From Acidobacteriota bacterium (GTDB lineage: Bacteria; Acidobacteriota; Terriglobia; Bryobacterales; Bryobacteraceae): 64,000 nucleotides of DNA. This document shows positions 1 to 64,000 of the stretch, piece by piece. Position 1 is the first letter of the stretch. Each line of letters starts with the position of its first letter. The notes beneath the pieces are model-generated. The model was not told the origin of the DNA. It was given only the letters and a program-made list of their open reading frames with translations, and did no database searches. A program made the translations under genes and the position numbers. The stretch is taken from assembly GCA_947470805.1 (NCBI GenBank), contig CANIVU010000023.1, positions 1 to 64,000 of the forward strand. Direction: 5' to 3'.

Positions 1-1307
1 AGCGTGACGAGGCCGGTGGCGTCTTCCGGAAGAATGGCGTTGATCTGGTTGGGACCGGCGTACTGGAGGCCGAGGGGGGTGACACCAGCGAGTAACTGGG
101 TGCTGGCCAGCGTGGTGGGCAGAGGGAGCGACTGGGCGGCAGCGCTTTCGGTGGTAAGAGAGGCGCCCCATAGGGTGACATACATGCCGGGGGCGAGGGA
201 GCGGGTGTACAAGGGGCCGGAGGCTGGGAGGACGGCGGCGGCGACGGGGCCGGGCTTCACAACGCTGACCGAATAGAGGCCGCCGGTGACCGATTGATTG
301 GACGTGACGTTGCCGGTGGTGAGGGCGACGGTCAGGTTTTGCGGACCGGTGGCGATGGATTCGGCGTAGTGGAAGTCCAGGACTTTGGCGAGTTGCGTGG
401 AGCCGGCGGTGACGCTGTTGACGTTAGTCAGGATGGCGTTGTCCTTATCGCGGGCGAGGACGAGGAGGCCGCCCCGGGTGGAGCCGGTGGCGTCGGCTTC
501 GAGAGAGCTGCCGAGAGTGCGCCATTCTTCGGTGCCGGAGATGAAGCTCTTGATGATGCGCCAGGAGAGGTGGTCGTCGCTATTGACGTTGGCGATGTAG
601 GGCGGGCGGGCGCAGCTGGCGGCGGCCAGGGCGAGCAGGCCGGAATCGGTGTGGCAGTAGGGGACGGTGCGGGTGCGGGCAGGGTCGCCGGCGAAGGAGA
701 GGGAGGCGGAGGGGACGGGGACAAGGCCATCGGACCCGCCGGTGACGGAGCCGGCAACGGAGATGGCGTCAACACCACGGAGATCATCACCGCCCTGGTT
801 CCAGGTGGCCAGGTCGTAGATGAAGCGGCTGCCGGGGAGGATCTGGCGGACCTGCGGATCGGAGCCGCCGAAGGCGAGGAGCGTGGGGGCAAGGCCGGGG
901 CCGAAGTGAGGCGTGGCGAGGAAGACGGCTTTGCGGATTTTGTGGTTGGCGGGAGGGAGGAAGGTGCCGGGGGTGGCCTGCTTGCCAGCAAGGTAAGAGC
1001 GGAGGATGAGGCCGCCCATGGAGTGGACGACGACGTCGACCTGCGGGGCGTTGACGGCGGCAATGCGGGTAGCGAGGGCGCTGGCGATGTTTTCGATGGA
1101 GGGGCGGGTAGAGCCGGCGGGGGCGGCGACGGCGCAGTTGTTGAAGAAAATGACTTCGCGGCCGAGATCGCGGAGCTTCTGCGGCAGCTGGCCGAAGGTG
1201 CTTTCGGCGGTGACAGCTTCGCAGGGCGGGACCTGGTAACCGTTGATGAGGACGACGGGCTGGGCGAGTGCTGGAAGGGCAAGAAGTAAAAAGTGTAAAT
1301 ACCGCAT
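1..1307 (-). CDS. Secreted lipase-like alpha/beta hydrolase with Solibacter-type C-terminal domain (3' end outside window)
   Basis: Reading leftward from the ATG at 1307, the frame stays open to the window edge, about 435 codons. It begins with a signal peptide (residues 1-15, ending ALAQ). An alpha/beta-hydrolase region follows, with the nucleophile-elbow sequence VVVHSMGGL at residues 92-100, so Ser96 is the likely nucleophile. The first glycine of the usual GxSxG is Val here. The region resembles triacylglycerol lipase/PGAP1-like esterases. After residue ~340 the protein enters a TIGR03437-like domain, recognisable from LAPGMYVTLWG and QYAGPNQINAILP. The upstream sulfatase stop is 5 bases from this start, so the two are probably co-transcribed. 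Substrate unknown; the hydrolase class is fairly secure. Confidence 0.75.
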   Translation of the reverse strand, partial: MRYLHFLLLALPALAQPVVLINGYQVPPCEAVTAESTFGQLPQKLRDLGREVIFFNNCAVAAPAGSTRPSIENIASALATRIAAVNAPQVDVVVHSMGGLILRSYLAGKQATPGTFLPPANHKIRKAVFLATPHFGPGLAPTLLAFGGSDPQVRQILPGSRFIYDLATWNQGGDDLRGVDAISVAGSVTGGSDGLVPVPSASLSFAGDPARTRTVPYCHTDSGLLALAAASCARPPYIANVNSDDHLSWRIIKSFISGTEEWRTLGSSLEADATGSTRGGLLVLARDKDNAILTNVNSVTAGSTQLAKVLDFHYAESIATGPQNLTVALTTGNVTSNQSVTGGLYSVSVVKPGPVAAAVLPASGPLYTRSLAPGMYVTLWGASLTTESAAAQSLPLPTTLASTQLLAGVTPLGLQYAGPNQINAILPEDATGLVT

Positions 1308-1311
1308 GGGC

Positions 1312-2595
1312 CTATTGGAACACGAAGGGATCGGCGGTTGCCTGGGCCCGCTCCATGAGGGCGCCGCGCATCTCGTCGGCGACCTGTTTGTGGAGGGCGG
1401 AGGGCTTGGCGAGGAGGTTGTTCACCTCGCCGGGATCCTTATCGAATTCGTAGAGCACCTGGCGGCCGGACTCCCATACGATGTACTTGTAGTAGCGGGT
1501 GCGGACGAGGCGGTAGGGCTCGACGGCGCGGGCGGGGGTGAGTGCTTCGGGGCGGCCGTCGGTCCAGGAGGCGTAGGCGTGTTCGCTTTCGGGGCGGCCA
1601 CCGGAGAGGATGGGTTTCAGGCTATTGCCGGCGAGAGGGAGAGCGGGTTTGACGCCGGCGTAGTCGAGAAAGGTGGAGGGGAGATCGACGCTGGCGACGG
1701 GGACTGGATCTTTGCCACGGGCCTTTACGAGGCCGCCGGAGACGATGTAGGGAACGCGGATGGACTCTTCCCAGGGGTGCACTTTGCCGTCGAGGCCTTT
1801 GGTGCCGCAGAGGTAGCCGTTGTCGCCGAGGAAGACGACGAGGGTGTTTGCCCACTGGCCGGAAATTTCGATGGCGTTGAGGACGCGGCCGATCTGGGCA
1901 TCCATGTGGGAGATGACGGCGTAGTAAGTGGACCAATCGAAAGGCTTGGCGTCTTTGGGATGGGCAGAGGGCGGCAGGGGGTTCTTCGGGCGATAGGCGT
2001 CCAGGGCCGTCCAGGGCGTGTGGGGCGCGTTGTAGGTGAGCCAGAGCAAATACGGACCCCGGGCGGCGCGAACAACGTCCACAGCGGCAGTGGAGAGCAG
2101 TTCGGTGATGTGACCGGGGGTGGGTTCGTCCTTGCCGTCGATGCCGTGCCGGAGGAGCGGGTCCACGTACTTGCTGCCGCCGCCGCGGAGCCAGAGAGGG
2201 GCAGAGGAGAAGCCGCAAGCTTGGGGGGTGTCGGTGATGTGCCATTTGCCGACCAGATGAGTGGCGTAGCCGGAGCGGCGAAGCTGTTCGACAACGGTGG
2301 GGCCGAGGCCGGGTTTGAAGGCGAGGGCGCCGTTGGAACGAAGGCCGTTCTGGTAGGACTCGATGCCGGAGAGGAGAATACCGCGGCTAGGGCCGCACTG
2401 GGGCGTGCTGACGATGCCGTGGGTGAAGTTCACGCCGCGTGAGGCGAGTTTGTCGAGATTGGGTGTGGAGATGTTGGGATTGCCGGCGGCGCCGAGGCAC
2501 TGGTAGTGATGATCGTCGGAGCAGATGAAGACGATGTTGGGACGGGGGGCGGACTGGAGCGCGGCGGCGGCCAGGAATTGACGGCGAGAGAGCAC
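1312..2595 (-). CDS. Sulfatase (arylsulfatase/sulfohydrolase family), exported
   Basis: A 427-residue type I sulfatase. The N-terminus SRRQFLAAAA is twin-arginine-like, implying export. Metal-binding Asp27-Asp28 (CSDDHH) and the formylglycine signature CGPSR with Cys67 are both present. Cys67 would be converted to formylglycine by a maturase not seen in this window. A GKWHI motif and a late FLGDNGY motif complete the family pattern. Sulfatases hydrolyse sulfate esters or sulfamates, and the SDDHHY start resembles N-sulfoglucosamine sulfohydrolase-like members. It precedes the lipase-like gene by 5 bases. Likely role: periplasmic or surface removal of sulfate from polysaccharides; the actual substrate cannot be read from the sequence. 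Confidence 0.9.
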   Translation of the reverse strand: MLSRRQFLAAAALQSAPRPNIVFICSDDHHYQCLGAAGNPNISTPNLDKLASRGVNFTHGIVSTPQCGPSRGILLSGIESYQNGLRSNGALAFKPGLGPTVVEQLRRSGYATHLVGKWHITDTPQACGFSSAPLWLRGGGSKYVDPLLRHGIDGKDEPTPGHITELLSTAAVDVVRAARGPYLLWLTYNAPHTPWTALDAYRPKNPLPPSAHPKDAKPFDWSTYYAVISHMDAQIGRVLNAIEISGQWANTLVVFLGDNGYLCGTKGLDGKVHPWEESIRVPYIVSGGLVKARGKDPVPVASVDLPSTFLDYAGVKPALPLAGNSLKPILSGGRPESEHAYASWTDGRPEALTPARAVEPYRLVRTRYYKYIVWESGRQVLYEFDKDPGEVNNLLAKPSALHKQVADEMRGALMERAQATADPFVFQ

Positions 2596-2610
2596 CAGAA
2601 AATGATAGCG

Positions 2611-2658
2611 AAAAAGGCGAAAGCCGCCCGGCCTCGGTTCGCGGAGGCGGGCGGCTTT
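2611..2658 (-). terminator. Intrinsic terminator of the cold-shock gene
   Basis: An 11-bp perfect stem (2620-2630 with 2648-2658, AAAGCCGCCCG/CGGGCGGCTTT) has an extra CCTC/GAGG pairing inside. On the minus strand it is followed by a short T run (2615-2611). It lies just after the cold-shock stop codon and before the sulfatase start. Confidence 0.8.
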
Positions 2659-2684
2659 CTTAAATCTCGTCTTGCGAGAGGGTG

Positions 2685-2888
2685 TTACGGACGGCCGACG
2701 TTTTCGGCTTGTAAGCCCTTCGGGCCAGTCTTGACCTCGAACTCCACCTCCGTGCCCTCATCGAGGGTCTTGTAACCATTCATTTGAATGGCGGAAAAAT
2801 GGACGAAGACGTCCTCACCGCTGGCACGCTGAATGAAGCCGTAGCCCTTCGCAGCGTTGAACCATTTCACGACACCTTTTTCTCTCAC
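2685..2888 (-). CDS. Cold-shock domain protein (CspA family)
   Basis: A 67-residue cold-shock protein that binds single-stranded RNA/DNA and acts as an RNA chaperone. RNP1 (KGYGFI) and RNP2 (VFVHF) are both intact, and GVVKWFN at the start is typical. The GTG at 2888 is chosen as start because AGGAG lies 7 bases upstream and translation from it gives the standard VREKG beginning. An in-frame ATG at 2915 would add nine residues that family members lack. It stands alone, with its own terminator downstream and about 160 bases of leader upstream. Long leaders on csp genes often carry cold regulation, but none is demonstrated here. Confidence 0.92.
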
Positions 2889-3049
2889 TACCGATCTCCT
2901 AATGCTAAACACCATGCCGCGCCATGAGCGCCGTCAGAGGTAAAACCCTTCGGCCGAATGGGGAATATGCGGATGGCTTCTTGCTCGGAGTATTTTCTCA
3001 GAAGGTCCGGCGGAAGGCAAATTATTTTTTAAGCCATTCGTAACAATTT

Positions 3050-4471
<1,422 letters not shown>

Positions 4472-4476
4472 GGTGG

Positions 4477-6987
4477 TTACTCGCGGTTGACGAATTCGTC
4501 GAGGTTCAGGAGGACGCTGGCAAGACCGGTCCAGGCGGCGTGTTCGGCGGCATCGATGCCGGGCACGGGGTGGACGGGGAGCGTCTTTTCATTGGCGAAG
4601 AGGGTGCGCTGCTGATCGAGATATTTCGACAGGCGTTCGACTTCTGCGGGGCGCGCGTCGCGGTTGAGAACGAGTTGCGCGGCGTACTGAATGCGGTCCC
4701 TGTTCACGGCCGGGCCTTCGCGGAGGAGGCGGAGGGCGAGAGTTTCGGCGGCTTCCAGGAAGACGGGATCGTTCAGTAGATTGAGCGCCTGGAGAGACGT
4801 GTTCGAGTGGCCACGGCGGCAGGCGGCGGTGGTGGAGCGAGGCGCGTCGAAGTTCATCAGCAGCGGGTACGGGGTGGTGCGCTGGAAGTGGATGTAGAGC
4901 CCGCGGCGGTACTGTTCGGTGCCAGGGCTGACTTCCCATTTCGTGCCGCGACCGTAGCCAAGCGAGGAGACGCCATCGGGCTGCGGAGGCTTGATGGACG
5001 GGCCGCCGAGCTTGGAGAGATCGAGCAGGCCGGCGGAGAAGAGGGCGGCGTCGCGAATGGTTTCGGCATTCAGGCGGACGCGCGACTGGCGGGCGAGGTA
5101 CTTGTTTTCCGGGTCCTTTTCGGCGAGTTCGGGGCGGGCGTCGGAGGACTGCTTGTAGGTGGCCGATTGGACGATTTCGCGAATGATCTGTTTGCGGCTC
5201 CAGCCTTCGTCGCGGAACTTGGCGGCGAGGTAATCGAGCAGTTCGGGGTGGCTGGGGCGGGAGCCCATGATGCCGAAGTCTTCGGCGGTTTTGACGATTC
5301 CCTGCCCGAAGAGTTCCTGCCAGATTTTGTTGACGGTAACGCGGGCTGTGAGCGGATTTTCGGGGGCGGTGAGCCAGTTGGCGAGATCGAGCCGGGTGGC
5401 GCGGGCACCTTGTTTTTTCAGCGGCGGGAGGAAGGCGGGAGCGTCGGGTTCGACGGGGATGCCAAGCTGTTTAAAGTCACCGCGGATGCGGAGATGGGAC
5501 TGCTGGGGGTTCGGCGTTTCGAGGAGCGTGTACGCCTGGGTGAGTTGCGGATAAGCGGCTTCGAGGTCCTTCAGTTTCTTGTCGAGCTCGTCGAACTTGA
5601 TGTCCTTGTACGCCTTTTGACCGATGGCGAAGTGGTAGTTGCGAATGAAGTGGGTTTCGAGAATCCGCTTTTCGCGGGCAGTGCGTTGGGCGGCGGGGAT
5701 CTTGATGATCTTGCCGCCATCGCCACCTTCGGTGAGCTTCAGGAGGCAGTCCCAGGCGAGGTCCCAATCGGTGCGGCGGCCGGGGTTCTTGAAGGCGTCG
5801 AGCATGTCGACTTCCCAGGCCGGCTGCTTTTCGCGCACTTTGTATTCGGCGATGAGGGCTTCACGTTTCTTTTCGAATTCGGCGGCTTTGCGGAGCCAGA
5901 GGCCGGTTTCGCCGGGAAGTGGCGCGTCGATGTCCTCCTCTTCGGCGTTATCGAAGAAGGCATACATCTGGTAGAAATCCTTCTGGCGGAAGGGGTCGTA
6001 CTTGTGGTCGTGGCACTGGGCGCAGCCGGTGGTGAGACCGAGCCAGACGGAGCCGACGGTGGTGGATCGGTCGGCTACATTTTCGAATCGGAACTGGTTG
6101 TTGTCGATGCCACCTTCGCGATTGGTGAGGGTGTGGCGGCTGAAGCCGGTGGCGACCTTTTGCTCGACGGTGGCGTTGGGGAGCAGGTCGCCGGCGAGTT
6201 GTTCGCGGGTGAACTGATCGAAGGGCATGTCGCGATTGATGGCATCGATGACCCAGTTGCGCCAGCGCCAGGACCACGGGCGGGCCCAATCCTTTTCGTA
6301 GCCGTCGGAATCGGCGTAGCGGGCCTGATCGAGCCAGTGACGGGCCCATTTTTCACCGAATTGAGGGGAGGCGAGGAGGCGATCGATTTGCTTGTCGTAG
6401 GCGTTGGGAGAGGCGTCGGCGAGGAACGCCTGCATTTCGGCGGGCGTGGGGGGAATGCCCGTGAGGTCGAGCGAGAGGCGGCGGAGGAGGGTGGGTTTGT
6501 CGGCTTCTTTGGAGGGAGTCAGCGATTGCTTGGCAAGGGTGGCGCGGATGAAGGTATCGATGGCACCGGCGGGTTTGCGAATCGGTTGGAAGGCCCAGTG
6601 CGAAGAGGTGGACGCGGCCTTGGCGGCGGCACGGGTGGGGTATTGGGCACCCTGGTCGATCCAGGCTTTCAGGATGGCGACTTGTTCGGCAGGCAGACCT
6701 TTGGAGCCCATGGGCATGGCTTTCAAGCCGTTGGCGCCGGTGACGCGGTGGATGAGAGGACTGTCGGCGGATTGGCCGGGGAGGATGACTTTGCCGCCGT
6801 AGCCGCCGGCGAGGGCGGAGGGGCCGTCGTCGAGACGCACGCCGGAGGTTTGCTTGGAGGGACCGTGGCAGCCGTAGCATTTGGCGGCGAGGATCGGTTC
6901 GACTTGTTTGACGAAGTCGACGGGCTGCGCGGCCAGTAAGACGGAAGCGAAAATGAGGATCGCGACGATTTGTTGCACTTCCTTCAT
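4477..6987 (-). CDS. PSCyt1/DUF1549/DUF1553 (PSD1) multidomain protein
   Basis: An 836-residue secreted protein with signal peptide at residues 1-20. The N-terminal cytochrome-like PSCyt1 domain has one CxxCH heme motif at Cys37-His41 (CYGCH). A PSCyt2/DUF1549 domain spans roughly residues 130-340 and carries a second motif, CAQCH. A C-terminal PSD1/DUF1553 domain (about 540-810) contains NPLTARVTVNKIWQELFG and STTAACRRGHSN-type signatures. Two potential c-type heme sites suggest a periplasmic redox role, but the reaction is unknown. It is the first gene of the pair with the DUF1501 protein. The start at 6987 lacks a clear Shine-Dalgarno sequence. Family assignment is secure, function is not. 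Confidence 0.92.
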   Translation of the reverse strand: MKEVQQIVAILIFASVLLAAQPVDFVKQVEPILAAKCYGCHGPSKQTSGVRLDDGPSALAGGYGGKVILPGQSADSPLIHRVTGANGLKAMPMGSKGLPAEQVAILKAWIDQGAQYPTRAAAKAASTSSHWAFQPIRKPAGAIDTFIRATLAKQSLTPSKEADKPTLLRRLSLDLTGIPPTPAEMQAFLADASPNAYDKQIDRLLASPQFGEKWARHWLDQARYADSDGYEKDWARPWSWRWRNWVIDAINRDMPFDQFTREQLAGDLLPNATVEQKVATGFSRHTLTNREGGIDNNQFRFENVADRSTTVGSVWLGLTTGCAQCHDHKYDPFRQKDFYQMYAFFDNAEEEDIDAPLPGETGLWLRKAAEFEKKREALIAEYKVREKQPAWEVDMLDAFKNPGRRTDWDLAWDCLLKLTEGGDGGKIIKIPAAQRTAREKRILETHFIRNYHFAIGQKAYKDIKFDELDKKLKDLEAAYPQLTQAYTLLETPNPQQSHLRIRGDFKQLGIPVEPDAPAFLPPLKKQGARATRLDLANWLTAPENPLTARVTVNKIWQELFGQGIVKTAEDFGIMGSRPSHPELLDYLAAKFRDEGWSRKQIIREIVQSATYKQSSDARPELAEKDPENKYLARQSRVRLNAETIRDAALFSAGLLDLSKLGGPSIKPPQPDGVSSLGYGRGTKWEVSPGTEQYRRGLYIHFQRTTPYPLLMNFDAPRSTTAACRRGHSNTSLQALNLLNDPVFLEAAETLALRLLREGPAVNRDRIQYAAQLVLNRDARPAEVERLSKYLDQQRTLFANEKTLPVHPVPGIDAAEHAAWTGLASVLLNLDEFVNRE

Positions 6988-7011
6988 AGTACCGCCGAGC
7001 CGATTGTGCCC

Positions 7012-7032
7012 GGGACGAGGGGTGCTCGTCCC
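7012..7032. other. Short hairpin between the PSD1 protein and the FAD oxidoreductase
   Basis: GGGACGAG (7012-7019) pairs with CTCGTCCC (7025-7032) around a five-base loop. The only T-rich tail is on the plus-strand side (TTGTTTTATT), although both flanking genes are on the minus strand. It may be a weak or Rho-assisted terminator or an RNA-processing site. Confidence 0.35.
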
Positions 7033-7041
7033 AGGGTTGTT

Positions 7042-8193
7042 TTATTGGGGTGGCGGATAGCCGAACCAGCGCTGGAGGCGACTGGAGCCGAAGACAGACT
7101 TTTCAGCGATGAACGCTTCGGAGGCGCCCAGGAACGATCCCGTTGGCTTGGGACCGGCGAGGAATTCCACGTCGACACGGGCGACCTGGCCACCGCCGAA
7201 CTCGAGGTAACAGGAGCCCAAAGCGCGGAAGGGGGCGGGGCCTTCCTCTCCTCGAATCTTGGCGATGATGGCCTTGGCAACGACACGGGCCGAGCTTTCG
7301 GCGAAGACGCCGGCCTTCGGAGTACCGACGCCGTTGACATCGCCGACGGCGTAAACACCCGGGAAGTTCGTTTCGAGCGTTTGCTTGTTCACGGGGACCC
7401 AGTTGTAGGGATCGGCGGACAGGCCGGACTCGACGACGACCTGGGGCACGCGATGAACAGGGATGCCGAGAAACAGCTCGTAGGGCATCTCGGTCCCATC
7501 GGTGAGGATGGCGACCTTTCGAGCCGGGTCCAGGGAGGCCACCAATTGGTCCTTGACGAAGCGGATGCCGCGATCGGCGAAGGCGCCAAGAATTGCTTGC
7601 GATGCCTCCGGCGACGGCGGAATGGGCACACCGAAGGGCATGACCACCGAAATCTCGGTCGCTTCGCGGCGGCCACGGGCGGTGAGGTAGTCGTGCAGTA
7701 GGAACGCTGTCTCACTGGGGGCAGGCGGGCACTTGAACGACTTCCCGCAGACCCCAATGATCGCCGGGCCCCGTTCGAAGCGGGGGAGAATGTCCCGCAA
7801 CGCGAAGGCGCCAGGAACCGAATAGAACTCGTTGCCGCCTTCGGCGAGCCCTAGAGTGGCGGCTACGTCGTAGTCGGCACCGAGGGCGACAACCAGCACG
7901 TCGCCCTCAAATGTGCCATCGTCGGTAACGGCCCGGCGGTTGACCGGGTCAATCGAGCGGACAGTAGTCCGCAGGAAACGAACTCCGGGTTTGACGAAGT
8001 CGCTGTATCGATTGCGGACGGCGTCGGGCAACTTGCGCCCGAACATGACGTCCAACTTGGAGAACCCGAATACAAACGAATCGCCTTTGTCGATCAGGGT
8101 CACGTCGATGGCGTCGCCGAAGGCCTCGGAAAGCATGGTGGATAGCTCGAGGCCGCCAAACCCGGCACCGAGAATCACTACGCGGGTTTTCAT
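7042..8193 (-). CDS. FAD/NAD(P)-dependent oxidoreductase, sulfide:quinone reductase-like
   Basis: A 383-residue two-dinucleotide-binding flavoprotein. FAD-binding GAGFGGLE lies at residues 8-15 and a second conserved flavin segment, GVYAVGDVNG, near residue 290. Two cysteines in GVCGKSFKCPPAP, at about residue 150, sit where SQR-type enzymes carry functional cysteines. The family moves electrons from sulfide, thiols or NAD(P)H to quinone or other acceptors. ATG at 8193 is chosen because the Rossmann fold starts there; longer in-frame versions overlap the peroxiredoxin. It begins 5 bases after the peroxiredoxin stop, so the two probably form a redox operon. The specific substrate is uncertain. 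Confidence 0.85.
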   Translation of the reverse strand: MKTRVVILGAGFGGLELSTMLSEAFGDAIDVTLIDKGDSFVFGFSKLDVMFGRKLPDAVRNRYSDFVKPGVRFLRTTVRSIDPVNRRAVTDDGTFEGDVLVVALGADYDVAATLGLAEGGNEFYSVPGAFALRDILPRFERGPAIIGVCGKSFKCPPAPSETAFLLHDYLTARGRREATEISVVMPFGVPIPPSPEASQAILGAFADRGIRFVKDQLVASLDPARKVAILTDGTEMPYELFLGIPVHRVPQVVVESGLSADPYNWVPVNKQTLETNFPGVYAVGDVNGVGTPKAGVFAESSARVVAKAIIAKIRGEEGPAPFRALGSCYLEFGGGQVARVDVEFLAGPKPTGSFLGASEAFIAEKSVFGSSRLQRWFGYPPPQ

Positions 8194-8198
8194 CGAAG

Positions 8199-8867
8199 TT
8201 AGCCTTTCCCGCCGGGCTGGGGCACGATCCGAAGATACGGCCGCGGCGCCTTCCATCCGCCGGGATAGAGCCCCTTCGCTTCTTCGTCGGAGACGGAACC
8301 GGCGATGATGACATCGTTGCCCGGAGTCCAATTCACAGGCGTCGCGACGCGGTGGCTGGCGGTCAGTTGCAGGGAATCGATGACCCGGAGAATTTCGTCG
8401 AAATTACGACCGGTCGTCATGGGATACACGATGAAGAGTTTCACGCGCTTGTCCGGGCCGATGATGAAGACGGTTCGCACGGCGGCGTTGTTGGCGGCAG
8501 TGCGGCCTTCGCAGGTCTCACCGGCGTCGGCGGGCAGCATGCCGTAGAGCTTGGAGACGCTGAGATCGGTATCGCCAATCATGGGATAGTTCGGCGCGTA
8601 GCCTTGGGTTTCCGCGATATCTTCGGCCCATTTGTGGTGATTGGTGACGGGGTCGACGCTGAGGCCGATGACCTTGACTCCGCGCTTTTCAAACTCGGGC
8701 TGGAGTTTGGCCATGTAGCCCAATTCGGTGGTGCAGACGGGCGTGAAGTCTTTCGGGTGAGAGAACAGGATTCCCCACGATTCACCCAGCCATTCATGGA
8801 AGCGGATGCGCCCCTCAGTTGTCTCAGCTTCAAAATCGGGCGCAAGCCCATTAATTTGAACTTTCAT
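8199..8867 (-). CDS. Peroxiredoxin, Prx6/1-Cys type
   Basis: A 222-residue thiol peroxidase. The peroxidatic Cys45 lies in PVCTTE, preceded by FSHPKDFTP. The C-terminal extension (TPVNWTPGND, YPGGWKAPRPYLR) marks the Prx6/1-Cys group, which reduces peroxides without a conserved C-terminal resolving cysteine. AGGAAA lies upstream of the ATG. It is the first gene of a two-gene unit with the flavoprotein, which might supply reducing power, although that link is inferred only from adjacency. Length matches the family (about 210-225). Confidence 0.95.
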   Translation of the reverse strand: MKVQINGLAPDFEAETTEGRIRFHEWLGESWGILFSHPKDFTPVCTTELGYMAKLQPEFEKRGVKVIGLSVDPVTNHHKWAEDIAETQGYAPNYPMIGDTDLSVSKLYGMLPADAGETCEGRTAANNAAVRTVFIIGPDKRVKLFIVYPMTTGRNFDEILRVIDSLQLTASHRVATPVNWTPGNDVIIAGSVSDEEAKGLYPGGWKAPRPYLRIVPQPGGKG

Positions 8868-8904
8868 TGCCTATTTCCTCTAGATGTACGTGCTGTCTAT
8901 TGCC

Positions 8905-8919
8905 GCGAAAAAGTTTCGC
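8905..8919. other. Perfect 6-3-6 palindrome between folK and the peroxiredoxin gene
   Basis: GCGAAA-AAG-TTTCGC lies 37-51 bases upstream of the peroxiredoxin start and just downstream of the folK stop. It could be an operator for the peroxiredoxin operon or a short transcription end for folK. No adjacent T run decides it. Confidence 0.4.
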
Positions 8920-8929
8920 TGACGACAGT

Positions 8930-9361
8930 TTATCCCAAGCCGTGGGCAGAAGTCATCGGGAGACGAGAAGTTATTTCGCTGAGCGGAATGAGAACGAAAG
9001 GACGTTCGTGGATGAGCGGGTGCGGGATGGTCAGGTGGGGCGTTTTCAGGCGGAGGTTGCCGAAGTAGAGGATATCGATATCGATATTGCGGGGGCCCTT
9101 GTCGATCGTCTTGACGCGGCCCATGGCGCGTTCGACGCGTTGGGTGCGACGGAGCAGTTCGATGGCGAAGTGCGGCGTTTGGGCTTCGATCACCATGTTG
9201 AGAAAGTGGGGCTGATCGAGGACGTAGGCGGGCGCGGTTTCAATGATGGAACTGCGGCGGATGGTTTCGATGCCTTCGTGTTCGAGGCGGACGATGGCTT
9301 CGTTGAGCAGCGCTTCGCGGTCGCCGAGGTTGGAGCCGAGACCGAGATAGATCGTCGTCAA
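8930..9361 (-). CDS. folK: 2-amino-4-hydroxy-6-hydroxymethyldihydropteridine diphosphokinase
   Basis: A 143-residue HPPK that transfers pyrophosphate from ATP to 6-hydroxymethyl-7,8-dihydropterin in folate synthesis. The N-terminal YLGLGSNLGDR motif and the signature RNIDIDILYFG are intact, followed by LTIPHPLIHERPFVL. Its ATG overlaps the ruvB stop by four bases (ATGA), so translation is coupled and it is the last gene of ruvA-ruvB-folK. Folate genes are not otherwise present nearby, so the link to recombination genes is one of transcription rather than pathway. Confidence 0.95.
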   Translation of the reverse strand: MTTIYLGLGSNLGDREALLNEAIVRLEHEGIETIRRSSIIETAPAYVLDQPHFLNMVIEAQTPHFAIELLRRTQRVERAMGRVKTIDKGPRNIDIDILYFGNLRLKTPHLTIPHPLIHERPFVLIPLSEITSRLPMTSAHGLG

Positions 9362-10380
9362 AAGAGGCCTGGCTGCGGTGTGGGCGGTGGAGGGATTTTG
9401 AAATATTCGAACGCGCGGCGGGTGGCGACGCGGCCGCGAGGGGTGCGATCGAGGAAGCCGAGCTGCATGAGATAGGGCTCGTAGACGTCTTCGATGGTGG
9501 CCTCTTCTTCGTCGATGGAGGCAGCGATGGTTTTGATGCCGACGGGGCCGCCGGAGTACTTTTCGAGGATCGTCATCATGATCTTCTGATCGATCTCGTC
9601 GAGGCCGAAGCGATCGACTTCGAGCATGTCGAGCGCCGTCATGGCGATGGGGTGGGTGATGTGGCCGTTGGCGCGGACCTGGGCGTAGTCGCGGACGCGG
9701 CGGAGGAGGCGGTTGGCGATGCGGGGTGTGCCGCGGGCGCGGCGGGCGATTTCCGCGGCGCCGGGTTCGTCCACTTTGATTTGAAGGAGGCCGGCACTGC
9801 GGAGAACGATGGAGGTGAGGTCGGCGATGTCGTAGGGGTTGAGCCGGAGGACGAGGCCGAAGCGGCCGCGGAGCGGGGCGCTGATGAGGCCCTGGCGCGT
9901 GGTGGCGCCGACCGCGGTGAAGCGGTTGATGTCCATGGAATGGGTCCGGGCGCCGGCGCCGGTGCCGATCATGATGTCGACACGGAAATCTTCGAGGGCG
10001 GAGTAGAGGATTTCTTCGACGTCGGGCAGGAGGCGATGAATCTCGTCAATAAAAAAGACCTGTTTATCGCGGAGGTTGGTGAGGACGCCGGTGAGATCGA
10101 GCTTCTTCTGGATGATGGGCGCGGCGGTCTGGTCGAAGGCCACTTCGAGTTCGCCGGCGATCAAGTTGGCAAGAGTGGTTTTGCCGAGGCCGGGGGGGCC
10201 GTAGAGCAGTACGTGATCGAGCGCTTCGCCGCGCTGCTTTGCGGCCTGGATGGCGATGGAGAGGTTTTCTTTGAGGCGAGCCTGGCCGGTGAAATCGGCG
10301 AGGCGGCTGGGGCGGAGGGCGGTTTCGTATTGGCGGTCGCTGTCCATGGCGGCGCCGGAGATGAGTTCGCGGTCACGCAT
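9358..10380 (-). CDS. ruvB: Holliday junction branch-migration ATPase RuvB
   Basis: A 340-residue AAA+ helicase motor of the RuvAB branch-migration complex. Walker A GPPGLGKT is at residues 61-68 and Walker B FFIDEIHRL near residue 110. The sensor and C-terminal winged-helix regions are complete, ending in GLF. Length is standard (about 335-345). Its start codon shares one base with the ruvA stop, giving the usual coupled ruvA-ruvB order. No ruvC was seen in this window. The N-terminal 10-12 residues are variable in the family, and Met12 (MDSDRQ) is an alternative start. Confidence 0.97.
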   Translation of the reverse strand: MRDRELISGAAMDSDRQYETALRPSRLADFTGQARLKENLSIAIQAAKQRGEALDHVLLYGPPGLGKTTLANLIAGELEVAFDQTAAPIIQKKLDLTGVLTNLRDKQVFFIDEIHRLLPDVEEILYSALEDFRVDIMIGTGAGARTHSMDINRFTAVGATTRQGLISAPLRGRFGLVLRLNPYDIADLTSIVLRSAGLLQIKVDEPGAAEIARRARGTPRIANRLLRRVRDYAQVRANGHITHPIAMTALDMLEVDRFGLDEIDQKIMMTILEKYSGGPVGIKTIAASIDEEEATIEDVYEPYLMQLGFLDRTPRGRVATRRAFEYFKIPPPPTPQPGLF

Positions 10381-10982
10381 CAGCGGACAAGCTCCATGGA
10401 CTTACGGAAGAGTTTTTCGAAGTCGCCGTCGGGGATGGCGGCGTGGGCTTTGCGAACGGCGGTTTCGGCGGCGGGGCGCTGGGAGCCCAGGTTGACGAGG
10501 GCGCTGATCAGGTCGAGATCGAGATCGGAGAGAATGCCGGCGGTGTTGAAAGACACGGGAGTGGAAGAGCCGGCGATGGCGATGTCGAGCTTGTCACGAA
10601 GTTCGACGACCATGCGTTCGGCGGTCTTCTTGCCGACTCCGGGGATGCGGGTGAGTTGGACGAGGTCGCCGGAGCGGATGGCCTGAACGAGGTCAGCCGG
10701 GGCGATGCCGGAGAGGGCGGTGAGCGCGACCTTGGGCCCGATGCCGCTGACGGTGATCAGTTTTTCGAAGAGGAGTTTTTCTTCCGGCGTGTGGAAGCCG
10801 TAGAGCAGCATGGCGTCTTCGCGCACATGCATGTGGATGCGCAGTCTCGCTTCGACTCCCACGTCGGGGAGGCGGGTGAAGGTGGACACGGGGATGTGGA
10901 CTTCATAGCCCACGCCGCTCGCTTCCACGATGACCAGGTTCGGGTGTTTCTCCAGCACGGCGCCGCGCAGATGGGCAATCAT
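10380..10982 (-). CDS. ruvA: Holliday junction branch-migration protein RuvA
   Basis: A 200-residue protein that tetramerises on four-way DNA junctions and loads RuvB. Domain I has the OB-fold start MIAHLRGAV. Domain II carries two helix-hairpin-helix motifs (VSGIGPKVAL and IPGVGKKTAERM). Domain III is the short C-terminal RuvB-contact region. It starts only 18 bases from the divergent rsmE gene, so its promoter must lie within or against rsmE coding sequence. First gene of ruvA-ruvB-folK. Confidence 0.97.
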   Translation of the reverse strand: MIAHLRGAVLEKHPNLVIVEASGVGYEVHIPVSTFTRLPDVGVEARLRIHMHVREDAMLLYGFHTPEEKLLFEKLITVSGIGPKVALTALSGIAPADLVQAIRSGDLVQLTRIPGVGKKTAERMVVELRDKLDIAIAGSSTPVSFNTAGILSDLDLDLISALVNLGSQRPAAETAVRKAHAAIPDGDFEKLFRKSMELVR

Positions 10983-11000
10983 CGTAAACTCACATTCTAC

Positions 11001-11717
11001 ATGGCACGGCGATTATTCTATGTTCCCCAAGTGCGGCGCGAGGAGGCCGAGTTGACCGGCGACGCGGCGCAGCATCTGGTTCGGGTGCTCCGGGTGGAAG
11101 AGGGGCAGGTGTTTGAGATCTCCGATAATCAGCACCTTTATTTGGCGACAGTGACGACGGCGCGGAAGAGTTCGGTGGTGTTCAAGGTGACCGAGAGGTT
11201 GCCCGATCAGGCGCCGGTGCCGGAGGTGACATTGCTGGCGAGCCTGTTCAAGTTTGACCATTTTGAATGGCTGCTGGAGAAGGCGACGGAATTGAACGTG
11301 GCGCGGATTGTGCCGGTGATCGCCGAGCGGAGCGAGCGGGGGCTGGATCAGGCGGCGCCGAAGCGGAAGGAGCGGTGGGAGCGGATTCTATTGGAGGCGA
11401 GCCAGCAGTGCCGGCGGATGACGCTGCCGGTGATTGACGATCCGGTTAAATTGGCGGCGGCGGCGGGGATGTTGGCAACGCACAAGGTGTTGTTGGACGA
11501 GATGCGGCAGGGACCGCCGTTGACGCGGTTGACGATGCAGGCGGGGGATTCGGTGGCGCTGTTGCTGGGGCCGGAGGGCGGCTGGGCTGAGCGGGAGCGG
11601 GAGATGCTGGTGGAGTCAGGCTGGAAACCGTGGAACGTGGGGCCGAACGTGTTGCGGGCGGAGACGGCGGGGATGGCGGCGCTGTCCACCATCGCGCTGA
11701 TATCTCAGCTAGAATAG
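11001..11717 (+). CDS. rsmE: 16S rRNA (uracil-1498-N3)-methyltransferase RsmE
   Basis: A 238-residue SPOUT-class methyltransferase for m3U1498 of 16S rRNA. The N-terminal PUA-like part (MARRLFYVPQ, DAAQHLVRVLRV) is followed by the knotted SAM-binding domain with LLLGPEGGW, RAETA and LSTIALI. The start at 11001 is the family-typical one; a longer upstream reading would run antisense through ruvA. Third-position G is heavily preferred here (valgtg/ctg/gcg), opposite to the minus-strand genes on its left, as discussed for the strand-skew finding. It is divergent from ruvA with an 18-base gap. Confidence 0.95.
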   Translation: MARRLFYVPQVRREEAELTGDAAQHLVRVLRVEEGQVFEISDNQHLYLATVTTARKSSVVFKVTERLPDQAPVPEVTLLASLFKFDHFEWLLEKATELNVARIVPVIAERSERGLDQAAPKRKERWERILLEASQQCRRMTLPVIDDPVKLAAAAGMLATHKVLLDEMRQGPPLTRLTMQAGDSVALLLGPEGGWAEREREMLVESGWKPWNVGPNVLRAETAGMAALSTIALISQLE

Positions 11718-11818
11718 TAAAAATCGTTAATCCTTGAGCGGACTCGCCGGTGCCGACCGATATGGCACTGGTGTCAGTTGCGTTAAAGTTAAGGACAGAT
11801 CTTGCTTTGGAGGCATTA

Positions 11819-14800
11819 ATGCAGAAGTGTTACCTGGGGGCAGCCGTTGTCCTCGCATTTGTCGCTACTGGTTTCTCCCAAACCACATCGACGACTATTT
11901 TGGGAACCGTCACGGATCCATCTGGCGCAGCTGTCGCAGGCGCTAAAGTAACCGCAACCAACATTCGCACGCAGGTCAAGCGCGAAGACGTATCGACTTC
12001 CTCCGGTGACTACAGCTTCCCGCTGTTGGACATTGGCGACTACTCGATCACCGTTGAAGCCCCTGGGTTCAAGACGGCCAACCGGGCCGGCTTGGTCCTT
12101 CAGATTAACGAAAAACTCCGCGCCGACATTACGCTGCAGGTCGGCCAAGTCTCGGAGCGCGTGGAAGTAACCGGCTCGGCGACGGCGTTGAAGACCGACG
12201 AATCGTCGATCGGCGACGTGATTGAGCAGAAGCGCATTGTGGAACTCCCCGTCAACGGCCGCAACGTCGGCAACCTGGCAGTCCTGCAGGCTGGCGTCAT
12301 GTTCGGCAGCCGCGGCGGTTTGGACGGACAGAGCGGCGGCGGCGGCGGCATCCCGATTCCCGGGCAGGCCATCGCGATCGTGGCCAACGGCCAGCGCGAA
12401 GTGAGCCAGCACGCGACGCTTGACGGCGTTGTGGCGACCGAAGCGCGCGTCAACACGGTTCCCTTCTCTCCTTCTCCGGAAGCGATTGAAGAAGTGAAAG
12501 TGTTCACGGGCACCTACTCGGCCGAATACGGTTTTAACTCCGGCGCGCAGCTGATCATGGTGATGCGCTCGGGCACCAACGACCTGCACGGATCGTTGTT
12601 TGAATTCCTCCGCAACGACAAGTTCGACGCGGAAGACTATTTCCAGAACTACTTCAACACCTCCTCGGTGCGCCTGCCCAAACAGGGCATCCGCCAGAAC
12701 CAGTTCGGGTTCGTGGTGAACGGCCCCGTCGTCCTGCCGAAACTCTACAACGGCAAGGACAAGACGTTCTTCATGTTCAACTATGAAGGCCGCCGCCGCA
12801 GCCTGCCGGGCGCCGCTTCGTCCGCGCTCGTGCCGACCGACGAATTCCGCAACGGCGACTTCAGCCAGTTGCTCCGCATTCCGACGCCGGTGCAGTTGGT
12901 GGACCCGTTGAACGGCACACCGTTCGCCGGAAACATCCTGCCCGCCTCCCGCATCTCCAGCACCGCCAAAGCGCTGCTGCCTTTCTGGGAAAAGCCGCAG
13001 GTGGCTGTGGCCAACCCGCAGGTTGGGTTCAACTATACGGGTACGGGCCCGAACCGCATTACCGATAACCAGTACTTCGTGAAGGGTGACCATAACTTCT
13101 CCACGAAGGACAAGATCATGGGCCGCTATGCCACCAACAGCGTGGACTGGTTGACCTATGCCGGCACGTCGCCGCAGTTCTCCTACCTGGTTCTGGGCCG
13201 CAACGATAACGTCGCCACGCAGTGGATTCACGTCTTCTCGCCTGCCGCCGTGCTCGAAACCCGCTACGGCTACACCCGGTCCAAAGACGACAGCTTCAAC
13301 CCGCGCGCCAACACCGATTTCAATCTGGCGTCGATCGGCATGGACGGCTTCCGCGTTGTGAACGACGGCAACCGTCCGCTGACCAAGCGCGAAGCGGGTC
13401 TGCCCTCAATTGGTCTTTCCAACGGCCTGCAGGGCCTGGGCGAGCGCGACGGCGGCAATGGCTTCGACGACAACAAGCTGCACCAGATCAGCTCCAGCTT
13501 GAATCTGAGCTTTGGCCGTCACAATGTAAAGGTTGGCGGCGAGTATCGCCGGATCACGCTGTTCCGCGGCGCGGCCAACGTTCCGCGTGGCGCCTTCACC
13601 TTCACCGGCAACATCACCGGCCACAGCTTCGCGCAGTTCATGCTCGGCCTGCCAAGCTCGACGGACACGCCGGAAGGCCTGCCGTTGACCGACGTGCTTC
13701 AGAACCGCACGGGCTTCTACGTAAACGACGACTGGAAGGTGAGCAAGAAGCTGACCGTGAACATCGGCATGCGCTGGGAATACAACTCCATGGCCAAGGA
13801 CGTTCGCGGCCTGTGGCGCAGCGCTGAGCTGAAGAGCGGTACCTACACCTATGTCCCCGGCGACATCCGCACGCAGTATGAGTTCTACACGCCGCAGAAA
13901 GACATGTTCATGCCGCGCATCGGCCTGGCGTACCGCGCCAGCGACGCGTGGGTGATCCGCGCCGGCTACGGGATTTACTACAACGTTCACCAGCTGAACA
14001 ACTACACGATTCTGAACCTGAATCCGCCGCTCTCGGGCAGCGCGAACTTCAACAACGACGCCACCAACAACCGGCTGGTGAACCCCAACAATCCGTTGAC
14101 GTTCGCCAATCCGTTTGGCGTGATCAACCGCAGTTCCGCCGTCAGCGCCAACGTGCTGAACAAGGACAACTTCCAGCCGATGGTGAATCAGTGGAGCTTC
14201 GACATTCAGCGCCGCCTGCCGTTTGACATGGCGTTGAACGTTGGCTACGTCGGCTCCGGCACGGCCCACCTGGACAACACGGTGGAAGCCAACTCGCCGG
14301 ACCCTGGCTTCAACACCCCAACCAGCAGCTTGCAGAGCCGCCGTCCGTATCAGTTCATCAACGATAACGGCGTCCTGCGTCCGCTGACCCGCCTGCGCTT
14401 CCTGGATTCGGGCGCCAACGCCTCCTACCATGGCTTGCAGACGACCTTGCAGAAGCGGTTCAAGAGCGGCCTGTCGTTCTCGATCGCGCACACCTGGTCG
14501 AAGACCCTGATGGAGGGCTACGGCCGTAACGAAGGCGACGGTTACAACCCGAACGCCTACCAGAACCCGCGCAACCGCGCGGCGGACAAAGGCCGCGTCG
14601 GCTTCGACGTGACCCACAACGTGGTGTCCAACTTCGTCTACGAACTGCCGTTCTTTGGCAAGAGCAGCAATCTGTTTGCCAAGCACGTTCTCGGTGGATG
14701 GCAGACGAACGGCGTTGTCACGATGCGCACCGGGTTCCCGCTGACGGTCACCCAGGGCGCCATCACCAACACCGCCAACGTGACGATTCGTCCGGACCGC

Positions 14801-15220
14801 ATCGGTATCGGCAGCGTCTCCAACCCGACGGTGAACCAGTGGTTCAACCCGAACGATTTCCGCCTGGTCAGCTGCCAGAGCACTGCCACTCCCGAACTCT
14901 GCCGCTACGGCAATTCGGGCATGGGCATTCTGGAAGGCCCCGGCGCCAAGATCGTGGACTTCTCGCTGTTCAAGAACTTCCAGATTCACGAACGCGTGAA
15001 ACTGCAGTTCCGCAGCGAAATGTACAACCTGTTCAACACGCCGCAGTTCGCTCGTCCGAACGGCGGCTTGAACACCGGCGGCAGCTTCCTGCCGACGCGT
15101 AGCGCTTCGGGCGGTATTGATTACCCCAGCCAGGCCAACCAGGTCCGCGGCGTGGGCGCAATCACCGGTCTGGTTTCGCCCATGCGGCAGATCCAGTTCG
15201 GCTTGAAGTTGCTCTGGTAG
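11819..15220 (+). CDS. Oar-like TonB-dependent outer-membrane receptor 1
   Basis: A 1133-residue outer-membrane protein. ATG 11819 is chosen because GGAGG lies five bases upstream and it opens a signal peptide (MQKCYLGAAVVLAFVATG). A carboxypeptidase-regulatory-like domain follows (about residues 25-105), then a plug with LPVNGRNVGNLAVL and AEYGFNSGAQL, then a large beta-barrel ending in aromatic LLW. This is the Oar/TonB-dependent family greatly expanded in Acidobacteriota, presumed to import polymer-derived oligosaccharides or peptides. The ligand is unknown. A strong hairpin terminator follows directly. It is paralogous to the next gene. Confidence 0.92.
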   Translation: MQKCYLGAAVVLAFVATGFSQTTSTTILGTVTDPSGAAVAGAKVTATNIRTQVKREDVSTSSGDYSFPLLDIGDYSITVEAPGFKTANRAGLVLQINEKLRADITLQVGQVSERVEVTGSATALKTDESSIGDVIEQKRIVELPVNGRNVGNLAVLQAGVMFGSRGGLDGQSGGGGGIPIPGQAIAIVANGQREVSQHATLDGVVATEARVNTVPFSPSPEAIEEVKVFTGTYSAEYGFNSGAQLIMVMRSGTNDLHGSLFEFLRNDKFDAEDYFQNYFNTSSVRLPKQGIRQNQFGFVVNGPVVLPKLYNGKDKTFFMFNYEGRRRSLPGAASSALVPTDEFRNGDFSQLLRIPTPVQLVDPLNGTPFAGNILPASRISSTAKALLPFWEKPQVAVANPQVGFNYTGTGPNRITDNQYFVKGDHNFSTKDKIMGRYATNSVDWLTYAGTSPQFSYLVLGRNDNVATQWIHVFSPAAVLETRYGYTRSKDDSFNPRANTDFNLASIGMDGFRVVNDGNRPLTKREAGLPSIGLSNGLQGLGERDGGNGFDDNKLHQISSSLNLSFGRHNVKVGGEYRRITLFRGAANVPRGAFTFTGNITGHSFAQFMLGLPSSTDTPEGLPLTDVLQNRTGFYVNDDWKVSKKLTVNIGMRWEYNSMAKDVRGLWRSAELKSGTYTYVPGDIRTQYEFYTPQKDMFMPRIGLAYRASDAWVIRAGYGIYYNVHQLNNYTILNLNPPLSGSANFNNDATNNRLVNPNNPLTFANPFGVINRSSAVSANVLNKDNFQPMVNQWSFDIQRRLPFDMALNVGYVGSGTAHLDNTVEANSPDPGFNTPTSSLQSRRPYQFINDNGVLRPLTRLRFLDSGANASYHGLQTTLQKRFKSGLSFSIAHTWSKTLMEGYGRNEGDGYNPNAYQNPRNRAADKGRVGFDVTHNVVSNFVYELPFFGKSSNLFAKHVLGGWQTNGVVTMRTGFPLTVTQGAITNTANVTIRPDRIGIGSVSNPTVNQWFNPNDFRLVSCQSTATPELCRYGNSGMGILEGPGAKIVDFSLFKNFQIHERVKLQFRSEMYNLFNTPQFARPNGGLNTGGSFLPTRSASGGIDYPSQANQVRGVGAITGLVSPMRQIQFGLKLLW

Positions 15221-15233
15221 GCGCTGTCGACAA

Positions 15234-15277
15234 CACAAACGAAAAGGCCGCCCTTCGGGGCGGCCTTTTCGTTTGTG
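15234..15277. terminator. 20-bp perfect-stem terminator after receptor 1
   Basis: A perfect 20-bp stem (15234-15253 with 15258-15277) closed by a TTCG tetraloop begins 13 bases after the receptor stop. Each arm contains an internal T4/A4 run rather than a free T tract. Very stable, and could work in either direction. Confidence 0.85.
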
Positions 15278-15285
15278 AAATTTGG

Positions 15286-15315
15286 TTGACAACCCCTCTG
15301 GCAGGTGATTAGACT
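15286..15315 (+). promoter_or_regulatory. Sigma70-type promoter of receptor 2
   Basis: TTGACA at 15286-15291 is a consensus -35, followed 18 bases later by TAGACT (15310-15315), matching four of six -10 positions. Transcription would begin near 15322, giving a ~135-base leader before the start at 15458. The same TTGACA-18-TAGACT combination occurs upstream of the SDR gene at 57419-57448. Confidence 0.6.
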
Positions 15316-15457
15316 TTAACCTTCCGTCAGCCACGCACACTGCTCTCGGAAGACGTACAATCCGTTCACGTCTTTACCGGCACTGCAATGCCTTGGGCCG
15401 GTACATCAAATCGCTGTTTTTGGCACGATCGATTCACTCGATCACAGAGGGAAGCAG

Positions 15458-18400
15458 ATGAGGCAATTGAGCACGTTTCGTTCCGTGATGATGCTAGCGG
15501 CCATTGGCGTAGCCGGGTATGGCCAGTCGACGACACAGTCGATTCAAGGGCTCGTCACGGACTCCACCGGTTCTTTTGTGGCCGGAGCCACCATCCACGC
15601 GACAAACCAGGGAACCAACATTTCATTGACGGTCACCACCAACGAGACCGGCAATTTCACGTTTCCGTTACTGCCAGTAGGGGATTATTCGGTCCGGTGT
15701 GAGAAGCCTGGATTCAAGGCCGGCCTGGTGAAGAGTTTACGCCTGGAGACCGCGGCGCAGGTGCGCCAGGATTTCCGGTTGGATGTGGGCAACGTGACAG
15801 AGTCGATTGAAGTCGTCGCCAATGCGGTGACCCTGCAGACAGAAAACGCCACGGTGGGCGCCGTGATCGAGAATCGCCGCATCATCGAACTCCCGCTGAA
15901 CGGCCGCAACATGCAGAGCCTGGCGGTGTTGGTTCCCGGCGTACAGTACGGCGAACGTACCGGACGCGGCGACGGTTCGGGCGGCTTCCCGATCCCTGGA
16001 CAGGGCTTCTCAGTAAGCGCCAACGGCCAGCGGGAAACCAATCAAGTGGCCTCGCTCGACGGCGTCGACGCCAAAGATCCGCGCATTCACATCATGAACT
16101 TCGTCCCATCCATTGAGGCCATTGAAGAGTTCAAGATTCAGACCAACGCCTACACCGCCGAGTACGGATTCGGCGGCGGCGCGCAGGTGACCATCACCAT
16201 GAAAAGCGGCACGAATCAGTTGCGCGGCACGCTCTTCAACTTCCTGCGCAACGACAAATTCGACGCGGAAAACTACTTCCTGAACTTCGAGCGCGCCGCC
16301 GGCCTGGAACGGCTCAAAAAGAATCCGCTGCGCCAGAATCAGTTCGGCTTTGTCATCAGCGGCCCAGTGCTTTTCCCAAAGCTCTACAACGGCAAGAACA
16401 AAACCTTCTGGGCGTTCAACTACGAGGCGCGCCGGACGCGCGAAGGCATCGTCAGCACCGCGAACTTCCCGATCGACGATTTCCGCAATGGCGACTTCAG
16501 CCGCCTGCAGCGCGGCTACACGGCGAATGGCCGCTTTGTTGCCCCGACGTTGATCTGGGATCCGGACACGGGCAATCTTTTCCCCAACAACGTCATTCCC
16601 CGTTCGCGCCTGCATCCGGGCGCTTTGAACGTCCTGAATACGTATGTCCCGAAGGCGCAGTTCATCCAGGAAGATCCGACGGACTTCACGGCCCGAGCCG
16701 CCGTCGCGCAGCCGATTAACGTCAACACCTACTTCGCTCGTGTTGATCACAACTTCTCCGACAAAGACCGCGTCTTTGCCCGCTTGGCCTGGGATCGCTC
16801 CAGCCTGATCCGCACGAACATCAACCCGAACCTGCCTGTGTTTACCGGGTCGCAGGTCACCAACCTGGCCACGCAGTGGATCCACACGTTCAGCCCGAGC
16901 ATGATCAATGAACTGCGCTTCGGGTTCCAGATCTCGAACGACCTCACCTCCAACCCGCGCACGGACGATACATCTTTCAGCATGGACGCGCTCGGTGTTG
17001 GTTTGTTCCGCGTGCCGTCCGATGGCAATCGGAAACTGACACCGCGCGAACACGGCATCCCACAGTTCACTGGACTTCCCTTCCCGCTCCAGGAACTCAC
17101 CAACGGCAACGGCTACGACCGGATGAACACCTACCAGTTCGGCGACCATCTCTCCTTCTTCAAGGGCAAACACAACTTGAAGTTCGGCGCTGAATACTAT
17201 GGACTCACCATCGAACGTGGTGCGGCGAATTTGGAAGAAGGGCTGCTGGGCTTCAGTGCGGCGCAAACGGGCAACGCGCTCGCCTCGTTCCTGCTGGGCC
17301 GGCCGGCCACGACGCAGACGCCGGAAGGCCTGCCCCTGACGTTCCCGAAAGCGCAACGCGGCGGCGGCTACGTCAACGACGACTGGAAGGTCTCCTCCAA
17401 GCTGACCGTCAACCTCGGCCTCCGGTACGACTACAACGGCTGGCCGGTGGATCGCAAGGGCTTGCAGCGGACGCTGAGCATTCCCGGTCTCGGCTCCGAA
17501 ATCGGCCGCGGCCAGGGCTACAAGAAGGCGGATGGCACGATCATCCCCACCATCTTCCCCGAATCGCTGGGCGAGCCCGGCGCCATCAAAGTGGCACAGC
17601 AGCAGCGGTTCCGCTTCTTCATGCCTCGCGTCGGCATCGCCTACCGGCCGACGGAAAAGTGGGTCATCCGCACCGGCGCCGGCTGGTTCGACAACATTCA
17701 GCACCAGAACACGTTTACGATTCTGAACCTGATGCCGCCCAAAGCGGGCAGCCAGGTGTACCAGACCTCGATGAGGCCCGCCCAGACCTTTAACGTCACC
17801 GGCGCCAACGGTGCCAACTTCCCCATCACGTCCCAGACCTACATACCGGGTTCCAACGTGCTGACGCTGGACGATCCGTTCCTCACCCGCGGCGGCGGCA
17901 GCAGCACCGTGCGGCCGATCGACCTGCTCTACCTGCCCGACACCTACAAGGACGGCGCGGTGTGGAAGTGGAGCCTCGACCTGCAACGCGAACTGCCGTA
18001 TACGATGGCGCTTTCGATCGGCTACGCCGGCAGCAAGGGCACCAACATCGGCAACAGCGTGATCAACTGGAACGACCCGCTGCGGCCCGCCACCACGTTC
18101 CTGCAGTCCAACCGGCCCTATCCGGAGTTCTACGACGCCGCCACGCCCAACCTCGGCGTGCAGGCAATGGGCCGCATCCGCTATCTGGACTCCTACGGCG
18201 AATCGTTCTATCACGGCCTCCAGGTGAAGCTGGATAAGCGCAGCGCCAAGGGGCTGACGTTCGGCATCGCCTACACCTACAGCAAGGCCCACGGCGACGG
18301 CGAGAACGGCGGCCAGGAAGGCGCATCGCTCCAGAATCCGCGTGACCGCAAAGGCTCGCGCGGCCTCTTCCGCTTCGACCAGACGCACCGCCTGGTTGGC

Positions 18401-18946
18401 AACTGGGTCTACGAACTCCCCGGCCAGAATATCCGCAATGCCTCCAAATGGGTCATCGGCGGCTGGCAGCTGAACGGCATTCTCAGCCTGGCCTCCGGCT
18501 TCCCGCTCACCATCGGGCAAGGCGCGGGTGACCTGTCGCTCCCGAACGGCTCGGTCCGTCCGGACGTGATCGGCAATCCCGAGCTGAGCAATCCGACACG
18601 CAAGCTATGGTTCAACACCCAGGCCTTCCAGCGGGTGACGTGCCAGATCCCCAACCGTCCGGACCTCTGCCATCTGGGCAGCACCGGGTACAACACCCTG
18701 CGCGGCCCCGGCGAACGGCGCATGGACTTCTCCATGTTCAAGAACTTCGTCATCACCGAACGAGTGAAGCTGCAGTTCCGTTGGGAAGCCTTCAATGCCA
18801 CCAACACGCCGTGGTACGGCGATCCGGCCGGCATCAGCTTCTCCAGTGCCAACCAACTCACCTCCAACGGCAGCCGCGACGGCGAAATCCGGAGCATCCG
18901 CAATCCCATGCGGCGCATGCAGTTTGGGTTGAAGCTGTTCTTCTAG
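15458..18946 (+). CDS. Oar-like TonB-dependent outer-membrane receptor 2
   Basis: A 1162-residue paralogue of the preceding receptor. It has a signal peptide (residues 1-22) and a carboxypeptidase-regulatory domain with QGLVTDSTGSFVAGATI. The plug region carries LPLNGRNMQSLAVLVPGV and AEYGFGGGAQVTITMKSGTN, and the barrel ends in LKLFF. Shared blocks such as FNFLRNDKFDAENYF and PKLYNGKNKTF show duplication from a common ancestor, with clear divergence in the extracellular-loop regions. GAGGGA precedes the ATG. It has its own promoter and terminator, so it can be regulated separately from receptor 1. Substrate unknown. Confidence 0.93.
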   Translation: MRQLSTFRSVMMLAAIGVAGYGQSTTQSIQGLVTDSTGSFVAGATIHATNQGTNISLTVTTNETGNFTFPLLPVGDYSVRCEKPGFKAGLVKSLRLETAAQVRQDFRLDVGNVTESIEVVANAVTLQTENATVGAVIENRRIIELPLNGRNMQSLAVLVPGVQYGERTGRGDGSGGFPIPGQGFSVSANGQRETNQVASLDGVDAKDPRIHIMNFVPSIEAIEEFKIQTNAYTAEYGFGGGAQVTITMKSGTNQLRGTLFNFLRNDKFDAENYFLNFERAAGLERLKKNPLRQNQFGFVISGPVLFPKLYNGKNKTFWAFNYEARRTREGIVSTANFPIDDFRNGDFSRLQRGYTANGRFVAPTLIWDPDTGNLFPNNVIPRSRLHPGALNVLNTYVPKAQFIQEDPTDFTARAAVAQPINVNTYFARVDHNFSDKDRVFARLAWDRSSLIRTNINPNLPVFTGSQVTNLATQWIHTFSPSMINELRFGFQISNDLTSNPRTDDTSFSMDALGVGLFRVPSDGNRKLTPREHGIPQFTGLPFPLQELTNGNGYDRMNTYQFGDHLSFFKGKHNLKFGAEYYGLTIERGAANLEEGLLGFSAAQTGNALASFLLGRPATTQTPEGLPLTFPKAQRGGGYVNDDWKVSSKLTVNLGLRYDYNGWPVDRKGLQRTLSIPGLGSEIGRGQGYKKADGTIIPTIFPESLGEPGAIKVAQQQRFRFFMPRVGIAYRPTEKWVIRTGAGWFDNIQHQNTFTILNLMPPKAGSQVYQTSMRPAQTFNVTGANGANFPITSQTYIPGSNVLTLDDPFLTRGGGSSTVRPIDLLYLPDTYKDGAVWKWSLDLQRELPYTMALSIGYAGSKGTNIGNSVINWNDPLRPATTFLQSNRPYPEFYDAATPNLGVQAMGRIRYLDSYGESFYHGLQVKLDKRSAKGLTFGIAYTYSKAHGDGENGGQEGASLQNPRDRKGSRGLFRFDQTHRLVGNWVYELPGQNIRNASKWVIGGWQLNGILSLASGFPLTIGQGAGDLSLPNGSVRPDVIGNPELSNPTRKLWFNTQAFQRVTCQIPNRPDLCHLGSTGYNTLRGPGERRMDFSMFKNFVITERVKLQFRWEAFNATNTPWYGDPAGISFSSANQLTSNGSRDGEIRSIRNPMRRMQFGLKLFF

Positions 18947-18959
18947 ACTCGAAACACCC

Positions 18960-19000
18960 AAAAGCCCCGCCGGATCTCTCCGGCGGGGCTTTTTCTTTTT
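18960..19000. terminator. Bidirectional intrinsic terminator
   Basis: A 14-bp stem AAAAGCCCCGCCGG (18960-18973) with CCGGCGGGGCTTTT (18980-18993), loop ATCTCT, followed by TTTCTTTTT-type sequence to 19000. It sits between the convergent receptor 2 and methyltransferase genes. Confidence 0.9.
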
Positions 19001-19008
19001 CAACCGCC

Positions 19009-19995
19009 TTATCGCGGCAGAGAAAGGTTGACGGTCAGAGACCGGCGCTGATTTTCCGGCAACTCCCCGTTGGCGCGCCGCTCGTGGAGCTGCTTCGTGT
19101 TGATCCGATAGAGGATATGGCCAGCGCCCGGCTCCACGAATTTCACAATCTCGTCCGCGCGCAGCCCGAGTAACTTCAAGTAAGAACAGATGAGCCCGTC
19201 ACTAATCTGGAAACTAAGGAAACTGAATGTCTTTCCGTCGGGCATCCACCCGGTAGACAACTCCATGGTATGTTGCGGCGACTCAAAAACACCGGTATCC
19301 AGGATCAACATTTCCTTGGCCAGAGCAACAAGCCGGGTCAGCCCCCAAAAGGGACATAACATATGGTTCACGACTTCGGATACGAAGATGATGTCGTGGG
19401 GCTCGATTGTATAGTCGACCAGAAAATCGGCGTGTTTGAACTCCAGGTTTTTCCATCCCAGGATTTCATTGGCCCAAACGGAAGATTCGTGACGCCGGCG
19501 TTGAAACTCAACGCCTGTAACGTGTTTTGCGCCCAATTCGGCGAAACGGAAGGGGAAAAAGCCATTGGCGCACCCGACTTCCATAATCGTCTTGTCAGAA
19601 AGATCCGGAAGCAAGGGACGGACATACAGCCATTTCGGCCAAGGGCGCAGCAGACAAGCATCCTCGCTCGTCAACCGTCCCCCCAACGTATTCACGCCAC
19701 CTTCATCAAACAAAACCCAATTGCGATCCGACACAGTGGACAAGTTTTGCGCCGGGAAGTCAATCCGTTGAAACCAGCAGCCCTGAAAGTGGCGAATCCC
19801 GGCAGCCACTTCGGTTTGCAAAGCCTCCGGAGTAAATGTATCCCGGTCGCGGCGTAGGATACCTTGCAACTCCTGTTGCATTTCAGCAAATATCTCCGCC
19901 GAAAAAAGCACGTAGGCCGGAGACGCCGTCTCGTCGATATCCCGCCCCTGCGCGCACACATAGGTCCCGAACTCAATTAGTAACGGTTCTCTCAT
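19009..19995 (-). CDS. SAM-dependent methyltransferase (class I, CmoB/DUF1698-like)
   Basis: A 328-residue protein with a class I methyltransferase core starting near residue 135. Motif I is EVGCANGFFPFRFAELGA and the acidic motif II is GVEFQR. The central region resembles the CmoB/DUF1698 group, but the N-terminal ~120 residues are not those of CmoB. GGGAG lies seven bases before the ATG. Its neighbours are another methyltransferase-like gene and a pyruvyl-transferase-like gene, which points to modification of a glycan or small molecule rather than tRNA. Substrate not predictable. Confidence 0.75.
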   Translation of the reverse strand: MREPLLIEFGTYVCAQGRDIDETASPAYVLFSAEIFAEMQQELQGILRRDRDTFTPEALQTEVAAGIRHFQGCWFQRIDFPAQNLSTVSDRNWVLFDEGGVNTLGGRLTSEDACLLRPWPKWLYVRPLLPDLSDKTIMEVGCANGFFPFRFAELGAKHVTGVEFQRRRHESSVWANEILGWKNLEFKHADFLVDYTIEPHDIIFVSEVVNHMLCPFWGLTRLVALAKEMLILDTGVFESPQHTMELSTGWMPDGKTFSFLSFQISDGLICSYLKLLGLRADEIVKFVEPGAGHILYRINTKQLHERRANGELPENQRRSLTVNLSLPR

Positions 19996-20050
19996 TTGCG
20001 AACTCCCAGCAAATTGTCGGTTGAGTTTTCAGTATACGCGGAAACGGCGG

Positions 20051-20737
20051 TTATCCGTTTACCAGGGCGACGCCCCAGCCTTCGGCCCAGTTCAAGCTCA
20101 CGTGGGAGGCCGCTGGGTCGTTCTGTAAGTCGAGCAGACTCCGGTAATGCTTCACATGATTCACATCGTCGATCCAAACGATGAATGGATTCCGGCCCAT
20201 CAACGCGCGTACCGTCTGGTACTCCAGCAATCCAACGCCGCCGGCCGAATCCAGGCAAAACAACGGACGCCGATCGACAAACGACGGCACGAGGGTCTGC
20301 AACAGGCGGTCCGGAGGCGCCAGCCCTTCATCCCCACCCAGCGCCCCTTCGAGCTCGCGGAGATACCCGCTAACGGGATCGGGCAGGAAGTCGATAAAGA
20401 TGTCCGGATCCGGCCCGCGTTCCAGCAAAAGCGGATCCGATTGAATGAACTCGGCGGCCTCGTGTTTATCCACGCTCAGGCCCCACAGGCACTCCACCTG
20501 CGGAAAAATGGCCAGATTGCGGCGCGATTCTTCAAATAGATTTCTGGAGATTTCCATCGTATAGATGCGCGGGATGCCGCATGCCGCCGCCACTTCGATC
20601 ATGATGCGAGTGGATCCCGTGCCGCGATGGGTGCCGCATTCGATGGCGACCTCCGGACGCAGGATCTTGCCGAGTTCCACAAGGCGTTCGCGAAGCAGTG
20701 CGGAGTCGTGCACCTGAATACGGATGGTGGGTTTCAT
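20051..20737 (-). CDS. Methyltransferase-like protein (Methyltransf_24/CmcI-like fold)
   Basis: A 228-residue protein with a glycine-rich motif I (ECGTHRGTGST, residues 33-43), an acidic residue after the second strand (TMEIS), and VWIDDVNHVKHYRSL near the C-terminus. This resembles class I SAM methyltransferases of the Methyltransf_24/CmcI type, which modify sugars or natural products. ATG 20737 is preferred over an upstream reading that would overlap the divergent gene. The gap to the pyruvyl-transferase-like gene is 49 bases. Activity is inferred; motif matches are partial. Confidence 0.55.
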   Translation of the reverse strand: MKPTIRIQVHDSALLRERLVELGKILRPEVAIECGTHRGTGSTRIMIEVAAACGIPRIYTMEISRNLFEESRRNLAIFPQVECLWGLSVDKHEAAEFIQSDPLLLERGPDPDIFIDFLPDPVSGYLRELEGALGGDEGLAPPDRLLQTLVPSFVDRRPLFCLDSAGGVGLLEYQTVRALMGRNPFIVWIDDVNHVKHYRSLLDLQNDPAASHVSLNWAEGWGVALVNG

Positions 20738-20786
20738 GTCGAAAGGCCGGAAGTGCCCATTATATCGTCCGGTATCATGGTTACTC

Positions 20787-21929
20787 ATGCCTCCCCGCAA
20801 AGCGATCCATATCTTCAACGGCCCCGGCGCCGGCAATATTGGAGATGAACTGATGCTGCATGGTCTGGACAGCCAGCTGCCTGCGGATTTTGCCCTGCAC
20901 ATGTTTCTGCACGAAAATCATACGGGGCAGCGGCAACCGTATCCGGCGCGCTTTCACGCCGAAACGCTCCAGCTCCCTCCGCCGACATTTGAGCTCGATC
21001 ACGTCGGCGAACATCCCGGACTGCTGGCGGGCGCTACCGTCATCACCGATTCCGAGGGCTGGGGCTGGCCGTTATCGTTCCTGGCACCGCGCATCCAGCA
21101 TTTCAGCGACCATGGCCTGCCCGTCGACGCGGTAGGTATCGGCGCCGACTTCCTGGTGACCCCGGAGGGCCGGAAGCTGTTCACGGACCACTTCCTGACG
21201 GTGCGGTCCTGGACCGTACGAGACGCGGCCGGTAGAGAGGGATTGATTGACGCCGGTGTCGCCCCGGAGCGCGTAGCCGTTGGCGCCGATTGGGCGTGGC
21301 TCTTTCAATCGCCCTGCGACTACGGCCCGTGGGCGGCGGAGTATCTCACCTCGTTGGGCATCCGGCTGGGGGAACCGTTGCTCATCGTCAACGTCTTCTG
21401 GCAGGGGCAGGGATTGAGCCTGCCGATCTGGAACGATATCGCCGCCGCACTCGACCAACTGCACCAACGCGACGGGCTGCAGATTGCCTTCTTCTGCAAT
21501 GAGGTCCGCCATCCGGGGTTCGACCGGACGGCGGTGGAAACCATTCAATCCTTCATGCAACAGCCGTCAACGCTCATCCCCAATCTCTACTTCGCGCCCG
21601 GTGAGGCGATCGCGATTCTGCGCCACGCCACGGCGACGCTGGGCCAGCGGTACCACTATTGCGTACAGAGCGTTCTGGCGGAGACGGTGCCGGTGAATTT
21701 GGGCCGCTCTCCGAAGATCTCCGGCTTGTGCCTGGAATTGGGTCTGCGCCCGTGTGGATCGCTGACGGAAATGGACCGTGAGGAGATTGCCGCGGCCGTC
21801 AGAGAAGCGATTGCAGCACGCCCCACGCTGATCCCCACTTTGCAAGATCGACGCCACGCGCTGGCAGCCCGGGCCCTGCATAACCTGGACTTCTTCCGCT
21901 GCTACTACGATTACCCAGCCGTGCCCTAG
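20787..21929 (+). CDS. Polysaccharide pyruvyl transferase family protein
   Basis: A 380-residue protein resembling polysaccharide pyruvyl transferases (CsaB/WcaK type), which transfer pyruvate from phosphoenolpyruvate onto cell-surface sugars as ketals. Supporting segments are FNGPGAGNIGDELML at the N-terminus (the family's GN-GDE pattern), VDAVGIGADFL, TVRSWTVRDAAGREGL with VAVGADWAWLF, and a C-terminal RYHYCVQSVLAETVPV. ATG 20787 starts right at the conserved strand. It ends four bases inside the convergent CpxP-like gene. Acceptor sugar unknown. Confidence 0.75.
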   Translation: MPPRKAIHIFNGPGAGNIGDELMLHGLDSQLPADFALHMFLHENHTGQRQPYPARFHAETLQLPPPTFELDHVGEHPGLLAGATVITDSEGWGWPLSFLAPRIQHFSDHGLPVDAVGIGADFLVTPEGRKLFTDHFLTVRSWTVRDAAGREGLIDAGVAPERVAVGADWAWLFQSPCDYGPWAAEYLTSLGIRLGEPLLIVNVFWQGQGLSLPIWNDIAAALDQLHQRDGLQIAFFCNEVRHPGFDRTAVETIQSFMQQPSTLIPNLYFAPGEAIAILRHATATLGQRYHYCVQSVLAETVPVNLGRSPKISGLCLELGLRPCGSLTEMDREEIAAAVREAIAARPTLIPTLQDRRHALAARALHNLDFFRCYYDYPAVP

Positions 21930-22315
21930 CGCGGCTGCTTGTCTTTTAGATCGGTCATGATGCGGGAGAATTTCTTCCGCTGATCCTCGTTCAGGACCTG
22001 GTCGATGCGCGACTTGCTGGTGGCCATGACCTCTTCCATTTGCGCATGGAGCATCTGGTAGTACAGCGAGAAATCATCCAGGGCGGTTTCGATTTCCGCC
22101 GCCTGCTCCGGAGTCAGCTTCAACTCCTTCTTCAGATGGTTAAGCGTCTGTTCCTTGGATGAATCCTTCCACGACGCAACCACCTGTTTGGCCGAAACGG
22201 GTTGCGACACCAGCTTGTAGATCACCGCGCCGGCCAACGCTCCACAGCAGAACACCAAACTCAGCGTGAGCAGGATTTGCGGGTTCTTCCAGGCGGGTTG
22301 TGATCGTCCCAACAT
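21926..22315 (-). CDS. Membrane-anchored periplasmic CpxP/heavy-metal-sensor-like protein
   Basis: A 129-residue protein with one N-terminal membrane helix (about residues 13-36) and a helical periplasmic domain. LKLTPEQAAEIETALDDF and VLNEDQRKKFSRIM are typical of the CpxP/Spy/heavy-metal-sensor group (LTxxQ-type helices). It lies 10 bases after the anti-sigma gene, so it is probably the third gene of the sigma/anti-sigma operon. It might sense envelope stress or restrain the anti-sigma factor. That role is inferred from context. Confidence 0.7.
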   Translation of the reverse strand: MLGRSQPAWKNPQILLTLSLVFCCGALAGAVIYKLVSQPVSAKQVVASWKDSSKEQTLNHLKKELKLTPEQAAEIETALDDFSLYYQMLHAQMEEVMATSKSRIDQVLNEDQRKKFSRIMTDLKDKQPR

Positions 22316-22325
22316 AGGCCGTTGA

Positions 22326-22808
22326 TTATTCGGAGAAGGAGGCCATCGTCGCCAGGAAGTGTTCCCGGTCCCGCTGCACGTCTTCGCCCACGCCTACGCG
22401 CATGGCCGCGGGAGTCGCTTCCGGTTGGGCCATCATTTCCACCGGCGTCTGCGCCAACTCAGGGCCATTTCCGGAGGTAGCCAGAAGGAACGATGCCATC
22501 AATAGAAACATCGACGCGGTTGCATACACGAGACGGCGTCCGAATACGGGATCGAGCAAAAGGCTCCAGAACGACGGCCGGCCCTGCGCTTCCACCCGTT
22601 GCAAAACCCGGGCGTAAAAGCCGGCGGACAACTCCGGCACTTCCGGCGCTTTCAGCGAACGCAAAACGTCGGCCTGCAGACTCATTTGGCCCAGCTCCGC
22701 CGTACACGCGGGACAAGACTTCAGATGCTCAGCCACCGATGCTTTCGCGCTCGGTTTTAGACGTCCTTGCAGGATGTCTTCCAATTGGCTTCGAACTGAC
22801 TCGTGCAT
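22326..22808 (-). CDS. Anti-sigma factor with zinc-finger (zf-HC2) domain
   Basis: A 160-residue protein. A cytoplasmic zinc-binding anti-sigma domain has His28 with CPAC (EHLKSCPACTAEL). One transmembrane helix lies near residues 90-110 (YATASMFLLMASFLLA), followed by a short periplasmic tail. Such proteins sequester an ECF sigma factor until an envelope signal releases it. The gene follows the sigma factor by 23 bases, and the CpxP-like protein follows it. Partner assignment rests on this order. Confidence 0.85.
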   Translation of the reverse strand: MHESVRSQLEDILQGRLKPSAKASVAEHLKSCPACTAELGQMSLQADVLRSLKAPEVPELSAGFYARVLQRVEAQGRPSFWSLLLDPVFGRRLVYATASMFLLMASFLLATSGNGPELAQTPVEMMAQPEATPAAMRVGVGEDVQRDREHFLATMASFSE

Positions 22809-22831
22809 GGTATCCCTCGCTACTCGCCGCG

Positions 22832-23587
22832 CTATAGTCCTAACGCAAACTTGCCAGGCAAACGCCCCAGACGCTGAGCCGCCTTTACCAGTTTCTGCCG
22901 GGCACGAAAGAGTTTCACCTTTATTGTATTCTCATTCATACCCGTCATGCCTGCCAACTCTTCCACCGAATGGCCTTCCACTTCTTTTAACAAAAGCAGG
23001 CTTCGGTCTTCCTCGGAGATCTTCTCCAACAGTTTCGTGGCCAGATCGCGCTGCGCCAGGCTCTCATCGATCGCCATCGCCGGGTCCACCGCCACGCCGG
23101 AGTGCTCCATCTTCATCGCGTCGTCTTCCGAAAAATCGCTCTCATAGACCAATTTGCGGACTTTCTTCTTCCGCAGATAGTCGTAGCATTCGTTCACGGT
23201 GATCTTGTAGATCCAGGTCAGAAGTGAACTCCGGAAGTCGAAGTTGCGGATGGAAAAGTAAACTTTGGCGAAAACCTGCTGCGCAATATCCTCGGCATCG
23301 TTGTGGTTGCGAAGAATGCCGTAGATGATTGAAAACACCTTGGACTGATACCGCTCAACCAGATCGCGGAACGCCATCTCATCGCCGTCTTGTACACGGC
23401 GGACCAGTGCCGATTCTTCGTCGCGATTGACTTCCACTTTAACCTTCGCTCGCGTTTCCGTATCCGCGATAGGAAAGTTCAGAATACCAGTGATGGCGCT
23501 CATACCGGGACTGACGCGCCCCCCGTGCATCCGGTTTCTATTTTCTGGTGCGGCCGGCGGGTGAATCGATTCCTTCACTGGCAGCAT
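22832..23587 (-). CDS. ECF-family RNA polymerase sigma factor
   Basis: A 251-residue sigma factor. Region 2 (FRDLVERYQSKVFSIIYGILRN, then DAEDIAQQVF) and region 4 (EVEGHSVEELAGMTGMNENTIKVKLFRARQKL) are complete. The conserved core starts near residue 55, so the true start is uncertain. Candidate ATGs lie at 23587, 23530 and 23503, none with a clear Shine-Dalgarno sequence; the longest is given. It heads sigma/anti-sigma/CpxP-like and is divergent from the Fe-S carrier gene. ECF operons of this kind are usually autoregulated, but no -35 box was assigned with confidence. Confidence 0.9.
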   Translation of the reverse strand: MLPVKESIHPPAAPENRNRMHGGRVSPGMSAITGILNFPIADTETRAKVKVEVNRDEESALVRRVQDGDEMAFRDLVERYQSKVFSIIYGILRNHNDAEDIAQQVFAKVYFSIRNFDFRSSLLTWIYKITVNECYDYLRKKKVRKLVYESDFSEDDAMKMEHSGVAVDPAMAIDESLAQRDLATKLLEKISEEDRSLLLLKEVEGHSVEELAGMTGMNENTIKVKLFRARQKLVKAAQRLGRLPGKFALGL

Positions 23588-23659
23588 CTATAGTGTTTGG
23601 AAGTCGTCCCTTCCGGCTGTAGACTAGAAGGGAAATCCTCGTAAGGAGAAGAAATACAT

Positions 23660-23983
23660 ATGGTTCAATTGACGGAACGCGCCGTTGTCAAGGTGAGCGA
23701 GATTCTGGACACCCAGGAGCCGAAACCGGCCGGTTTGCGCATTTCAGTCGTCGGCGGCGGATGCTCCGGGTTCAGCTACTCGATGGCTTTCGAAAACAGC
23801 CCGACGATGATGGACAAGACGCTGAAGTATGGCCCGCTGCAGGTGTTTGTCGACCAGGCAAGCCTCATCTATTTGGAAGGCGCTGAAGTGGACTACGTCG
23901 AGTCGCTCGAAGGCTCCGGCTTCAAATTCAACAACCCGAACGTCAAATCGACCTGCGGCTGCGGCAGCTCTTTCAGCGCTTAA
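23660..23983 (+). CDS. erpA: A-type iron-sulfur cluster carrier (ErpA/IscA family)
   Basis: A 107-residue HesB/IscA/ErpA-type scaffold delivering Fe-S clusters to apoproteins. All three ligand cysteines are present: Cys35 in GGGCSGFSY and Cys99/Cys101 in the C-terminal TCGCGSSF. AAGGAGAAG precedes the ATG. No other isc or suf genes are nearby, so ErpA versus IscA is not settled; ErpA is preferred because it stands alone. It is followed by a 22-codon open frame and the asparagine synthase gene. Confidence 0.92.
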   Translation: MVQLTERAVVKVSEILDTQEPKPAGLRISVVGGGCSGFSYSMAFENSPTMMDKTLKYGPLQVFVDQASLIYLEGAEVDYVESLEGSGFKFNNPNVKSTCGCGSSFSA

Positions 23984-24004
23984 GCGGCAGTCCGAGAGGA
24001 TTCG

Positions 24005-24073
24005 ATGCTCGATTCCAACGATGTACGGTGGGCTCAGCACCGCGCCAATCTGGACGCGGTGCTGGGCCGGTAG
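24005..24073 (+). CDS. Possible 22-residue micropeptide / leader frame before asparagine synthase
   Basis: ATG at 24005 has AGAGGA four bases upstream and opens a 22-codon frame (MLDSNDVRWAQHRANLDAVL, then GR) ending TAG at 24073. The asnB start at 24080 lies six bases after this stop and has no obvious ribosome site of its own. Translation of the short frame could therefore deliver ribosomes to asnB. It may equally be a chance frame. Position and ribosome-binding sequence are the only evidence. Confidence 0.4.
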   Translation: MLDSNDVRWAQHRANLDAVLGR

Positions 24074-24079
24074 CCGGCA

Positions 24080-25975
24080 ATGTGTGGGATCGCTGGATTT
24101 TATAGTGCTGGACCCAGTGGGCGCGCCTATCAAGATGTAGCGTCCCTCCTGCGGGCGCAGGCGCACCGGGGCCCGGATGGCGCCGGAATCTGGTCGGCTC
24201 GCGAAGGCGGTTCCCTTCCCTGCTTCGCCTCAACCCCGCAGCGGCTTCCCTCTTCCTCCGTTGGAGCCGCCCCTTGCGTCCTGGGCCATAACTGGCTGGC
24301 CATTCAGGACACGCGCCAACTGGCAAGCCAGCCGATGCAGCGGGGTCCGTTGACCGTTGTTTTCAATGGCGAGATCTATAATTTCATAGAGCTTCGCCAG
24401 CAACTGCGCGATCTCGGCTACGAGTTCTCCACCCTCGGCGACACCGAAGTGCTGCTTGCCATGTGGAACCACTACGGCGTAGACTGCCTTCCCAAACTGC
24501 GCGGGATGTTCGCCTTCCTGCTTCATGACCAACGGGATAGCTCACTTTGGGCGGTTCGAGACGCATTGGGAATTAAGCCGCTGTACTTCTCCCAGCGTTC
24601 CGAGGGTTATTACTTCGCCTCCGAGATACGGGCCTTCCACGTTGCCGGCGTCGTGCCCCGCCGGCTCCGCGAAGGGGCGGCCCTGGCCTCCATGTGCGGC
24701 GCGGCGCACCGTTTTGCTGAGCGAGAGACGCTGTACGAGGAGATCCAGGAGCTCCCCGGCGGCCACTGGCTCCGGCTGGACCGGACGGGCGCCCACTTCG
24801 AACGCTGGTTCGACCTGCCGGAGCTGACCGCGGAATTGACCCGGGATGACGACTGCGAAGTGCTTCTGGCGGGCATTGAAGAAAGCGTGGGCCTCCACGT
24901 CCGGGCCAGCCGCCGCATCGCCACCTGCCTCAGCGGTGGACTCGATTCCTCGGTGATCGTATCCCTGCTGAATCGCCGCCAGGCCGACTGTTCCGCGTTC
25001 ACCATCAACACTGCAACTGCCGCCGACGCCGAAATCGGCCTGGCCCAGGAACTGATGGCGACTACCCGTCTCCCGCACCGGATTGTGACCCACGCGGGAG
25101 AGATTCCACCCCGCGACGTGGTGGAGATGGCCGTTGCGCTCGAAGTGCCGAATCACGTCATTGGCCCGATCAACCAGTTCCTGCTACTCCGCGAAATCGC
25201 CTCCGAGGGCTTCACGGTGGTCCTGGATGGGACCGGTGGCGATGAACTGGTCTCCGGCTATAGCTGGTGGTTCCCCGCCCTGATCGCCGAGCTACGCCAA
25301 ATGGGCCGTCACGCCGAAGCCGACCAGATCGTCGCCAGCCGTCAGGGCGCGTTCGACGCGGCCACCACCCGCAACTTTGATGAGATCTTCTACGACCGCC
25401 AGGCGTGGATCCGCGCCTTCTCCGGCGGCACATTTGGAGCCGATCCGGCCGCCGTGGCCGCCCTGCCCGAATTTAACTTCTTCGCCAACCACGATGGCTC
25501 CTGGCGCGGGTTCCGCCAACGCGCCTACGAAACGGACACGCTCCACTACCTCCTCCGCCATACCGACCGGCTCAGCATGTGGTTCGGACTCGAAAACCGG
25601 GTCCCGCTCGCCGATGCCCATTTACTCCGCTCCGCCGCCCGCCTGTCGCCGGAACTGCTGCTGCGAAACGGATACCTGAAATACCCCATCCGGCGCATGG
25701 AATCCGGTGTGCCCAATAGCGTGCGCTGGTGCGCACGCAAGCTGGGTTTTTGGCGGACCGCCGACGCCAGGTATCCCTGGATGCGCGAGTTCGGCAAGGC
25801 GGTGGTGATGCAATCGGCAATGGTCCGCCGCCTGCTTCCCCGCCTGGAACAGGACTGGGATACAGCCCGCATGGATCAACAATGGCGCGTCCTGCAAATT
25901 GCCGTGCTGGAACGCTGCGCGGCGCAAGCGGACGTCGACGGCGTGCTTGCCGATGCGGCACCCGCGTTCGCCTGA
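24080..25975 (+). CDS. asnB: Asparagine synthase (glutamine-hydrolysing)
   Basis: A 631-residue class II amidotransferase. Catalytic Cys2 (MCGIAGF), RGPDGAG and FNGEIYNF define the glutaminase domain (1-~210). The synthetase domain has the PP-loop SGGLDSS at about residues 285-291 and DGTGGDELVSGYSWW further on. The enzyme makes asparagine from aspartate, glutamine and ATP. Members in glycan or natural-product loci can instead amidate other carboxylates. The sulfotransferase-like gene follows 19 bases later, and methyl- and pyruvyl-transferase-like genes lie upstream, so a modification role is possible. Confidence 0.9.
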   Translation: MCGIAGFYSAGPSGRAYQDVASLLRAQAHRGPDGAGIWSAREGGSLPCFASTPQRLPSSSVGAAPCVLGHNWLAIQDTRQLASQPMQRGPLTVVFNGEIYNFIELRQQLRDLGYEFSTLGDTEVLLAMWNHYGVDCLPKLRGMFAFLLHDQRDSSLWAVRDALGIKPLYFSQRSEGYYFASEIRAFHVAGVVPRRLREGAALASMCGAAHRFAERETLYEEIQELPGGHWLRLDRTGAHFERWFDLPELTAELTRDDDCEVLLAGIEESVGLHVRASRRIATCLSGGLDSSVIVSLLNRRQADCSAFTINTATAADAEIGLAQELMATTRLPHRIVTHAGEIPPRDVVEMAVALEVPNHVIGPINQFLLLREIASEGFTVVLDGTGGDELVSGYSWWFPALIAELRQMGRHAEADQIVASRQGAFDAATTRNFDEIFYDRQAWIRAFSGGTFGADPAAVAALPEFNFFANHDGSWRGFRQRAYETDTLHYLLRHTDRLSMWFGLENRVPLADAHLLRSAARLSPELLLRNGYLKYPIRRMESGVPNSVRWCARKLGFWRTADARYPWMREFGKAVVMQSAMVRRLLPRLEQDWDTARMDQQWRVLQIAVLERCAAQADVDGVLADAAPAFA

Positions 25976-25994
25976 TCTTTCCCATTCACCCTAT

Positions 25995-26831
25995 ATGCCC
26001 AAACCGATCGCCGCCTATTTCAGCCATCACAAATGCGCTTCCGATTGGACGCTGCGCGTTCTGAAACAACTTGCCGACGCCATTGGGATGAAAGTCCACC
26101 ATACGCACTGGCCCATGCGGCTCCCGCTCGGCTTCCACAACGAGCCGAAATGGGCCGGACGGATCGCCGAATCCTGGGACTTCGCCGCCAATGGGGACTT
26201 CGACCTCCTGATTGCGACGAACGCCGAAATGGAACATGTGCGCACGCTTTCAGCCCGCGGCTTTCACGGCTTTCACGTCATCCGGGACCCGCGGGACATC
26301 ATCATCTCGGGCTACTTCTCCCATTTGGCATCCCACCCCGTGGACCCGGATCAGAATCCATGGCTCATGGTCCACCGGGAACTGCTGAACCACTGCGGGA
26401 AAGAGGAGGGTCTGCTGGCGGAACTGGAATACTCCTCGACACACCTGGACCGTATCCGCTTCTGGGAATATGGATATGGCGGGATTCGGGAATCCCGGTT
26501 TGAGACATTGATGCCGAATCCGGCCGTGGAACTGGCCCAGTTACTTGCCCACACGGGGATCGTGGTGGACGGGTACGAAGCCCCGGCCGGCGCCCCGCTG
26601 GCGCTGCGTGTACCGGCGGACACGTGGGCTGCAATCATGGATGCCAACTCGTTCCAGAAGCTGACGGCGGGCCGGGCCAAGGGGGAGGAGGCCCGCGCCA
26701 GTCACCTGCGTTCGGGTGTGGCCGGCGATTGGCGGAACCACTTCACGGCACCGGTAACGGCCAAGTTCAAGGTCCTGTATCCGGGTATGGTTCCAGCGCT
26801 CCGATACGAGGCAGACGACAACTGGGAGTAG
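25995..26831 (+). CDS. Sulfotransferase-domain protein
   Basis: A 278-residue protein with the sulfotransferase pattern. An N-terminal SHHKCASDWTLRVL segment occupies the place of the 5'-phosphosulfate loop. HVIRDPRDIIISGYFSHL matches the 3'-phosphate-binding motif. A C-terminal GVAGDWRNHFT matches the conserved GxxGDW(K/R)xxFT element. It would transfer sulfate from PAPS to a sugar, lipid or protein. ATG 25995 is the start matching the domain. It is the last gene after asnB and ends before a hairpin terminator. No PAPS-synthesis genes were seen here. Confidence 0.82.
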   Translation: MPKPIAAYFSHHKCASDWTLRVLKQLADAIGMKVHHTHWPMRLPLGFHNEPKWAGRIAESWDFAANGDFDLLIATNAEMEHVRTLSARGFHGFHVIRDPRDIIISGYFSHLASHPVDPDQNPWLMVHRELLNHCGKEEGLLAELEYSSTHLDRIRFWEYGYGGIRESRFETLMPNPAVELAQLLAHTGIVVDGYEAPAGAPLALRVPADTWAAIMDANSFQKLTAGRAKGEEARASHLRSGVAGDWRNHFTAPVTAKFKVLYPGMVPALRYEADDNWE

Positions 26832-26860
26832 CGGGCGGAACGAAGCGTGAAATGCAAAAG

Positions 26861-26890
26861 AAGAAGGCCAGCCTTGAGGCTGGCCTTCTT
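26861..26890. terminator. Hairpin terminator between convergent genes
   Basis: A 13-bp perfect stem AAGAAGGCCAGCC (26861-26873) with GGCTGGCCTTCTT (26878-26890), loop TTGA. It lies between the sulfotransferase-like and PEP-CTERM genes and probably serves both. Confidence 0.8.
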
Positions 26891-26916
26891 CCAAACTACT
26901 CGCGTGGGTTAACGAA

Positions 26917-27654
26917 TTAACCGTTGCGGCGGCGGAGAGCCGCGATACCGACGAGGCCAGCGCCCATCAGGACGAAGGACATCGGTTCCGGAACACCCGA
27001 CTGCGGCGTGACGCCGTAGAATACGTTGGTGTAGCCGTCAAGGGCGGTACCCGGGTTCAAGTCGCCAGCGGCCAGCTGATACACATCAGCAACGGAGATC
27101 CTCGTCAGGGCGTTGCCCTGGTTGTTGAAGATGTTGATCGGGTTCAAGGAGTTGCCGAAGCCAGTGTAGATGACGTTGTTCGAGGCCAAGGTCGGAGAAG
27201 GTTGCAGAGGATTGTAGACAATCTTCTGAATGTTGATCTGACCATTGCCACCCTGGGCAGCAGACGCACCTTCGACGGAGAGATCGACAACCGCGATCGG
27301 CGCGCCGTTCACGGAGAAGTTGGTGTTCCAGTTCACGGTCTCGTTGGGCTGGCCGGGCAGAGCAGTGAAGAAGCCGTTGTTCTCCAAACCATTGTTCAAG
27401 AACGAGACGGAGAACCAATCGGTCCCGTTGCCGAGCTGGCCCGAGTTGAAACTCACGAGAATGTCGGAGCTGGTGGGGTTGACACCATAGCCATTCTGGG
27501 TGGCCTGGCCGAGGGACCAGGTGTCCAGGGTCCAGCCGTTGATCGTGCAGGATCCAGCGGTCGTTTGGGCAAGGATGGAGCCGCTGGCGCACGCAGCACC
27601 AAAAGCGTTAAAGGAACCGGCAACGAGCAGTGCTGCCAGGAATAATTTTTTCAT
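26917..27654 (-). CDS. PEP-CTERM sorted extracellular protein
   Basis: A 245-residue secreted protein with signal peptide at residues 1-20. The Asn/Gly-rich, low-cysteine body matches no catalytic family I recognise. A classical C-terminal PEP-CTERM signal is present: VPEPMSF, a hydrophobic helix, then ALRRRNG. PEP-CTERM proteins are processed by an exosortase and usually delivered to an exopolysaccharide matrix. GGAGG lies eight bases before the ATG, and an excellent promoter is at 27735-27764. Expression is probably strong and regulated. Confidence 0.88.
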   Translation of the reverse strand: MKKLFLAALLVAGSFNAFGAACASGSILAQTTAGSCTINGWTLDTWSLGQATQNGYGVNPTSSDILVSFNSGQLGNGTDWFSVSFLNNGLENNGFFTALPGQPNETVNWNTNFSVNGAPIAVVDLSVEGASAAQGGNGQINIQKIVYNPLQPSPTLASNNVIYTGFGNSLNPINIFNNQGNALTRISVADVYQLAAGDLNPGTALDGYTNVFYGVTPQSGVPEPMSFVLMGAGLVGIAALRRRNG

Positions 27655-27734
27655 TTAGAGAACCTCCGAAGGTCGAGCCGTAATTGTTGAAGCACATGTA
27701 TGACGGGCTATACAGGTGTTTTCATTACCTCATC

Positions 27735-27764
27735 AGTATACGAGTGGAACTAAAGTCGTGTCAA
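27735..27764 (-). promoter_or_regulatory. Strong sigma70-type promoter of the PEP-CTERM gene
   Basis: On the minus strand, TTGACA (27764-27759) is a perfect -35. After 18 bases, TATACT (27740-27735) is a 5/6 -10. Transcription would start near 27728, leaving a leader of about 74 bases with GGAGG before the start. Confidence 0.75.
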
Positions 27765-27789
27765 GAACTTCATTGAGAGCGTTTTACGC

Positions 27790-27797
27790 TAGTACTA
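27790..27797. promoter_or_regulatory. TAGTACTA palindrome upstream of the PEP-CTERM promoter (candidate operator)
   Basis: An eight-base palindrome centred about 65 bases upstream of the predicted transcription start, flanked by a CGCTAG direct repeat. The same core recurs at 27889-27898 and, in part, at 63449-63456. Its role as a regulator-binding site is inferred. Confidence 0.45.
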
Positions 27798-27888
27798 TTC
27801 CGCTAGGCGACGAGGCCGTATTCCGACCAACATATTGATTACAAGCCACTTAACTGACTTACGCCAAACCTACCCCGGAGTCTCAACA

Positions 27889-27898
27889 GTAGTACTAC
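27889..27898. promoter_or_regulatory. GTAGTACTAC palindrome (candidate operator)
   Basis: A ten-base perfect palindrome with the same TAGTACTA core as 27790-27797, about 100 bases further from the PEP-CTERM promoter. It could serve either the PEP-CTERM gene or murQ. Confidence 0.4.
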
Positions 27899-28057
27899 AA
27901 CAGGGTTAACCCACGCTCAAGTGTTTTTTAATCAATAGGATGAGAAGGACCTAAGCAAACTCACGGATGCCACCGTATCCCCCCATCATTTCCAGTAGCA
28001 CCCCCAACGGGGTGGTACACCCTGAAAAACCTCGGTACTGTATGGCATGCATTTCAG

Positions 28058-28072
28058 CGAACGCCACGTTCG
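28058..28072 (+). promoter_or_regulatory. Perfect palindrome just upstream of the murQ ribosome site
   Basis: CGAACG-CCA-CGTTCG, 18 bases before the murQ start. It may be an operator or an mRNA hairpin controlling access to the ribosome site. No regulator gene is adjacent. Confidence 0.4.
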
Positions 28073-28090
28073 TGCGATCCTCGGAGAAGC

Positions 28091-28987
28091 ATGGTCCATC
28101 TAGGTACATTGGGGACAGAACAGCGAAATCCGGCTTCGGCGCACATTGACCAGGTGCCAACCGGCGAGTTGCTGACAATCATTAATAAGGAAGATGCGTG
28201 GGTAGCGGCGGCCGTCGGGGCGGCGATCCCGGCCATCACGCCGTTCTTGGACCTCCTGGTGGAACGGATCCGGCTGGGAGGGCGGTTGTTTTACATCGGC
28301 GCCGGCACCAGCGGTCGGCTGGGTGTTCTGGACGCCTCCGAGTGTCCGCCCACCTTTGGGGTTCCCGCCGGCGTGGTGCAGGGCATCATTGCGGGCGGCG
28401 AGGCGGCATTGAGCCGCGCCACGGAGGCGTCCGAAGACGATCCCGAGAGCGGGGCACGCGATCTGACGGCCCGGGGTTTCACGCCGGGAGACACGTTGGT
28501 GGGAATCGCGGCCAGCGGGCGGACCCCCTATGTGATCGGTGCTCTACGCGCCGCCCGCGCCATGGGCGGACTGACTGCCGCACTGGTGTGCGTCCGCGGA
28601 AGCGCGATGGGGCGGGAGGCGGAGTTCGCCATTGAGGTCCCGGTCGGCCCGGAAGTGGTGACGGGATCGACGAGGATGAAGGCGGGCACGGCGACGAAGT
28701 TAGTCCTTAATATGGTGAGCACCGGGTTGATGATCCGGCTCGGCTACACCTACGGCAACCTGATGGTCAACGTGCAGCCGAAGAACGAGAAATTGGTTGA
28801 CCGGGCGCGACGGATAGTTGCCGATGCCACCGGGGTGGACACGCAGACGGCGACAGAGCTGTTTGAGGCCGCCGGACGGGACGTCAGAACGGCGATCGTC
28901 ATGGCAAAATTGAATGTAGCGCGGGAACGGGCGGCGGAACTGCTGGCCGCGAAGAATGGTGTGCTGGCGGAGGTGCTGCATGGATAG
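28091..28987 (+). CDS. murQ: N-acetylmuramic acid 6-phosphate etherase
   Basis: A 298-residue SIS-domain enzyme that cleaves the lactyl ether of MurNAc-6-phosphate to GlcNAc-6-phosphate and D-lactate in peptidoglycan recycling. Signature segments [23 protein letters not shown]-type (residues ~68-90) and [12 protein letters not shown] are present. Length is standard (about 300). Its last eight bases overlap murA, so the two are translationally coupled. Recycling genes such as anmK, ampG or a PTS are not visible in the window. Confidence 0.95.
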
Positions 28988-30242
28988 GTTTGTTGTTGAA
29001 GGCGGGGTGACGCTTCGCGGTAGTGTGGAAATCAGCGGCGCGAAGAACTCTGCGCTGCCGGTGTTGGCGGCCTGTCTACTAACCGAAGAGCCGATGACGC
29101 TGCACCGGATCCCCCGGGTGAAGGATATTCGGACCATGATGGACCTGTTGGTCCACATGGGGGCGCAGGTTACCGACACCGGCTCCGGGCCGGTCGCGGT
29201 GACGGCAGGCAGCCAGCTGCGTCCCGAGGCACCTTATGAAGTGGTGAAGACGATGCGCGCCTCCAGCCTGGTGCTGGGGCCGCTGGTGGGACGGTTCCGC
29301 CGGGCACTGGTTTCCCTGCCCGGGGGCTGCGCCATCGGCGCGCGGCCCATCGACCTGCATATGCGGGGCCTGGAACAGCTCGGGGCGAAAATTGAACAGA
29401 CCCACGGCTACATTGAAGCCACGGCGCCGAATGGGCTGCAGGGCGCCGTCGTTCACTTCGACCGCATCACCGTGACCGGAACTGAGGATATCCTGATGGC
29501 CGCCGTGCTGGCCAACGGGGAAACGGTGATCGAAAATGCCGCCCGCGAACCGGAAGTGGTGGATTTGGCCGATTTGTTGACCAAGATGGGGGCGCGTATC
29601 GAGGGCGCCGGGACATCTACGATCCGGATTCAGGGCGTGAAGGGGCTGCGTGGCGCGGAACATACGATCATTGCCGACCGCATCGAGGCCGGGACGTTCG
29701 CCATCGGGGCCGCCATCACCAGGGGCGATGTGGAATTGGCCGGTTGCGTGCCGGAACATCTGGGGGCGTTGACAGCGAAACTACGTCAGGCGGGAGTCAT
29801 CGTCACAGAAACGGCGCCAGATAAACTGCGGGTGCAAGGCGGGGGGCCGCTGCGGAGCGTCGACATCGTCACGGAAGAGCACCCGGGCTTCGCCACCGAT
29901 CTGCAGGCGCAATATATGTCGCTGATGACCCAGGCCGAAGGAATCGCCATCGTCTCCGAGCGCATCTTTGAGAACCGGTTCATGCACGTCCCGGAGCTTG
30001 TGCGCATGAGCGCCAGCATCCGGATCGACGGCAGACAGGCCATCGTCGCCGGCCCACGCAAGCTGACCGGCGCCCACGTCATGGCGTCGGACCTGCGCGC
30101 CAGCGCGTCCTTGGTGCTGGCCGGGCTGGTTGCCGAAGGGGAGACGATTGTCGACCGGGTTTACCATATGGATCGCGGCTACGAACGAATTGAAAGCAAG
30201 CTGGCCGGCCTTGGCGCTCGCATTCGGCGTGAACGAAGCTGA
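28980..30242 (+). CDS. murA: UDP-N-acetylglucosamine 1-carboxyvinyltransferase
   Basis: A 420-residue EPSP-synthase-fold enzyme that adds enolpyruvate to UDP-GlcNAc, the first committed step of peptidoglycan synthesis. The catalytic, fosfomycin-target cysteine is Cys117 in [25 protein letters not shown] opens the protein. ATG 28980 overlaps the murQ stop by eight bases and has GGAGG six bases upstream inside murQ. An in-frame ATG at 28956 would add eight atypical residues. Coupling with murQ places cell-wall recycling and new synthesis under one transcript. Confidence 0.96.
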
Positions 30243-30264
30243 AATCGGGATCGGAGAATAGACG

Positions 30265-30633
30265 ATGAAACACACACCAGGATTTCTCGCCATTGTCGAT
30301 GCGGCTCGCGCGAAAGTCATCGAGATGTCGACGGACGAGTACCAGGCGCTGCAGGCCGCCGGCACGCCCCACGTTCTGATTGACGTCCGCGAAGATGGCG
30401 AGTTCGCCGCCGGGCACGCCGCCGGAGCGGTACATTTGGGCAAGGGGATCATCGAACGGGATATTGAAACGAAGCAACCGGACACCGGTAGTTTACTGGT
30501 GCTTTATTGCGGTGGCGGGTACCGTTCGGCGCTCGCCGCGGAAGCGATTCAACGGATGGGCTACACGAACGTTCGGTCCCTCGCCGGCGGTTGGCGCGCG
30601 TGGCGGGAAGCGGGACTCCCGATCGAAAGTTAA
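30265..30633 (+). CDS. Single-domain rhodanese-like sulfurtransferase
   Basis: A 122-residue rhodanese with active-site Cys82 in the loop CGGGYRS, preceded by IDVREDGEFAAGHAAGAVH. It could transfer sulfane sulfur to cyanide or thiol acceptors. It starts 22 bases after murA, so it is probably the third gene of that operon, without a clear functional tie. Its stop overlaps the convergent membrane-protein gene by four bases. Confidence 0.9.
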   Translation: MKHTPGFLAIVDAARAKVIEMSTDEYQALQAAGTPHVLIDVREDGEFAAGHAAGAVHLGKGIIERDIETKQPDTGSLLVLYCGGGYRSALAAEAIQRMGYTNVRSLAGGWRAWREAGLPIES

Positions 30634-30944
30634 GTGAAAAGGACGAAGTCCAGACTCCGCCAGATCACGTAAATCAGGCAAATGCCTTCGATAAACCGGA
30701 ATATCTTGACCACGCCCGGCGACATGAACTCGAACCGGATCAACATCGCGCAGACGACACCGACGTAAATGAAATTCGCTTCAAGGAAATGCCCGCCGGT
30801 TTTCTGGTAAAAGACCATCGCCAGATAATAAACCAGCGGCCAATTGCTCTCCGACGCCAGACGCCCGCGGATGCCAAACAGCCACGCCGTGATCGCGCAT
30901 GCGACCAGTGCGGCAACTTCGATATCGGTGAACCGAAAGGACAT
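30630..30944 (-). CDS. Small multi-pass membrane protein at the end of the cytochrome operon
   Basis: A 104-residue hydrophobic protein with about three to four predicted membrane helices (for example VAALVACAITAWLFGI and FIYVGVVCAMLIRF) and no recognised catalytic motif. It starts five bases after the beta-barrel gene stop, so it is almost surely co-transcribed with the decaheme cytochrome and barrel. It has no heme motif. Function unknown; a quinone- or assembly-related role would be speculation. Confidence 0.75.
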   Translation of the reverse strand: MSFRFTDIEVAALVACAITAWLFGIRGRLASESNWPLVYYLAMVFYQKTGGHFLEANFIYVGVVCAMLIRFEFMSPGVVKIFRFIEGICLIYVIWRSLDFVLFT

Positions 30945-30949
30945 CCCTC

Positions 30950-32986
30950 TCAGAAAGAATAGCTCAGACTGACATAGCCCGTGTGAGCCGAGTAGTCCTG
31001 GAGCTTGAGCAACCGTTCACTGTAGTCGTAATACTGCCAACCGGCATTCCAACGCAGGTTGCGGTGTAGGACAACCGAGACCCGCGCGAGGGGCGACTGG
31101 TAGGAAACCGGGAAAACCTGGGCACCGGAAAAGAGAGCCAGCGTAGAAGGGTTCAGCAACACATCGGGCCGCCCGGACTGGCCCGCCGTCGAACGGCCAT
31201 CCGCTCGATCCTGCGTCCGCACATAGCCGGCGTAGATATCCACGCGCTTCCGGATCTGGAACTGCGCTCCGCCATGGATGGTGTGCAGGTTACTCAGGTA
31301 GTAAGAGCGATCGCGTTCCACCAGGTCGAAGCTCGCAAAATACGCCAGACCGGTCAACGTATCCAGGTGGATGTAGCTGTAGCCGGCATCGAATTGGATC
31401 CCGGTCTTCGGCGTCCAACCGCCATTTGCCGACCAACTCCGGCCGGTCGACGAATGAACGAAAAGGGAGGTGGAGTTGGTGTTGTTAAACGAACGATAGT
31501 CAGCGTTGAAGTTGTACTTGGCGACGCGATACTGGAGACGCGCGTTGAGAGCGTGGTAGTCCTTGTCGCTGGTTGGATAGAAGGGCCTGTCGTTCCGCCC
31601 CACTTCCGCGCTAAACGAGATCCGAAGCGGCTTCAGCGGCTGAAGACGCAGGCCGCCCGTACCCGCTTTTTGGCGATTGAACTGCTCATCCGGACGAACA
31701 TTGGACGGGAGGGCGAACTCAGTGATTTCAGTGGATCGGATACGGCGTTCTGAATACTGGTAGTTTCCGAAGAAACCCATCCATTTCTTGGGCTGCCAGG
31801 AAGCATCGCTTGTATTGGAGATGTTACGAATCCCCAAATCCTGGAAGGAAACCAGCGAAAGGCCGGCATCCCCGTTGTTCAACTCCGAATAGCGGCCTTG
31901 TCCATTCATCCGCGTATTGTGATAACCGGTCTGGTTAGTGATAGTCCATTTTGTAGTCGGACGCCAAATCAGCGTGAGATACCCGGTCGTCACGGGACGG
32001 CTGCCGGTTCCGGAGAGCAGGATTTGACGGTTGCGCGCCCCGCCAAGACGATCGGTTCCAACAGCGAAGTCATCATAGATGAAGTTCCGCTGGCCATCGG
32101 AATGGGTGAATTTGCCTTGCACGGTGAAGACATTCGACGTCTCGGCCTGCAAATGGGCTCTCCAATAGGGCGTGCTGCCGTGCAACGGCTCGTTCCGGCG
32201 AATCAGAGAAAGGGTGTTGTTGTCATTGACGTTGGCTCCCGCCGGGGAAACAGGCGTTCCGTAGGCCGTGTCATCTTTGAACGCTTCCCAGCCGCGGGTA
32301 ATCGAGAGCTTCACTTTTCGCCATTCAATGTCCGTTCCTAGCCGATACTCACGCTGGGACCTGCGGATATTGGAAAGGAAGGTGTATTCGTCTCCACGGG
32401 AGTCAAACCACTGTCCGGTCGAGAGGCCTGCACCCCCTTGGCTGTTATTGGAATACCCCATTCGAAAGCGAATCTTGCTCTGTGGCAAGAGAGTCAGGTC
32501 ATGATCCTGCATCTGGCGGTTCGTCGAGAGGAAGTGATTGCCGCCCGAAATCGTCAGTGCCGGATTGAAGTACTCATTGGAGCGCCACAACAGGTCGTAG
32601 CGATAGAGGGCGTTCTTCTGAGCCCGCAGCGAACTGAACTGGTAGGGATCGTTGCCAAGTCCCCGGACGTCAAGCAGGAGTTCGTCGAACCACTTCCCCT
32701 TCCCGTCTCGCGAATGGACACCCAGACTGCCGCCCAAAAGGCGGATCCCGTTCCCCATATTCACATCACTGCGATACTTCCCGATGTTGCCGTCGACCGA
32801 ATTGAAACGGTATCCGATTTCCCAGGAGTTCGTGATGTTGTAGTCGCCAACAGTATCGCCGCGCGGGCTGCCCGCCTGCTGGGGAGTTGGCGCAACAACG
32901 GGTTGCCCGGACAGGTTCGAAAGGCTAAGGAAAAGGAGAAGGCCGGTCGTCTGAATACTCCGGCAGGATTGGAGTAGGTCTCTCAT
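30950..32986 (-). CDS. Large outer-membrane beta-barrel, MtrB/PioB-like partner of decaheme cytochrome
   Basis: A 678-residue protein starting at ATG 32986, which overlaps the cytochrome stop by four bases (ATGA). A signal peptide lies in residues 1-28. The N-terminal segment EIGYRFNSVDGNIGKYRSD and the alternating aromatic strands to the terminal YVSLSYSF match the MtrB/PioB porin pattern. Length agrees with that family (about 650-720). In that family the barrel encloses a decaheme cytochrome and lets electrons cross the outer membrane. The N-terminal CxxC of Shewanella MtrB is not seen. Family membership is inferred from pattern plus operon partner. Confidence 0.78.
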   Translation of the reverse strand: MRDLLQSCRSIQTTGLLLFLSLSNLSGQPVVAPTPQQAGSPRGDTVGDYNITNSWEIGYRFNSVDGNIGKYRSDVNMGNGIRLLGGSLGVHSRDGKGKWFDELLLDVRGLGNDPYQFSSLRAQKNALYRYDLLWRSNEYFNPALTISGGNHFLSTNRQMQDHDLTLLPQSKIRFRMGYSNNSQGGAGLSTGQWFDSRGDEYTFLSNIRRSQREYRLGTDIEWRKVKLSITRGWEAFKDDTAYGTPVSPAGANVNDNNTLSLIRRNEPLHGSTPYWRAHLQAETSNVFTVQGKFTHSDGQRNFIYDDFAVGTDRLGGARNRQILLSGTGSRPVTTGYLTLIWRPTTKWTITNQTGYHNTRMNGQGRYSELNNGDAGLSLVSFQDLGIRNISNTSDASWQPKKWMGFFGNYQYSERRIRSTEITEFALPSNVRPDEQFNRQKAGTGGLRLQPLKPLRISFSAEVGRNDRPFYPTSDKDYHALNARLQYRVAKYNFNADYRSFNNTNSTSLFVHSSTGRSWSANGGWTPKTGIQFDAGYSYIHLDTLTGLAYFASFDLVERDRSYYLSNLHTIHGGAQFQIRKRVDIYAGYVRTQDRADGRSTAGQSGRPDVLLNPSTLALFSGAQVFPVSYQSPLARVSVVLHRNLRWNAGWQYYDYSERLLKLQDYSAHTGYVSLSYSF

Positions 32987-33939
32987 CGCAAGAAGGTCCT
33001 GTCGGCGTTGGAGCCATGAATTCGAACGTGGCAAGTCGTGCAGTTTCGGTACCGCGGGTCGGCCATATTGTGCGACGCCGACTGGGTAGCCACGCCGTCC
33101 GCCTGACGGCCGAAACTCCCGGCACCGTTGTGGCATTCCAGACAGACTGTCAGGATAACCGGACGTTTCAGCAGCCTGGAGTTTACCGAGCCATGGGGAG
33201 AGTGACAGCTTTCGCACCCGTCCACACGAACCGCGGCGTGTTCGTACAGGAAGGGGCCCCGCTTATCGACATGGCACTTCAAACAAGCCTGCTCGTTATT
33301 CAAACCCGTATCAACGAGATGAGGACGTCGCCCCATCTTCCAGGTCGCCGGGTTCGTTCCATGAGGATTGTGGCAGTCAGAACAAGACATGAAACCTTCA
33401 TTGACCCGGTGCTTGGAAGGAAGGGAGAATTGCGCTCTCACGTCGTTGTGACAGCCATAACAGACGTCAGCCTGGCGCTTGCTTAGCAGATTGCGGTTCG
33501 ACTCAGACTGATGGATCGAATGGCACGATGTGCAAACGACGTTGGCTTGTGTGTGATTACTGCGCCGTATATTCGCCCGGTTCTGGTCTTTGGAATGGCA
33601 CCGCAGACAGGTATCGAGGGCTTGCCCCGGAGTCATCTGGGAGAACGCGCCAATCGAGTCCTTCCCGCCTTTAGCCTCCACGTGTTTCTTACCCGGACCA
33701 TGGCAACCTTCGCAACCGGCCTTATCGATTGGCGTGTTAGGAAGGACAGCGGTCTTGTTGTGGGGGTTTCGAAAAAACTGAAGCGCCACATTCGGGTGGC
33801 AGGTACGACATGCATTGCTGCCGGCATAGGCATCGTTGGCCGTGGCCGTTTTCGCAGCTGCGGGCTGGGCCGCCATGTCGTGGACACCCAACACAGCGAA
33901 CAGCAAAAAACTCAGGGGGATGGCGCGGAGAAGAAACAT
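32983..33939 (-). CDS. Decaheme c-type cytochrome (MtrA/DmsE/PioA family)
   Basis: A 318-residue secreted cytochrome with signal peptide at residues 1-24. Ten CxxCH motifs begin at Cys44, 76, 111, 136, 160, 186, 219, 242, 266 and 300. The count, spacing and length match the periplasmic MtrA/DmsE decaheme family, in which a heme wire passes electrons to or from the outer membrane. It is the first gene of a three-gene operon with the MtrB-like barrel and a small membrane protein. A -10-like TATAGT lies about 20 bases upstream, without a clear -35. No extracellular MtrC-type cytochrome is seen in the window. Confidence 0.95.
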   Translation of the reverse strand: MFLLRAIPLSFLLFAVLGVHDMAAQPAAAKTATANDAYAGSNACRTCHPNVALQFFRNPHNKTAVLPNTPIDKAGCEGCHGPGKKHVEAKGGKDSIGAFSQMTPGQALDTCLRCHSKDQNRANIRRSNHTQANVVCTSCHSIHQSESNRNLLSKRQADVCYGCHNDVRAQFSLPSKHRVNEGFMSCSDCHNPHGTNPATWKMGRRPHLVDTGLNNEQACLKCHVDKRGPFLYEHAAVRVDGCESCHSPHGSVNSRLLKRPVILTVCLECHNGAGSFGRQADGVATQSASHNMADPRYRNCTTCHVRIHGSNADRTFLR

Positions 33940-34036
33940 GAGCGTACGTCTTTACTATACGAAGCGGAAAACGGTCACTGGTGTGAAATCTTACTGACGA
34001 GTAGAGGAACAGCGAGGAGGGGACCAGAGGCGGGAA

Positions 34037-34068
34037 GGGGCTCGCACTGACAGTCGGCGGCGAGCCCC
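34037..34068. other. Hairpin between outer-membrane protein and cytochrome operon
   Basis: GGGGCTCGC (34037-34045) pairs with GCGAGCCCC (34060-34068) around a 14-base loop that itself contains ACTG-A-CAGT. It lies downstream of the minus-strand outer-membrane gene and upstream of the cytochrome gene, with no T run on the minus strand. Possible partial terminator. Confidence 0.45.
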
Positions 34069-34089
34069 AGTCAAAAAGGAGACGGTCGA

Positions 34090-34758
34090 TTAGAAGAGAA
34101 CACTCAAACCGGCGGTTGGGGCGAAATTCTGAATCCAGCCGTCGCCGCCACTGCCACGATTCGGGGCGATCACTTTCTTGGGGAACCGGGTCATGTTGTC
34201 CCGGAACTCCAGCCGGAGCAGGACTTTGTCGGTGAGTTGCATTTTGACACCGACACCGAATGTGATCAGCCCGGTCAGTTCAGTCGTGCGACTGAGTACC
34301 GCGATCTGGCTGAGAGCCTGAAACGCTCGTTCTTCGCCAGTCCCGCGGAACATCTTGACGCCACCGCCGGCGAGGACAAATGGGCGCACCCGGGATTGGC
34401 TATCCGTAAAGTGGAAATGCACATCATAGTGAACTGCATGGGACTCGCCGCCAAAGGTAGCCTTCGCGCCGGAGCCTTCCAGCTTCATATCATTTCGGAG
34501 GAAATCGTATCGGATTTCTCCGGAAAGTTTCGGGTACATGTGGTGGCCAAGCCAGGCACTTGCGCCGATTCCCGTGTCGAATCCCGCATCGGCGTTACCG
34601 GCGGTCGACGTAAACGTTTTCTTGTCGTAGAAGCTGCCGACGACGCCACCGCCAAACTCGTAGCGAGGACCGGCGGGCTGTCCTTGGGCCCAACTCAGGG
34701 TGGCCGGCGACAACATCAGGAACGTGAGGGTGATTTTCTGGGCAAGCGAATTTCGCAT
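34090..34758 (-). CDS. Outer-membrane beta-barrel protein (small, OmpA/OmpW-like size)
   Basis: A 222-residue protein with signal peptide (residues 1-25, ending SWAQ), then alternating strands with glycine/aromatic content (YEFGGGVVGSFYD, GEIRYDFLRND, TFGVGVKMQL, LLRLEFRDNMTRF) and a terminal Phe (GLSVLF). These features fit an eight-stranded barrel of the OMP_b-brl type. It lies just upstream of the cytochrome operon on the same strand, separated by 150 bases and a hairpin, so a link to electron transfer is only positional. Confidence 0.72.
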   Translation of the reverse strand: MRNSLAQKITLTFLMLSPATLSWAQGQPAGPRYEFGGGVVGSFYDKKTFTSTAGNADAGFDTGIGASAWLGHHMYPKLSGEIRYDFLRNDMKLEGSGAKATFGGESHAVHYDVHFHFTDSQSRVRPFVLAGGGVKMFRGTGEERAFQALSQIAVLSRTTELTGLITFGVGVKMQLTDKVLLRLEFRDNMTRFPKKVIAPNRGSGGDGWIQNFAPTAGLSVLF

Positions 34759-34802
34759 AGCAATCTTCTATCGACGGATTCCCGAGTGAGCTTTACCCAA
34801 AA

Positions 34803-34838
34803 TCAAAACGCCGCGGAGAAAATATTCTCCGCGGCGTT
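34803..34838 (-). terminator. Intrinsic terminator of the propeller-protein gene
   Basis: A 14-bp perfect stem (34807-34820 with 34825-34838, AACGCCGCGGAGAA/TTCTCCGCGGCGTT). On the minus strand it is followed by TTTTGATT. It starts 26 bases after the 34864 stop. Confidence 0.85.
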
Positions 34839-34863
34839 CTGAGGGAAACGTCCCTTTGTACGA

Positions 34864-37800
34864 CTATTCCACAACGCGAACCGGCACGCTTGTCCCTTGA
34901 CCACCCTGTGAGACGTTCAATGGGATGTCAAACCCCGTTGGCGTATTACGAGGCACTCTGGCGTTGATCTGGTAGACGCCGACCTGCCCGGGAGCCAGAC
35001 CGGCAAATTCCACAGCCAGAGCGACCCCTCCGAGGCGAACAGCCGGCGCTATCAACGGCGTCGCGATGGGGTTGGATCCACCAGGGAACCCCGCTTCAAC
35101 CGCGGGAGACGTATTCCCCATCCCCGTGAGGTAAATCGAAATCACGTCGTCTCGGTGAATCGGATTAGACACCGTCACGATCTCATTGTTCCTGGCGCGC
35201 ACCACGGCCGGCAGCTGCGATTCGGGGCCATTCGTCCCCGAGCGGAAGATGCTCGGTGCCGCGGGCAGAATCGTCAGATTGAAATTGTCACTTACGCCTC
35301 CCGGAGTACGAAGGATTAGGGTGACATTCCCATCCACTTGATAGGGAATCTGCGCGTTAATCTGCTCGCCTGATGCAAACAACATGGGCACCGGGACACC
35401 GTTAACCGTCAGACAACTCTCACCGAGCGCGGTCGGGAGTGGCGTGGTGCTGCTCGCCTGGCTGACCGGACTCAGGTTGCTACCAATCAGCGAGATCAGA
35501 CTTCCCGGTGCGGTGTTCTGCGAGAAATCCGCTGCGTTCACAATCCGGTCAATGCGAGGAGGCGCCACCGCTTGGTCGTAATTCCAAGGAAGGACAGTGA
35601 CCCCGCTCGTCGTTAGGCTGACAATCGCTTGCCGGCCATACAGCGGAGCCAGGGTGCGCGTGAACGGACGGGCCGTATCACTGAGCAAGGGGGCCTCCGC
35701 CATGCGCGTCGAGCGAATCGCATTGGTGCTACCAGGGTCAACCCGCTGAATGATCCCGGGGCTTTGGGCATTCGGCGCGGTGGTCCGGAAACCTGCCTGG
35801 TCGACGAAAGCGAACCCGGAGCTTGTCCCTGACGAGGTCTCAAGTTGCCGCGAAGGCACCAAAGACGCATTCAAGAGAAGGTTGCCGACCACATACTGAT
35901 CGAAATTCGAGGCGGCGTAAGCGCCGCTCAACGAGGTACCTTCCTTCCTCGAAATCGTAAAGGTATCAACATTGGCGTTATAGAGCATCAGGGTGCCGTC
36001 CGCCTGGGTGGCCAGGATTGAGGAGCCGTTTCCACTCGCGATGAGCGTCGTGCTGATATTGACTTCATTCTTGAAGATACCGAGCGTCGGCAGCGTACTC
36101 GCCGAACGGCTTAGCAGATCCACGCGATCAATAGTATGCACTGGACCGGCGACGCGGCAGGCCGCAAGAGTGGCGCGCCCGGAACTGGCGACGGAACGGG
36201 GATAGTGGCCGAACGGCATTCGGACGGGAGTGCCAGGCTGGAGAGTCTCGAGGTCAAACATACTGATAATCTGCGAGTTATCATGTCCAACCATCAGCCA
36301 TCGGCGGTCAAAAGAAATCGCCATCTGAGTCGGCGTGTTTCCGGTCTTCAGCGTTGCGATCAGCGAGTAGCTCGATCCATCAAAGACCAGAACCTGGTTC
36401 TTGTCCTGGCGGAGCACAAAGAAGCGATCTCGCGAGGGATCAGCAATTAGGTCAACGAGTTGACCAGGGACGTTCACGAACATACCCCGCTGATCTGGCT
36501 CTTTATTGTTGATTAACACGCGGATCGTTCCGGTAACGTTGACGGCCGACGAAGAAGAAATATCAATCGTTCCAGTCGTTGTTCCCTTCGAATTCTGAAA
36601 CAACGTGGGATCGACGCGCACGGTAACGGTCGCGGGTGTAACACCGGATGACGGACTGACAGTTACACCAGCTAATCGTGAGTTCAACTGAAAAGCAGTC
36701 CGGTTTCCACCGGGATCCAGAATCGTGATCTGCTGCGTTCCGACTTGACGGTCGCAGAAGTTTCCGCGGAACGAGACATCTTCAGCGGACGAGACAACAC
36801 GAGGCAACTCAGAGAGTCGGCCAATTGGAATAATCGTAACGCCACTTTCCGATACCGCATACATAGTGCTCCCATCACCTGACAACAGGCTCCGCCCGGA
36901 GAGATTTTCGGGCAGAATGAGTCGCTCCAGAACGGTCAGGTTCTCAGGGTCGAGAATCTGCAGTTGCGGGGTGGCGGCCGAGCCACTAGTCGCCGCTCCA
37001 GTGCGTGTCATCTGGGCGTAAACAAGGTTTCGCTCGTTGTCAAAAACGTGGGAGCCGATGTTTAAGACGCCGGCCGGATCCGGGAATTGCGCAACGAGTG
37101 AGCCAGCCAAATCTCCTAGGGCCCAGCCAGCCAGATGGAGAGAACCGTCTCGGTTTACGCTGACGACACGGGGGCCGAGGGGCGGTGTCGAAGTAGCCTG
37201 AAAGGCGCTCAGGCGCCGCGCATCCACGTCATAGCGAAACTCCAGAGTCAGGTTATCGGTCGCCCCACCAGCCAGAATGCCGAAAATTCGCGCTCCGTCG
37301 CCTGAAGGCGCCATCGAACTCGCGACGATGTTTGCGGGAACGTTCCCAGCGGCGACAGGAAGCGCCTTCGCCGTAATGCCTGGGATCGTTTCGAGTGTTT
37401 GAGTCGTTCCTGTCGCAGGGTCTAAAAGCAGGAACTCCGTTGTCGTCACGATCAGCGCACGACCATCAATACCGAACGCCACACCCAGCGGAGCGGACCC
37501 AAGAGCGAACGTCTGCCGCCCGTTGGAAATCAAATCGATAATCGTCAAAGCGTTGGTCGGCGTGTTCGGTGCCTGAAAATTCCCATAATGCGTAATGACG
37601 AGAAATCGCCCATCCGGCGATAGAGCCAACGCACCCGGGTTCGGAGCCACATTGATCGACGTTTGGATACGACCGTCGCCCAGCGACATTACTTCGATCC
37701 TGTTCGCCGTAAAGTTGGCAACATAGAGGACACGCCGGGACTCATCGAGCGCAATGTCGGAGGCATTACCGCCAATGGCAACAACTTTTCCGACACTTGC

Positions 37801-37881
37801 CCCCCAGACCGGTGCCGCCAACGATCCGAGCAAAACGGCCCACAAACAGACATACTTATTGAGGCTGACTTTCGCTGACAT
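34864..37881 (-). CDS. 1005-residue secreted beta-propeller protein with Solibacter-type C-terminal domain
   Basis: Signal peptide (1-28) followed by YVTN/NHL-like propeller blades (e.g. DIALDESRRVLYVANF, ALALSPDGRFLVITHY) to about residue 370. A BACON/Ig-like module comes next (about 375-470), then a second set of blades (LIADPSRDRFFVLRQ, MAISFDRRWLMVG). The C-terminal ~225 residues form a TIGR03437-like domain, with RIVNAADFSQNTAPGSLISL, FASGEQINAQIPYQV and SIYLTGMGNTSP. Such proteins are abundant in Solibacter-type genomes and unassigned in function; adhesion or surface binding is plausible. Transcribed alone, with its own terminator. Domain borders are estimates. Confidence 0.85.
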   Translation of the reverse strand: MSAKVSLNKYVCLWAVLLGSLAAPVWGASVGKVVAIGGNASDIALDESRRVLYVANFTANRIEVMSLGDGRIQTSINVAPNPGALALSPDGRFLVITHYGNFQAPNTPTNALTIIDLISNGRQTFALGSAPLGVAFGIDGRALIVTTTEFLLLDPATGTTQTLETIPGITAKALPVAAGNVPANIVASSMAPSGDGARIFGILAGGATDNLTLEFRYDVDARRLSAFQATSTPPLGPRVVSVNRDGSLHLAGWALGDLAGSLVAQFPDPAGVLNIGSHVFDNERNLVYAQMTRTGAATSGSAATPQLQILDPENLTVLERLILPENLSGRSLLSGDGSTMYAVSESGVTIIPIGRLSELPRVVSSAEDVSFRGNFCDRQVGTQQITILDPGGNRTAFQLNSRLAGVTVSPSSGVTPATVTVRVDPTLFQNSKGTTTGTIDISSSSAVNVTGTIRVLINNKEPDQRGMFVNVPGQLVDLIADPSRDRFFVLRQDKNQVLVFDGSSYSLIATLKTGNTPTQMAISFDRRWLMVGHDNSQIISMFDLETLQPGTPVRMPFGHYPRSVASSGRATLAACRVAGPVHTIDRVDLLSRSASTLPTLGIFKNEVNISTTLIASGNGSSILATQADGTLMLYNANVDTFTISRKEGTSLSGAYAASNFDQYVVGNLLLNASLVPSRQLETSSGTSSGFAFVDQAGFRTTAPNAQSPGIIQRVDPGSTNAIRSTRMAEAPLLSDTARPFTRTLAPLYGRQAIVSLTTSGVTVLPWNYDQAVAPPRIDRIVNAADFSQNTAPGSLISLIGSNLSPVSQASSTTPLPTALGESCLTVNGVPVPMLFASGEQINAQIPYQVDGNVTLILRTPGGVSDNFNLTILPAAPSIFRSGTNGPESQLPAVVRARNNEIVTVSNPIHRDDVISIYLTGMGNTSPAVEAGFPGGSNPIATPLIAPAVRLGGVALAVEFAGLAPGQVGVYQINARVPRNTPTGFDIPLNVSQGGQGTSVPVRVVE

Positions 37882-38021
37882 ATCTTTTCCGCTTCCTTAC
37901 GAATTTTTTCTGACGCCCAATGCGTGATCCAGTCCTGCACTTCCGGCCGGATATGAGCTCGCGATCCCTCGCCGCTCTATTTCTTCGCAATCGGGTATTG
38001 CGCGCCTTCCTGGTCGAGTCG

Positions 38022-38048
38022 CAATTAACGGCGGATCGCCGTTAATTG
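38022..38048 (-). terminator. Perfect 12-bp hairpin ending the Tad operon
   Basis: CAATTAACGGCG-GAT-CGCCGTTAATTG, 9 bases past the stop of the 31-codon frame at 38058. A terminator placed after that short frame, rather than after tadC, supports the frame belonging to the operon. The T content after the stem is modest. Confidence 0.65.
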
Positions 38049-38057
38049 ACGATGCGA

Positions 38058-38153
38058 CTACTCTTCTTCAGTCTTCCGGCGGCGCAACACGATTACGCCG
38101 AGGAACAACGCCGCCATAGCGGCACAAACTATACGAACCATATTCGAATCCAT
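38058..38153 (-). CDS. 31-residue single-helix membrane micropeptide at the end of the Tad operon
   Basis: ATG at 38153 has AAGGAG eight bases upstream and encodes MDSNMVRIVCAAMAALFLGV followed by IVLRRRKTEEE and a stop. This is one hydrophobic helix ending in an arginine-rich, then acidic tail. It lies 74 bases after tadC on the same strand and just before a perfect hairpin. It is not a Flp pilin: the GxxxxEY processing motif is missing and the basic cluster follows the helix. Function unknown; it could be an accessory pilus or membrane protein. Confidence 0.65.
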   Translation of the reverse strand: MDSNMVRIVCAAMAALFLGVIVLRRRKTEEE

Positions 38154-38227
38154 AACTTACTCTCCTTAAGTGAATTAAATCTCCGGCAAAAACGCCGGTC
38201 TCATTGGTACTCTGTCCGTCGAGTGCC

Positions 38228-39148
38228 CTAGATGGCATTAACCATCGGGAGCAACTCGCGCACAATTCTGACTGCCATTGGCCCAACCGTAACAACGAAG
38301 AGCGATGGCATGATGCAAAAGAAAATCGGGAAAATCAGTTTTACGCCCAGTTTGGCGGCCTTCTCCTCGGCAATCTGCCGAGCCTGAATTCGCATAAAGT
38401 CAGCGTGGGCGCGAAGACTCTGCGCAATGCCGGTACCGAAGCGATCTGCTTGAATGAGGACGGCAACCAGTTTCTTGAGATCGTCAACAGCGGTTCGATC
38501 GGCCAGGTTCCGGAGGGCCTCAACCCGCCGCTTTCCCGCTTTTAGTTCAAGATTGATCATCGCGAACTCTTCTGTGATCTCCTTGTGTGCGTGCTCCAAT
38601 TCCTTGGCCACCTGAATCATCGCCTGATCCAGACCTAATCCGCTTTCCACGCAGACCACCAACAGATCCAGAGCATTCGCCAGTCCTCGTTGGACAGCCT
38701 TTTGACGTCGCTGCGACTTGATCTTCACGTATTCGTTCGGCCCAAAGAAACCCGCCGCACCGGCCACTAGGATCGCCGCGATTTTGTTCGTCGAATCCGC
38801 GTCCGAATTGGCAACGGCCAGACTCATTAGGATCGGAAACAACACACCGAGAAAAATTTTGGCGCCGTAAAGGATTCGAAGTGCGTTCTGCCCCTTGATC
38901 CCGGCTCGGATCAGGCGCCGCTGCATCACACTCACATCTTTGGGCGACGCGGGCACCAGATTCCCTAGCCGCTTAATCAAGTCGTGAAAGACAAGACTCG
39001 GATGCACAGGCATGCGGTCCTGGACATGCGACTCCATCCCGGTTACGCGCTCAATGGCTTCCTTCGGGCGGACCCACATTTTCAATCCCGCGGCGGCAAC
39101 CGCCACGGCCACTGTTAGAAATACGAGAAAAGCAATGAACATTGGCAT
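38228..39148 (-). CDS. tadC: Tad pilus inner-membrane platform protein TadC
   Basis: A 306-residue type II secretion F-domain protein. It has membrane helices at the N-terminus, in the middle (ILYGAKIFLGVLFPILMSL) and at the C-terminus (LIFPIFFCIMPSLFVVTVGPM). The conserved cytoplasmic segment LLVVCVESGLGLDQAM is present. With TadB it forms the membrane platform worked by the TadA ATPase for Flp pilus assembly. It starts three bases from the tadB stop. Length fits TadC (about 300). Confidence 0.9.
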   Translation of the reverse strand: MPMFIAFLVFLTVAVAVAAAGLKMWVRPKEAIERVTGMESHVQDRMPVHPSLVFHDLIKRLGNLVPASPKDVSVMQRRLIRAGIKGQNALRILYGAKIFLGVLFPILMSLAVANSDADSTNKIAAILVAGAAGFFGPNEYVKIKSQRRQKAVQRGLANALDLLVVCVESGLGLDQAMIQVAKELEHAHKEITEEFAMINLELKAGKRRVEALRNLADRTAVDDLKKLVAVLIQADRFGTGIAQSLRAHADFMRIQARQIAEEKAAKLGVKLIFPIFFCIMPSLFVVTVGPMAVRIVRELLPMVNAI

Positions 39149-39151
39149 CGG

Positions 39152-40126
39152 TTAGACCTCGATATTGACAATTTTCTGAATGACGCCGTAGCCGATCAGC
39201 TGCAACACGATCGCGCCACCCATCATGTAATTGCCCAACTCATCATTGAAGAAAAAGCGCACATAATCCGGATTCGCCCAAAACATGAGCAAAGCGACGC
39301 CGACCGGGATCAAGGTGAGGGCAGTGCCGGTCATGCGGCCGTGGGCGCTGATAGCCTTGATACGTCCGCGTAGTTTGAAACGCTCACGCATCAAATAAGC
39401 AAGCTTGTCCAGGATTTCTGCGAGGTTGCCGCCCGTCCGCTTTTGGAGCATCACGGCGGAAACGAAAAAATGCACATCGAGCGAGGGAACTCTCGTAGCC
39501 AGTTTCTCCAGTGCCAGTTCCAGCGGCATACCCAAGTTGTGTTCTTCGAATGTCCTTCGAAATTCACCAGAGAGCGGCTCCTGAAACTCACGATGAAGCA
39601 TTTCCAGCGACACCGAAAACGCATGGCCGGCGCGCATGGAACGGGCAACAAACTCCAAGCTCTCCGGGAACTGCTCTTCAAATTTGTGTAATCGGTCAGC
39701 CCGCTTTCTCACAACGTAGAGGATCGGGCTTATACCGGATAGCAAAGCCGGAATGAAGGCGAATTGGCGGTGTTGAGCTGGGAAGAGAAACCATCCCGCC
39801 GCGTAGCCCCCGAGGAACATCGCCAGGCACCCATGCATCAGTCGCGCGACCTTCCAGCGCAAACCAGCCTGCTCAAGCAATCGGTGAAGCCTGTCGCGCA
39901 GTTCGAGACGCTGCAGCAGCCGCGTAATGACCTGCCCCGCAGCGGCTTCGTCGGCGTAGATGAGAGCAATGGACTTCTTTTTCTTGGTCTCTTTTTTCTT
40001 GCCACCTGGATCCACAAGACGCGACCGGATCTTTCCGACGTCCGCATTACGGAACGTGCGACTGAGAAACCACCAGGCACCCAGGGAGACGGCCCACACC
40101 AGAATTAGGATTGCGAAGAACATCAT
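39152..40126 (-). CDS. tadB: Tad pilus inner-membrane platform protein TadB
   Basis: A 324-residue F-domain protein with N-terminal helix (residues 1-20), a central helix pair and C-terminal helices. The cytoplasmic segment LEFVARSMRAGHAFSVSLEML and LQKRTGGNLAEILDKLAYLMRER match the GSPII_F family. It is paired with TadC immediately downstream and follows the ATPase gene by 21 bases. Confidence 0.9.
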   Translation of the reverse strand: MMFFAILILVWAVSLGAWWFLSRTFRNADVGKIRSRLVDPGGKKKETKKKKSIALIYADEAAAGQVITRLLQRLELRDRLHRLLEQAGLRWKVARLMHGCLAMFLGGYAAGWFLFPAQHRQFAFIPALLSGISPILYVVRKRADRLHKFEEQFPESLEFVARSMRAGHAFSVSLEMLHREFQEPLSGEFRRTFEEHNLGMPLELALEKLATRVPSLDVHFFVSAVMLQKRTGGNLAEILDKLAYLMRERFKLRGRIKAISAHGRMTGTALTLIPVGVALLMFWANPDYVRFFFNDELGNYMMGGAIVLQLIGYGVIQKIVNIEV

Positions 40127-40147
40127 TGCAGGACCCTCCGAAGCCCG

Positions 40148-41515
40148 CTATGGGACTTCAACCACTTCATCGAACAAATCGGGGCGTAACTTTATGCCGT
40201 GCGAGAGGAGTTTTTCGTAGAACTTCGGTCGGATGCCAGTCGCGGCGAATCGCCCGAGTACTTCGTTGTTGGGCCCAAGCCCCCGCTTCTCGAACACGAA
40301 AATGTCCTGGAGCGTAACGATATCCCCTTCCATCCCAGTCACTTCGGTGATGCTGGTGACGCGACGGCTACCGTCTGACATACGCGCCGCCTGCACAAAA
40401 ACATGCACCGCAGCCGCGATTTGTTGACGGATTGAAACAAGTTGCATATTGGCGTTTGCGAGCGACACCATGACCTCAAGTCGCGAGACGCCATCGCGCG
40501 GCGTATTCGCGTGAATCGTGGTCAACGAACCATCGTGACCAGTATTCATCGCCTGTAGCATGTCGAGGGCCTCCGGCCCGCGGACTTCGCCGACGACAAT
40601 CCGGTCAGGACGCATACGCAAGCTATTGATCAGTAGTTCCCGCTGGCGCACCGCGCCGTTGCCTTCCAGGTTGGGAGGCCGCGTTTCCAGTCTCGCAACG
40701 TGGGGCTGTTTCAACTGCAATTCAGCCGCGTCTTCGATGGTGACGATGCGCTCCTTTGGAGCAATGAACGCTGAAAGCGCATTCAAAAGTGTTGTCTTAC
40801 CTGCACCCGTTCCGCCGGCGATAATGATGTTCATCTTCGCCTTGACCGCTGCTTCGAGCAACTCCATCATGCCTTGTGTGAGTGCCTTCTTCGCAACCAG
40901 ATCGCTCGGCATGAGCTTGTCTTGAGAGAAACGCCGGATCGACATCAAGGGGCCGTCAACGGCCAGCGGCGGAATGATGGCGTTTACGCGCGACCCATCT
41001 CGCAAACGGGCGTCAACCATCGGAGTGGATTCGTCAACACGACGGCCGACCTGCGAAACAATCTTGTCAATGATTCGAAGAAGGTGCTGGTCATCCCGGA
41101 ACGTCACATTGGTGAGTTCGAGTTGGCCACGACGCTCGACATAAACCTGCTTGCTTCCGTTAACGAGGATGTCAGAGATCGTCGAATCCTGCAGCAGGGG
41201 CTCCAACGGTCCAAGTCCAAACACCTCGTCCAGCACTTCGTCGCAAATCTGTTGCTTCTCGTTAGAGCTCAACAGCGTGGGCTCACCTTCGATCAGCGTA
41301 AACAACGCCTGCCGTACTTCACCCCGAACACGTTGATTGTCGATCGTGGCGAGTGCTTCGAGATTGATCTTGTCAAGAAGCTTCCGGTGCAGCGTGAACT
41401 TCAGTTCCTGGTACTCGGGCTTCAGGCCGGCCTTCTTTTGACTGGAGTTTTTCAGCAGACGCTGTTCCCAGCTCAACTGCTGCGCGCCCTGTTTGGATTC
41501 GATACTCGAAATCAT
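40148..41515 (-). CDS. cpaF: Tad/Flp pilus assembly ATPase (CpaF/TadA)
   Basis: A 455-residue secretion ATPase that drives Flp pilus assembly. Walker A is [17 protein letters not shown], and the Asp/His boxes and Walker B follow ([52 protein letters not shown]). The CpaF-specific N-terminal region includes [21 protein letters not shown]. It lies between the cpaE-like gene and tadB in the standard order. Length is typical. Confidence 0.96.
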
Positions 41516-41570
41516 TTGATTCCCCTGCTTGACTTAGGCGCCAGATCAGTCTGATCCTTGCCGTTTACTG

Positions 41571-42764
41571 CTAACTTGAAAATGCCGGGCGTATACCCCA
41601 AAAGCTCTTTGTTTTCTTGACGTGATCGATGGTAATTCCAGCTATTTTGGCGGCGAACGCTTCAATCGTGCGCCCGAGTTCCGACTCTTGTGTCAGCGGT
41701 TCGCCGCGTGTCACAACACGATGCAGCGAGAAGTAGTCGTTTGGAACAACAGCCTTTACCGAGGCTCCAAACATCTTTTCCACGTCGGTCGCCGCGATCC
41801 CTTCCTGCCGGCTTAGCCGATTGACAAGAATGCTGTACCGGCTCTTCTCGAAACCGAGCACATCCAGCATTTCCAGTGCCTTCCGGGTGAGGTGAAGACT
41901 CGGCAACTCGGCAGTTGTTACCAGGCAAGCAGAGTCGGCTTCCGATAGCGCCAGCAGCGCGGTCCGATGAAAGATGGACGGTAAGTCAAGAACCACAAAG
42001 TCGTAGTGCCGCCGCAACATCTCAATGACGAGATGCAATCGCCCGGGCTCCATCGGCGAAGTAAAAGGTTCTTCCGGACCTGGCAGCACATCGACGCCGT
42101 CCAGATGCGCCGTCATCTCGGCCCACTCGCTCTGCTCAGGTAACGCGTCCCTATCGAGCAAGTCGACGAAGGAGAACGGATGATGAATTTTGAGATAGAA
42201 CCCGATCGTTCCACCCATAAGATCGAGGTCGAGGAGTAGCACTCGTTTCCGACTTAGACGCTGTATGGCAAATGCACACTGTGCCGCGAGCGTGGAGGCC
42301 CCAGACCCAGGCTTGGTACTCGCGAATCCAATGACAGACCCCAATTCCGCACTCTCCACTGTGGACGGCACCCGAAGTTTCACGACACGGTCATACGCCG
42401 CTTGCTGCGCAGCAGGCTCGAACGGCATCCAAAGAAATTCCGCCGCCCCTGCGCGAAGTGACCGAACGATGGAATTTCCGTCCTGACTCGAATGCAATCC
42501 GATCACCTGGACAGCCGGAGTCCGATTAACCAGATACCGGATTGACTCACAGGCCTGTTCAATATCTGTTGCGAGATCGATAAGCACAACATCCGGATTC
42601 GATTGACGCAAGCGCATGTCCAGCACTTGCTCCTGCGGGTACGATTTCAGATCAGAGACAACCTGAAAGAGTCGGGCAGGAGCGGCAGTCCGCAGAAACG
42701 CCTCTGCGATCTCGCGATTCGGGGAGATGAGAAGTGCAACTATTGGTGATTCGCTCGTTGACAT
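41571..42764 (-). CDS. cpaE: CpaE/TadZ-like pilus localisation protein
   Basis: A 397-residue protein with an N-terminal receiver-like domain (about 1-125) lacking an obvious complete phosphorylation set, then a ParA/MinD-like ATPase domain. The deviant Walker A is STKPGSGASTLA (about 150-161), followed by LLLDLDLMGGTIGFYL and FVVLDLPSIFH. TadZ/CpaE proteins position the pilus machine at a cell pole. It lies between the secretin and ATPase genes, as in other Tad loci. Confidence 0.9.
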   Translation of the reverse strand: MSTSESPIVALLISPNREIAEAFLRTAAPARLFQVVSDLKSYPQEQVLDMRLRQSNPDVVLIDLATDIEQACESIRYLVNRTPAVQVIGLHSSQDGNSIVRSLRAGAAEFLWMPFEPAAQQAAYDRVVKLRVPSTVESAELGSVIGFASTKPGSGASTLAAQCAFAIQRLSRKRVLLLDLDLMGGTIGFYLKIHHPFSFVDLLDRDALPEQSEWAEMTAHLDGVDVLPGPEEPFTSPMEPGRLHLVIEMLRRHYDFVVLDLPSIFHRTALLALSEADSACLVTTAELPSLHLTRKALEMLDVLGFEKSRYSILVNRLSRQEGIAATDVEKMFGASVKAVVPNDYFSLHRVVTRGEPLTQESELGRTIEAFAAKIAGITIDHVKKTKSFWGIRPAFSS

Positions 42765-42816
42765 AATTAACTCAATCCGTAGTCGTCTTGTGCTCTGATC
42801 GGCTCAGCGACGGAGT

Positions 42817-44229
42817 TCAAGACTCCTTCGGACGCACGTTCACTGGCGCGAGGGATTGCCCTTTCGCCTTCTTGGCCGGCTTGGGCTTCGACCCCGATCC
42901 GGTAGGCGTATTCGTTACCCCAGGAGCGGGAGTCGCAGGCTTCATAAATTCCTTGGGGAATTCAATTTTGGGCCGCGGATCGCTCGCCGTGAGGGGGGTC
43001 GTCACTTCCGGAGTAACGAGGACGATTAATTCGGACTTAGAGCGGTTCTCGGTACGGCTCTTGAACAAACTGCCGAGTAACGGGATATTGGACAATCCTG
43101 GGATCTTCGACATCGTGTCGGTCACCCGGTCATCGATCAATCCGCCGATCACAAAGCTCTGGCCCTCGCCGAGTTCGATATTGGTCTCGATCTTGCGTGT
43201 CGCCAAGGCGGGAATGCTGAAGCCGGCGATGGAAACCGAATTAGCCAAATCGATAGTATTGACCTCGGGTTTCACATACAACTTGACCGTCCCGTTCTCG
43301 GTGACCTGGGGATTGAAACTAAGCCGGATACCAAATTCCCGAAACTGGACAGTAACGGCACCAGCGTTCGAGCCACCCTGCAGAATCGGGACCGGGAATT
43401 CACCACCAACTAAGAAGCTGGCTTCCTTTCCGTTAGTTGTTACAAGGTTCGGCTCCGCGAGAATCTGCAGCACGCCTTCAGCCTGGAGCGCCTTCACAAA
43501 CGCGCCAATGTTCAGGTCAGGCCGGAAAGCAAACACGTTCAGTGCATCCGATATTGAGAATGTCGAGGCATTGCCGGAACCGCCGACCTGAGACGCTACG
43601 GGAGCGGCGGTGCCACCGGCCGTGGTCCGGCCAATGGTGTTCCCAGCCCCCGTTGAAATCAGGTTGACACCAAAGCTGCGCGAAGCGTTGCGATTCAGTT
43701 CAGCGAAGCGGACACGTAAGAGGACTTGTTTCTCCACTTTCGGCGGTGCCAGACGCAAGTTATTGACAACACTCTTGCCGAGGGGCGTTACCAGTGCCAA
43801 TGCGCGATCAGCCACCAACTGGGAACTGACCATTCCCGTAAGCGACAAGGTATCGCGAGCAGCCTGTATCTGAATGTCCTCATTCGGGAACGTCGCTTTC
43901 ACGATCTTGCGGATCGGCTCCATGTTGTGTTCAACGGTGATCGAGTAGAACTCGCGCTGCCCCGACCGCGCCCACACGACGAGCGTCGCTGTTCCGTGCG
44001 ACTTCGCATGGATAAGAATCTCGCGCGTGGTGACCGCCACGTAGTCAGCGACTTCCGGATTACTCGTAGAGATGCGTCCGATATCCGCCGGATAGTCAAT
44101 GACGATACTCTTTCCAACGGTTAGCCGCAGATCCTGTACGTTCTGACTGAATGCGGCACTGCTGCCCGCAATGACAATTGCGATGAGGCAACCAAGTGCC
44201 TGCAACCGAGAATTCAAACTGTTACTCAT
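42817..44229 (-). CDS. cpaC: Tad pilus outer-membrane secretin (CpaC/RcpA)
   Basis: A 470-residue secretin. ATG 44229 has AAAGGA five bases upstream and begins the signal peptide (LQALGCLIAIVIAGSSAAFSQ, residues ~10-29); an earlier in-frame ATG at 44277 adds 16 residues. The N-terminal CpaC domain contains VGKSIVIDYPADIGRISTSN, then a BON-like segment. The secretin core has LQILAEPNLVTTNGKEASFLVGGEFPVP and GLIDDRV...IPLLGSLF. The C-terminus is Pro/Lys-rich. It forms the outer-membrane channel for the pilus. Confidence 0.93.
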   Translation of the reverse strand: MSNSLNSRLQALGCLIAIVIAGSSAAFSQNVQDLRLTVGKSIVIDYPADIGRISTSNPEVADYVAVTTREILIHAKSHGTATLVVWARSGQREFYSITVEHNMEPIRKIVKATFPNEDIQIQAARDTLSLTGMVSSQLVADRALALVTPLGKSVVNNLRLAPPKVEKQVLLRVRFAELNRNASRSFGVNLISTGAGNTIGRTTAGGTAAPVASQVGGSGNASTFSISDALNVFAFRPDLNIGAFVKALQAEGVLQILAEPNLVTTNGKEASFLVGGEFPVPILQGGSNAGAVTVQFREFGIRLSFNPQVTENGTVKLYVKPEVNTIDLANSVSIAGFSIPALATRKIETNIELGEGQSFVIGGLIDDRVTDTMSKIPGLSNIPLLGSLFKSRTENRSKSELIVLVTPEVTTPLTASDPRPKIEFPKEFMKPATPAPGVTNTPTGSGSKPKPAKKAKGQSLAPVNVRPKES

Positions 44230-44324
44230 CGGAATCCTTTCCTTCTTCTGCCCAGCGCCGCTCATCGGATTTTCCACTCCGTATGCCGCGTATTTTCGAG
44301 CCCGACCGCCTGATCATCAGGAGA

Positions 44325-45260
44325 TCAATTCTTACGAGAGTTCACGACTTCCACTGCTCGCACCGTGCCACGGAACGTAACAATTTCGTCCGGCGGAGGC
44401 GGAGGAGGAGGCGCGGCCACCACGGGCGGCGCAATCACGGCAGCGGCAACCGTCACAGGGCGCGGGCGAGCGCGGGGAGCCGGCGGACCTTCGACATTCG
44501 GGTTATCCGAATTCGCATCTTTCCGCGGCTTCCGGGCAGCTCCACGTCCGTAAAGTTCAGCCAGTTGACGACCACTCGTCTTTTCAATGCCGTGGTCACT
44601 TCCATTTCGCAGAACCAGTTGGATTCTACCCTCACTACCAGCGAGCGTCAGTAGCTCCGCCTGTTCAGGCGTCACAAGGACGGTGACGGTGCTGGCGTTG
44701 ATCGCCTGGCCGCGAGCGTCCGGCTGGTAGGTCTGACCCGCTGACAGAACGACGATATTCTGAAGAACTGTCGTCGTGACGGTATCGTTGGAGTCCGGCG
44801 GACGGCCTGTAACCAGTACGTCGACGCGCATGCCGGGCAAAACGAACCCGGCGACACCGACGACTTCCGTCACCCGTACCGTTACCGCCCGCATCCCGAC
44901 AGGAATGATCGGCGCGATCCCCTGGCCGCTGCCCCGCTCGCCAAGACGGCCGACAATGATCGGCTCTTCCAACAGAATGTTGCTGACCACCGGGCGATCC
45001 ATGACTTCTTCAACCTTGGAAAAACCACCCTTGGGGAACTGGTCGGTCGGCACCTTGCTCACCTTGACGTCACCGGGTTTGATCGAGCCACCAATCCCGA
45101 GGGGTTTGGCGGCTACGACAACATCTTTCATTTCTTTAGCAGCCTCCGGGGCCTTCGCCGCTGGCGCTCCAGCGCGCGCGGTTAACTGATAGAAGATCGC
45201 GGAGACGACCAGCGCAAACACGAGACTGACTCCGAGAACTGTGAGAAACCTGCGATCCAT
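44325..45260 (-). CDS. cpaB: Flp pilus assembly protein CpaB/RcpC
   Basis: A 311-residue protein with an N-terminal membrane helix (residues 6-26), a SAF domain (VVVAAKPLGIGGSIKPGDVKV) and an RcpC/CpaB core (RAVTVRVTEVVGVAGFVLPGMRVDVL). A long proline/alanine-rich tail (about 255-295, with PPPPPPP) is unusual in length and low in complexity. AAAGGG precedes the ATG. It heads the recognised Tad genes. No Flp pilin or prepilin peptidase gene is visible nearby, so these must lie elsewhere. Confidence 0.92.
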   Translation of the reverse strand: MDRRFLTVLGVSLVFALVVSAIFYQLTARAGAPAAKAPEAAKEMKDVVVAAKPLGIGGSIKPGDVKVSKVPTDQFPKGGFSKVEEVMDRPVVSNILLEEPIIVGRLGERGSGQGIAPIIPVGMRAVTVRVTEVVGVAGFVLPGMRVDVLVTGRPPDSNDTVTTTVLQNIVVLSAGQTYQPDARGQAINASTVTVLVTPEQAELLTLAGSEGRIQLVLRNGSDHGIEKTSGRQLAELYGRGAARKPRKDANSDNPNVEGPPAPRARPRPVTVAAAVIAPPVVAAPPPPPPPDEIVTFRGTVRAVEVVNSRKN

Positions 45261-45586
45261 AACGTCTACCCTTTCGTGATGCTTAATCCCAATTGCGTTG
45301 TGCCCTAACTACCGGGCCCGTGCCCCTCGAACAAGTAACGAGGAGGCAACAAATCCGCCACGTAATGCGTACTCCGCTAAACGCACGCCACCCGGCAAAC
45401 GCCAGGCCGGCGCCGCCAAGGTCTCCACGGGGCCGTTGCTTTCGGCCCGACCATCCCGCTGCGCCGTGCGCTTTGCGGTTCCGGTCATGAGGTTTTTAGG
45501 TCGGAGTATCTTCATAAGGCAATTCGTCTCTGCTAGTTCTTTCGGCCGTTTGCGTGGATTTCATTAGGGCCGTTTTCACGATTTCC
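45261..45586 (-). other. 326-base leader/intergenic region upstream of the Tad operon
   Basis: On the minus strand this region holds GC-rich inverted pairs, including GGGCC/GGCCC around GAAAGCAAC and CCTCG/CGAGG around a 9-base loop at about 45330-45350. It also holds one doubtful 68-codon frame. It has no clear promoter. The region could be a structured 5' leader of cpaB. No known riboswitch was identified by eye. Confidence 0.4.
45309..45515 (-). CDS. Doubtful 68-residue open frame upstream of cpaB
   Basis: A 68-codon frame beginning MKILRPKN, arginine- and alanine-rich, with no recognised motif, no membrane segment long enough for a Flp pilin, and no clear Shine-Dalgarno sequence at 45515. 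It lies on the same strand as cpaB and upstream of it. The high arginine content and the hairpins in the same stretch suggest it may be noncoding. Listed only because it is the sole frame filling this gap. Confidence 0.2.
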   Translation of the reverse strand: MKILRPKNLMTGTAKRTAQRDGRAESNGPVETLAAPAWRLPGGVRLAEYALRGGFVASSLLVRGARAR

Positions 45587-47203
45587 CTAGAACTTCTTTA
45601 CCGGGTTAGCCAGTCGTCGGCGCAGGAGTACTACCTTCTCGCCATCGGCCACTACCTCCCAGTTCGCCTTACGCCGCAGGGAAGCCTGAATCGCCCATTC
45701 ACGCGGCACCAGCACCGTATCGAACTGATACTGATCGACTTGCTCCTCCGCGACCGCTCCGCCCTGCATTAGGCTCAGATATACCCGGCCCAGTTTTTCC
45801 CCATAGAAATCACTCCGGCCATCGAAGAAGACCCGCTGCACCGGATAGAAACGGTACGAGAGGTAGTCACCCCACTCATCGGTGGTAAGAACCCGCTTCC
45901 CTTCAATATCCGCTCGATACGTCTCTACCGTCGAGACGGGAAATTTCAATTCCGGAAACGTCTTCGGCCACGCGATCGGCCGATCCACTACAGCTAACAA
46001 AACAGCTGGCGCGATCACCCACACGCTATTACGCACAAAACCGGGACGGAGATCGGACGACAATTTATCGAACGTCCGTAATACCGCTCGCCGGCTCAAC
46101 CCCGGCACGATCTCCTGCCACCACGCCGACAACTCCGCAGCCAGGATTGGCGCGGCGACCAGCAAAAATATCGGCACATGGCGCACCGAGCTCAAACTGA
46201 AGTGAGCCCAACCGATTACCAACAGAGCATCCACCCAGTTGCCCCGGCGAATCGCACGGTAAGCCGTAATCAACGAACAAATCAGCAGAATCTCAAAAAA
46301 CAACATCGCCTCGGAGCGGAAGCTGGGCGACTGGAACTCGTCGACAGCCTCCTTGATCCAATCGCTCCGCAAGTAGGCAAGGATATGTTCATGAAGGTGA
46401 TACCCATAAGGATTCACAACGGAAACGCCCAGACACAACAGCGTCAGAACGCCGTAGCGCCTAGCGGCAGCCCACTCACGGGCCATTCCGGAACCGGCCG
46501 CGGCCAAGCCCAGGCAGGCGACCAGACTCAGGAAACCGCCATGCAGATTTGCCCAGACAATCGTCAACGGCACCAACAGCCAGATTTTCCACGTATTCTC
46601 ACGACGGTCAGCCTCCAGCAGCCACAACGCCGCCGCCAGAAACACCAACGTAAATATGTGAGGCCGTGCGAGATAGTGAATCGCCGATGACCCGCTGGCA
46701 ACCAGCAGGATCGGCAACGCCACCAGCGGCGTCGCACCGCGCCACATCGCGTGCCGGAAGACGATCAGCAGATACGCCGGTATCAACAACCCCAGACCCA
46801 GCACAACACCCTTCATCCCGGCCCAGGTGTGCAGCCACGACATCGCCACCTCGGCACCCCACTCCCACGCATACCAAGCCTCACCGGCCTTCGAAAAGGA
46901 CATAAAGTCGGTCCTGGGAAACGCGTGGTGTTCCAATATCCAGTCGCCAATCCGGATATGCCAACCCGTGTCACCGTCCGAAAGCAGCGCGACCCAGCCG
47001 TTCGGCCCGGCCAGAAACAACCAGACAATCAGGGATAAGAATAGGAAGTCCGCCATCGTCGGCTTCCAAAAAGGCGCCCTCGGCGATGGTGCGGCAGGCG
47101 CACCCTTGGGGGCGCCCACAGAGTCACTCAACGCCCGTAGATCGACCGCCACATCTCGGCGCTCATTCTGAACTGCTTCAGTTAATCCTGTATCCGGCGG
47201 CAT
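45587..47203 (-). CDS. Large multi-pass membrane protein (GT-C glycosyltransferase-like)
   Basis: A 538-residue protein with a cytoplasmic N-terminus of about 50 residues, then roughly ten membrane helices and a soluble C-terminal domain. The first loop after helix 1 carries DGDTGWHIRIGDWIL and FSKAGEAWYAWEWG, reminiscent of the acidic first loop of GT-C enzymes such as PMT/ArnT. The C-terminal TDEWGDYLSYRFYPVQRVFFDGRSDFYG also recurs in such proteins. AGGGAA precedes the ATG. Function is inferred; it could glycosylate a surface polymer or pilin. No helpful operon partner. Confidence 0.6.
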   Translation of the reverse strand: MPPDTGLTEAVQNERRDVAVDLRALSDSVGAPKGAPAAPSPRAPFWKPTMADFLFLSLIVWLFLAGPNGWVALLSDGDTGWHIRIGDWILEHHAFPRTDFMSFSKAGEAWYAWEWGAEVAMSWLHTWAGMKGVVLGLGLLIPAYLLIVFRHAMWRGATPLVALPILLVASGSSAIHYLARPHIFTLVFLAAALWLLEADRRENTWKIWLLVPLTIVWANLHGGFLSLVACLGLAAAGSGMAREWAAARRYGVLTLLCLGVSVVNPYGYHLHEHILAYLRSDWIKEAVDEFQSPSFRSEAMLFFEILLICSLITAYRAIRRGNWVDALLVIGWAHFSLSSVRHVPIFLLVAAPILAAELSAWWQEIVPGLSRRAVLRTFDKLSSDLRPGFVRNSVWVIAPAVLLAVVDRPIAWPKTFPELKFPVSTVETYRADIEGKRVLTTDEWGDYLSYRFYPVQRVFFDGRSDFYGEKLGRVYLSLMQGGAVAEEQVDQYQFDTVLVPREWAIQASLRRKANWEVVADGEKVVLLRRRLANPVKKF

Positions 47204-47246
47204 GGTTCCCTATCTGACTAGCCATCGGATGGTCGACGACAGAACA

Positions 47247-47906
47247 TTAGGCCGTTTGCCTTACCTCTGGCAACGGTTCGCAATCCATCAAAAGGCGGGC
47301 ACCACGAATCGCCAACTCGTAGCGATCCCTAGCCCCCGTCTTTTCAAACACATGCATCAAATGCACCTTCACCGTACCCGGAGTGATCTGCAGCCGTTCG
47401 GCGATTTCCCGATTCTTCATCCCCTCGGATACCAGCTGAATAATCTCCCGTTCCCGCGGCGTCAGCCTGGGCAAGTGCCGCCGAGTGGCCCATTGGCGCA
47501 GTGTCGGCGATGCCGACTCTTCCAGGAACGTTTCCCCGTCGGCCACCCGTCGCAACGCCTCCAACAACACCGGCAGCGGCGACGTTTTCTTCACAAATCC
47601 CTTCGCCCCGGCACGAAATGCGCGGACCAATTCCGATTCCGGCACATCTCGCGTCCAAAGCACGCACACCGTTGACGCACTCACAAACGACAACTCCGAA
47701 AGGAAATGCAGGGTAGAGCGCCCGCCCGACGAGTGATCCATCAACAGCAGATCCGGCCGCAATTCCTGTACCCCGGCAATCGCGCCCGTCACCGATGTCG
47801 CGTGCCCAACCAGGGCAAACTCCTTCGTTTCATCCAGAAACCACCGCAGGCCGGCGATTACAACCGGCTCCGTCTCGCACACAAACACAGTGGGTCGATT
47901 CTTCAT
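47247..47906 (-). CDS. NarL/FixJ-type response regulator (LuxR helix-turn-helix)
   Basis: A 219-residue protein with a receiver domain (1-~120) whose phospho-acceptor aspartate lies in PDLLLMDHSSGG. It ends in a LuxR DNA-binding domain (LTPREREIIQLVSEGMKNREIAERL, then GTVKVHLMHVF). No histidine kinase gene is adjacent, so it is an orphan. The gap to the upstream amidase is 87 bases. Targets unknown; regulation of pilus or exopolysaccharide genes is only a suggestion from context. Confidence 0.9.
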   Translation of the reverse strand: MKNRPTVFVCETEPVVIAGLRWFLDETKEFALVGHATSVTGAIAGVQELRPDLLLMDHSSGGRSTLHFLSELSFVSASTVCVLWTRDVPESELVRAFRAGAKGFVKKTSPLPVLLEALRRVADGETFLEESASPTLRQWATRRHLPRLTPREREIIQLVSEGMKNREIAERLQITPGTVKVHLMHVFEKTGARDRYELAIRGARLLMDCEPLPEVRQTA

Positions 47907-47993
47907 GCCTGTCTATCCATCGGCAGACACACCCTTCAACACACTAATCCCTTGGACTAGGCGCGAATGGAAAAAGACCTTAGTTGCAAAGCT

Positions 47994-49379
47994 TTACACG
48001 CCCGGCACCTGCAGATGGAAGTCCGTTGCATCCTCCAGTGCCGCCGCCATTTCCAACAACGTCCGCTCCGCGAACGGCCGGGCAATCAATTGCAACCCGA
48101 TCGGCATTCCGGCCTCTCCAAACCCACATGGGATCGAGATCGCCGGGAACCCGAGCACGTTTACACCCCGCACCAGCCGCGTCGTCGCCAACCGGAAATC
48201 CTCCTCGACGCCACCCACCAGAATCGTCGTCTCGCCGATCCGCTTGGCAACCGTTGGCGCCGTCGGTGTTAGTAAAACATCAATCCCGTCAAACACGCCC
48301 AGGAACGCATCCCGGAACTGCCGCCGCAACCGCTGCGCGTTGACGTAGTCGGTTGCCGCCAACAACAGCCCCTGGTCGAACAACGTCCGCACATCGGCAC
48401 CGAACTCATCCCGCCGGTCTCCGTAACGCTCAAAAACTGCCGAAGCCTCCGACATCAAAATCACCCGGCCCACCGCGTTCAACGAGGCAATATCGGGCAC
48501 GGGAACGACCGTGACGGTCGCACCCAAACCGGCGGCCAACTGCACCATCTTCCGCACCGCCGACGCCACCTCCGGATCCACCTGATCGAAATAGAAATTT
48601 GCCGGTACGCCCACGCGCAACCCGCGAATCGAAACGCCCTCGGCCGGCACATACGAATCCACCGCCGCATGGCTCGACGTCTCGTCCCGCTCATCGCGCC
48701 CGGCCAGCGCCTGCAGAACCAGCGCCGCATCCCGAACCGTCCTCGTCAACGGCCCCATATGGTCCAAACTGAAGTCCAATGGCATCACGCCGAACCGGCT
48801 CACGCGCCCATAACTCGGCTTAAAACCCACCGTATTGCAGAACGCTCCGGGCACGCGAATCGATCCACCCGTATCGCTGCCCATCGCCATAAATGTCATC
48901 CCGGCGGCCACCGCCGCCCCCGAACCGCCGCTCGACCCGCCCGGCACCCGGTCCGTATCCCATGGGTTCCGAACGGCGCCGAAATGGGGATTATTCGAAG
49001 TCACCCCATAGGCCAGTTCGTGCATATGCGTCTTGCCCAGCAATACGCTGCCCGCCGCCGCCAAGCGCTCGGCGACAGCGCAGTCATAATCCGGCACATG
49101 ATCCTTGAACAACAGCGAACCGCATGTCGTCCGGATTCCTTTCGTGCAAAACACGTCCTTCAACGCGATCGGAATTCCATGCAGCGGTCCCCGGTCAACA
49201 CCCGCCGCCAACTCGTTGTCCGCCGTCTCCGCGTCGGCCAGTGCCCGCTCCGCGGTCACCGTCAGAAACGCGTTCAACCGCCCGTTTTTCGCCTCAATCT
49301 GCCGCAGACATTCGATCGTCAATTCCCGCGACGAAACCTGGCGCGCCCGCAGCGCGGCCCCAGCCTGTTGGATGTTCAT
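47994..49379 (-). CDS. Amidase-signature family hydrolase
   Basis: A 461-residue amidase. The Ser-cisSer-Lys triad is visible as Lys74 (ALKDVF), Ser149 (GGSSGGSG) and Ser173 (SDTGGSIRVP), with 75- and 24-residue spacings equal to those of GatA. It may hydrolyse an amide or ureido compound. The absence of gatB nearby, together with the tiny overlapping upstream gene, suggests an AtzE-type amidase rather than tRNA amidotransferase. The ATG overlaps the stop of the 62-codon gene (ATGA). Confidence 0.9.
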   Translation of the reverse strand: MNIQQAGAALRARQVSSRELTIECLRQIEAKNGRLNAFLTVTAERALADAETADNELAAGVDRGPLHGIPIALKDVFCTKGIRTTCGSLLFKDHVPDYDCAVAERLAAAGSVLLGKTHMHELAYGVTSNNPHFGAVRNPWDTDRVPGGSSGGSGAAVAAGMTFMAMGSDTGGSIRVPGAFCNTVGFKPSYGRVSRFGVMPLDFSLDHMGPLTRTVRDAALVLQALAGRDERDETSSHAAVDSYVPAEGVSIRGLRVGVPANFYFDQVDPEVASAVRKMVQLAAGLGATVTVVPVPDIASLNAVGRVILMSEASAVFERYGDRRDEFGADVRTLFDQGLLLAATDYVNAQRLRRQFRDAFLGVFDGIDVLLTPTAPTVAKRIGETTILVGGVEEDFRLATTRLVRGVNVLGFPAISIPCGFGEAGMPIGLQLIARPFAERTLLEMAAALEDATDFHLQVPGV

Positions 49380-49564
49380 CGCTTCGTCTCCGGCAGCGGC
49401 AGAACGTGGAAGGTCACCGGTTCGGTTTCCAGCCGGATCTGCTCCTTCAGCGCGTTAAACTGCGCTTCCAACTTCTCCAACGGCAGGACCGTGCGCTCTT
49501 CCGGCGGCAGTCCCTTCGCAATCGCGATCGCTTTCCAATCAGTCATACCCGGTTTGGTCATCAT
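49376..49564 (-). CDS. 62-residue AtzG/GatC-like partner of the amidase
   Basis: A short protein (MMTKPGMTDWKAIAIAKGLP...) of which the central LPLEKLEAQFNALKEQI and the C-terminal TFHVLPLPETKR resemble the helix-plus-extended-tail layout of GatC/AtzG-like amidase partners. Its stop overlaps the amidase start by four bases, so the two are translationally coupled. The start is either ATG 49564 or 49546; neither has a strong ribosome site. If correct, it would be a stabilising subunit. The assignment rests on size, pattern and coupling. Confidence 0.6.
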   Translation of the reverse strand: MMTKPGMTDWKAIAIAKGLPPEERTVLPLEKLEAQFNALKEQIRLETEPVTFHVLPLPETKR

Positions 49565-49591
49565 ATACGATGCTAAGTAGAGGAACCCAGC

Positions 49592-50278
49592 ATGTTTTGC
49601 GATCGATGTGGCACCACCGTCCCGGCCTCGGCCTCGCAATGTCCGCGATGTGCCGCGCCACTCGCCGCTGTGGCCATCGTTCCGGCCGCCGCACCCCGCG
49701 GTGCCACCGCCTGGATCTCCGATGGCTGGAACGCCGTCACAGCCAACTTCTGGGTCTTCATTGCACTTACGCTGATCTACTTCGCCGCCGGGTCCACCGT
49801 GCCGATCCTCCTTCAGGCCCCGCTCGGCTTCGGCCTGCAATGGGCTGCCCTCCGCCAGGTCAGCGGCCGCCGCGCGGATTTCAACGACCTCACCGTCGGC
49901 TTCAATCTCTTTCCCGCCGCCGTACTCCTGGCCCTCACCACCGGCGCCATCGTGATTTCCGCCTCGCTCTGCCTGCTCCTCCCCGGTCTCATCGCCATCG
50001 CGCTGCTTCAATTCCCCGCCCTTCTCGTCCTCGATCGCAAACTCGACTTTTGGTCGGCCATCAAGGAAAGCGCCAGCATGTCGCAAAAACACTTCGGCAC
50101 CATGGCCGCATTCCTGGCACTCGAAATCTGCGTCATCCTCGGCGGCGCGCTGCTTTGCGGCGTCGGCATCCTGGTGGCCATCCCGGTGATGCATGCCGCC
50201 ACCGCGGCCGCCTACATCGACCTCTTCGGCCTCCGCGAGGAAACCAAAGCCGCCATCGCCGGGGGCGGCCCGCGATGA
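49592..50278 (+). CDS. Zinc-ribbon membrane protein (DUF975-like)
   Basis: A 228-residue protein. An N-terminal double-CxxC zinc ribbon (CDRCG at residue 3 and CPRCAAP at 17) is followed by about five membrane helices with SDGWNAVTANFWVFIALTLIYF and LLLPGLIAIALLQFPALLVLDRKLDFWSAIKES. The latter resembles the DUF975/YciC-like membrane family. GAGGA lies seven bases before the ATG. Its stop overlaps the next start (ATGA). Function unknown. It is divergent from the amidase operon across only 27 bases. Confidence 0.72.
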   Translation: MFCDRCGTTVPASASQCPRCAAPLAAVAIVPAAAPRGATAWISDGWNAVTANFWVFIALTLIYFAAGSTVPILLQAPLGFGLQWAALRQVSGRRADFNDLTVGFNLFPAAVLLALTTGAIVISASLCLLLPGLIAIALLQFPALLVLDRKLDFWSAIKESASMSQKHFGTMAAFLALEICVILGGALLCGVGILVAIPVMHAATAAAYIDLFGLREETKAAIAGGGPR

Positions 50279-50676
50279 CCATGCAGCAGGCCTCGCTGGC
50301 CCGTCTCGCCCTCCCCGCCAGCGCGCTCTGCCTCTGCGCCCTCACCGACCCCGATCATCCCGCCGGCATCATCCTCTGCCCCTTCCGGCTCCTCACCGGC
50401 TGGCTCTGCCCCATGTGCGGCATGACACGCGGCGTTGCCGCCCTGCTCCGCGCCCGCTTCGCCGACGCCATCGGCTTCCACCTGTTCAGCCCGCTCGTGC
50501 TCTCGGCCATCGTCGTTTGGGCCATCATCGAAATCGGCCAGGCGGCCCGCCTTTGGAACGCCCGGCGCCTCGGCGAATGGGCGATGCGTCCTGGCCCGTG
50601 GCTCGCGTTTCTTGTCGTGTGCACGGTCTATGGCGCGCTGCGATGGTGCGGTATAATTGGGGTTCCTCGCGCTTAG
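50275..50676 (+). CDS. DUF2752 membrane protein
   Basis: A 133-residue protein with the DUF2752 signature CPFRLLTGWLCPMCGMTRG (cysteines in CP...CPxCG) and two to three helices. ATG 50275 overlaps the preceding stop by four bases, indicating coupling with the zinc-ribbon protein. The family has no assigned function. A terminator-like hairpin overlaps its stop codon. Confidence 0.85.
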   Translation: MTMQQASLARLALPASALCLCALTDPDHPAGIILCPFRLLTGWLCPMCGMTRGVAALLRARFADAIGFHLFSPLVLSAIVVWAIIEIGQAARLWNARRLGEWAMRPGPWLAFLVVCTVYGALRWCGIIGVPRA

Positions 50677-50697
50677 GCCGCGCGAAGGCTCTTTTTT
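50652..50697 (+). terminator. -10-like box followed by hairpin and T6 before the ABC exporter
   Basis: A perfect TATAAT (50652-50657) is followed by a stem CCTCGCGC (50665-50672) with GCGCGAAGG (50680-50688, one bulged A) and TTTTTT (50692-50697). The wzm-like start is 13 bases further on. It acts as a terminator for the DUF2752 gene or, less certainly, as an attenuator of the exporter operon. No matching -35 box was found. Confidence 0.6.
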
Positions 50698-50709
50698 AGT
50701 AAAAACAAC

Positions 50710-51486
50710 ATGACATCATTGTGGAACGGCGATTACCTCTTCCTCTTGGAGAACCTGATTGTAAAGGACTTCAAGATTCGGTATCGCAACATGTCGTTGG
50801 GTGTCTTCTGGTCCTTGCTGAATCCGCTCATCCTGATGGGCGTTCTCACCTTCGTTTTCACAAAGGTGATGCCCAACGCCGTCCCCAACTTCCCCCTCTT
50901 CGTCCTCTGCGGCTTGGTTCCCTTCAACTTCTTCACTGTCGCCTGGAACAACGGCACCATCTCGATCGCCAATAACGCCGGGCTCATTAAACGCATTCCC
51001 GTTCCACGCGAAATTGTCCCCATCGCCACGGTCCTCTCCACCACCATCCACCTCGGTATTCAAATCGCCCTTCTGCTCATTATCACGCTCGCCTTCGGCC
51101 GTGGCGTCAACGTCTACTGGCTTTGGCTCCCGCTGCTGTGGGCGCTCGAGGTCATGTTCGTTTGCGGCCTCGTGCTCGCCACCTCGGCCCTCGATGTTTA
51201 CCTGCGTGACATGCGCTACATCGTCGAATCCGCCTGTACCGTGCTTTTCTGGCTCGTTCCGATCTTTTATACTCTGGACATCGTGCCGCGTCAGTATGTG
51301 ACCGTCTACGAGTTCAACCCGCTTGCCGCGCTTATCCTCGGCCTGCGCCGGATCCTCTACGAGGGCGTCTCCCCCAATGGGGACGCGGGGCTCGTCTACA
51401 AACTGGCCTTCACCTCCACCGTCACCTTCATCGCCGGATTGACCATTTTCTCCCGGCTCAAGCATAAGTTCTTCGACTACCTGTAA
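50710..51486 (+). CDS. Polysaccharide/polyol-phosphate ABC exporter permease (Wzm/TagG type)
   Basis: A 258-residue ABC-2 permease with six predicted helices. The N-terminal LLENLIVKDFKIRYRNMSLGVFWSLLNPL is the hallmark of the Wzm/TagG group exporting O-antigen or teichoic-acid-like polymers. NNGTISIANNAGLIKRIPVPREIVPIA is also typical. The partner ATPase starts 12 bases later. No Shine-Dalgarno sequence precedes the ATG, which directly follows a hairpin/T6 element. Cargo unknown. Confidence 0.9.
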   Translation: MTSLWNGDYLFLLENLIVKDFKIRYRNMSLGVFWSLLNPLILMGVLTFVFTKVMPNAVPNFPLFVLCGLVPFNFFTVAWNNGTISIANNAGLIKRIPVPREIVPIATVLSTTIHLGIQIALLLIITLAFGRGVNVYWLWLPLLWALEVMFVCGLVLATSALDVYLRDMRYIVESACTVLFWLVPIFYTLDIVPRQYVTVYEFNPLAALILGLRRILYEGVSPNGDAGLVYKLAFTSTVTFIAGLTIFSRLKHKFFDYL

Positions 51487-51498
51487 GGAATCGCCCAG

Positions 51499-52239
51499 AT
51501 GACTGTCATCGAATTCAAAAACGTCTCCAAGGCTTTCCATCGCGCGGTCGGCCAGCGGCTTCTCCGCCACTATCTCGAAGACCTCATGGGCAAGTCCGAT
51601 CCCGATTCGTTCCACGCCCTCAAGAACGTCAACTTTGCGATCAAAGACGGCGAGTCGGTCGCCGTCATCGGCGCCAACGGCGCTGGCAAAAGCACCCTGC
51701 TCAGCCTCGTCACTCGCCTTGCTCCGCCGTCCACAGGCCAGGTCACCATCAACGGCCGTGTCGCGGCGCTGCTCGAGCTCGGCGCCGGTTTCCACCCCGA
51801 TCTCACCGGCCGCGAAAACATTCGCCTCAACGCTTCCCTCCTCGGCTTCAGCCGCAAACAGGCTTCCGAACTCTACGAAACCATCGTCGACTTCTCCGAA
51901 CTCCACGACTTCATCGACGAGCCGCTCCGGACGTACTCCAACGGCATGATGCTCCGCCTTGCCTTCTCGGTCGCCGTCAACCTCGACCCGGAAATCCTCA
52001 TCATCGACGAAGTCCTCGCCGTCGGCGATCAGCAGTTCCAGACCAAGTGCATCGATAAAATCTTCGAGATCCGCAACCAGGGCAAGACCATCCTCTGCGT
52101 CTCCCACGTCGGCCCGCTGCTCGAAAGCCTGTGCACCCGCGCCCTTTGGCTCGACCACGGCCAACTCGTTATGGATGGCCCCACGCATGAAGTGCTGCAA
52201 GCCTATGAAGGCCGTACACTCCACGCGCCCAGCGAGTAG
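51499..52239 (+). CDS. ABC transporter ATPase (Wzt/TagH type, no carbohydrate-binding domain)
   Basis: A 246-residue ATPase with Walker A GANGAGKSTLL, a Q-loop region, the signature TYSNGMMLRLAFSVAV in place of LSGGQ (typical for this family), and Walker B EILIIDEVLAVGD. It ends shortly after the H-loop, so the C-terminal polymer-recognition domain found in many Wzt proteins is missing. Cargo selection must therefore come from elsewhere. AAGGAA precedes the ATG. It pairs with the permease just upstream. Confidence 0.92.
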   Translation: MTVIEFKNVSKAFHRAVGQRLLRHYLEDLMGKSDPDSFHALKNVNFAIKDGESVAVIGANGAGKSTLLSLVTRLAPPSTGQVTINGRVAALLELGAGFHPDLTGRENIRLNASLLGFSRKQASELYETIVDFSELHDFIDEPLRTYSNGMMLRLAFSVAVNLDPEILIIDEVLAVGDQQFQTKCIDKIFEIRNQGKTILCVSHVGPLLESLCTRALWLDHGQLVMDGPTHEVLQAYEGRTLHAPSE

Positions 52240-52256
52240 CCGATAAGATAAAGGGA

Positions 52257-53402
52257 GTGTCTACTCCGCTTACCCGCCTCTCCGAAGAAGAGTCGCTGTT
52301 CCAAACTTCCGTTCGCCGCTTCGCCAAAGAACAAATCGCCCCGCGCGCCCGAGATATGGATCACAAAGCGGCCATGGATCCAGCGCTTCTCAAACAGCTT
52401 TTCGATCTCGGCCTCACCGGGATCGAAGTGCCAGAAGAGTTCGGTGGTCAGGGCGGTACGTTCTTCCAGTCCATCCTCGCCGTCGAGGAAATCGCCGCCG
52501 TCGACCCGGGTGTCGCCGTTCTCGTCGACGTACAGAATACGCTGGTCGTCAACGCCATTCGCGACTACGGCACCCCCGAACAGCACAAGCAATTCCTCAC
52601 CGCCCTTGCCGCCGATACCGTCGGCGCCTACGCGCTCAGCGAAGCCAACTCGGGCTCGGACGCCTTCGCCCTCGCCACCCGCGCCGTCCCCGACGGCGAT
52701 AGCTACATCCTCACCGGCCGCAAACTCTGGATCTCCAACGCCGCCGAAGCCGGCCTCTTCCTCGTTTTCGCCACCATCAACCCCGACGCCGGCCACCGCG
52801 GTATCACCTGTTTTCTGGTCGAACGCAACACCCCCGGCCTCTCCATCGGCAAGAAGGAAGACAAGCTCGGCATCCGCTGTTCATCCACCTGCGAAGTTCT
52901 GCTCGACAACTGCCGAATCCCGGCGAAAAACATCCTCGGCCAGCCCGGTAAGGGCTACAAGGTAGCCATCGAAACCCTCAACGCCGGACGTATCGCCATC
53001 GGAGCCCAACTCGTCGGCCTCGCCCACGGCGCGCTCCAGCACGCCATCGGCTACGCCCGCCAACGCCGCCAGTTCGGCAAGCCCATCGCCGAGTTCCAGG
53101 GCGTCCAGTTCCAGCTCGCCGAAATGGCCATGCACGTCGAATCGGCCCGGCTCATGGTCTACAACGCCGCCCGTCTCCGCGACGCCAAGCTCCCCTACGT
53201 CAAGGAAGCCGCCATGGCCAAACTCCACTCTTCCTTAATCGCCGAAGACGTCGCCAGCCAGGCCGTCGAAATTTTCGGCGGCATCGGCTTCACCAAAGAG
53301 TGCCCCGTTGAAAAGCTCTATCGCGACGCCAAAATCGGCAGAATCTACGAAGGCACCAGCAATATGCAACGTGTAACAATCGCCAAAGAGATTCTGTCGT
53401 AA
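52257..53402 (+). CDS. Acyl-CoA dehydrogenase
   Basis: A 381-residue FAD enzyme for the first oxidation of acyl-CoA thioesters. Signatures ALSEANSGSDAFAL (ACAD_1) and the late QAVEIFGGIGFTKECPVEKLYRDAKIGRIYEGTS-type region are intact. Catalytic Glu lies in YEGTS near residue 363. The start is GTG at 52257, chosen because the conserved N-terminal helix begins there. AAGGGA abuts it too closely for a normal ribosome site. The gap to the ABC ATPase is 17 bases. It resembles short- or branched-chain dehydrogenases; chain-length preference is uncertain. Confidence 0.93.
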   Translation: MSTPLTRLSEEESLFQTSVRRFAKEQIAPRARDMDHKAAMDPALLKQLFDLGLTGIEVPEEFGGQGGTFFQSILAVEEIAAVDPGVAVLVDVQNTLVVNAIRDYGTPEQHKQFLTALAADTVGAYALSEANSGSDAFALATRAVPDGDSYILTGRKLWISNAAEAGLFLVFATINPDAGHRGITCFLVERNTPGLSIGKKEDKLGIRCSSTCEVLLDNCRIPAKNILGQPGKGYKVAIETLNAGRIAIGAQLVGLAHGALQHAIGYARQRRQFGKPIAEFQGVQFQLAEMAMHVESARLMVYNAARLRDAKLPYVKEAAMAKLHSSLIAEDVASQAVEIFGGIGFTKECPVEKLYRDAKIGRIYEGTSNMQRVTIAKEILS

Positions 53403-53443
53403 CCTGAGAAAACCGTCAGCCATCCATGTGTAGAGGAGATTCC

Positions 53444-54229
53444 ATGCGCGCCGCCCTTCCGCTTCTGTTCGCTCTCGCCGCCGCCCTGCCAGCCGCCCCT
53501 GCACCCGCCAAACCGGACCCCTCGGAAGCCGAACTGCAGAAGATCATTGAAAAGTTTTCCGAAAAAGAGAGCGAATTCCTCGCCGCCCGCGAACGCTATA
53601 CCTACCGCCAAACCGTCCGTGTCGAGGATTTCGACGGCGGCGGCACGCCCGGCGGCCGCTACGACCTTCTCAGCGATATCATCTTCACCGGTGCCGGCAA
53701 GCGGACCGAACGCATCGTCCGCGCCCCAGTATCCACCATCAAGTTCGTCCAGTTCTCTCCCGAAGACGAACAGGACATCCGCTCCGTCCAGCCCTTCGTC
53801 CTGAATTCCAAAGAACTCCCGAAATACCACGTCCGCTACCTCGGCCGTGAAAAACTCGACGAAATCGATACGCTCGTCTTCGCCGTCAAACCGAAGGAAA
53901 TGGTAACCGGCGAACGTTACTTCTCCGGCATCGCCTGGGTCGATGAACAAGACCTGCAAATCGTCAAAACCTATGGCCGCGCTACCGGCAAGCTGAAAAG
54001 GGGCAACGACCAGCGCTTTCCGAAATTCGAAACCTTCCGCGAACAGATCGATGGCAAGTACTGGTTCCCCGTCCTCACCCGCGCCGACGATACCCTCTAC
54101 TTCGAAGATTCCGTCGTCCGCCTGAAAATGCGCGTCAAGTACGAGGACTATAAACTCTTCAAGGGCCAGTCCACCATCATCTTCGGCGACGTCGTACCGG
54201 ACTCCCCCGCCCCGCCAAAGAAACCCTGA
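53444..54229 (+). CDS. Periplasmic LolA-like/outer-membrane lipoprotein-sorting-like protein
   Basis: A 261-residue secreted protein. ATG 53444 has AGGAGA four bases upstream and opens the signal peptide (residues 1-20); an ATG at 53426 would add six residues. The body has a helical start (ELQKIIEKFSEKESEFLAARERYTYRQTV) and then strands such as YFSGIAWVDEQDLQIVKTYGRA and KYWFPVLTRADDTLYFEDSVVRLKMRVKY. These resemble the LolA/LppX-type fold used to carry lipoproteins or lipids. No close named family was recognised. Assignment tentative. Confidence 0.55.
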   Translation: MRAALPLLFALAAALPAAPAPAKPDPSEAELQKIIEKFSEKESEFLAARERYTYRQTVRVEDFDGGGTPGGRYDLLSDIIFTGAGKRTERIVRAPVSTIKFVQFSPEDEQDIRSVQPFVLNSKELPKYHVRYLGREKLDEIDTLVFAVKPKEMVTGERYFSGIAWVDEQDLQIVKTYGRATGKLKRGNDQRFPKFETFREQIDGKYWFPVLTRADDTLYFEDSVVRLKMRVKYEDYKLFKGQSTIIFGDVVPDSPAPPKKP

Positions 54230-54319
54230 GAATCGACGTTCACCCCCCCGGATTCCCCACTCAGCCGGATTTACTGCGGTGGGGGCTCCCCCTGTGTTTT
54301 AATAATTTGGTAACGCACC

Positions 54320-55360
54320 ATGCCGAGCCTTGCCACACGGCTTCGTCGCAAATTGCTGGCGGGGCAACGACGCCTGCGCGAATTGCAGATGATTGGGAAA
54401 GGTCTCCTTTCCACGGACCATATTGTCCAGGCGCATATCATTCCCATGCGCCGGTGCAACCTCGCCTGCACCTACTGCAACGAATACGACGACGTCTCCA
54501 AACCTGTTGACGTCAACATCATGATGGAGCGCGTGGACCACCTCGCCAAGCTCGGCGCTACGCTCATCATGATCAGCGGCGGCGAACCGCTCCTCCACCC
54601 CGACCTCGAAAAGATCATCGCCCGCATCCGCCACCACGGCCGTATCGCCGGCATGATCACCAACGGCTACCTCCTCATGCCGGACCGCATCCAGCGGTTG
54701 AACGACGCCAAACTGGACCATCTGCAGATCTCCATCGATAACGTCATGCCCGACGACGTATCGAAAAAGAGCCTCAAAGTGCTCGACAAAAAGCTGCAAA
54801 TGCTCGCCGAACACGCCGATTTCCACGTCAATATCAACTCCGTTCTCGGCGGCGGTACCAAGAACCCCGACGACGCGCTTGTCATCGGCCGGCGCGCCCT
54901 CGAACTCGGCTTCAGCTGCACCGTCGGCATCATCCACGATGGCCACGGCCAACTAAAACCGCTCGGCGAACGGGAACTCAAGGTCTACCGCGAATTCAAG
55001 CAACTCGGCCAGCGCAGCTTCGCCCACTTCTCCGGTTTCCAGGAAAAGGTGGTCCTCGGCCAGACCATCGACTGGCGTTGCCGCGCCGGCGCCCGCTACC
55101 TCTACGTCTGCGAAGAAGGCCTCGTCCACTACTGCTCCCAGCAGCGCGGCTTCCCCGGCGTTCCGCTGTTGGAATACACCACGGAAGACGTCAAGCGCGA
55201 ATACCTCACCAAGAAGGATTGCGCCCCGCACTGCACCATCTCCTGCGTCCACATGACGTCGCACATGGACTACTGGCGCTCGCCGCAGACCCTCGAATCC
55301 GGCCTCAACAACCGCAAGCCGGAAGAAGAATTGATCAACATCAACGTCGCCGGCCGCTAG
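54320..55360 (+). CDS. Radical SAM protein with C-terminal cysteine-rich (SPASM-like) region
   Basis: A 346-residue radical SAM enzyme. The cluster motif CNLACTYC puts Cys46, Cys50 and Cys53 on the [4Fe-4S] cluster, and ISGGEPLLHPDLE is the GGE-type SAM motif. The C-terminal region has several cysteines (WRC, YVCEEG, YCSQ, CAPHCTISC), suggesting an auxiliary cluster. It resembles HpnH/SPASM-type proteins acting on lipids or peptides. No precursor peptide or hopanoid gene was noticed next to it, and the start lacks a Shine-Dalgarno sequence. Substrate unknown. Confidence 0.85.
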   Translation: MPSLATRLRRKLLAGQRRLRELQMIGKGLLSTDHIVQAHIIPMRRCNLACTYCNEYDDVSKPVDVNIMMERVDHLAKLGATLIMISGGEPLLHPDLEKIIARIRHHGRIAGMITNGYLLMPDRIQRLNDAKLDHLQISIDNVMPDDVSKKSLKVLDKKLQMLAEHADFHVNINSVLGGGTKNPDDALVIGRRALELGFSCTVGIIHDGHGQLKPLGERELKVYREFKQLGQRSFAHFSGFQEKVVLGQTIDWRCRAGARYLYVCEEGLVHYCSQQRGFPGVPLLEYTTEDVKREYLTKKDCAPHCTISCVHMTSHMDYWRSPQTLESGLNNRKPEEELININVAGR

Positions 55361-55444
55361 CCCCGTTTTCCACATCTTTCCCACAGGGCCGTGCTACCAG
55401 GAAATCCTGATATCGGAAAATCCTGAGCCTTCGGCAATTCCGCC

Positions 55445-56695
55445 TCATTCGAAGAACGGCTCACTTTCCTTCCGATACTTCCACGCGCACTCCACGTTCA
55501 GTTCAATTCCCAACCCCGGCCGGTCGCTCAACCGCACATACCCACGCTCGATCACCGGGCCCCCGGCCAATTCGTCAAAGAACGGCACACTCGCCCCGTG
55601 CCACTCCAGCGCCAGGAAGTTCGGAATCGCCGCCGCCACATGCGCCGCGGCTACGAATCCAACGGGACTCGCAATGTTATGAATCGCCAGATTCACAAAC
55701 CGCAAATCGGCCATCTGCGCAATCAGCATCGCCCGTAACAACCCGGTCTTCTGCACGTCCGGCGCCACAACGCGCACACGCCCCACCGTCAATAGATCCC
55801 AGAAATCCTCAATCGCATACAGGTTCTCACCGGTCGAAACCGGCGTCGCAATCGCGCTCTGCAAATGCGCCAGCGGCTCAATCGGCCGCGGTGGAATCGG
55901 ATCTTCCAGCCACAGCAGGTCCAGGTGTTCCAACGCCTTGCCCAGCTTCACCGCATCGGCCACCGTATAGTTCCAATGGCAATCCACCGCCAGGTCCACG
56001 CCCGGCCCAATCGCCTCCCGCACCGCCGCCAGCCGTTCGACGACGTAATCAATCTCCACCCGGCTCAGCGACCGGTTGTACTCGTCCGTCGGGTACGGCG
56101 TCGGAATATCGGCGTCGAACTTCATCGCCGTAAACCCGCGCTCGGCCATCTCCCGCCCGCGCCGCCGGTAGTCGTCCGGCGTCGGGAAGTCCCGCTCCTC
56201 CGGGTTCCAGCCGTGGTGTTTCAGGCTCAATTCCCCCGTCTGCGGTGTCGCCCCGCCGCCACCCATCCAGCCCACAGTCCGCGGCTGCAACAGCGCCGAT
56301 AAACTGTCCAGCGCATCGCCCGCGTGGCAGTCGGCATACACCCGCACGCTATCCCGAAAACGCCCGCCCAGCAGCTTCCAAACCGGCTGCCCGTAGGCCC
56401 TCCCCAGCAGATCCCACAGCGCCGTCTCAATCCCGGCCAGCGCATGGTCCACCGCGCCCGGCGCCGCGTGCACCGACGCCCCGCGCAGCCGCCGCATCAG
56501 CACCTGCGGACCCTCCGGAGACGCGCCCACCAGCAGCGACGCGAACTCCCGCACAATCCCCGGCACCCCCGGCCCCATGTACGCTTCGCCGATGCCATAC
56601 AGTCCGCCCTCGGCGTCAATCCGCACCAGCACCCAATCGTAGTTGGCCTCCACCACGGCCGTCGTCACGCGTGTGATCTTCACTTGGCTGTCCAT
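55445..56695 (-). CDS. Enolase-superfamily sugar-acid dehydratase (mandelate racemase/muconate lactonizing enzyme family)
   Basis: A 416-residue protein with an N-terminal capping domain (1-~130) and a barrel. Candidate catalytic and metal ligands are Lys/Asp in MKFDADIP, Asp in AVDCHWNY, Glu in LLWLEDPIPP and Glu in STGENLY, plus the AIHNIASPVG segment. Members dehydrate acid sugars such as galactonate, mannonate or rhamnonate. Its start lies 16 bases inside the upstream SDR gene's end. With the SDR and the divergent IclR regulator it forms a catabolic unit for a sugar acid. Confidence 0.9.
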   Translation of the reverse strand: MDSQVKITRVTTAVVEANYDWVLVRIDAEGGLYGIGEAYMGPGVPGIVREFASLLVGASPEGPQVLMRRLRGASVHAAPGAVDHALAGIETALWDLLGRAYGQPVWKLLGGRFRDSVRVYADCHAGDALDSLSALLQPRTVGWMGGGGATPQTGELSLKHHGWNPEERDFPTPDDYRRRGREMAERGFTAMKFDADIPTPYPTDEYNRSLSRVEIDYVVERLAAVREAIGPGVDLAVDCHWNYTVADAVKLGKALEHLDLLWLEDPIPPRPIEPLAHLQSAIATPVSTGENLYAIEDFWDLLTVGRVRVVAPDVQKTGLLRAMLIAQMADLRFVNLAIHNIASPVGFVAAAHVAAAIPNFLALEWHGASVPFFDELAGGPVIERGYVRLSDRPGLGIELNVECAWKYRKESEPFFE

Positions 56696-57411
56696 CCTCC
56701 ATCAATCGGCAGCGCCGCGCCGGTCAGAAACCCGCTCTCGTCGCTCGCCAGAAACACCGCGAACGCGGCAATCTCCTCGGCCTTCCCCATCCGTCCCACC
56801 GGCTGCCGCGCGTGCAACTCGGTAATCGTCGCCTCCACGCGGTCGCCAAAATACTTGTCCACATACCCGCGGATCATCGGCGTGTCCACCGTCCCTGGGC
56901 AAATCGCGTTCACGCGAATCTGCGCCGCGGCATAATCAATCGCCAGCGCCCGCGTCATCTCCACCACCGCGCCCTTACTCACGCAATAGGCAAACCGCCG
57001 CTCCACCGCAATCAGCCCCGCCACCGAGGCGATGTTGATGATGTTCCCATACCCCTGCTCCAGCATCCGTGCCACCGCCGCCTTCGCGCACAAAAACACA
57101 CCGCGCGCGTTCACCGCCTGCACCCGGTCGTAGTCCTCCACGCTCGTCTCGTGGATCTTCCCCACATGCATAATCCCGAAGCTGTTCACCAGCACGTCAA
57201 TCCGCCCGTGCCGCCGGATGACCTCAACAAACGCCGCCTCTACCGATTCTGGATCCGTCGCGTCCAGGCGCACATACTCCCCCGCGCCCCCTTCTCGCAG
57301 GTCGCCGTTCACCACCGTCGCCCCCTGCCGCACAAACGCGTCCGCAATCGCCGCGCCAATTCCCGAGGCGCCTCCGCCCACCAGAGCTACTTTACCTGCC
57401 AATGAAAACAT
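56680..57411 (-). CDS. Short-chain dehydrogenase/reductase
   Basis: A 243-residue classical SDR with cofactor motif GGGASGIGAAIA (residues 12-23) and active-site Ser129, Tyr142 and Lys146 (YCVSK). Likely an NAD(P)-linked sugar or sugar-acid dehydrogenase given the neighbouring dehydratase. The ATG at 57411 is chosen because the predicted promoter places transcription start at about 57412, so translation would be leaderless. An upstream GTG would lie before the transcript. It is first in a two-gene operon with the dehydratase, overlapping it by 16 bases. Confidence 0.9.
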   Translation of the reverse strand: MFSLAGKVALVGGGASGIGAAIADAFVRQGATVVNGDLREGGAGEYVRLDATDPESVEAAFVEVIRRHGRIDVLVNSFGIMHVGKIHETSVEDYDRVQAVNARGVFLCAKAAVARMLEQGYGNIINIASVAGLIAVERRFAYCVSKGAVVEMTRALAIDYAAAQIRVNAICPGTVDTPMIRGYVDKYFGDRVEATITELHARQPVGRMGKAEEIAAFAVFLASDESGFLTGAALPIDGGWTAK

Positions 57412-57418
57412 CCCGGCC

Positions 57419-57448
57419 AGTCTACGGGACCCGCCAGCCACCTGTCAA
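57419..57448 (-). promoter_or_regulatory. Promoter of the SDR/dehydratase operon
   Basis: On the minus strand TTGACA (57448-57443) is a consensus -35 and TAGACT (57424-57419) a -10 after 18 bases. Transcription would start at about 57412, next to the ATG at 57411, implying a leaderless message. The palindrome 57449-57463 abuts the -35. Confidence 0.65.
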
Positions 57449-57463
57449 CGGAATGCTATTCCG
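57449..57463. promoter_or_regulatory. IclR-type operator 1
   Basis: A perfect palindrome, CGGAAT-GCT-ATTCCG, directly next to the SDR -35 box and centred near position -44. It resembles the GGAA...TTCC type bound by several IclR-family regulators, and the adjacent divergent gene encodes such a regulator. Confidence 0.7.
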
Positions 57464-57468
57464 CAATA

Positions 57469-57494
57469 CGGAAATCTAAGCTACCATCATTCCG
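57469..57494. promoter_or_regulatory. IclR-type operator 2 (split inverted repeat overlapping the regulator start)
   Basis: CGGAAAT (57469-57475) and ATTCCG (57489-57494) form an inverted pair 13 bases apart, sharing the half-sites of operator 1. The right half overlaps the regulator's GTG, which would suit autoregulation. Confidence 0.55.
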
Positions 57495-58309
57495 TGGCTA
57501 ACTCCGCCAAACCTCCCCGCCGCGAGGCAATGTCCTCGACACTCCGCTGCTTTCAGGTCCTCGACCTCCTCGCCGCGCCCCCCTACGAACTCGCCCTCTC
57601 CGAAATCGCCGCCGCCCTCTCCCTGCCCCCCGCCACCGCCCACCGCCTCACCGCCACCCTCTGCGAAGCCGGCTATCTCGAACAGGAAGAAGAGGGCCGC
57701 CGCTACCGCCTTACCGGAAAAGCGCTCTGGGCCGGCACCGGGTACCTCCGCCGCTCCCGCGTCTACCAGGCCGCCTTCCTCGTCCTCCAGGAAACCGCCC
57801 AACAGGCCTGCGGCCTCGTCCATCTGGGCACCATCGATGGCCTGTGGTTGCTCTATCTCCACACCGTCGGCAGCCCCAGTTCCCTCTACCTCTACGCCGA
57901 TACCGGCGAACGCCGCCACCTCCACTCCACCGGCCTCGGCAAAGCGCTGCTCGCCTTCCAAACACCAGCGACCGTCGCCCGCCTCGTCTCCCGCAAACTC
58001 CCCCGCTTCACGCCCAAAACCATCACTGACCCAGCCAGGCTCAAACAGGAGCTCGCAAGAATCCGCGAACAAGGCTTCGCCGTCGATGACGAAGAAGGCA
58101 CCGCCGGGCTCTACTGCGTTGCCGCCCCCATACTCGACCGTCACGGCATCGCCGTCGCCGCCTTCAGCATGAGCGCGGCCTCCAGTGTCATGACACCGGA
58201 GGCCCGTGAAAAATACATTCCCATCATTCGCCAGGCGGCCCTAAAAGTCTCCGCCCAACTGGGCTATCGCCCACTCTCGAGTAACTTACAGTATTTGACC
58301 CGCGGCTAA
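57494..58309 (+). CDS. IclR-family transcriptional regulator
   Basis: A 271-residue regulator with an N-terminal winged helix-turn-helix (LRCFQVLDLLAAPPYELALSEIAAAL to PPATAHRLTATLCEAGYLE) and a C-terminal effector-binding domain (LHSTGLGKALLAF, GLYCVAAPILDRHG). Start options are GTG 57494 or ATG 57530; neither has a good ribosome site and the longer is given. It is divergent from the SDR/dehydratase operon and probably controls it, binding a sugar-acid intermediate. Its stop overlaps the convergent PEP-CTERM gene. Confidence 0.9.
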   Translation: MANSAKPPRREAMSSTLRCFQVLDLLAAPPYELALSEIAAALSLPPATAHRLTATLCEAGYLEQEEEGRRYRLTGKALWAGTGYLRRSRVYQAAFLVLQETAQQACGLVHLGTIDGLWLLYLHTVGSPSSLYLYADTGERRHLHSTGLGKALLAFQTPATVARLVSRKLPRFTPKTITDPARLKQELARIREQGFAVDDEEGTAGLYCVAAPILDRHGIAVAAFSMSAASSVMTPEAREKYIPIIRQAALKVSAQLGYRPLSSNLQYLTRG

Positions 58310-59157
58310 CGCCGCCACCGCGCCACGGCCAGCAGTCCCAGCCCGGCCAGTAACATCGTCCCCGGCTCCGGCACATCACTGTAACTCCAGTTCACAATGT
58401 CGTGATTCTCAAATGCACCACCTGTCGACGAAGTAAAGCCGATAAACGCGCTCCGTCCACCCTGCAGGTTCAGCAAATTGCCAAGATCCACGTTCACCGA
58501 AAGCAGCGGGTTGGCCATCTTATCAAAGTAGATATCCAACAACCCCGGCTGGTATTTAATCGTGACGTCGTAAATGGTCCCGTCCGATAGATCCTTCGGC
58601 GGAATCGCGATCCCGAGCGTCGGGTTGCCAAAAGCGCCACCGGCGTCCGCACAGTGCTCCGGATGATTCCCCGTAGATCCCAGGCTCTGTACCGCCACGT
58701 GATTCCCGTTCGGCTCACAATAGGAAGGCTTGTTGTTCCAGGTATCGAACTCGATTGCCAGACTGTTGGTAATCCCGTAATACCCGATCCCGCTCGCATA
58801 AAGCCCCATCGCCGTCGGACTTTCGTTCTGAATCGTGAACGTAAACCCATCGGCCCCATCGTTCACTACGCCCGGCTCCCAATCCGGCGTGTAACCACCC
58901 CGATTCGTGATCTGAAATTGAAACGAAGTCGTGAAGCCGTTCTGCACATCCACCCGATCGCTCAACCACGCCGCGCCTACCTGATTCTCCACCGCTGGCG
59001 TAATCCGTAACCGGTTCGACGTCAGCGAAGCATTGCCAATCAGTGTCAGGCCCAACGGATTGCTGAAATCAGCAAATGTGAATGTAGCACCGAATGCACT
59101 CGGCACCGTGAGGGAAACAGCCAGAAATGCAATTGTCCGGCCGAAGTTATTACTCAT
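58306..59157 (-). CDS. PEP-CTERM protein with legume-lectin-like domain
   Basis: A 283-residue secreted protein with signal peptide at residues 1-24. A beta-sandwich resembling L-type lectins follows: FTTSFQFQITN, DGADGFTFTIQ, SLAIEFDTWNN and KYQPGLLDIYFD are the usual strand motifs. The C-terminal PEP-CTERM signal is VPEPGTMLLAGLGLLAVARW, then RR. It probably binds sugar at the cell surface or in the exopolysaccharide matrix. It is the last gene after the exopolysaccharide-type set, 83 bases from the outer-membrane protein. Confidence 0.88.
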   Translation of the reverse strand: MSNNFGRTIAFLAVSLTVPSAFGATFTFADFSNPLGLTLIGNASLTSNRLRITPAVENQVGAAWLSDRVDVQNGFTTSFQFQITNRGGYTPDWEPGVVNDGADGFTFTIQNESPTAMGLYASGIGYYGITNSLAIEFDTWNNKPSYCEPNGNHVAVQSLGSTGNHPEHCADAGGAFGNPTLGIAIPPKDLSDGTIYDVTIKYQPGLLDIYFDKMANPLLSVNVDLGNLLNLQGGRSAFIGFTSSTGGAFENHDIVNWSYSDVPEPGTMLLAGLGLLAVARWRR

Positions 59158-59240
59158 CGAATTGACCTCTTACTTATATCGCCACGTGAGCCTGTATCAG
59201 CCTATGGACTGAACGGCATATTTCTGCATGGACAACAGTT

Positions 59241-60056
59241 CTAGAACTCAAAGAACATCCGCCCCGTCACGCCCGTTCGCGAGTAGGCCGAAAACTTCGT
59301 CTGGTGGTCCAGCGACACATACACACCGTAGTGCCGGCTCAGCCACTTACGCAAAAACACCTGCGTCGAAATACTGTTCAGGTTCACTTCCAACGGTGTC
59401 GTCGCGATGTAGGTATAGACTTCTTTACCACCGCCCACCACCACGCCCGCCCAGTACTTCCCTTCCTGGCCGCGCTGCACCGCCAGGCTCCCGGAGCTCG
59501 AAATCTTATCGCCCGGCTGATTGTGGTTAATAAAGTAATTCCCTTCCACCACCATCTTCCGCGGATAGTAAATGAACCCGGCGTTGTACAGGTTTCCCTT
59601 CACGACGTTCCCATAGGAGAACCGCGAATACCCCGCCGCCAAAACCAATTGCCGGTTGAACGGCGCCTTGTAGAAACCCTTCACGTCGTAGCGCTGATGG
59701 GGAAACAAAGTCACACCATTCCGCTCCGGCGCCACGCTGAAGCCCTGTGTCGTGTAGAAGTTCTTCGTCCAATTGGCAAAGCTGAAGAATCCGAAGTTCT
59801 GCTGGGTCACGCCCGGCCGCGTCTGCGAATTGAATAGGAACACCGGCGTAAACCGCGGATTATGCCGCAGCCACAACGCCGCATCCGCCCCGCGCCAATA
59901 GCCATATCCATTGGTGACGCCGCTATGATACGTGCCCACTTCCAGCAGCACCGGCAGCGGACTCTCATACCCCGGCCGTTCAAACGTCGCCGGTGTCTCC
60001 TGCGTCTGGCCCCACGCCGCCGTCGCCAGCGCAAGGGCCATCACCACATGTCGCAT
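59241..60056 (-). CDS. YaiO-like outer-membrane beta-barrel
   Basis: A 271-residue secreted protein starting at ATG 60056 (AAGGAG six bases upstream) with signal peptide at residues 1-16. Repeated antiparallel strand patterns (WLRHNPRFTPVFLF, FYKAPFNRQLVLAAGYSRFSY, FLRKWLSRHYGVYVSLDHQ) and the terminal RMFFEF are outer-membrane barrel hallmarks. It resembles YaiO, the outer-membrane protein encoded beside a family 2 glycosyltransferase in E. coli. It follows the polymer-forming protein by 11 bases. A role in polysaccharide export or anchoring is inferred. Confidence 0.62.
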   Translation of the reverse strand: MRHVVMALALATAAWGQTQETPATFERPGYESPLPVLLEVGTYHSGVTNGYGYWRGADAALWLRHNPRFTPVFLFNSQTRPGVTQQNFGFFSFANWTKNFYTTQGFSVAPERNGVTLFPHQRYDVKGFYKAPFNRQLVLAAGYSRFSYGNVVKGNLYNAGFIYYPRKMVVEGNYFINHNQPGDKISSSGSLAVQRGQEGKYWAGVVVGGGKEVYTYIATTPLEVNLNSISTQVFLRKWLSRHYGVYVSLDHQTKFSAYSRTGVTGRMFFEF

Positions 60057-60067
60057 CCTGCTCTCCT

Positions 60068-61210
60068 TCATCCCCGCACCGCCGCGCCACGCGCCCCTTC
60101 CAGCCACGCCACCGGTGTCGATACCGCCACCACCCACTGGGCCGAGGCCACCTTCCCATTCACCACCACATTGCTCTCCATCGTCACCACTCCGGCCGCA
60201 TACGCCGCCACCGGCAACTTGTCTCGCAACCCGCGCACCCCGCGCGACAGTCGCATCGCCCCGCCCGCATGCAGCAACCCCTGGAAATACGTGTTCGGCT
60301 TCAACGCAATGTCGCCGCCCGCCACAATATTCCCCTTCACAACCGAAGCCGCGCCAATCGTCACAGCCCCATGCGCCTTCAAATCGGCTTCCAACAGGCT
60401 TTCCTTCGGGCACGAAAAATCCCCACGAACCACGAACGCCGCCCGCAAATGCACCGGCGCCGTTAAATGCAAATCCCCGTCGTACAGATACGTGTTCCCG
60501 CCCATTGAAAACAGCTTCGCCGGGTCGTACCCGTTCGCCGCCACCGCCGTCCGGTCCGGATGCGGCAACTGCACAATCACCGATGGCGCCACTTCAATTT
60601 GCAACTCCACCTCGTGCCGGCCCTCGGTGTAAACCTCCGGCGCAAACAGCGACAACGCCTGCGCCCCAGGTAGAAACTCAATCGCCGTCCGCGAAGTCGC
60701 CCGCGACGCCACCACGGCATCGGCGCCCACCGTCAACTGCTTGACCGAATCCACCCATCGCCGCACTCGCGCGCCTTCGCCCACATGCAGCGTCCCGTCC
60801 ACCGCCAGCGCCTGCAACTGCGTATCCTGCCCGATCGCGCAGTCACCTTTCACCATCAACTCTTTCTCGAACTCGCAATCCCGCCCGCACGAAAAGTCGC
60901 CCTCAATCACCAGAATCTCCCGCTCCTTCCGCCCGGCCGGATACTGTGCCCCGCCGGCCACGAAAATGCGTTCATTCCCCTTGTCAAAAACCCGCAACCC
61001 GGCAGTGCTGTTCGTCGCCCGCGGCAACGTCTTCATCCATCCAGCCAGCTTCGTCCGGAACGACTGGCCGAAGTAATCCTCCATCCGCACATAGCCCATA
61101 TCCAACTCCGCCGACTCGCGCCCGCGAATCTGCCGCCATGCCCGGTGCGCCACCGAAAAGTGCAAATAAAACAACGCGCAGAAGAACAATGAAAACAGGA
61201 AAAACGCCAT
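60068..61210 (-). CDS. Membrane-anchored polymer-forming (bactofilin/beta-helix-like) protein
   Basis: A 380-residue protein with one N-terminal membrane helix (FLFSLFFCALFYLHFSV). Glycine- and valine-rich repeats typical of right-handed beta-helices such as bactofilins follow, e.g. LVIEGDFSCGRDCEFEKEL, LAVDGTLHVGEGARV and AFVVRGDFSCPKESLL. The repeats are interrupted by loops of unknown kind. It lies two bases after the glycosyltransferase stop. It may scaffold the polysaccharide-synthesis machine. No enzyme motif found. Confidence 0.65.
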   Translation of the reverse strand: MAFFLFSLFFCALFYLHFSVAHRAWRQIRGRESAELDMGYVRMEDYFGQSFRTKLAGWMKTLPRATNSTAGLRVFDKGNERIFVAGGAQYPAGRKEREILVIEGDFSCGRDCEFEKELMVKGDCAIGQDTQLQALAVDGTLHVGEGARVRRWVDSVKQLTVGADAVVASRATSRTAIEFLPGAQALSLFAPEVYTEGRHEVELQIEVAPSVIVQLPHPDRTAVAANGYDPAKLFSMGGNTYLYDGDLHLTAPVHLRAAFVVRGDFSCPKESLLEADLKAHGAVTIGAASVVKGNIVAGGDIALKPNTYFQGLLHAGGAMRLSRGVRGLRDKLPVAAYAAGVVTMESNVVVNGKVASAQWVVAVSTPVAWLEGARGAAVRG

Positions 61211-61212
61211 GA

Positions 61213-62574
61213 TCAGTCTCCCTCCGCCCGCGCGTGATACAGCCCGCGTGCCGACCGTGCCGTCACCGACGCTCCGGCCCCCGAGCCCCCAAAGAATCCA
61301 TCCCCGCCGCTCGTACCGCGCGTCCGATGCGTCTTATACCAGCCGTCGCCTCCGGAGCCCCACAGCTTGTTCCAATAGAACTTCCGCAGCGCATTGCAGA
61401 TCGCCCCGGTATTGGCAAAGAAATTCAACAAATTCAGCGGCAGCAACAGGGACCGGATACGCGTCCCGTCCAGCATCGACGCCACGCCAATCTCCAAAAA
61501 CGTCGCCTGATTGGCAAACAGCTGATACCCCAAAAACGCCAGCGCCAGGGGCAGCCACGGCGTCTGGTGCGCCTCCGGAATAAAGAACAGCAACAGCGAC
61601 GCCACCCACCCCAGCACCAGCACCGGAGCCGTCCAGTACATCGCCAGCAGGAACAACGCGTCCACTTTTTCCCATCGCGTCAGAAACCGGCTCTGCATCA
61701 GGTCAGGCCAATAGTTGTGCAGGCACTCGGTGTGCCCCGTCACCCACCGGCTCAACTGGCGCCGCCGCACGCTCCAGCTCTGCGGAACCTCTTCGTAGCA
61801 CTCCGCCCGGTTCACATACGCCGTCTTCCAACCGCTCAACAACAGCGCAAACGTCAGGTCCGTATCTTCCGTCAACGACTCCGGATTCCACCCGCCAACC
61901 GATTCCAACGCCGCCGCCCGCACCGCGCCCACCGTCCCGCCAAACTGCGCCGTAAAGCCCAGGTTGAACCGCGACTGCTGCACGCCCTGATACCCGGCCG
62001 ACCGCTCCAACGACAACAACCCGCTCAGTAGCGAATCGCCGATGTTGTGCGGCACCACGCGTCCCATGGAAGCACCGATTTCCGGATCCGCGAATGGCGC
62101 GACCAACATCTTGATCACCGCCCGCCCAGGCACGTAATCGGCGTCGAACATGACCAGAATATCGCCTGTCGCCCGTGCGCAGGCTTCCACCAGCGCCGCC
62201 GGCTTACCGCCCTGTCCATCCGTTCGGTGATACGGCTGAATGAACGGATACCGCTTCGCGTAACCGTCCACAATCTCTCGTGTCTTATCGGTGCTCCGGT
62301 CGTTCACCGGAATCACTTCCAGCTTTTCCCAGTCGTAATCGCTATCGACGATCGCCTGCAGCACATCGGCCGCCACGCGCTCCTCGTTGTGCATCGGGAT
62401 CAGCACCGTCACCCGTGGCATGTAGAATCCGACCAATTCCATCGAATCCTTCGGCTGGTCGATCCGTAACCGCGAATAGCCCAGCAAATAGTGCCGCACC
62501 GCATACAGCAGCAGAAACGCCACCGTAAACGCGATCACGACATAAGAAATGCCGATTAGAAGTGTGACTGCCAT
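61213..62574 (-). CDS. Processive family 2 glycosyltransferase (BcsA/IcaA-like)
   Basis: A 453-residue membrane glycosyltransferase. Helices flank a GT2 domain with NDRS (residues 91-94), the DxD at Asp144/Asp146 (FDADY), the TED motif (LTEDTDL) and the processivity signature QLSRW. These mark synthases of beta-linked polymers such as cellulose, poly-GlcNAc or hyaluronan-like chains. ATG 62574 (GAGGGA upstream) is preferred to a TTG at 62592. It overlaps the upstream membrane-protein gene by 19 bases. The Gly-rich C-terminal tail is unusual. Confidence 0.9.
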   Translation of the reverse strand: MAVTLLIGISYVVIAFTVAFLLLYAVRHYLLGYSRLRIDQPKDSMELVGFYMPRVTVLIPMHNEERVAADVLQAIVDSDYDWEKLEVIPVNDRSTDKTREIVDGYAKRYPFIQPYHRTDGQGGKPAALVEACARATGDILVMFDADYVPGRAVIKMLVAPFADPEIGASMGRVVPHNIGDSLLSGLLSLERSAGYQGVQQSRFNLGFTAQFGGTVGAVRAAALESVGGWNPESLTEDTDLTFALLLSGWKTAYVNRAECYEEVPQSWSVRRRQLSRWVTGHTECLHNYWPDLMQSRFLTRWEKVDALFLLAMYWTAPVLVLGWVASLLLFFIPEAHQTPWLPLALAFLGYQLFANQATFLEIGVASMLDGTRIRSLLLPLNLLNFFANTGAICNALRKFYWNKLWGSGGDGWYKTHRTRGTSGGDGFFGGSGAGASVTARSARGLYHARAEGD

Positions 62575-63389
62575 GAATCCCTCACGCCCCAAAGTTCGCC
62601 CGAAGAGCGGTGTATAGATAACGAGTAAAAGAAAAGTACAAACAGCAGGTCACTCATCGTGCCCAGCAGGAACCACAACGGCGGCATGAAGATCAGCCCC
62701 GTGTAGTGCAACATCCCCAACACAAACACCATCCGTACAGCCGAGAAAACGAATCCATACGCCTGCAGAAACACCACCCACACCAGCCCCCGCAACAGGT
62801 TCGGTTGCGGAATCACAAACAGCAGCAGCAACACCCATGGCAAAATCAGCCAAACCAACATCTCCTGCCGCAGCCAGATCTGCCCAAACGTAATCGATTC
62901 CAACCGGAAGTTGTCAAACACCGCATTCGCAACCGCCGACGCCACCAGCAGCACAATCAAAAAGTTAGCCACATTCCGGAACAGCGAAAACCGCTGCGCC
63001 ACAATCAGCAGTCCGACAATCGAGAGCAACAGCGCCAGCCGCGCCCCCTCGCTCACTTCACTGAATGTGGGAATCGCCAGCACCGGCCCGCTCGCCGGTT
63101 CCAAGCCCGGAAACACGCCCACCGGCGCCCAGCCAGATACCGGCAACCCGGCCCATCCGGCCAGCACCGCCGCCACCCGCGAGTGCGCTTCCATAATCGG
63201 AACGGCATAGAAAACGCTCCACACCGTAATCGCCAGCGCCAGCGCTACCCCAGCCCACAGCCGGACATTCGAGAACGGCAGCGCCCGCACACTTCGGTGC
63301 GGATAGATCGAATCGCGCCGTCCCGTTCGTCCGCCACGCGGGGACTGCGCCGGGGCAGGAGGATTGTCCACTCTAACCGTTAACAGCAT
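62556..63389 (-). CDS. Multi-pass membrane protein, first gene of the exopolysaccharide-type operon
   Basis: A 277-residue protein with about seven predicted helices and a basic N-terminus (PRGGRTGRRDS). No family is recognised with confidence. One C-terminal stretch (FSAVRMVFVLGMLHYTGLIF) loosely recalls the Arg/His arrangement of exosortases, but the catalytic cysteine motif is missing. It overlaps the glycosyltransferase start by 19 bases, so it is translationally coupled. It probably assists synthesis or export of the polymer. Confidence 0.5.
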   Translation of the reverse strand: MLLTVRVDNPPAPAQSPRGGRTGRRDSIYPHRSVRALPFSNVRLWAGVALALAITVWSVFYAVPIMEAHSRVAAVLAGWAGLPVSGWAPVGVFPGLEPASGPVLAIPTFSEVSEGARLALLLSIVGLLIVAQRFSLFRNVANFLIVLLVASAVANAVFDNFRLESITFGQIWLRQEMLVWLILPWVLLLLFVIPQPNLLRGLVWVVFLQAYGFVFSAVRMVFVLGMLHYTGLIFMPPLWFLLGTMSDLLFVLFFYSLSIHRSSGELWGVRDSWQSHF

Positions 63390-63448
63390 CTAAACGAGTG
63401 TCACCGTCAGCCCCTCCCTCCGCCAATGGGCGGTATGTACCGAAATCC

Positions 63449-63486
63449 AGTACTAAGGCCCCCGCCAGACATTAGTACCCCGGTAC
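63449..63486. promoter_or_regulatory. AGTACTA and GTACC-CC-GGTAC elements between the exopolysaccharide operon and the nucleotidyltransferase
   Basis: AGTACTA (63449-63455) and TTAGTACC-CC-GGTAC (63472-63485) share the TAGTAC core with palindromes at 27790 and 27889. They lie in the 161-base divergent gap (63390-63550). Candidate regulator sites only. Confidence 0.4.
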
Positions 63487-63550
63487 AAAGGTCTCCACCC
63501 TTAGGTCTATGTGCCAAACTGCCGATGAACTGGGAAACCTAAGCTTTACA

Positions 63551-64000
63551 ATGGCAGAGACAATGAAATTAAAAGCCGTCATCACCGCCGCCGGCCCCGG
63601 TCAGCAACACCTCCTCCACCAAACCCTCGCCACGGCCGACTCCGGCCGAACCACAATTGGTGATTTCCTCCTCGAACTCCTCGCCAATGCCGTCGACGAA
63701 ATCGCCATCGTCGTCCCCGCCGCCCATACCCCTCGCTTCCAATCTCTCTTCGCCGCCTCAGGCCGCCGCATCACCTTCATCGAACAGCCCGAACCCCGCG
63801 GCTACGCCCACGCCATCTCCCTCGCCCGCGACTTCGTCGGCAACTCCCCCTTCCTCCACCTCGTCGGCGATCACTTCTACCTCGCCGACCAGGGCCCCGT
63901 CAGCTCCCTCACCGCCGAACTCATCCGCATCCACGCCGCCGAAGGTTGCTCCGTCTCCGCCGTCTCCGCAACCCGCGAAGGTCTGCTCCCCTACTTCGGC
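63551..64000 (+). CDS. GalU-like sugar-1-phosphate nucleotidyltransferase (3' end outside window)
   Basis: The frame opens at ATG 63551 (alternative ATG 63563, four codons later) and stays open to the window edge, about 150 codons. KAVITAAGPG near the start stands in the position of the nucleotide-binding loop, though the usual GxGTR is altered to GPGQQH. EQPEPRGYAHAISLARDF, then FLHLVGDHFYL, match the substrate-binding part of glucose-1-phosphate uridylyl/thymidylyltransferases. It is divergent from the exopolysaccharide-type operon, for which it could supply UDP-glucose. The altered loop makes activity uncertain. Confidence 0.7.
   Translation, partial: MAETMKLKAVITAAGPGQQHLLHQTLATADSGRTTIGDFLLELLANAVDEIAIVVPAAHTPRFQSLFAASGRRITFIEQPEPRGYAHAISLARDFVGNSPFLHLVGDHFYLADQGPVSSLTAELIRIHAAEGCSVSAVSATREGLLPYFG

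Follow-up and report, generated by a model that had tools for sequence, protein, structure and literature searches.

Extracellular electron transfer in soil acidobacteria has been suspected, though little tested, and published work already covers homologues of MtrAB and MtrCAB from Bryobacterales. One of them, the Group 5 MtrCAB of that order, carries mtrC and a downstream tetraheme gene (Baker et al. 2022, PMC8805035). MtrB is described as a barrel of 26 strands whose first two are joined by a loop containing a helix (PMC7198977). In S. oneidensis, MtrAB or MtoA/MtrB alone can carry electrons across the membrane (PMC4245776), and two reports present MtoAB and PioAB as MtrC-less conduits of iron oxidizers (PMC10654088, PMC4245776). 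The Pcc conduits of Geobacter (OmbB-OmaB-OmcB) have 18 to 22 strands and 5 to 14 hemes (PMC4245776).

The window considered here, a 64,000-nucleotide stretch of a Bryobacteraceae contig (CANIVU010000023.1), contains a gene pair that compares with these systems as follows. It shares with Shewanella MtrAB (6r2q) a decaheme rod with 10 CXXCH motifs and 10 candidate distal histidines, as well as a 26-stranded sheath, and the two 6r2q chains are the top fold matches; it differs in its barrel, which is 12% identical to MtrB (Foldseek) and lies outside TIGR03509, and in having no mtrC at the locus. The combination of a decaheme cytochrome and a 26-strand barrel without an MtrC gene likens it, by published descriptions, to MtoAB and PioAB, which come from another phylum. 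Group 5 MtrCAB likewise has an MtrAB core and belongs to the same order, but has mtrC and the tetraheme gene in addition. The Pcc conduits follow the same principle of a porin with a periplasmic cytochrome, whereas the window pair has 26 strands, 10 hemes, and no outer-membrane cytochrome gene at the locus.

Anatomy of the cytochrome-barrel pair

A first-pass annotation of the window had proposed an outer-membrane electron conduit encoded by a cytochrome, a barrel, and a small membrane protein. The coordinates and anatomy of all three genes hold on re-reading (Table 1), as do the count of exactly ten CXXCH motifs and the overlap of the cytochrome TGA with the barrel ATG, in an ATGA at 32986-32983. 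The barrel reading frame has no internal stop and ends with F, and the small membrane gene starts 5 nt past the barrel stop. A promoter scan gave 1 site versus 1.9 expected.

Table 1. Features of the locus in the window
Feature	Coordinates	Strand	Remarks
Decaheme c-type cytochrome, DmsE/MtrA family (candidate conduit heme rod)	32983..33939	-	318 aa; 10 CXXCH; signal peptide by reading
MtrB-like 26-stranded outer-membrane β-barrel (candidate conduit sheath)	30950..32986	-	678 aa
Small membrane protein with about 3 helices and an SNxPL...RFEF motif	30630..30944	-	104 aa; perhaps cotranscribed, probably a neighbor
Small outer-membrane barrel OMP222, OMP_b-brl/OprF-like, below cut-offs	34090..34758	-	222 aa; neighbor upstream of the pair

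A contig search found the cytochrome and barrel genes adjacent in all 32 fetched relatives, so the pair is not a chance arrangement. The 4-nt overlap is common to 19 of the 31 loci with measured spacing; in the 32nd relative (L066) the gap is 13 nt, and at another locus (L060) the contig stops inside the barrel. Cytochrome, barrel, and small membrane gene are all present in the genome record of the isolate Bryobacterales bacterium F-183 (L048).

The cytochrome matched TIGR03508 (DmsE/MtrA), the model suggested for checking it, with 267.2 bits over residues 40 to 313, above the curated cut-off of 192.2. Comparison with 6r2q_A by phmmer gave an E value of 3.8e-38, and the same chain was the top Foldseek match of the cytochrome model (E 1.8e-7); the entry is named as the Mtr complex, and the molecule label in its sequence file is not a cytochrome name. 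The model itself is weak (pLDDT 63, pTM 0.53), is of poor quality beyond about residue 200, and fits 6r2q_A with an rmsd of 9.9 and TM scores of 0.44/0.52. All 42 aligned cytochrome sequences contain the 10 CXXCH motifs, and each of ten candidate distal histidines (60, 86, 129, 143, 177, 193, 234, 249, 290, and 308) is kept in 40 to 42 of the 42. We infer that these ten non-motif histidines are the heme ligands. Plasmid searches returned one match for the cytochrome, in Photobacterium, and none for the barrel.

Relation of the barrel to MtrB

The AlphaFold2 model of the barrel (pLDDT 82.7) lists 31 strands, 26 of them of at least 9 residues, with a helix at residues 68 to 74 between the first two strands. 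MtrB (6r2q_B) was its top Foldseek match (E 2.1e-15, rmsd 7.7), with a TM score of 0.64 versus 0.37 to 0.44 for the other rows among the matches listed; 284 matches had an E value of 0.001 or better, many of them other large barrels. When aligned by hhalign with TIGR03509-positive barrels, two query alignments, which share members (A5 with A3), gave 98.9% and 99.4% (E 2.9e-17 and 1.5e-21). An LptD control gave 0.1% and 0.4% for the same two queries, which rules out generic barrel likeness. The alignments comprised every fetched locus but L066 (31 of 32), together with others (A1), 19 of 20 loci for the TIGR03509 barrels (A4, with L079 cut by a contig end), 21 of 22 phylum homologue rows among the matches listed (A5, with L026 dropped as a near copy of L025), and 15 of 20 loci for LptD (A6).

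TIGR03509 itself (MtrB/PioB; cut-off 240), which the first-pass annotation had named as the check on the barrel, matched none of the 41 aligned barrels, the window barrel included. It was silent on the window's own genome and on 14 control genomes. Of 297 phylum genomes, 62 gave a match, 24 of them above the cut-off. The MtrB likeness is thus visible only by fold and profile, and the proposed MtrB/PioB character of the barrel stands on those two lines of evidence and not on the family model. Matches to the GSU2203/GSU2204 families (NF041028/NF041027) fell below the 325- and 350-bit cut-offs: the cytochrome scored 231 bits with NF041028, and NF041027 weakly matched 15 of the 41 aligned barrels (best 7.3e-6) and not the window barrel itself. 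A paralogue of the barrel (C73) is present in the window's genome.

Could the barrel be no more than a large porin or receptor of the usual kind, placed by chance beside a periplasmic decaheme cytochrome? The many large barrels among the Foldseek matches would be in keeping with this, as would the failure of TIGR03509 and Pfam to match the window barrel. We consider it extremely improbable, however, given the unbroken adjacency of the two genes in their relatives, often with overlap; the 26 strands, versus 22 in TonB-dependent receptors; the clear lead of MtrB among the Foldseek matches; and a profile that fits MtrB but not LptD.

MtrC genes and the probable conduit in the order

The first-pass annotation had stated that the window holds no MtrC-like cytochrome. 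A scan of frames longer than 60 aa agrees, since the only other one with CXXCH (4477-7041, minus strand) has 2 motifs. Besides the cytochrome, no frame with at least three hemes was found in the 32 loci, 16 of which extend at least 4 kb on both sides, as read by a gene picker that misses some genes, e.g., the second MtrC gene on contig C5. The suggested genome-wide search for surface multiheme proteins did yield three MtrC-type proteins over the TIGR03507 cut-off, away from the locus: two in tandem on C5, a contig in which no TIGR03508 match was found, and a third on C31.

Of the order's 150 sampled genomes, 115 have a strong barrel among the matches listed. Again among these matches, where short contigs may hide a neighboring MtrC, one strong barrel in 116 has an MtrC gene at a distance of 10 kb or less, versus 29 of 30 weaker matches of a second type. 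By genome, and within the same matches, 74 have both barrel and MtrC, 41 have the barrel without MtrC, 21 have MtrC without the barrel, and 14 have neither (Fisher p 0.69), a count that takes MtrC rows over the cut-off only and omits four barrel rows (fragments in G413, G427, and G378 and the C73 paralogue). The presence of MtrC in the order is not associated with the strong barrel type, and the pair is genomically independent of mtrC. The order has two conduit types, of which one nearly always lies close to mtrC and the other almost never does, a contrast that opens the question of what MtrC adds to direct testing. One genome (G430, locus L145) has the layout of mtrC with a downstream tetraheme gene and a cytochrome of a different branch; it appears to be a Group 5 MtrCAB.

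These counts bear on the idea of a split MtrCAB in which the pair forms the outer-membrane core and an MtrC-type cytochrome encoded elsewhere (the C5 tandem or C31) docks on it. The three TIGR03507 proteins, two of them in a tandem that lacks a TIGR03508 match, would suit such an arrangement, as would one genome (G428) in which a pair of the strong-barrel type is followed on the same strand, after about 300 nt, by an MtrC gene. Set against the lack of association across genomes and the single strong barrel near MtrC, we judge a split complex unlikely.

Cytochrome and barrel are also coinherited: their distances correlate at 0.96 over 38 loci, a value that partly reflects shared ancestry and omits two loci with two cytochromes each (L100 and L101). 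Together with the TIGR03508 match, the heme ligands, the 26-strand fold, the 6r2q matches, and the profile control, this gives good support to the MtrA/MtrB-type conduit first proposed from the sequence, and we conclude that the two proteins probably form a stand-alone MtrAB-type conduit. Both would be exported, the barrel inserting in the outer membrane and sheathing the rod-shaped cytochrome in a physical complex, with the ten bis-His hemes linking the periplasm to the cell surface as a wire. The last heme would then be surface exposed, and its direct exchange of electrons with substrates that are soluble or mineral (Fe, humics, shuttles) could take place in the absence of a dedicated surface cytochrome. 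Electron flow may be reductive, as in Mtr, or serve uptake, as in Mto and Pio.

More tentatively, and with somewhat less than even confidence, we suggest that the pair represents a distinct, deep-branching lineage within the MtrAB superfamily, missed by the standard MtrB model. It would be a trans-outer-membrane wire independent of MtrC, retained across most of a soil acidobacterial order (the 115 of 150 genomes among the matches listed), and would either exchange electrons with soluble or humic partners directly or take electrons up. Many of the same genomes perhaps use a second conduit, linked to MtrC, for a different task. Because the curated MtrB model misses a barrel this frequent among the matches listed, surveys based on TIGR03509 or mtrC would undercount such conduits.

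The small membrane protein and other neighbors

The 104-aa protein had been put forward as a third gene replacing MtrC. It has no Pfam or NCBIfam match, its 26 aligned members gave only scattered weak matches in Pfam, and a search with it alone in 297 phylum genomes found it in 3. A three-gene conduit, with this protein as a specific partner for electron entry, assembly, or anchoring, would account for its position: in 54 of 83 matches the gene follows the barrel on the same strand at a distance of 6 to 282 nt (median 26), and at 25 of 32 fetched loci (24, plus L051 by clustering) it adjoins the pair and stays there despite a changed downstream context (e.g., L046, L050, L053, and L058). Against this, no Cys or His that could bind a cofactor is conserved in the alignment. 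Among the matches listed, moreover, 21 of 82 carrier genomes lack the strong barrel, 8 more have the two genes apart, and 54 genomes of the order have the strong barrel without the small gene. At 6 of 10 inspected sites (L136 to L141), OMP222 and the small gene are both present and just the pair between them is absent, and at pair-less sites the small gene stays beside OMP222, Tad genes, or rhodanese/murA. Since the small gene is kept without the pair and the pair without the small gene, a role as third conduit gene is unsupported; we regard it as quite improbable and reject the protein as an MtrC replacement. It is probably a neighbor, not a conduit subunit.

With DmsEFAB as the comparison, no reductase was found among the 6 window neighbors scanned with Pfam, and the locus showed neither a quinol dehydrogenase nor a periplasmic donor. 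Genes for MtoD, CymA, or PioC were not seen beside the pair, where the model search consisted of PF03264 (CymA/NapC quinol dehydrogenase) run genome-wide; its single match is at the C31 conduit locus elsewhere. OMP222, which scored 28.5 bits with PF13505 versus a cut-off of 28.7, and a 1005-aa propeller were considered as surface partners and rejected: both stay at pair-less sites (L136 to L141 for OMP222) and were not found in the pair-bearing L142. OMP222 is not tied to the pair.

Sequence and predicted structure of the cytochrome-barrel pair

Features of the locus, with other heme-motif and terminator-like elements in the window
Feature	Positions	Strand	Remark
Cytochrome, 318 aa	32983-33939	minus	
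Barrel, 678 aa	30950-32986	minus	
Membrane protein, 104 aa	30630-30944	minus	
Small outer-membrane protein, 222 aa		minus	upstream of cytochrome
Propeller protein, 1005 aa		minus	upstream of cytochrome
Terminator-like hairpin, 18 pairs	34842-34803		3' of propeller gene
Rhodanese gene			downstream of pair, convergent
EPSP-synthase-family protein gene			downstream of pair, convergent; presumably MurA
SIS-domain protein gene			downstream of pair, convergent; presumably MurQ
854-residue frame, two CXXCH	4477-7041	minus	

The cytochrome carries ten CXXCH motifs, the heme count given in the first-pass annotation, as does every row of an alignment of 42 cytochromes. Exactly ten further histidines are conserved there, each kept in 40 to 42 of the 42 sequences, as expected for ten bis-His hemes. 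The DmsE/MtrA profile TIGR03508, the family named in that annotation, recognized the protein at 267 bits (cut-off, 192), and the score against NF041028 (GSU2203 family) was below cut-off (231 bits against 325). A sequence match to MtrA in the Mtr complex crystal structure (6r2q, chain A) had an E value of 3.8e-38. The AlphaFold model is moderate (pLDDT 63) and poor past about residue 200; the same chain was the sole structure to match its fold at E ≤0.001 (TM 0.44/0.52, rmsd 9.9).

The barrel gave no sequence match in NCBIfam, Pfam, or PDB. TIGR03509, the MtrB/PioB profile that the annotation had proposed for a search of the barrel, also matched 0 of 41 aligned barrels; NF041027 (GSU2204 family) was weakly matched by 15 of the 41. 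The barrel's AlphaFold model is good (pLDDT 82.7, pTM 0.73), and DSSP assigned it 31 strands, 26 with at least nine residues and five with three to eight, with a short helix between the first two long strands. In these features the model resembles MtrB, which has 26 strands and such a helix between the first two, according to PMC7198977; 26 strands are also given for PioB/MtoB in PMC10654088. MtrB (6r2q, chain B) was the top Foldseek match (E 2.1e-15, TM 0.64, rmsd 7.7), and the other 49 matches listed, mostly transport receptors, had query TM values of 0.37 to 0.44. A window-barrel-family profile compared with 19 TIGR03509-positive acidobacterial barrels gave 98.9%, in a near-full-length alignment with only 10% identity, and a second, overlapping alignment of 22 gave 99.4% against TIGR03509-positive acidobacterial barrels; control LptD barrels (15, from relatives) gave 0.1% and 0.4% with the same family profiles. 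The pair most likely forms a predicted MtrAB-like insulated wire. According to PMC4245776, MtrAB or MtoA/MtrB by itself suffices to carry electrons through the outer membrane.

Conservation of the pair among relatives

The cytochrome and barrel genes overlap by 4 nt, as first annotated, and 5 nt separate the barrel from the 104-aa gene. A scan of genome contigs (genome_contigs) gave 32 relative loci, by record 10 Bryobacter/Bryobacteraceae/Bryobacterales, 3 Sulfopaludibacter, one Acidimicrobiia, and the rest other or broader acidobacterial names. The cytochrome adjoins the barrel in all 32, with the 4-nt overlap in 19 of the 31 measured; the closest of the 32 is recorded as Candidatus Sulfopaludibacter (L041; cytochrome 91%, barrel 92%). 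No additional frame with at least three CXXCH was found in the 32 loci, only 16 of which have 4 kb or more of flanking sequence on each side. Over 38 loci, the distances for the cytochrome and those for the barrel had a correlation of 0.96. Across the whole phylum, a match to the window barrel was present in 65 of 297 genomes.

The locus recorded as Acidimicrobiia bacterium (L055) has acidobacterial gene order around the pair and is probably a misbinned contig. A short two-heme frame in another relative (L042:1785-2219) shares 55% identity with the cytochrome along 72 residues and is perhaps a decayed partial copy.

Two conduit types and their association with MtrC

The first-pass annotation reported no MtrC-like gene in the window, and the 854-residue frame is indeed the sole other heme-motif frame above 60 residues. 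In searches of 150 genomes of the order to which the window's genome belongs, 135 had a barrel match and, among the matches listed, 115 had a strong one (E 2.5e-85 or better; window-type in the broad sense). Among the matches listed, an MtrC gene lay within 10 kb of 1 of 116 strong barrels, the exception (G428:C584:1-12000) having mtrC downstream of the pair at a distance of about 300 nt, and within 10 kb of 29 of 30 weaker, second-type barrels. MtrC exceeded the cut-off in 95 of the 150 genomes; by genome, 74 had both strong barrel and MtrC, 41 the barrel only, 21 MtrC only, and 14 neither, with no association between the two (P = 0.69), again among the matches listed.

A rapid tree was built from 65 cytochromes (SH-aLRT support only, long branches). 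In it, 18 of 19 TIGR03509-linked cytochromes formed one block (support 100), and the two remaining rows of that block repeat loci that it already contains, as second extracts. Window-type cytochromes formed a 37-row group (support 96), with those of contig C31 of the window's own genome and of genome G430 just outside. Two genomes (G291 and G131) carry a distant relative of the pair side by side with a TIGR03509-type conduit.

The window's genome carries the window pair and a paralogous pair on contig C73. The annotation had pointed beyond the window for outer-surface multiheme proteins, and MtrC-type genes were found on two other contigs. C31 (43000-62000) has an mtrC-mtrA-mtrB set beside a monoheme protein and two membrane proteins, one NapC-like with five hemes and the other of b561/nine-heme type; the barrel of this set, like that of the window, did not match TIGR03509. 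C5 encodes two tandem MtrC-type decaheme cytochromes above the TIGR03507 cut-off (6150-7994 and 8519-10348), the first with a likely lipobox by reading; no TIGR03508 match was found on that contig.

Of the earlier studies, one proposed on the basis of decaheme genes that Acidobacteria reduce iron (PMC3669403). Ca. Solibacter usitatus and Bryobacter aggregatus are among the organisms for which Eichorst et al. 2018 (PMC5900883) reported candidate homologues of mtrA/mtrB; other studies reported an MtrB-like conduit for Holophaga (PMC7399161) and PioA/MtoA homologues in Acidobacteriia (PMC10654088). MtrCAB Group 5 of Baker et al. 2022, found by PSI-BLAST with mtrC required, comprises Bryobacterales and unclassified Acidobacteriia (PMC8805035). 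The literature searched, largely outside subscription journals and seen in part, yielded no description of an MtrC-less conduit type in the order, and none showing such a type to be independent of the third gene.

The 104-residue protein and the extent of the unit

The first-pass annotation had taken the 104-aa protein as the third conduit gene, a reading that the wider distribution does not bear out. Its profile matched 82 of the 150 genomes (83 matches), of which 54 follow a strong barrel at a distance of 6 to 282 nt downstream. The small gene occurs in 21 genomes that lack a strong barrel, in 8 more it lies apart from one, and 54 genomes have the strong barrel but not the small gene. Ten sites that have the small gene but not the pair were inspected; the genome lacks a strong barrel for eight of them and has one elsewhere for the other two (L139, L140). 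At six (L136 to L141), the propeller, 222-aa protein, and small gene follow in order, with no cytochrome or barrel between them by tblastn at E 1e-4. The small gene was also seen in other surroundings: at the remaining sites (L099, L133, L134, L135), its neighbors are instead the Tad or rhodanese/murA genes. At L142 the pair is present, and the propeller and 222-aa protein were both not found. From these sites, the unit gained or lost across genomes is the two-gene pair.

In the 25 loci with all three genes, distance correlations were 0.95 for cytochrome and barrel, 0.68 for cytochrome and small protein, and 0.80 for barrel and small protein. Ten terminator-like sites were found in the window, against 4.9 in shuffles, nine of them much weaker than the hairpin after the propeller gene; given that hairpin, the transcript, if polycistronic, probably starts no earlier than the 222-aa gene. 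With R70, E72, and F73 invariant in 26 sequences, the small protein is encoded by a genuine conserved gene, which is most likely a neighbor of the pair.
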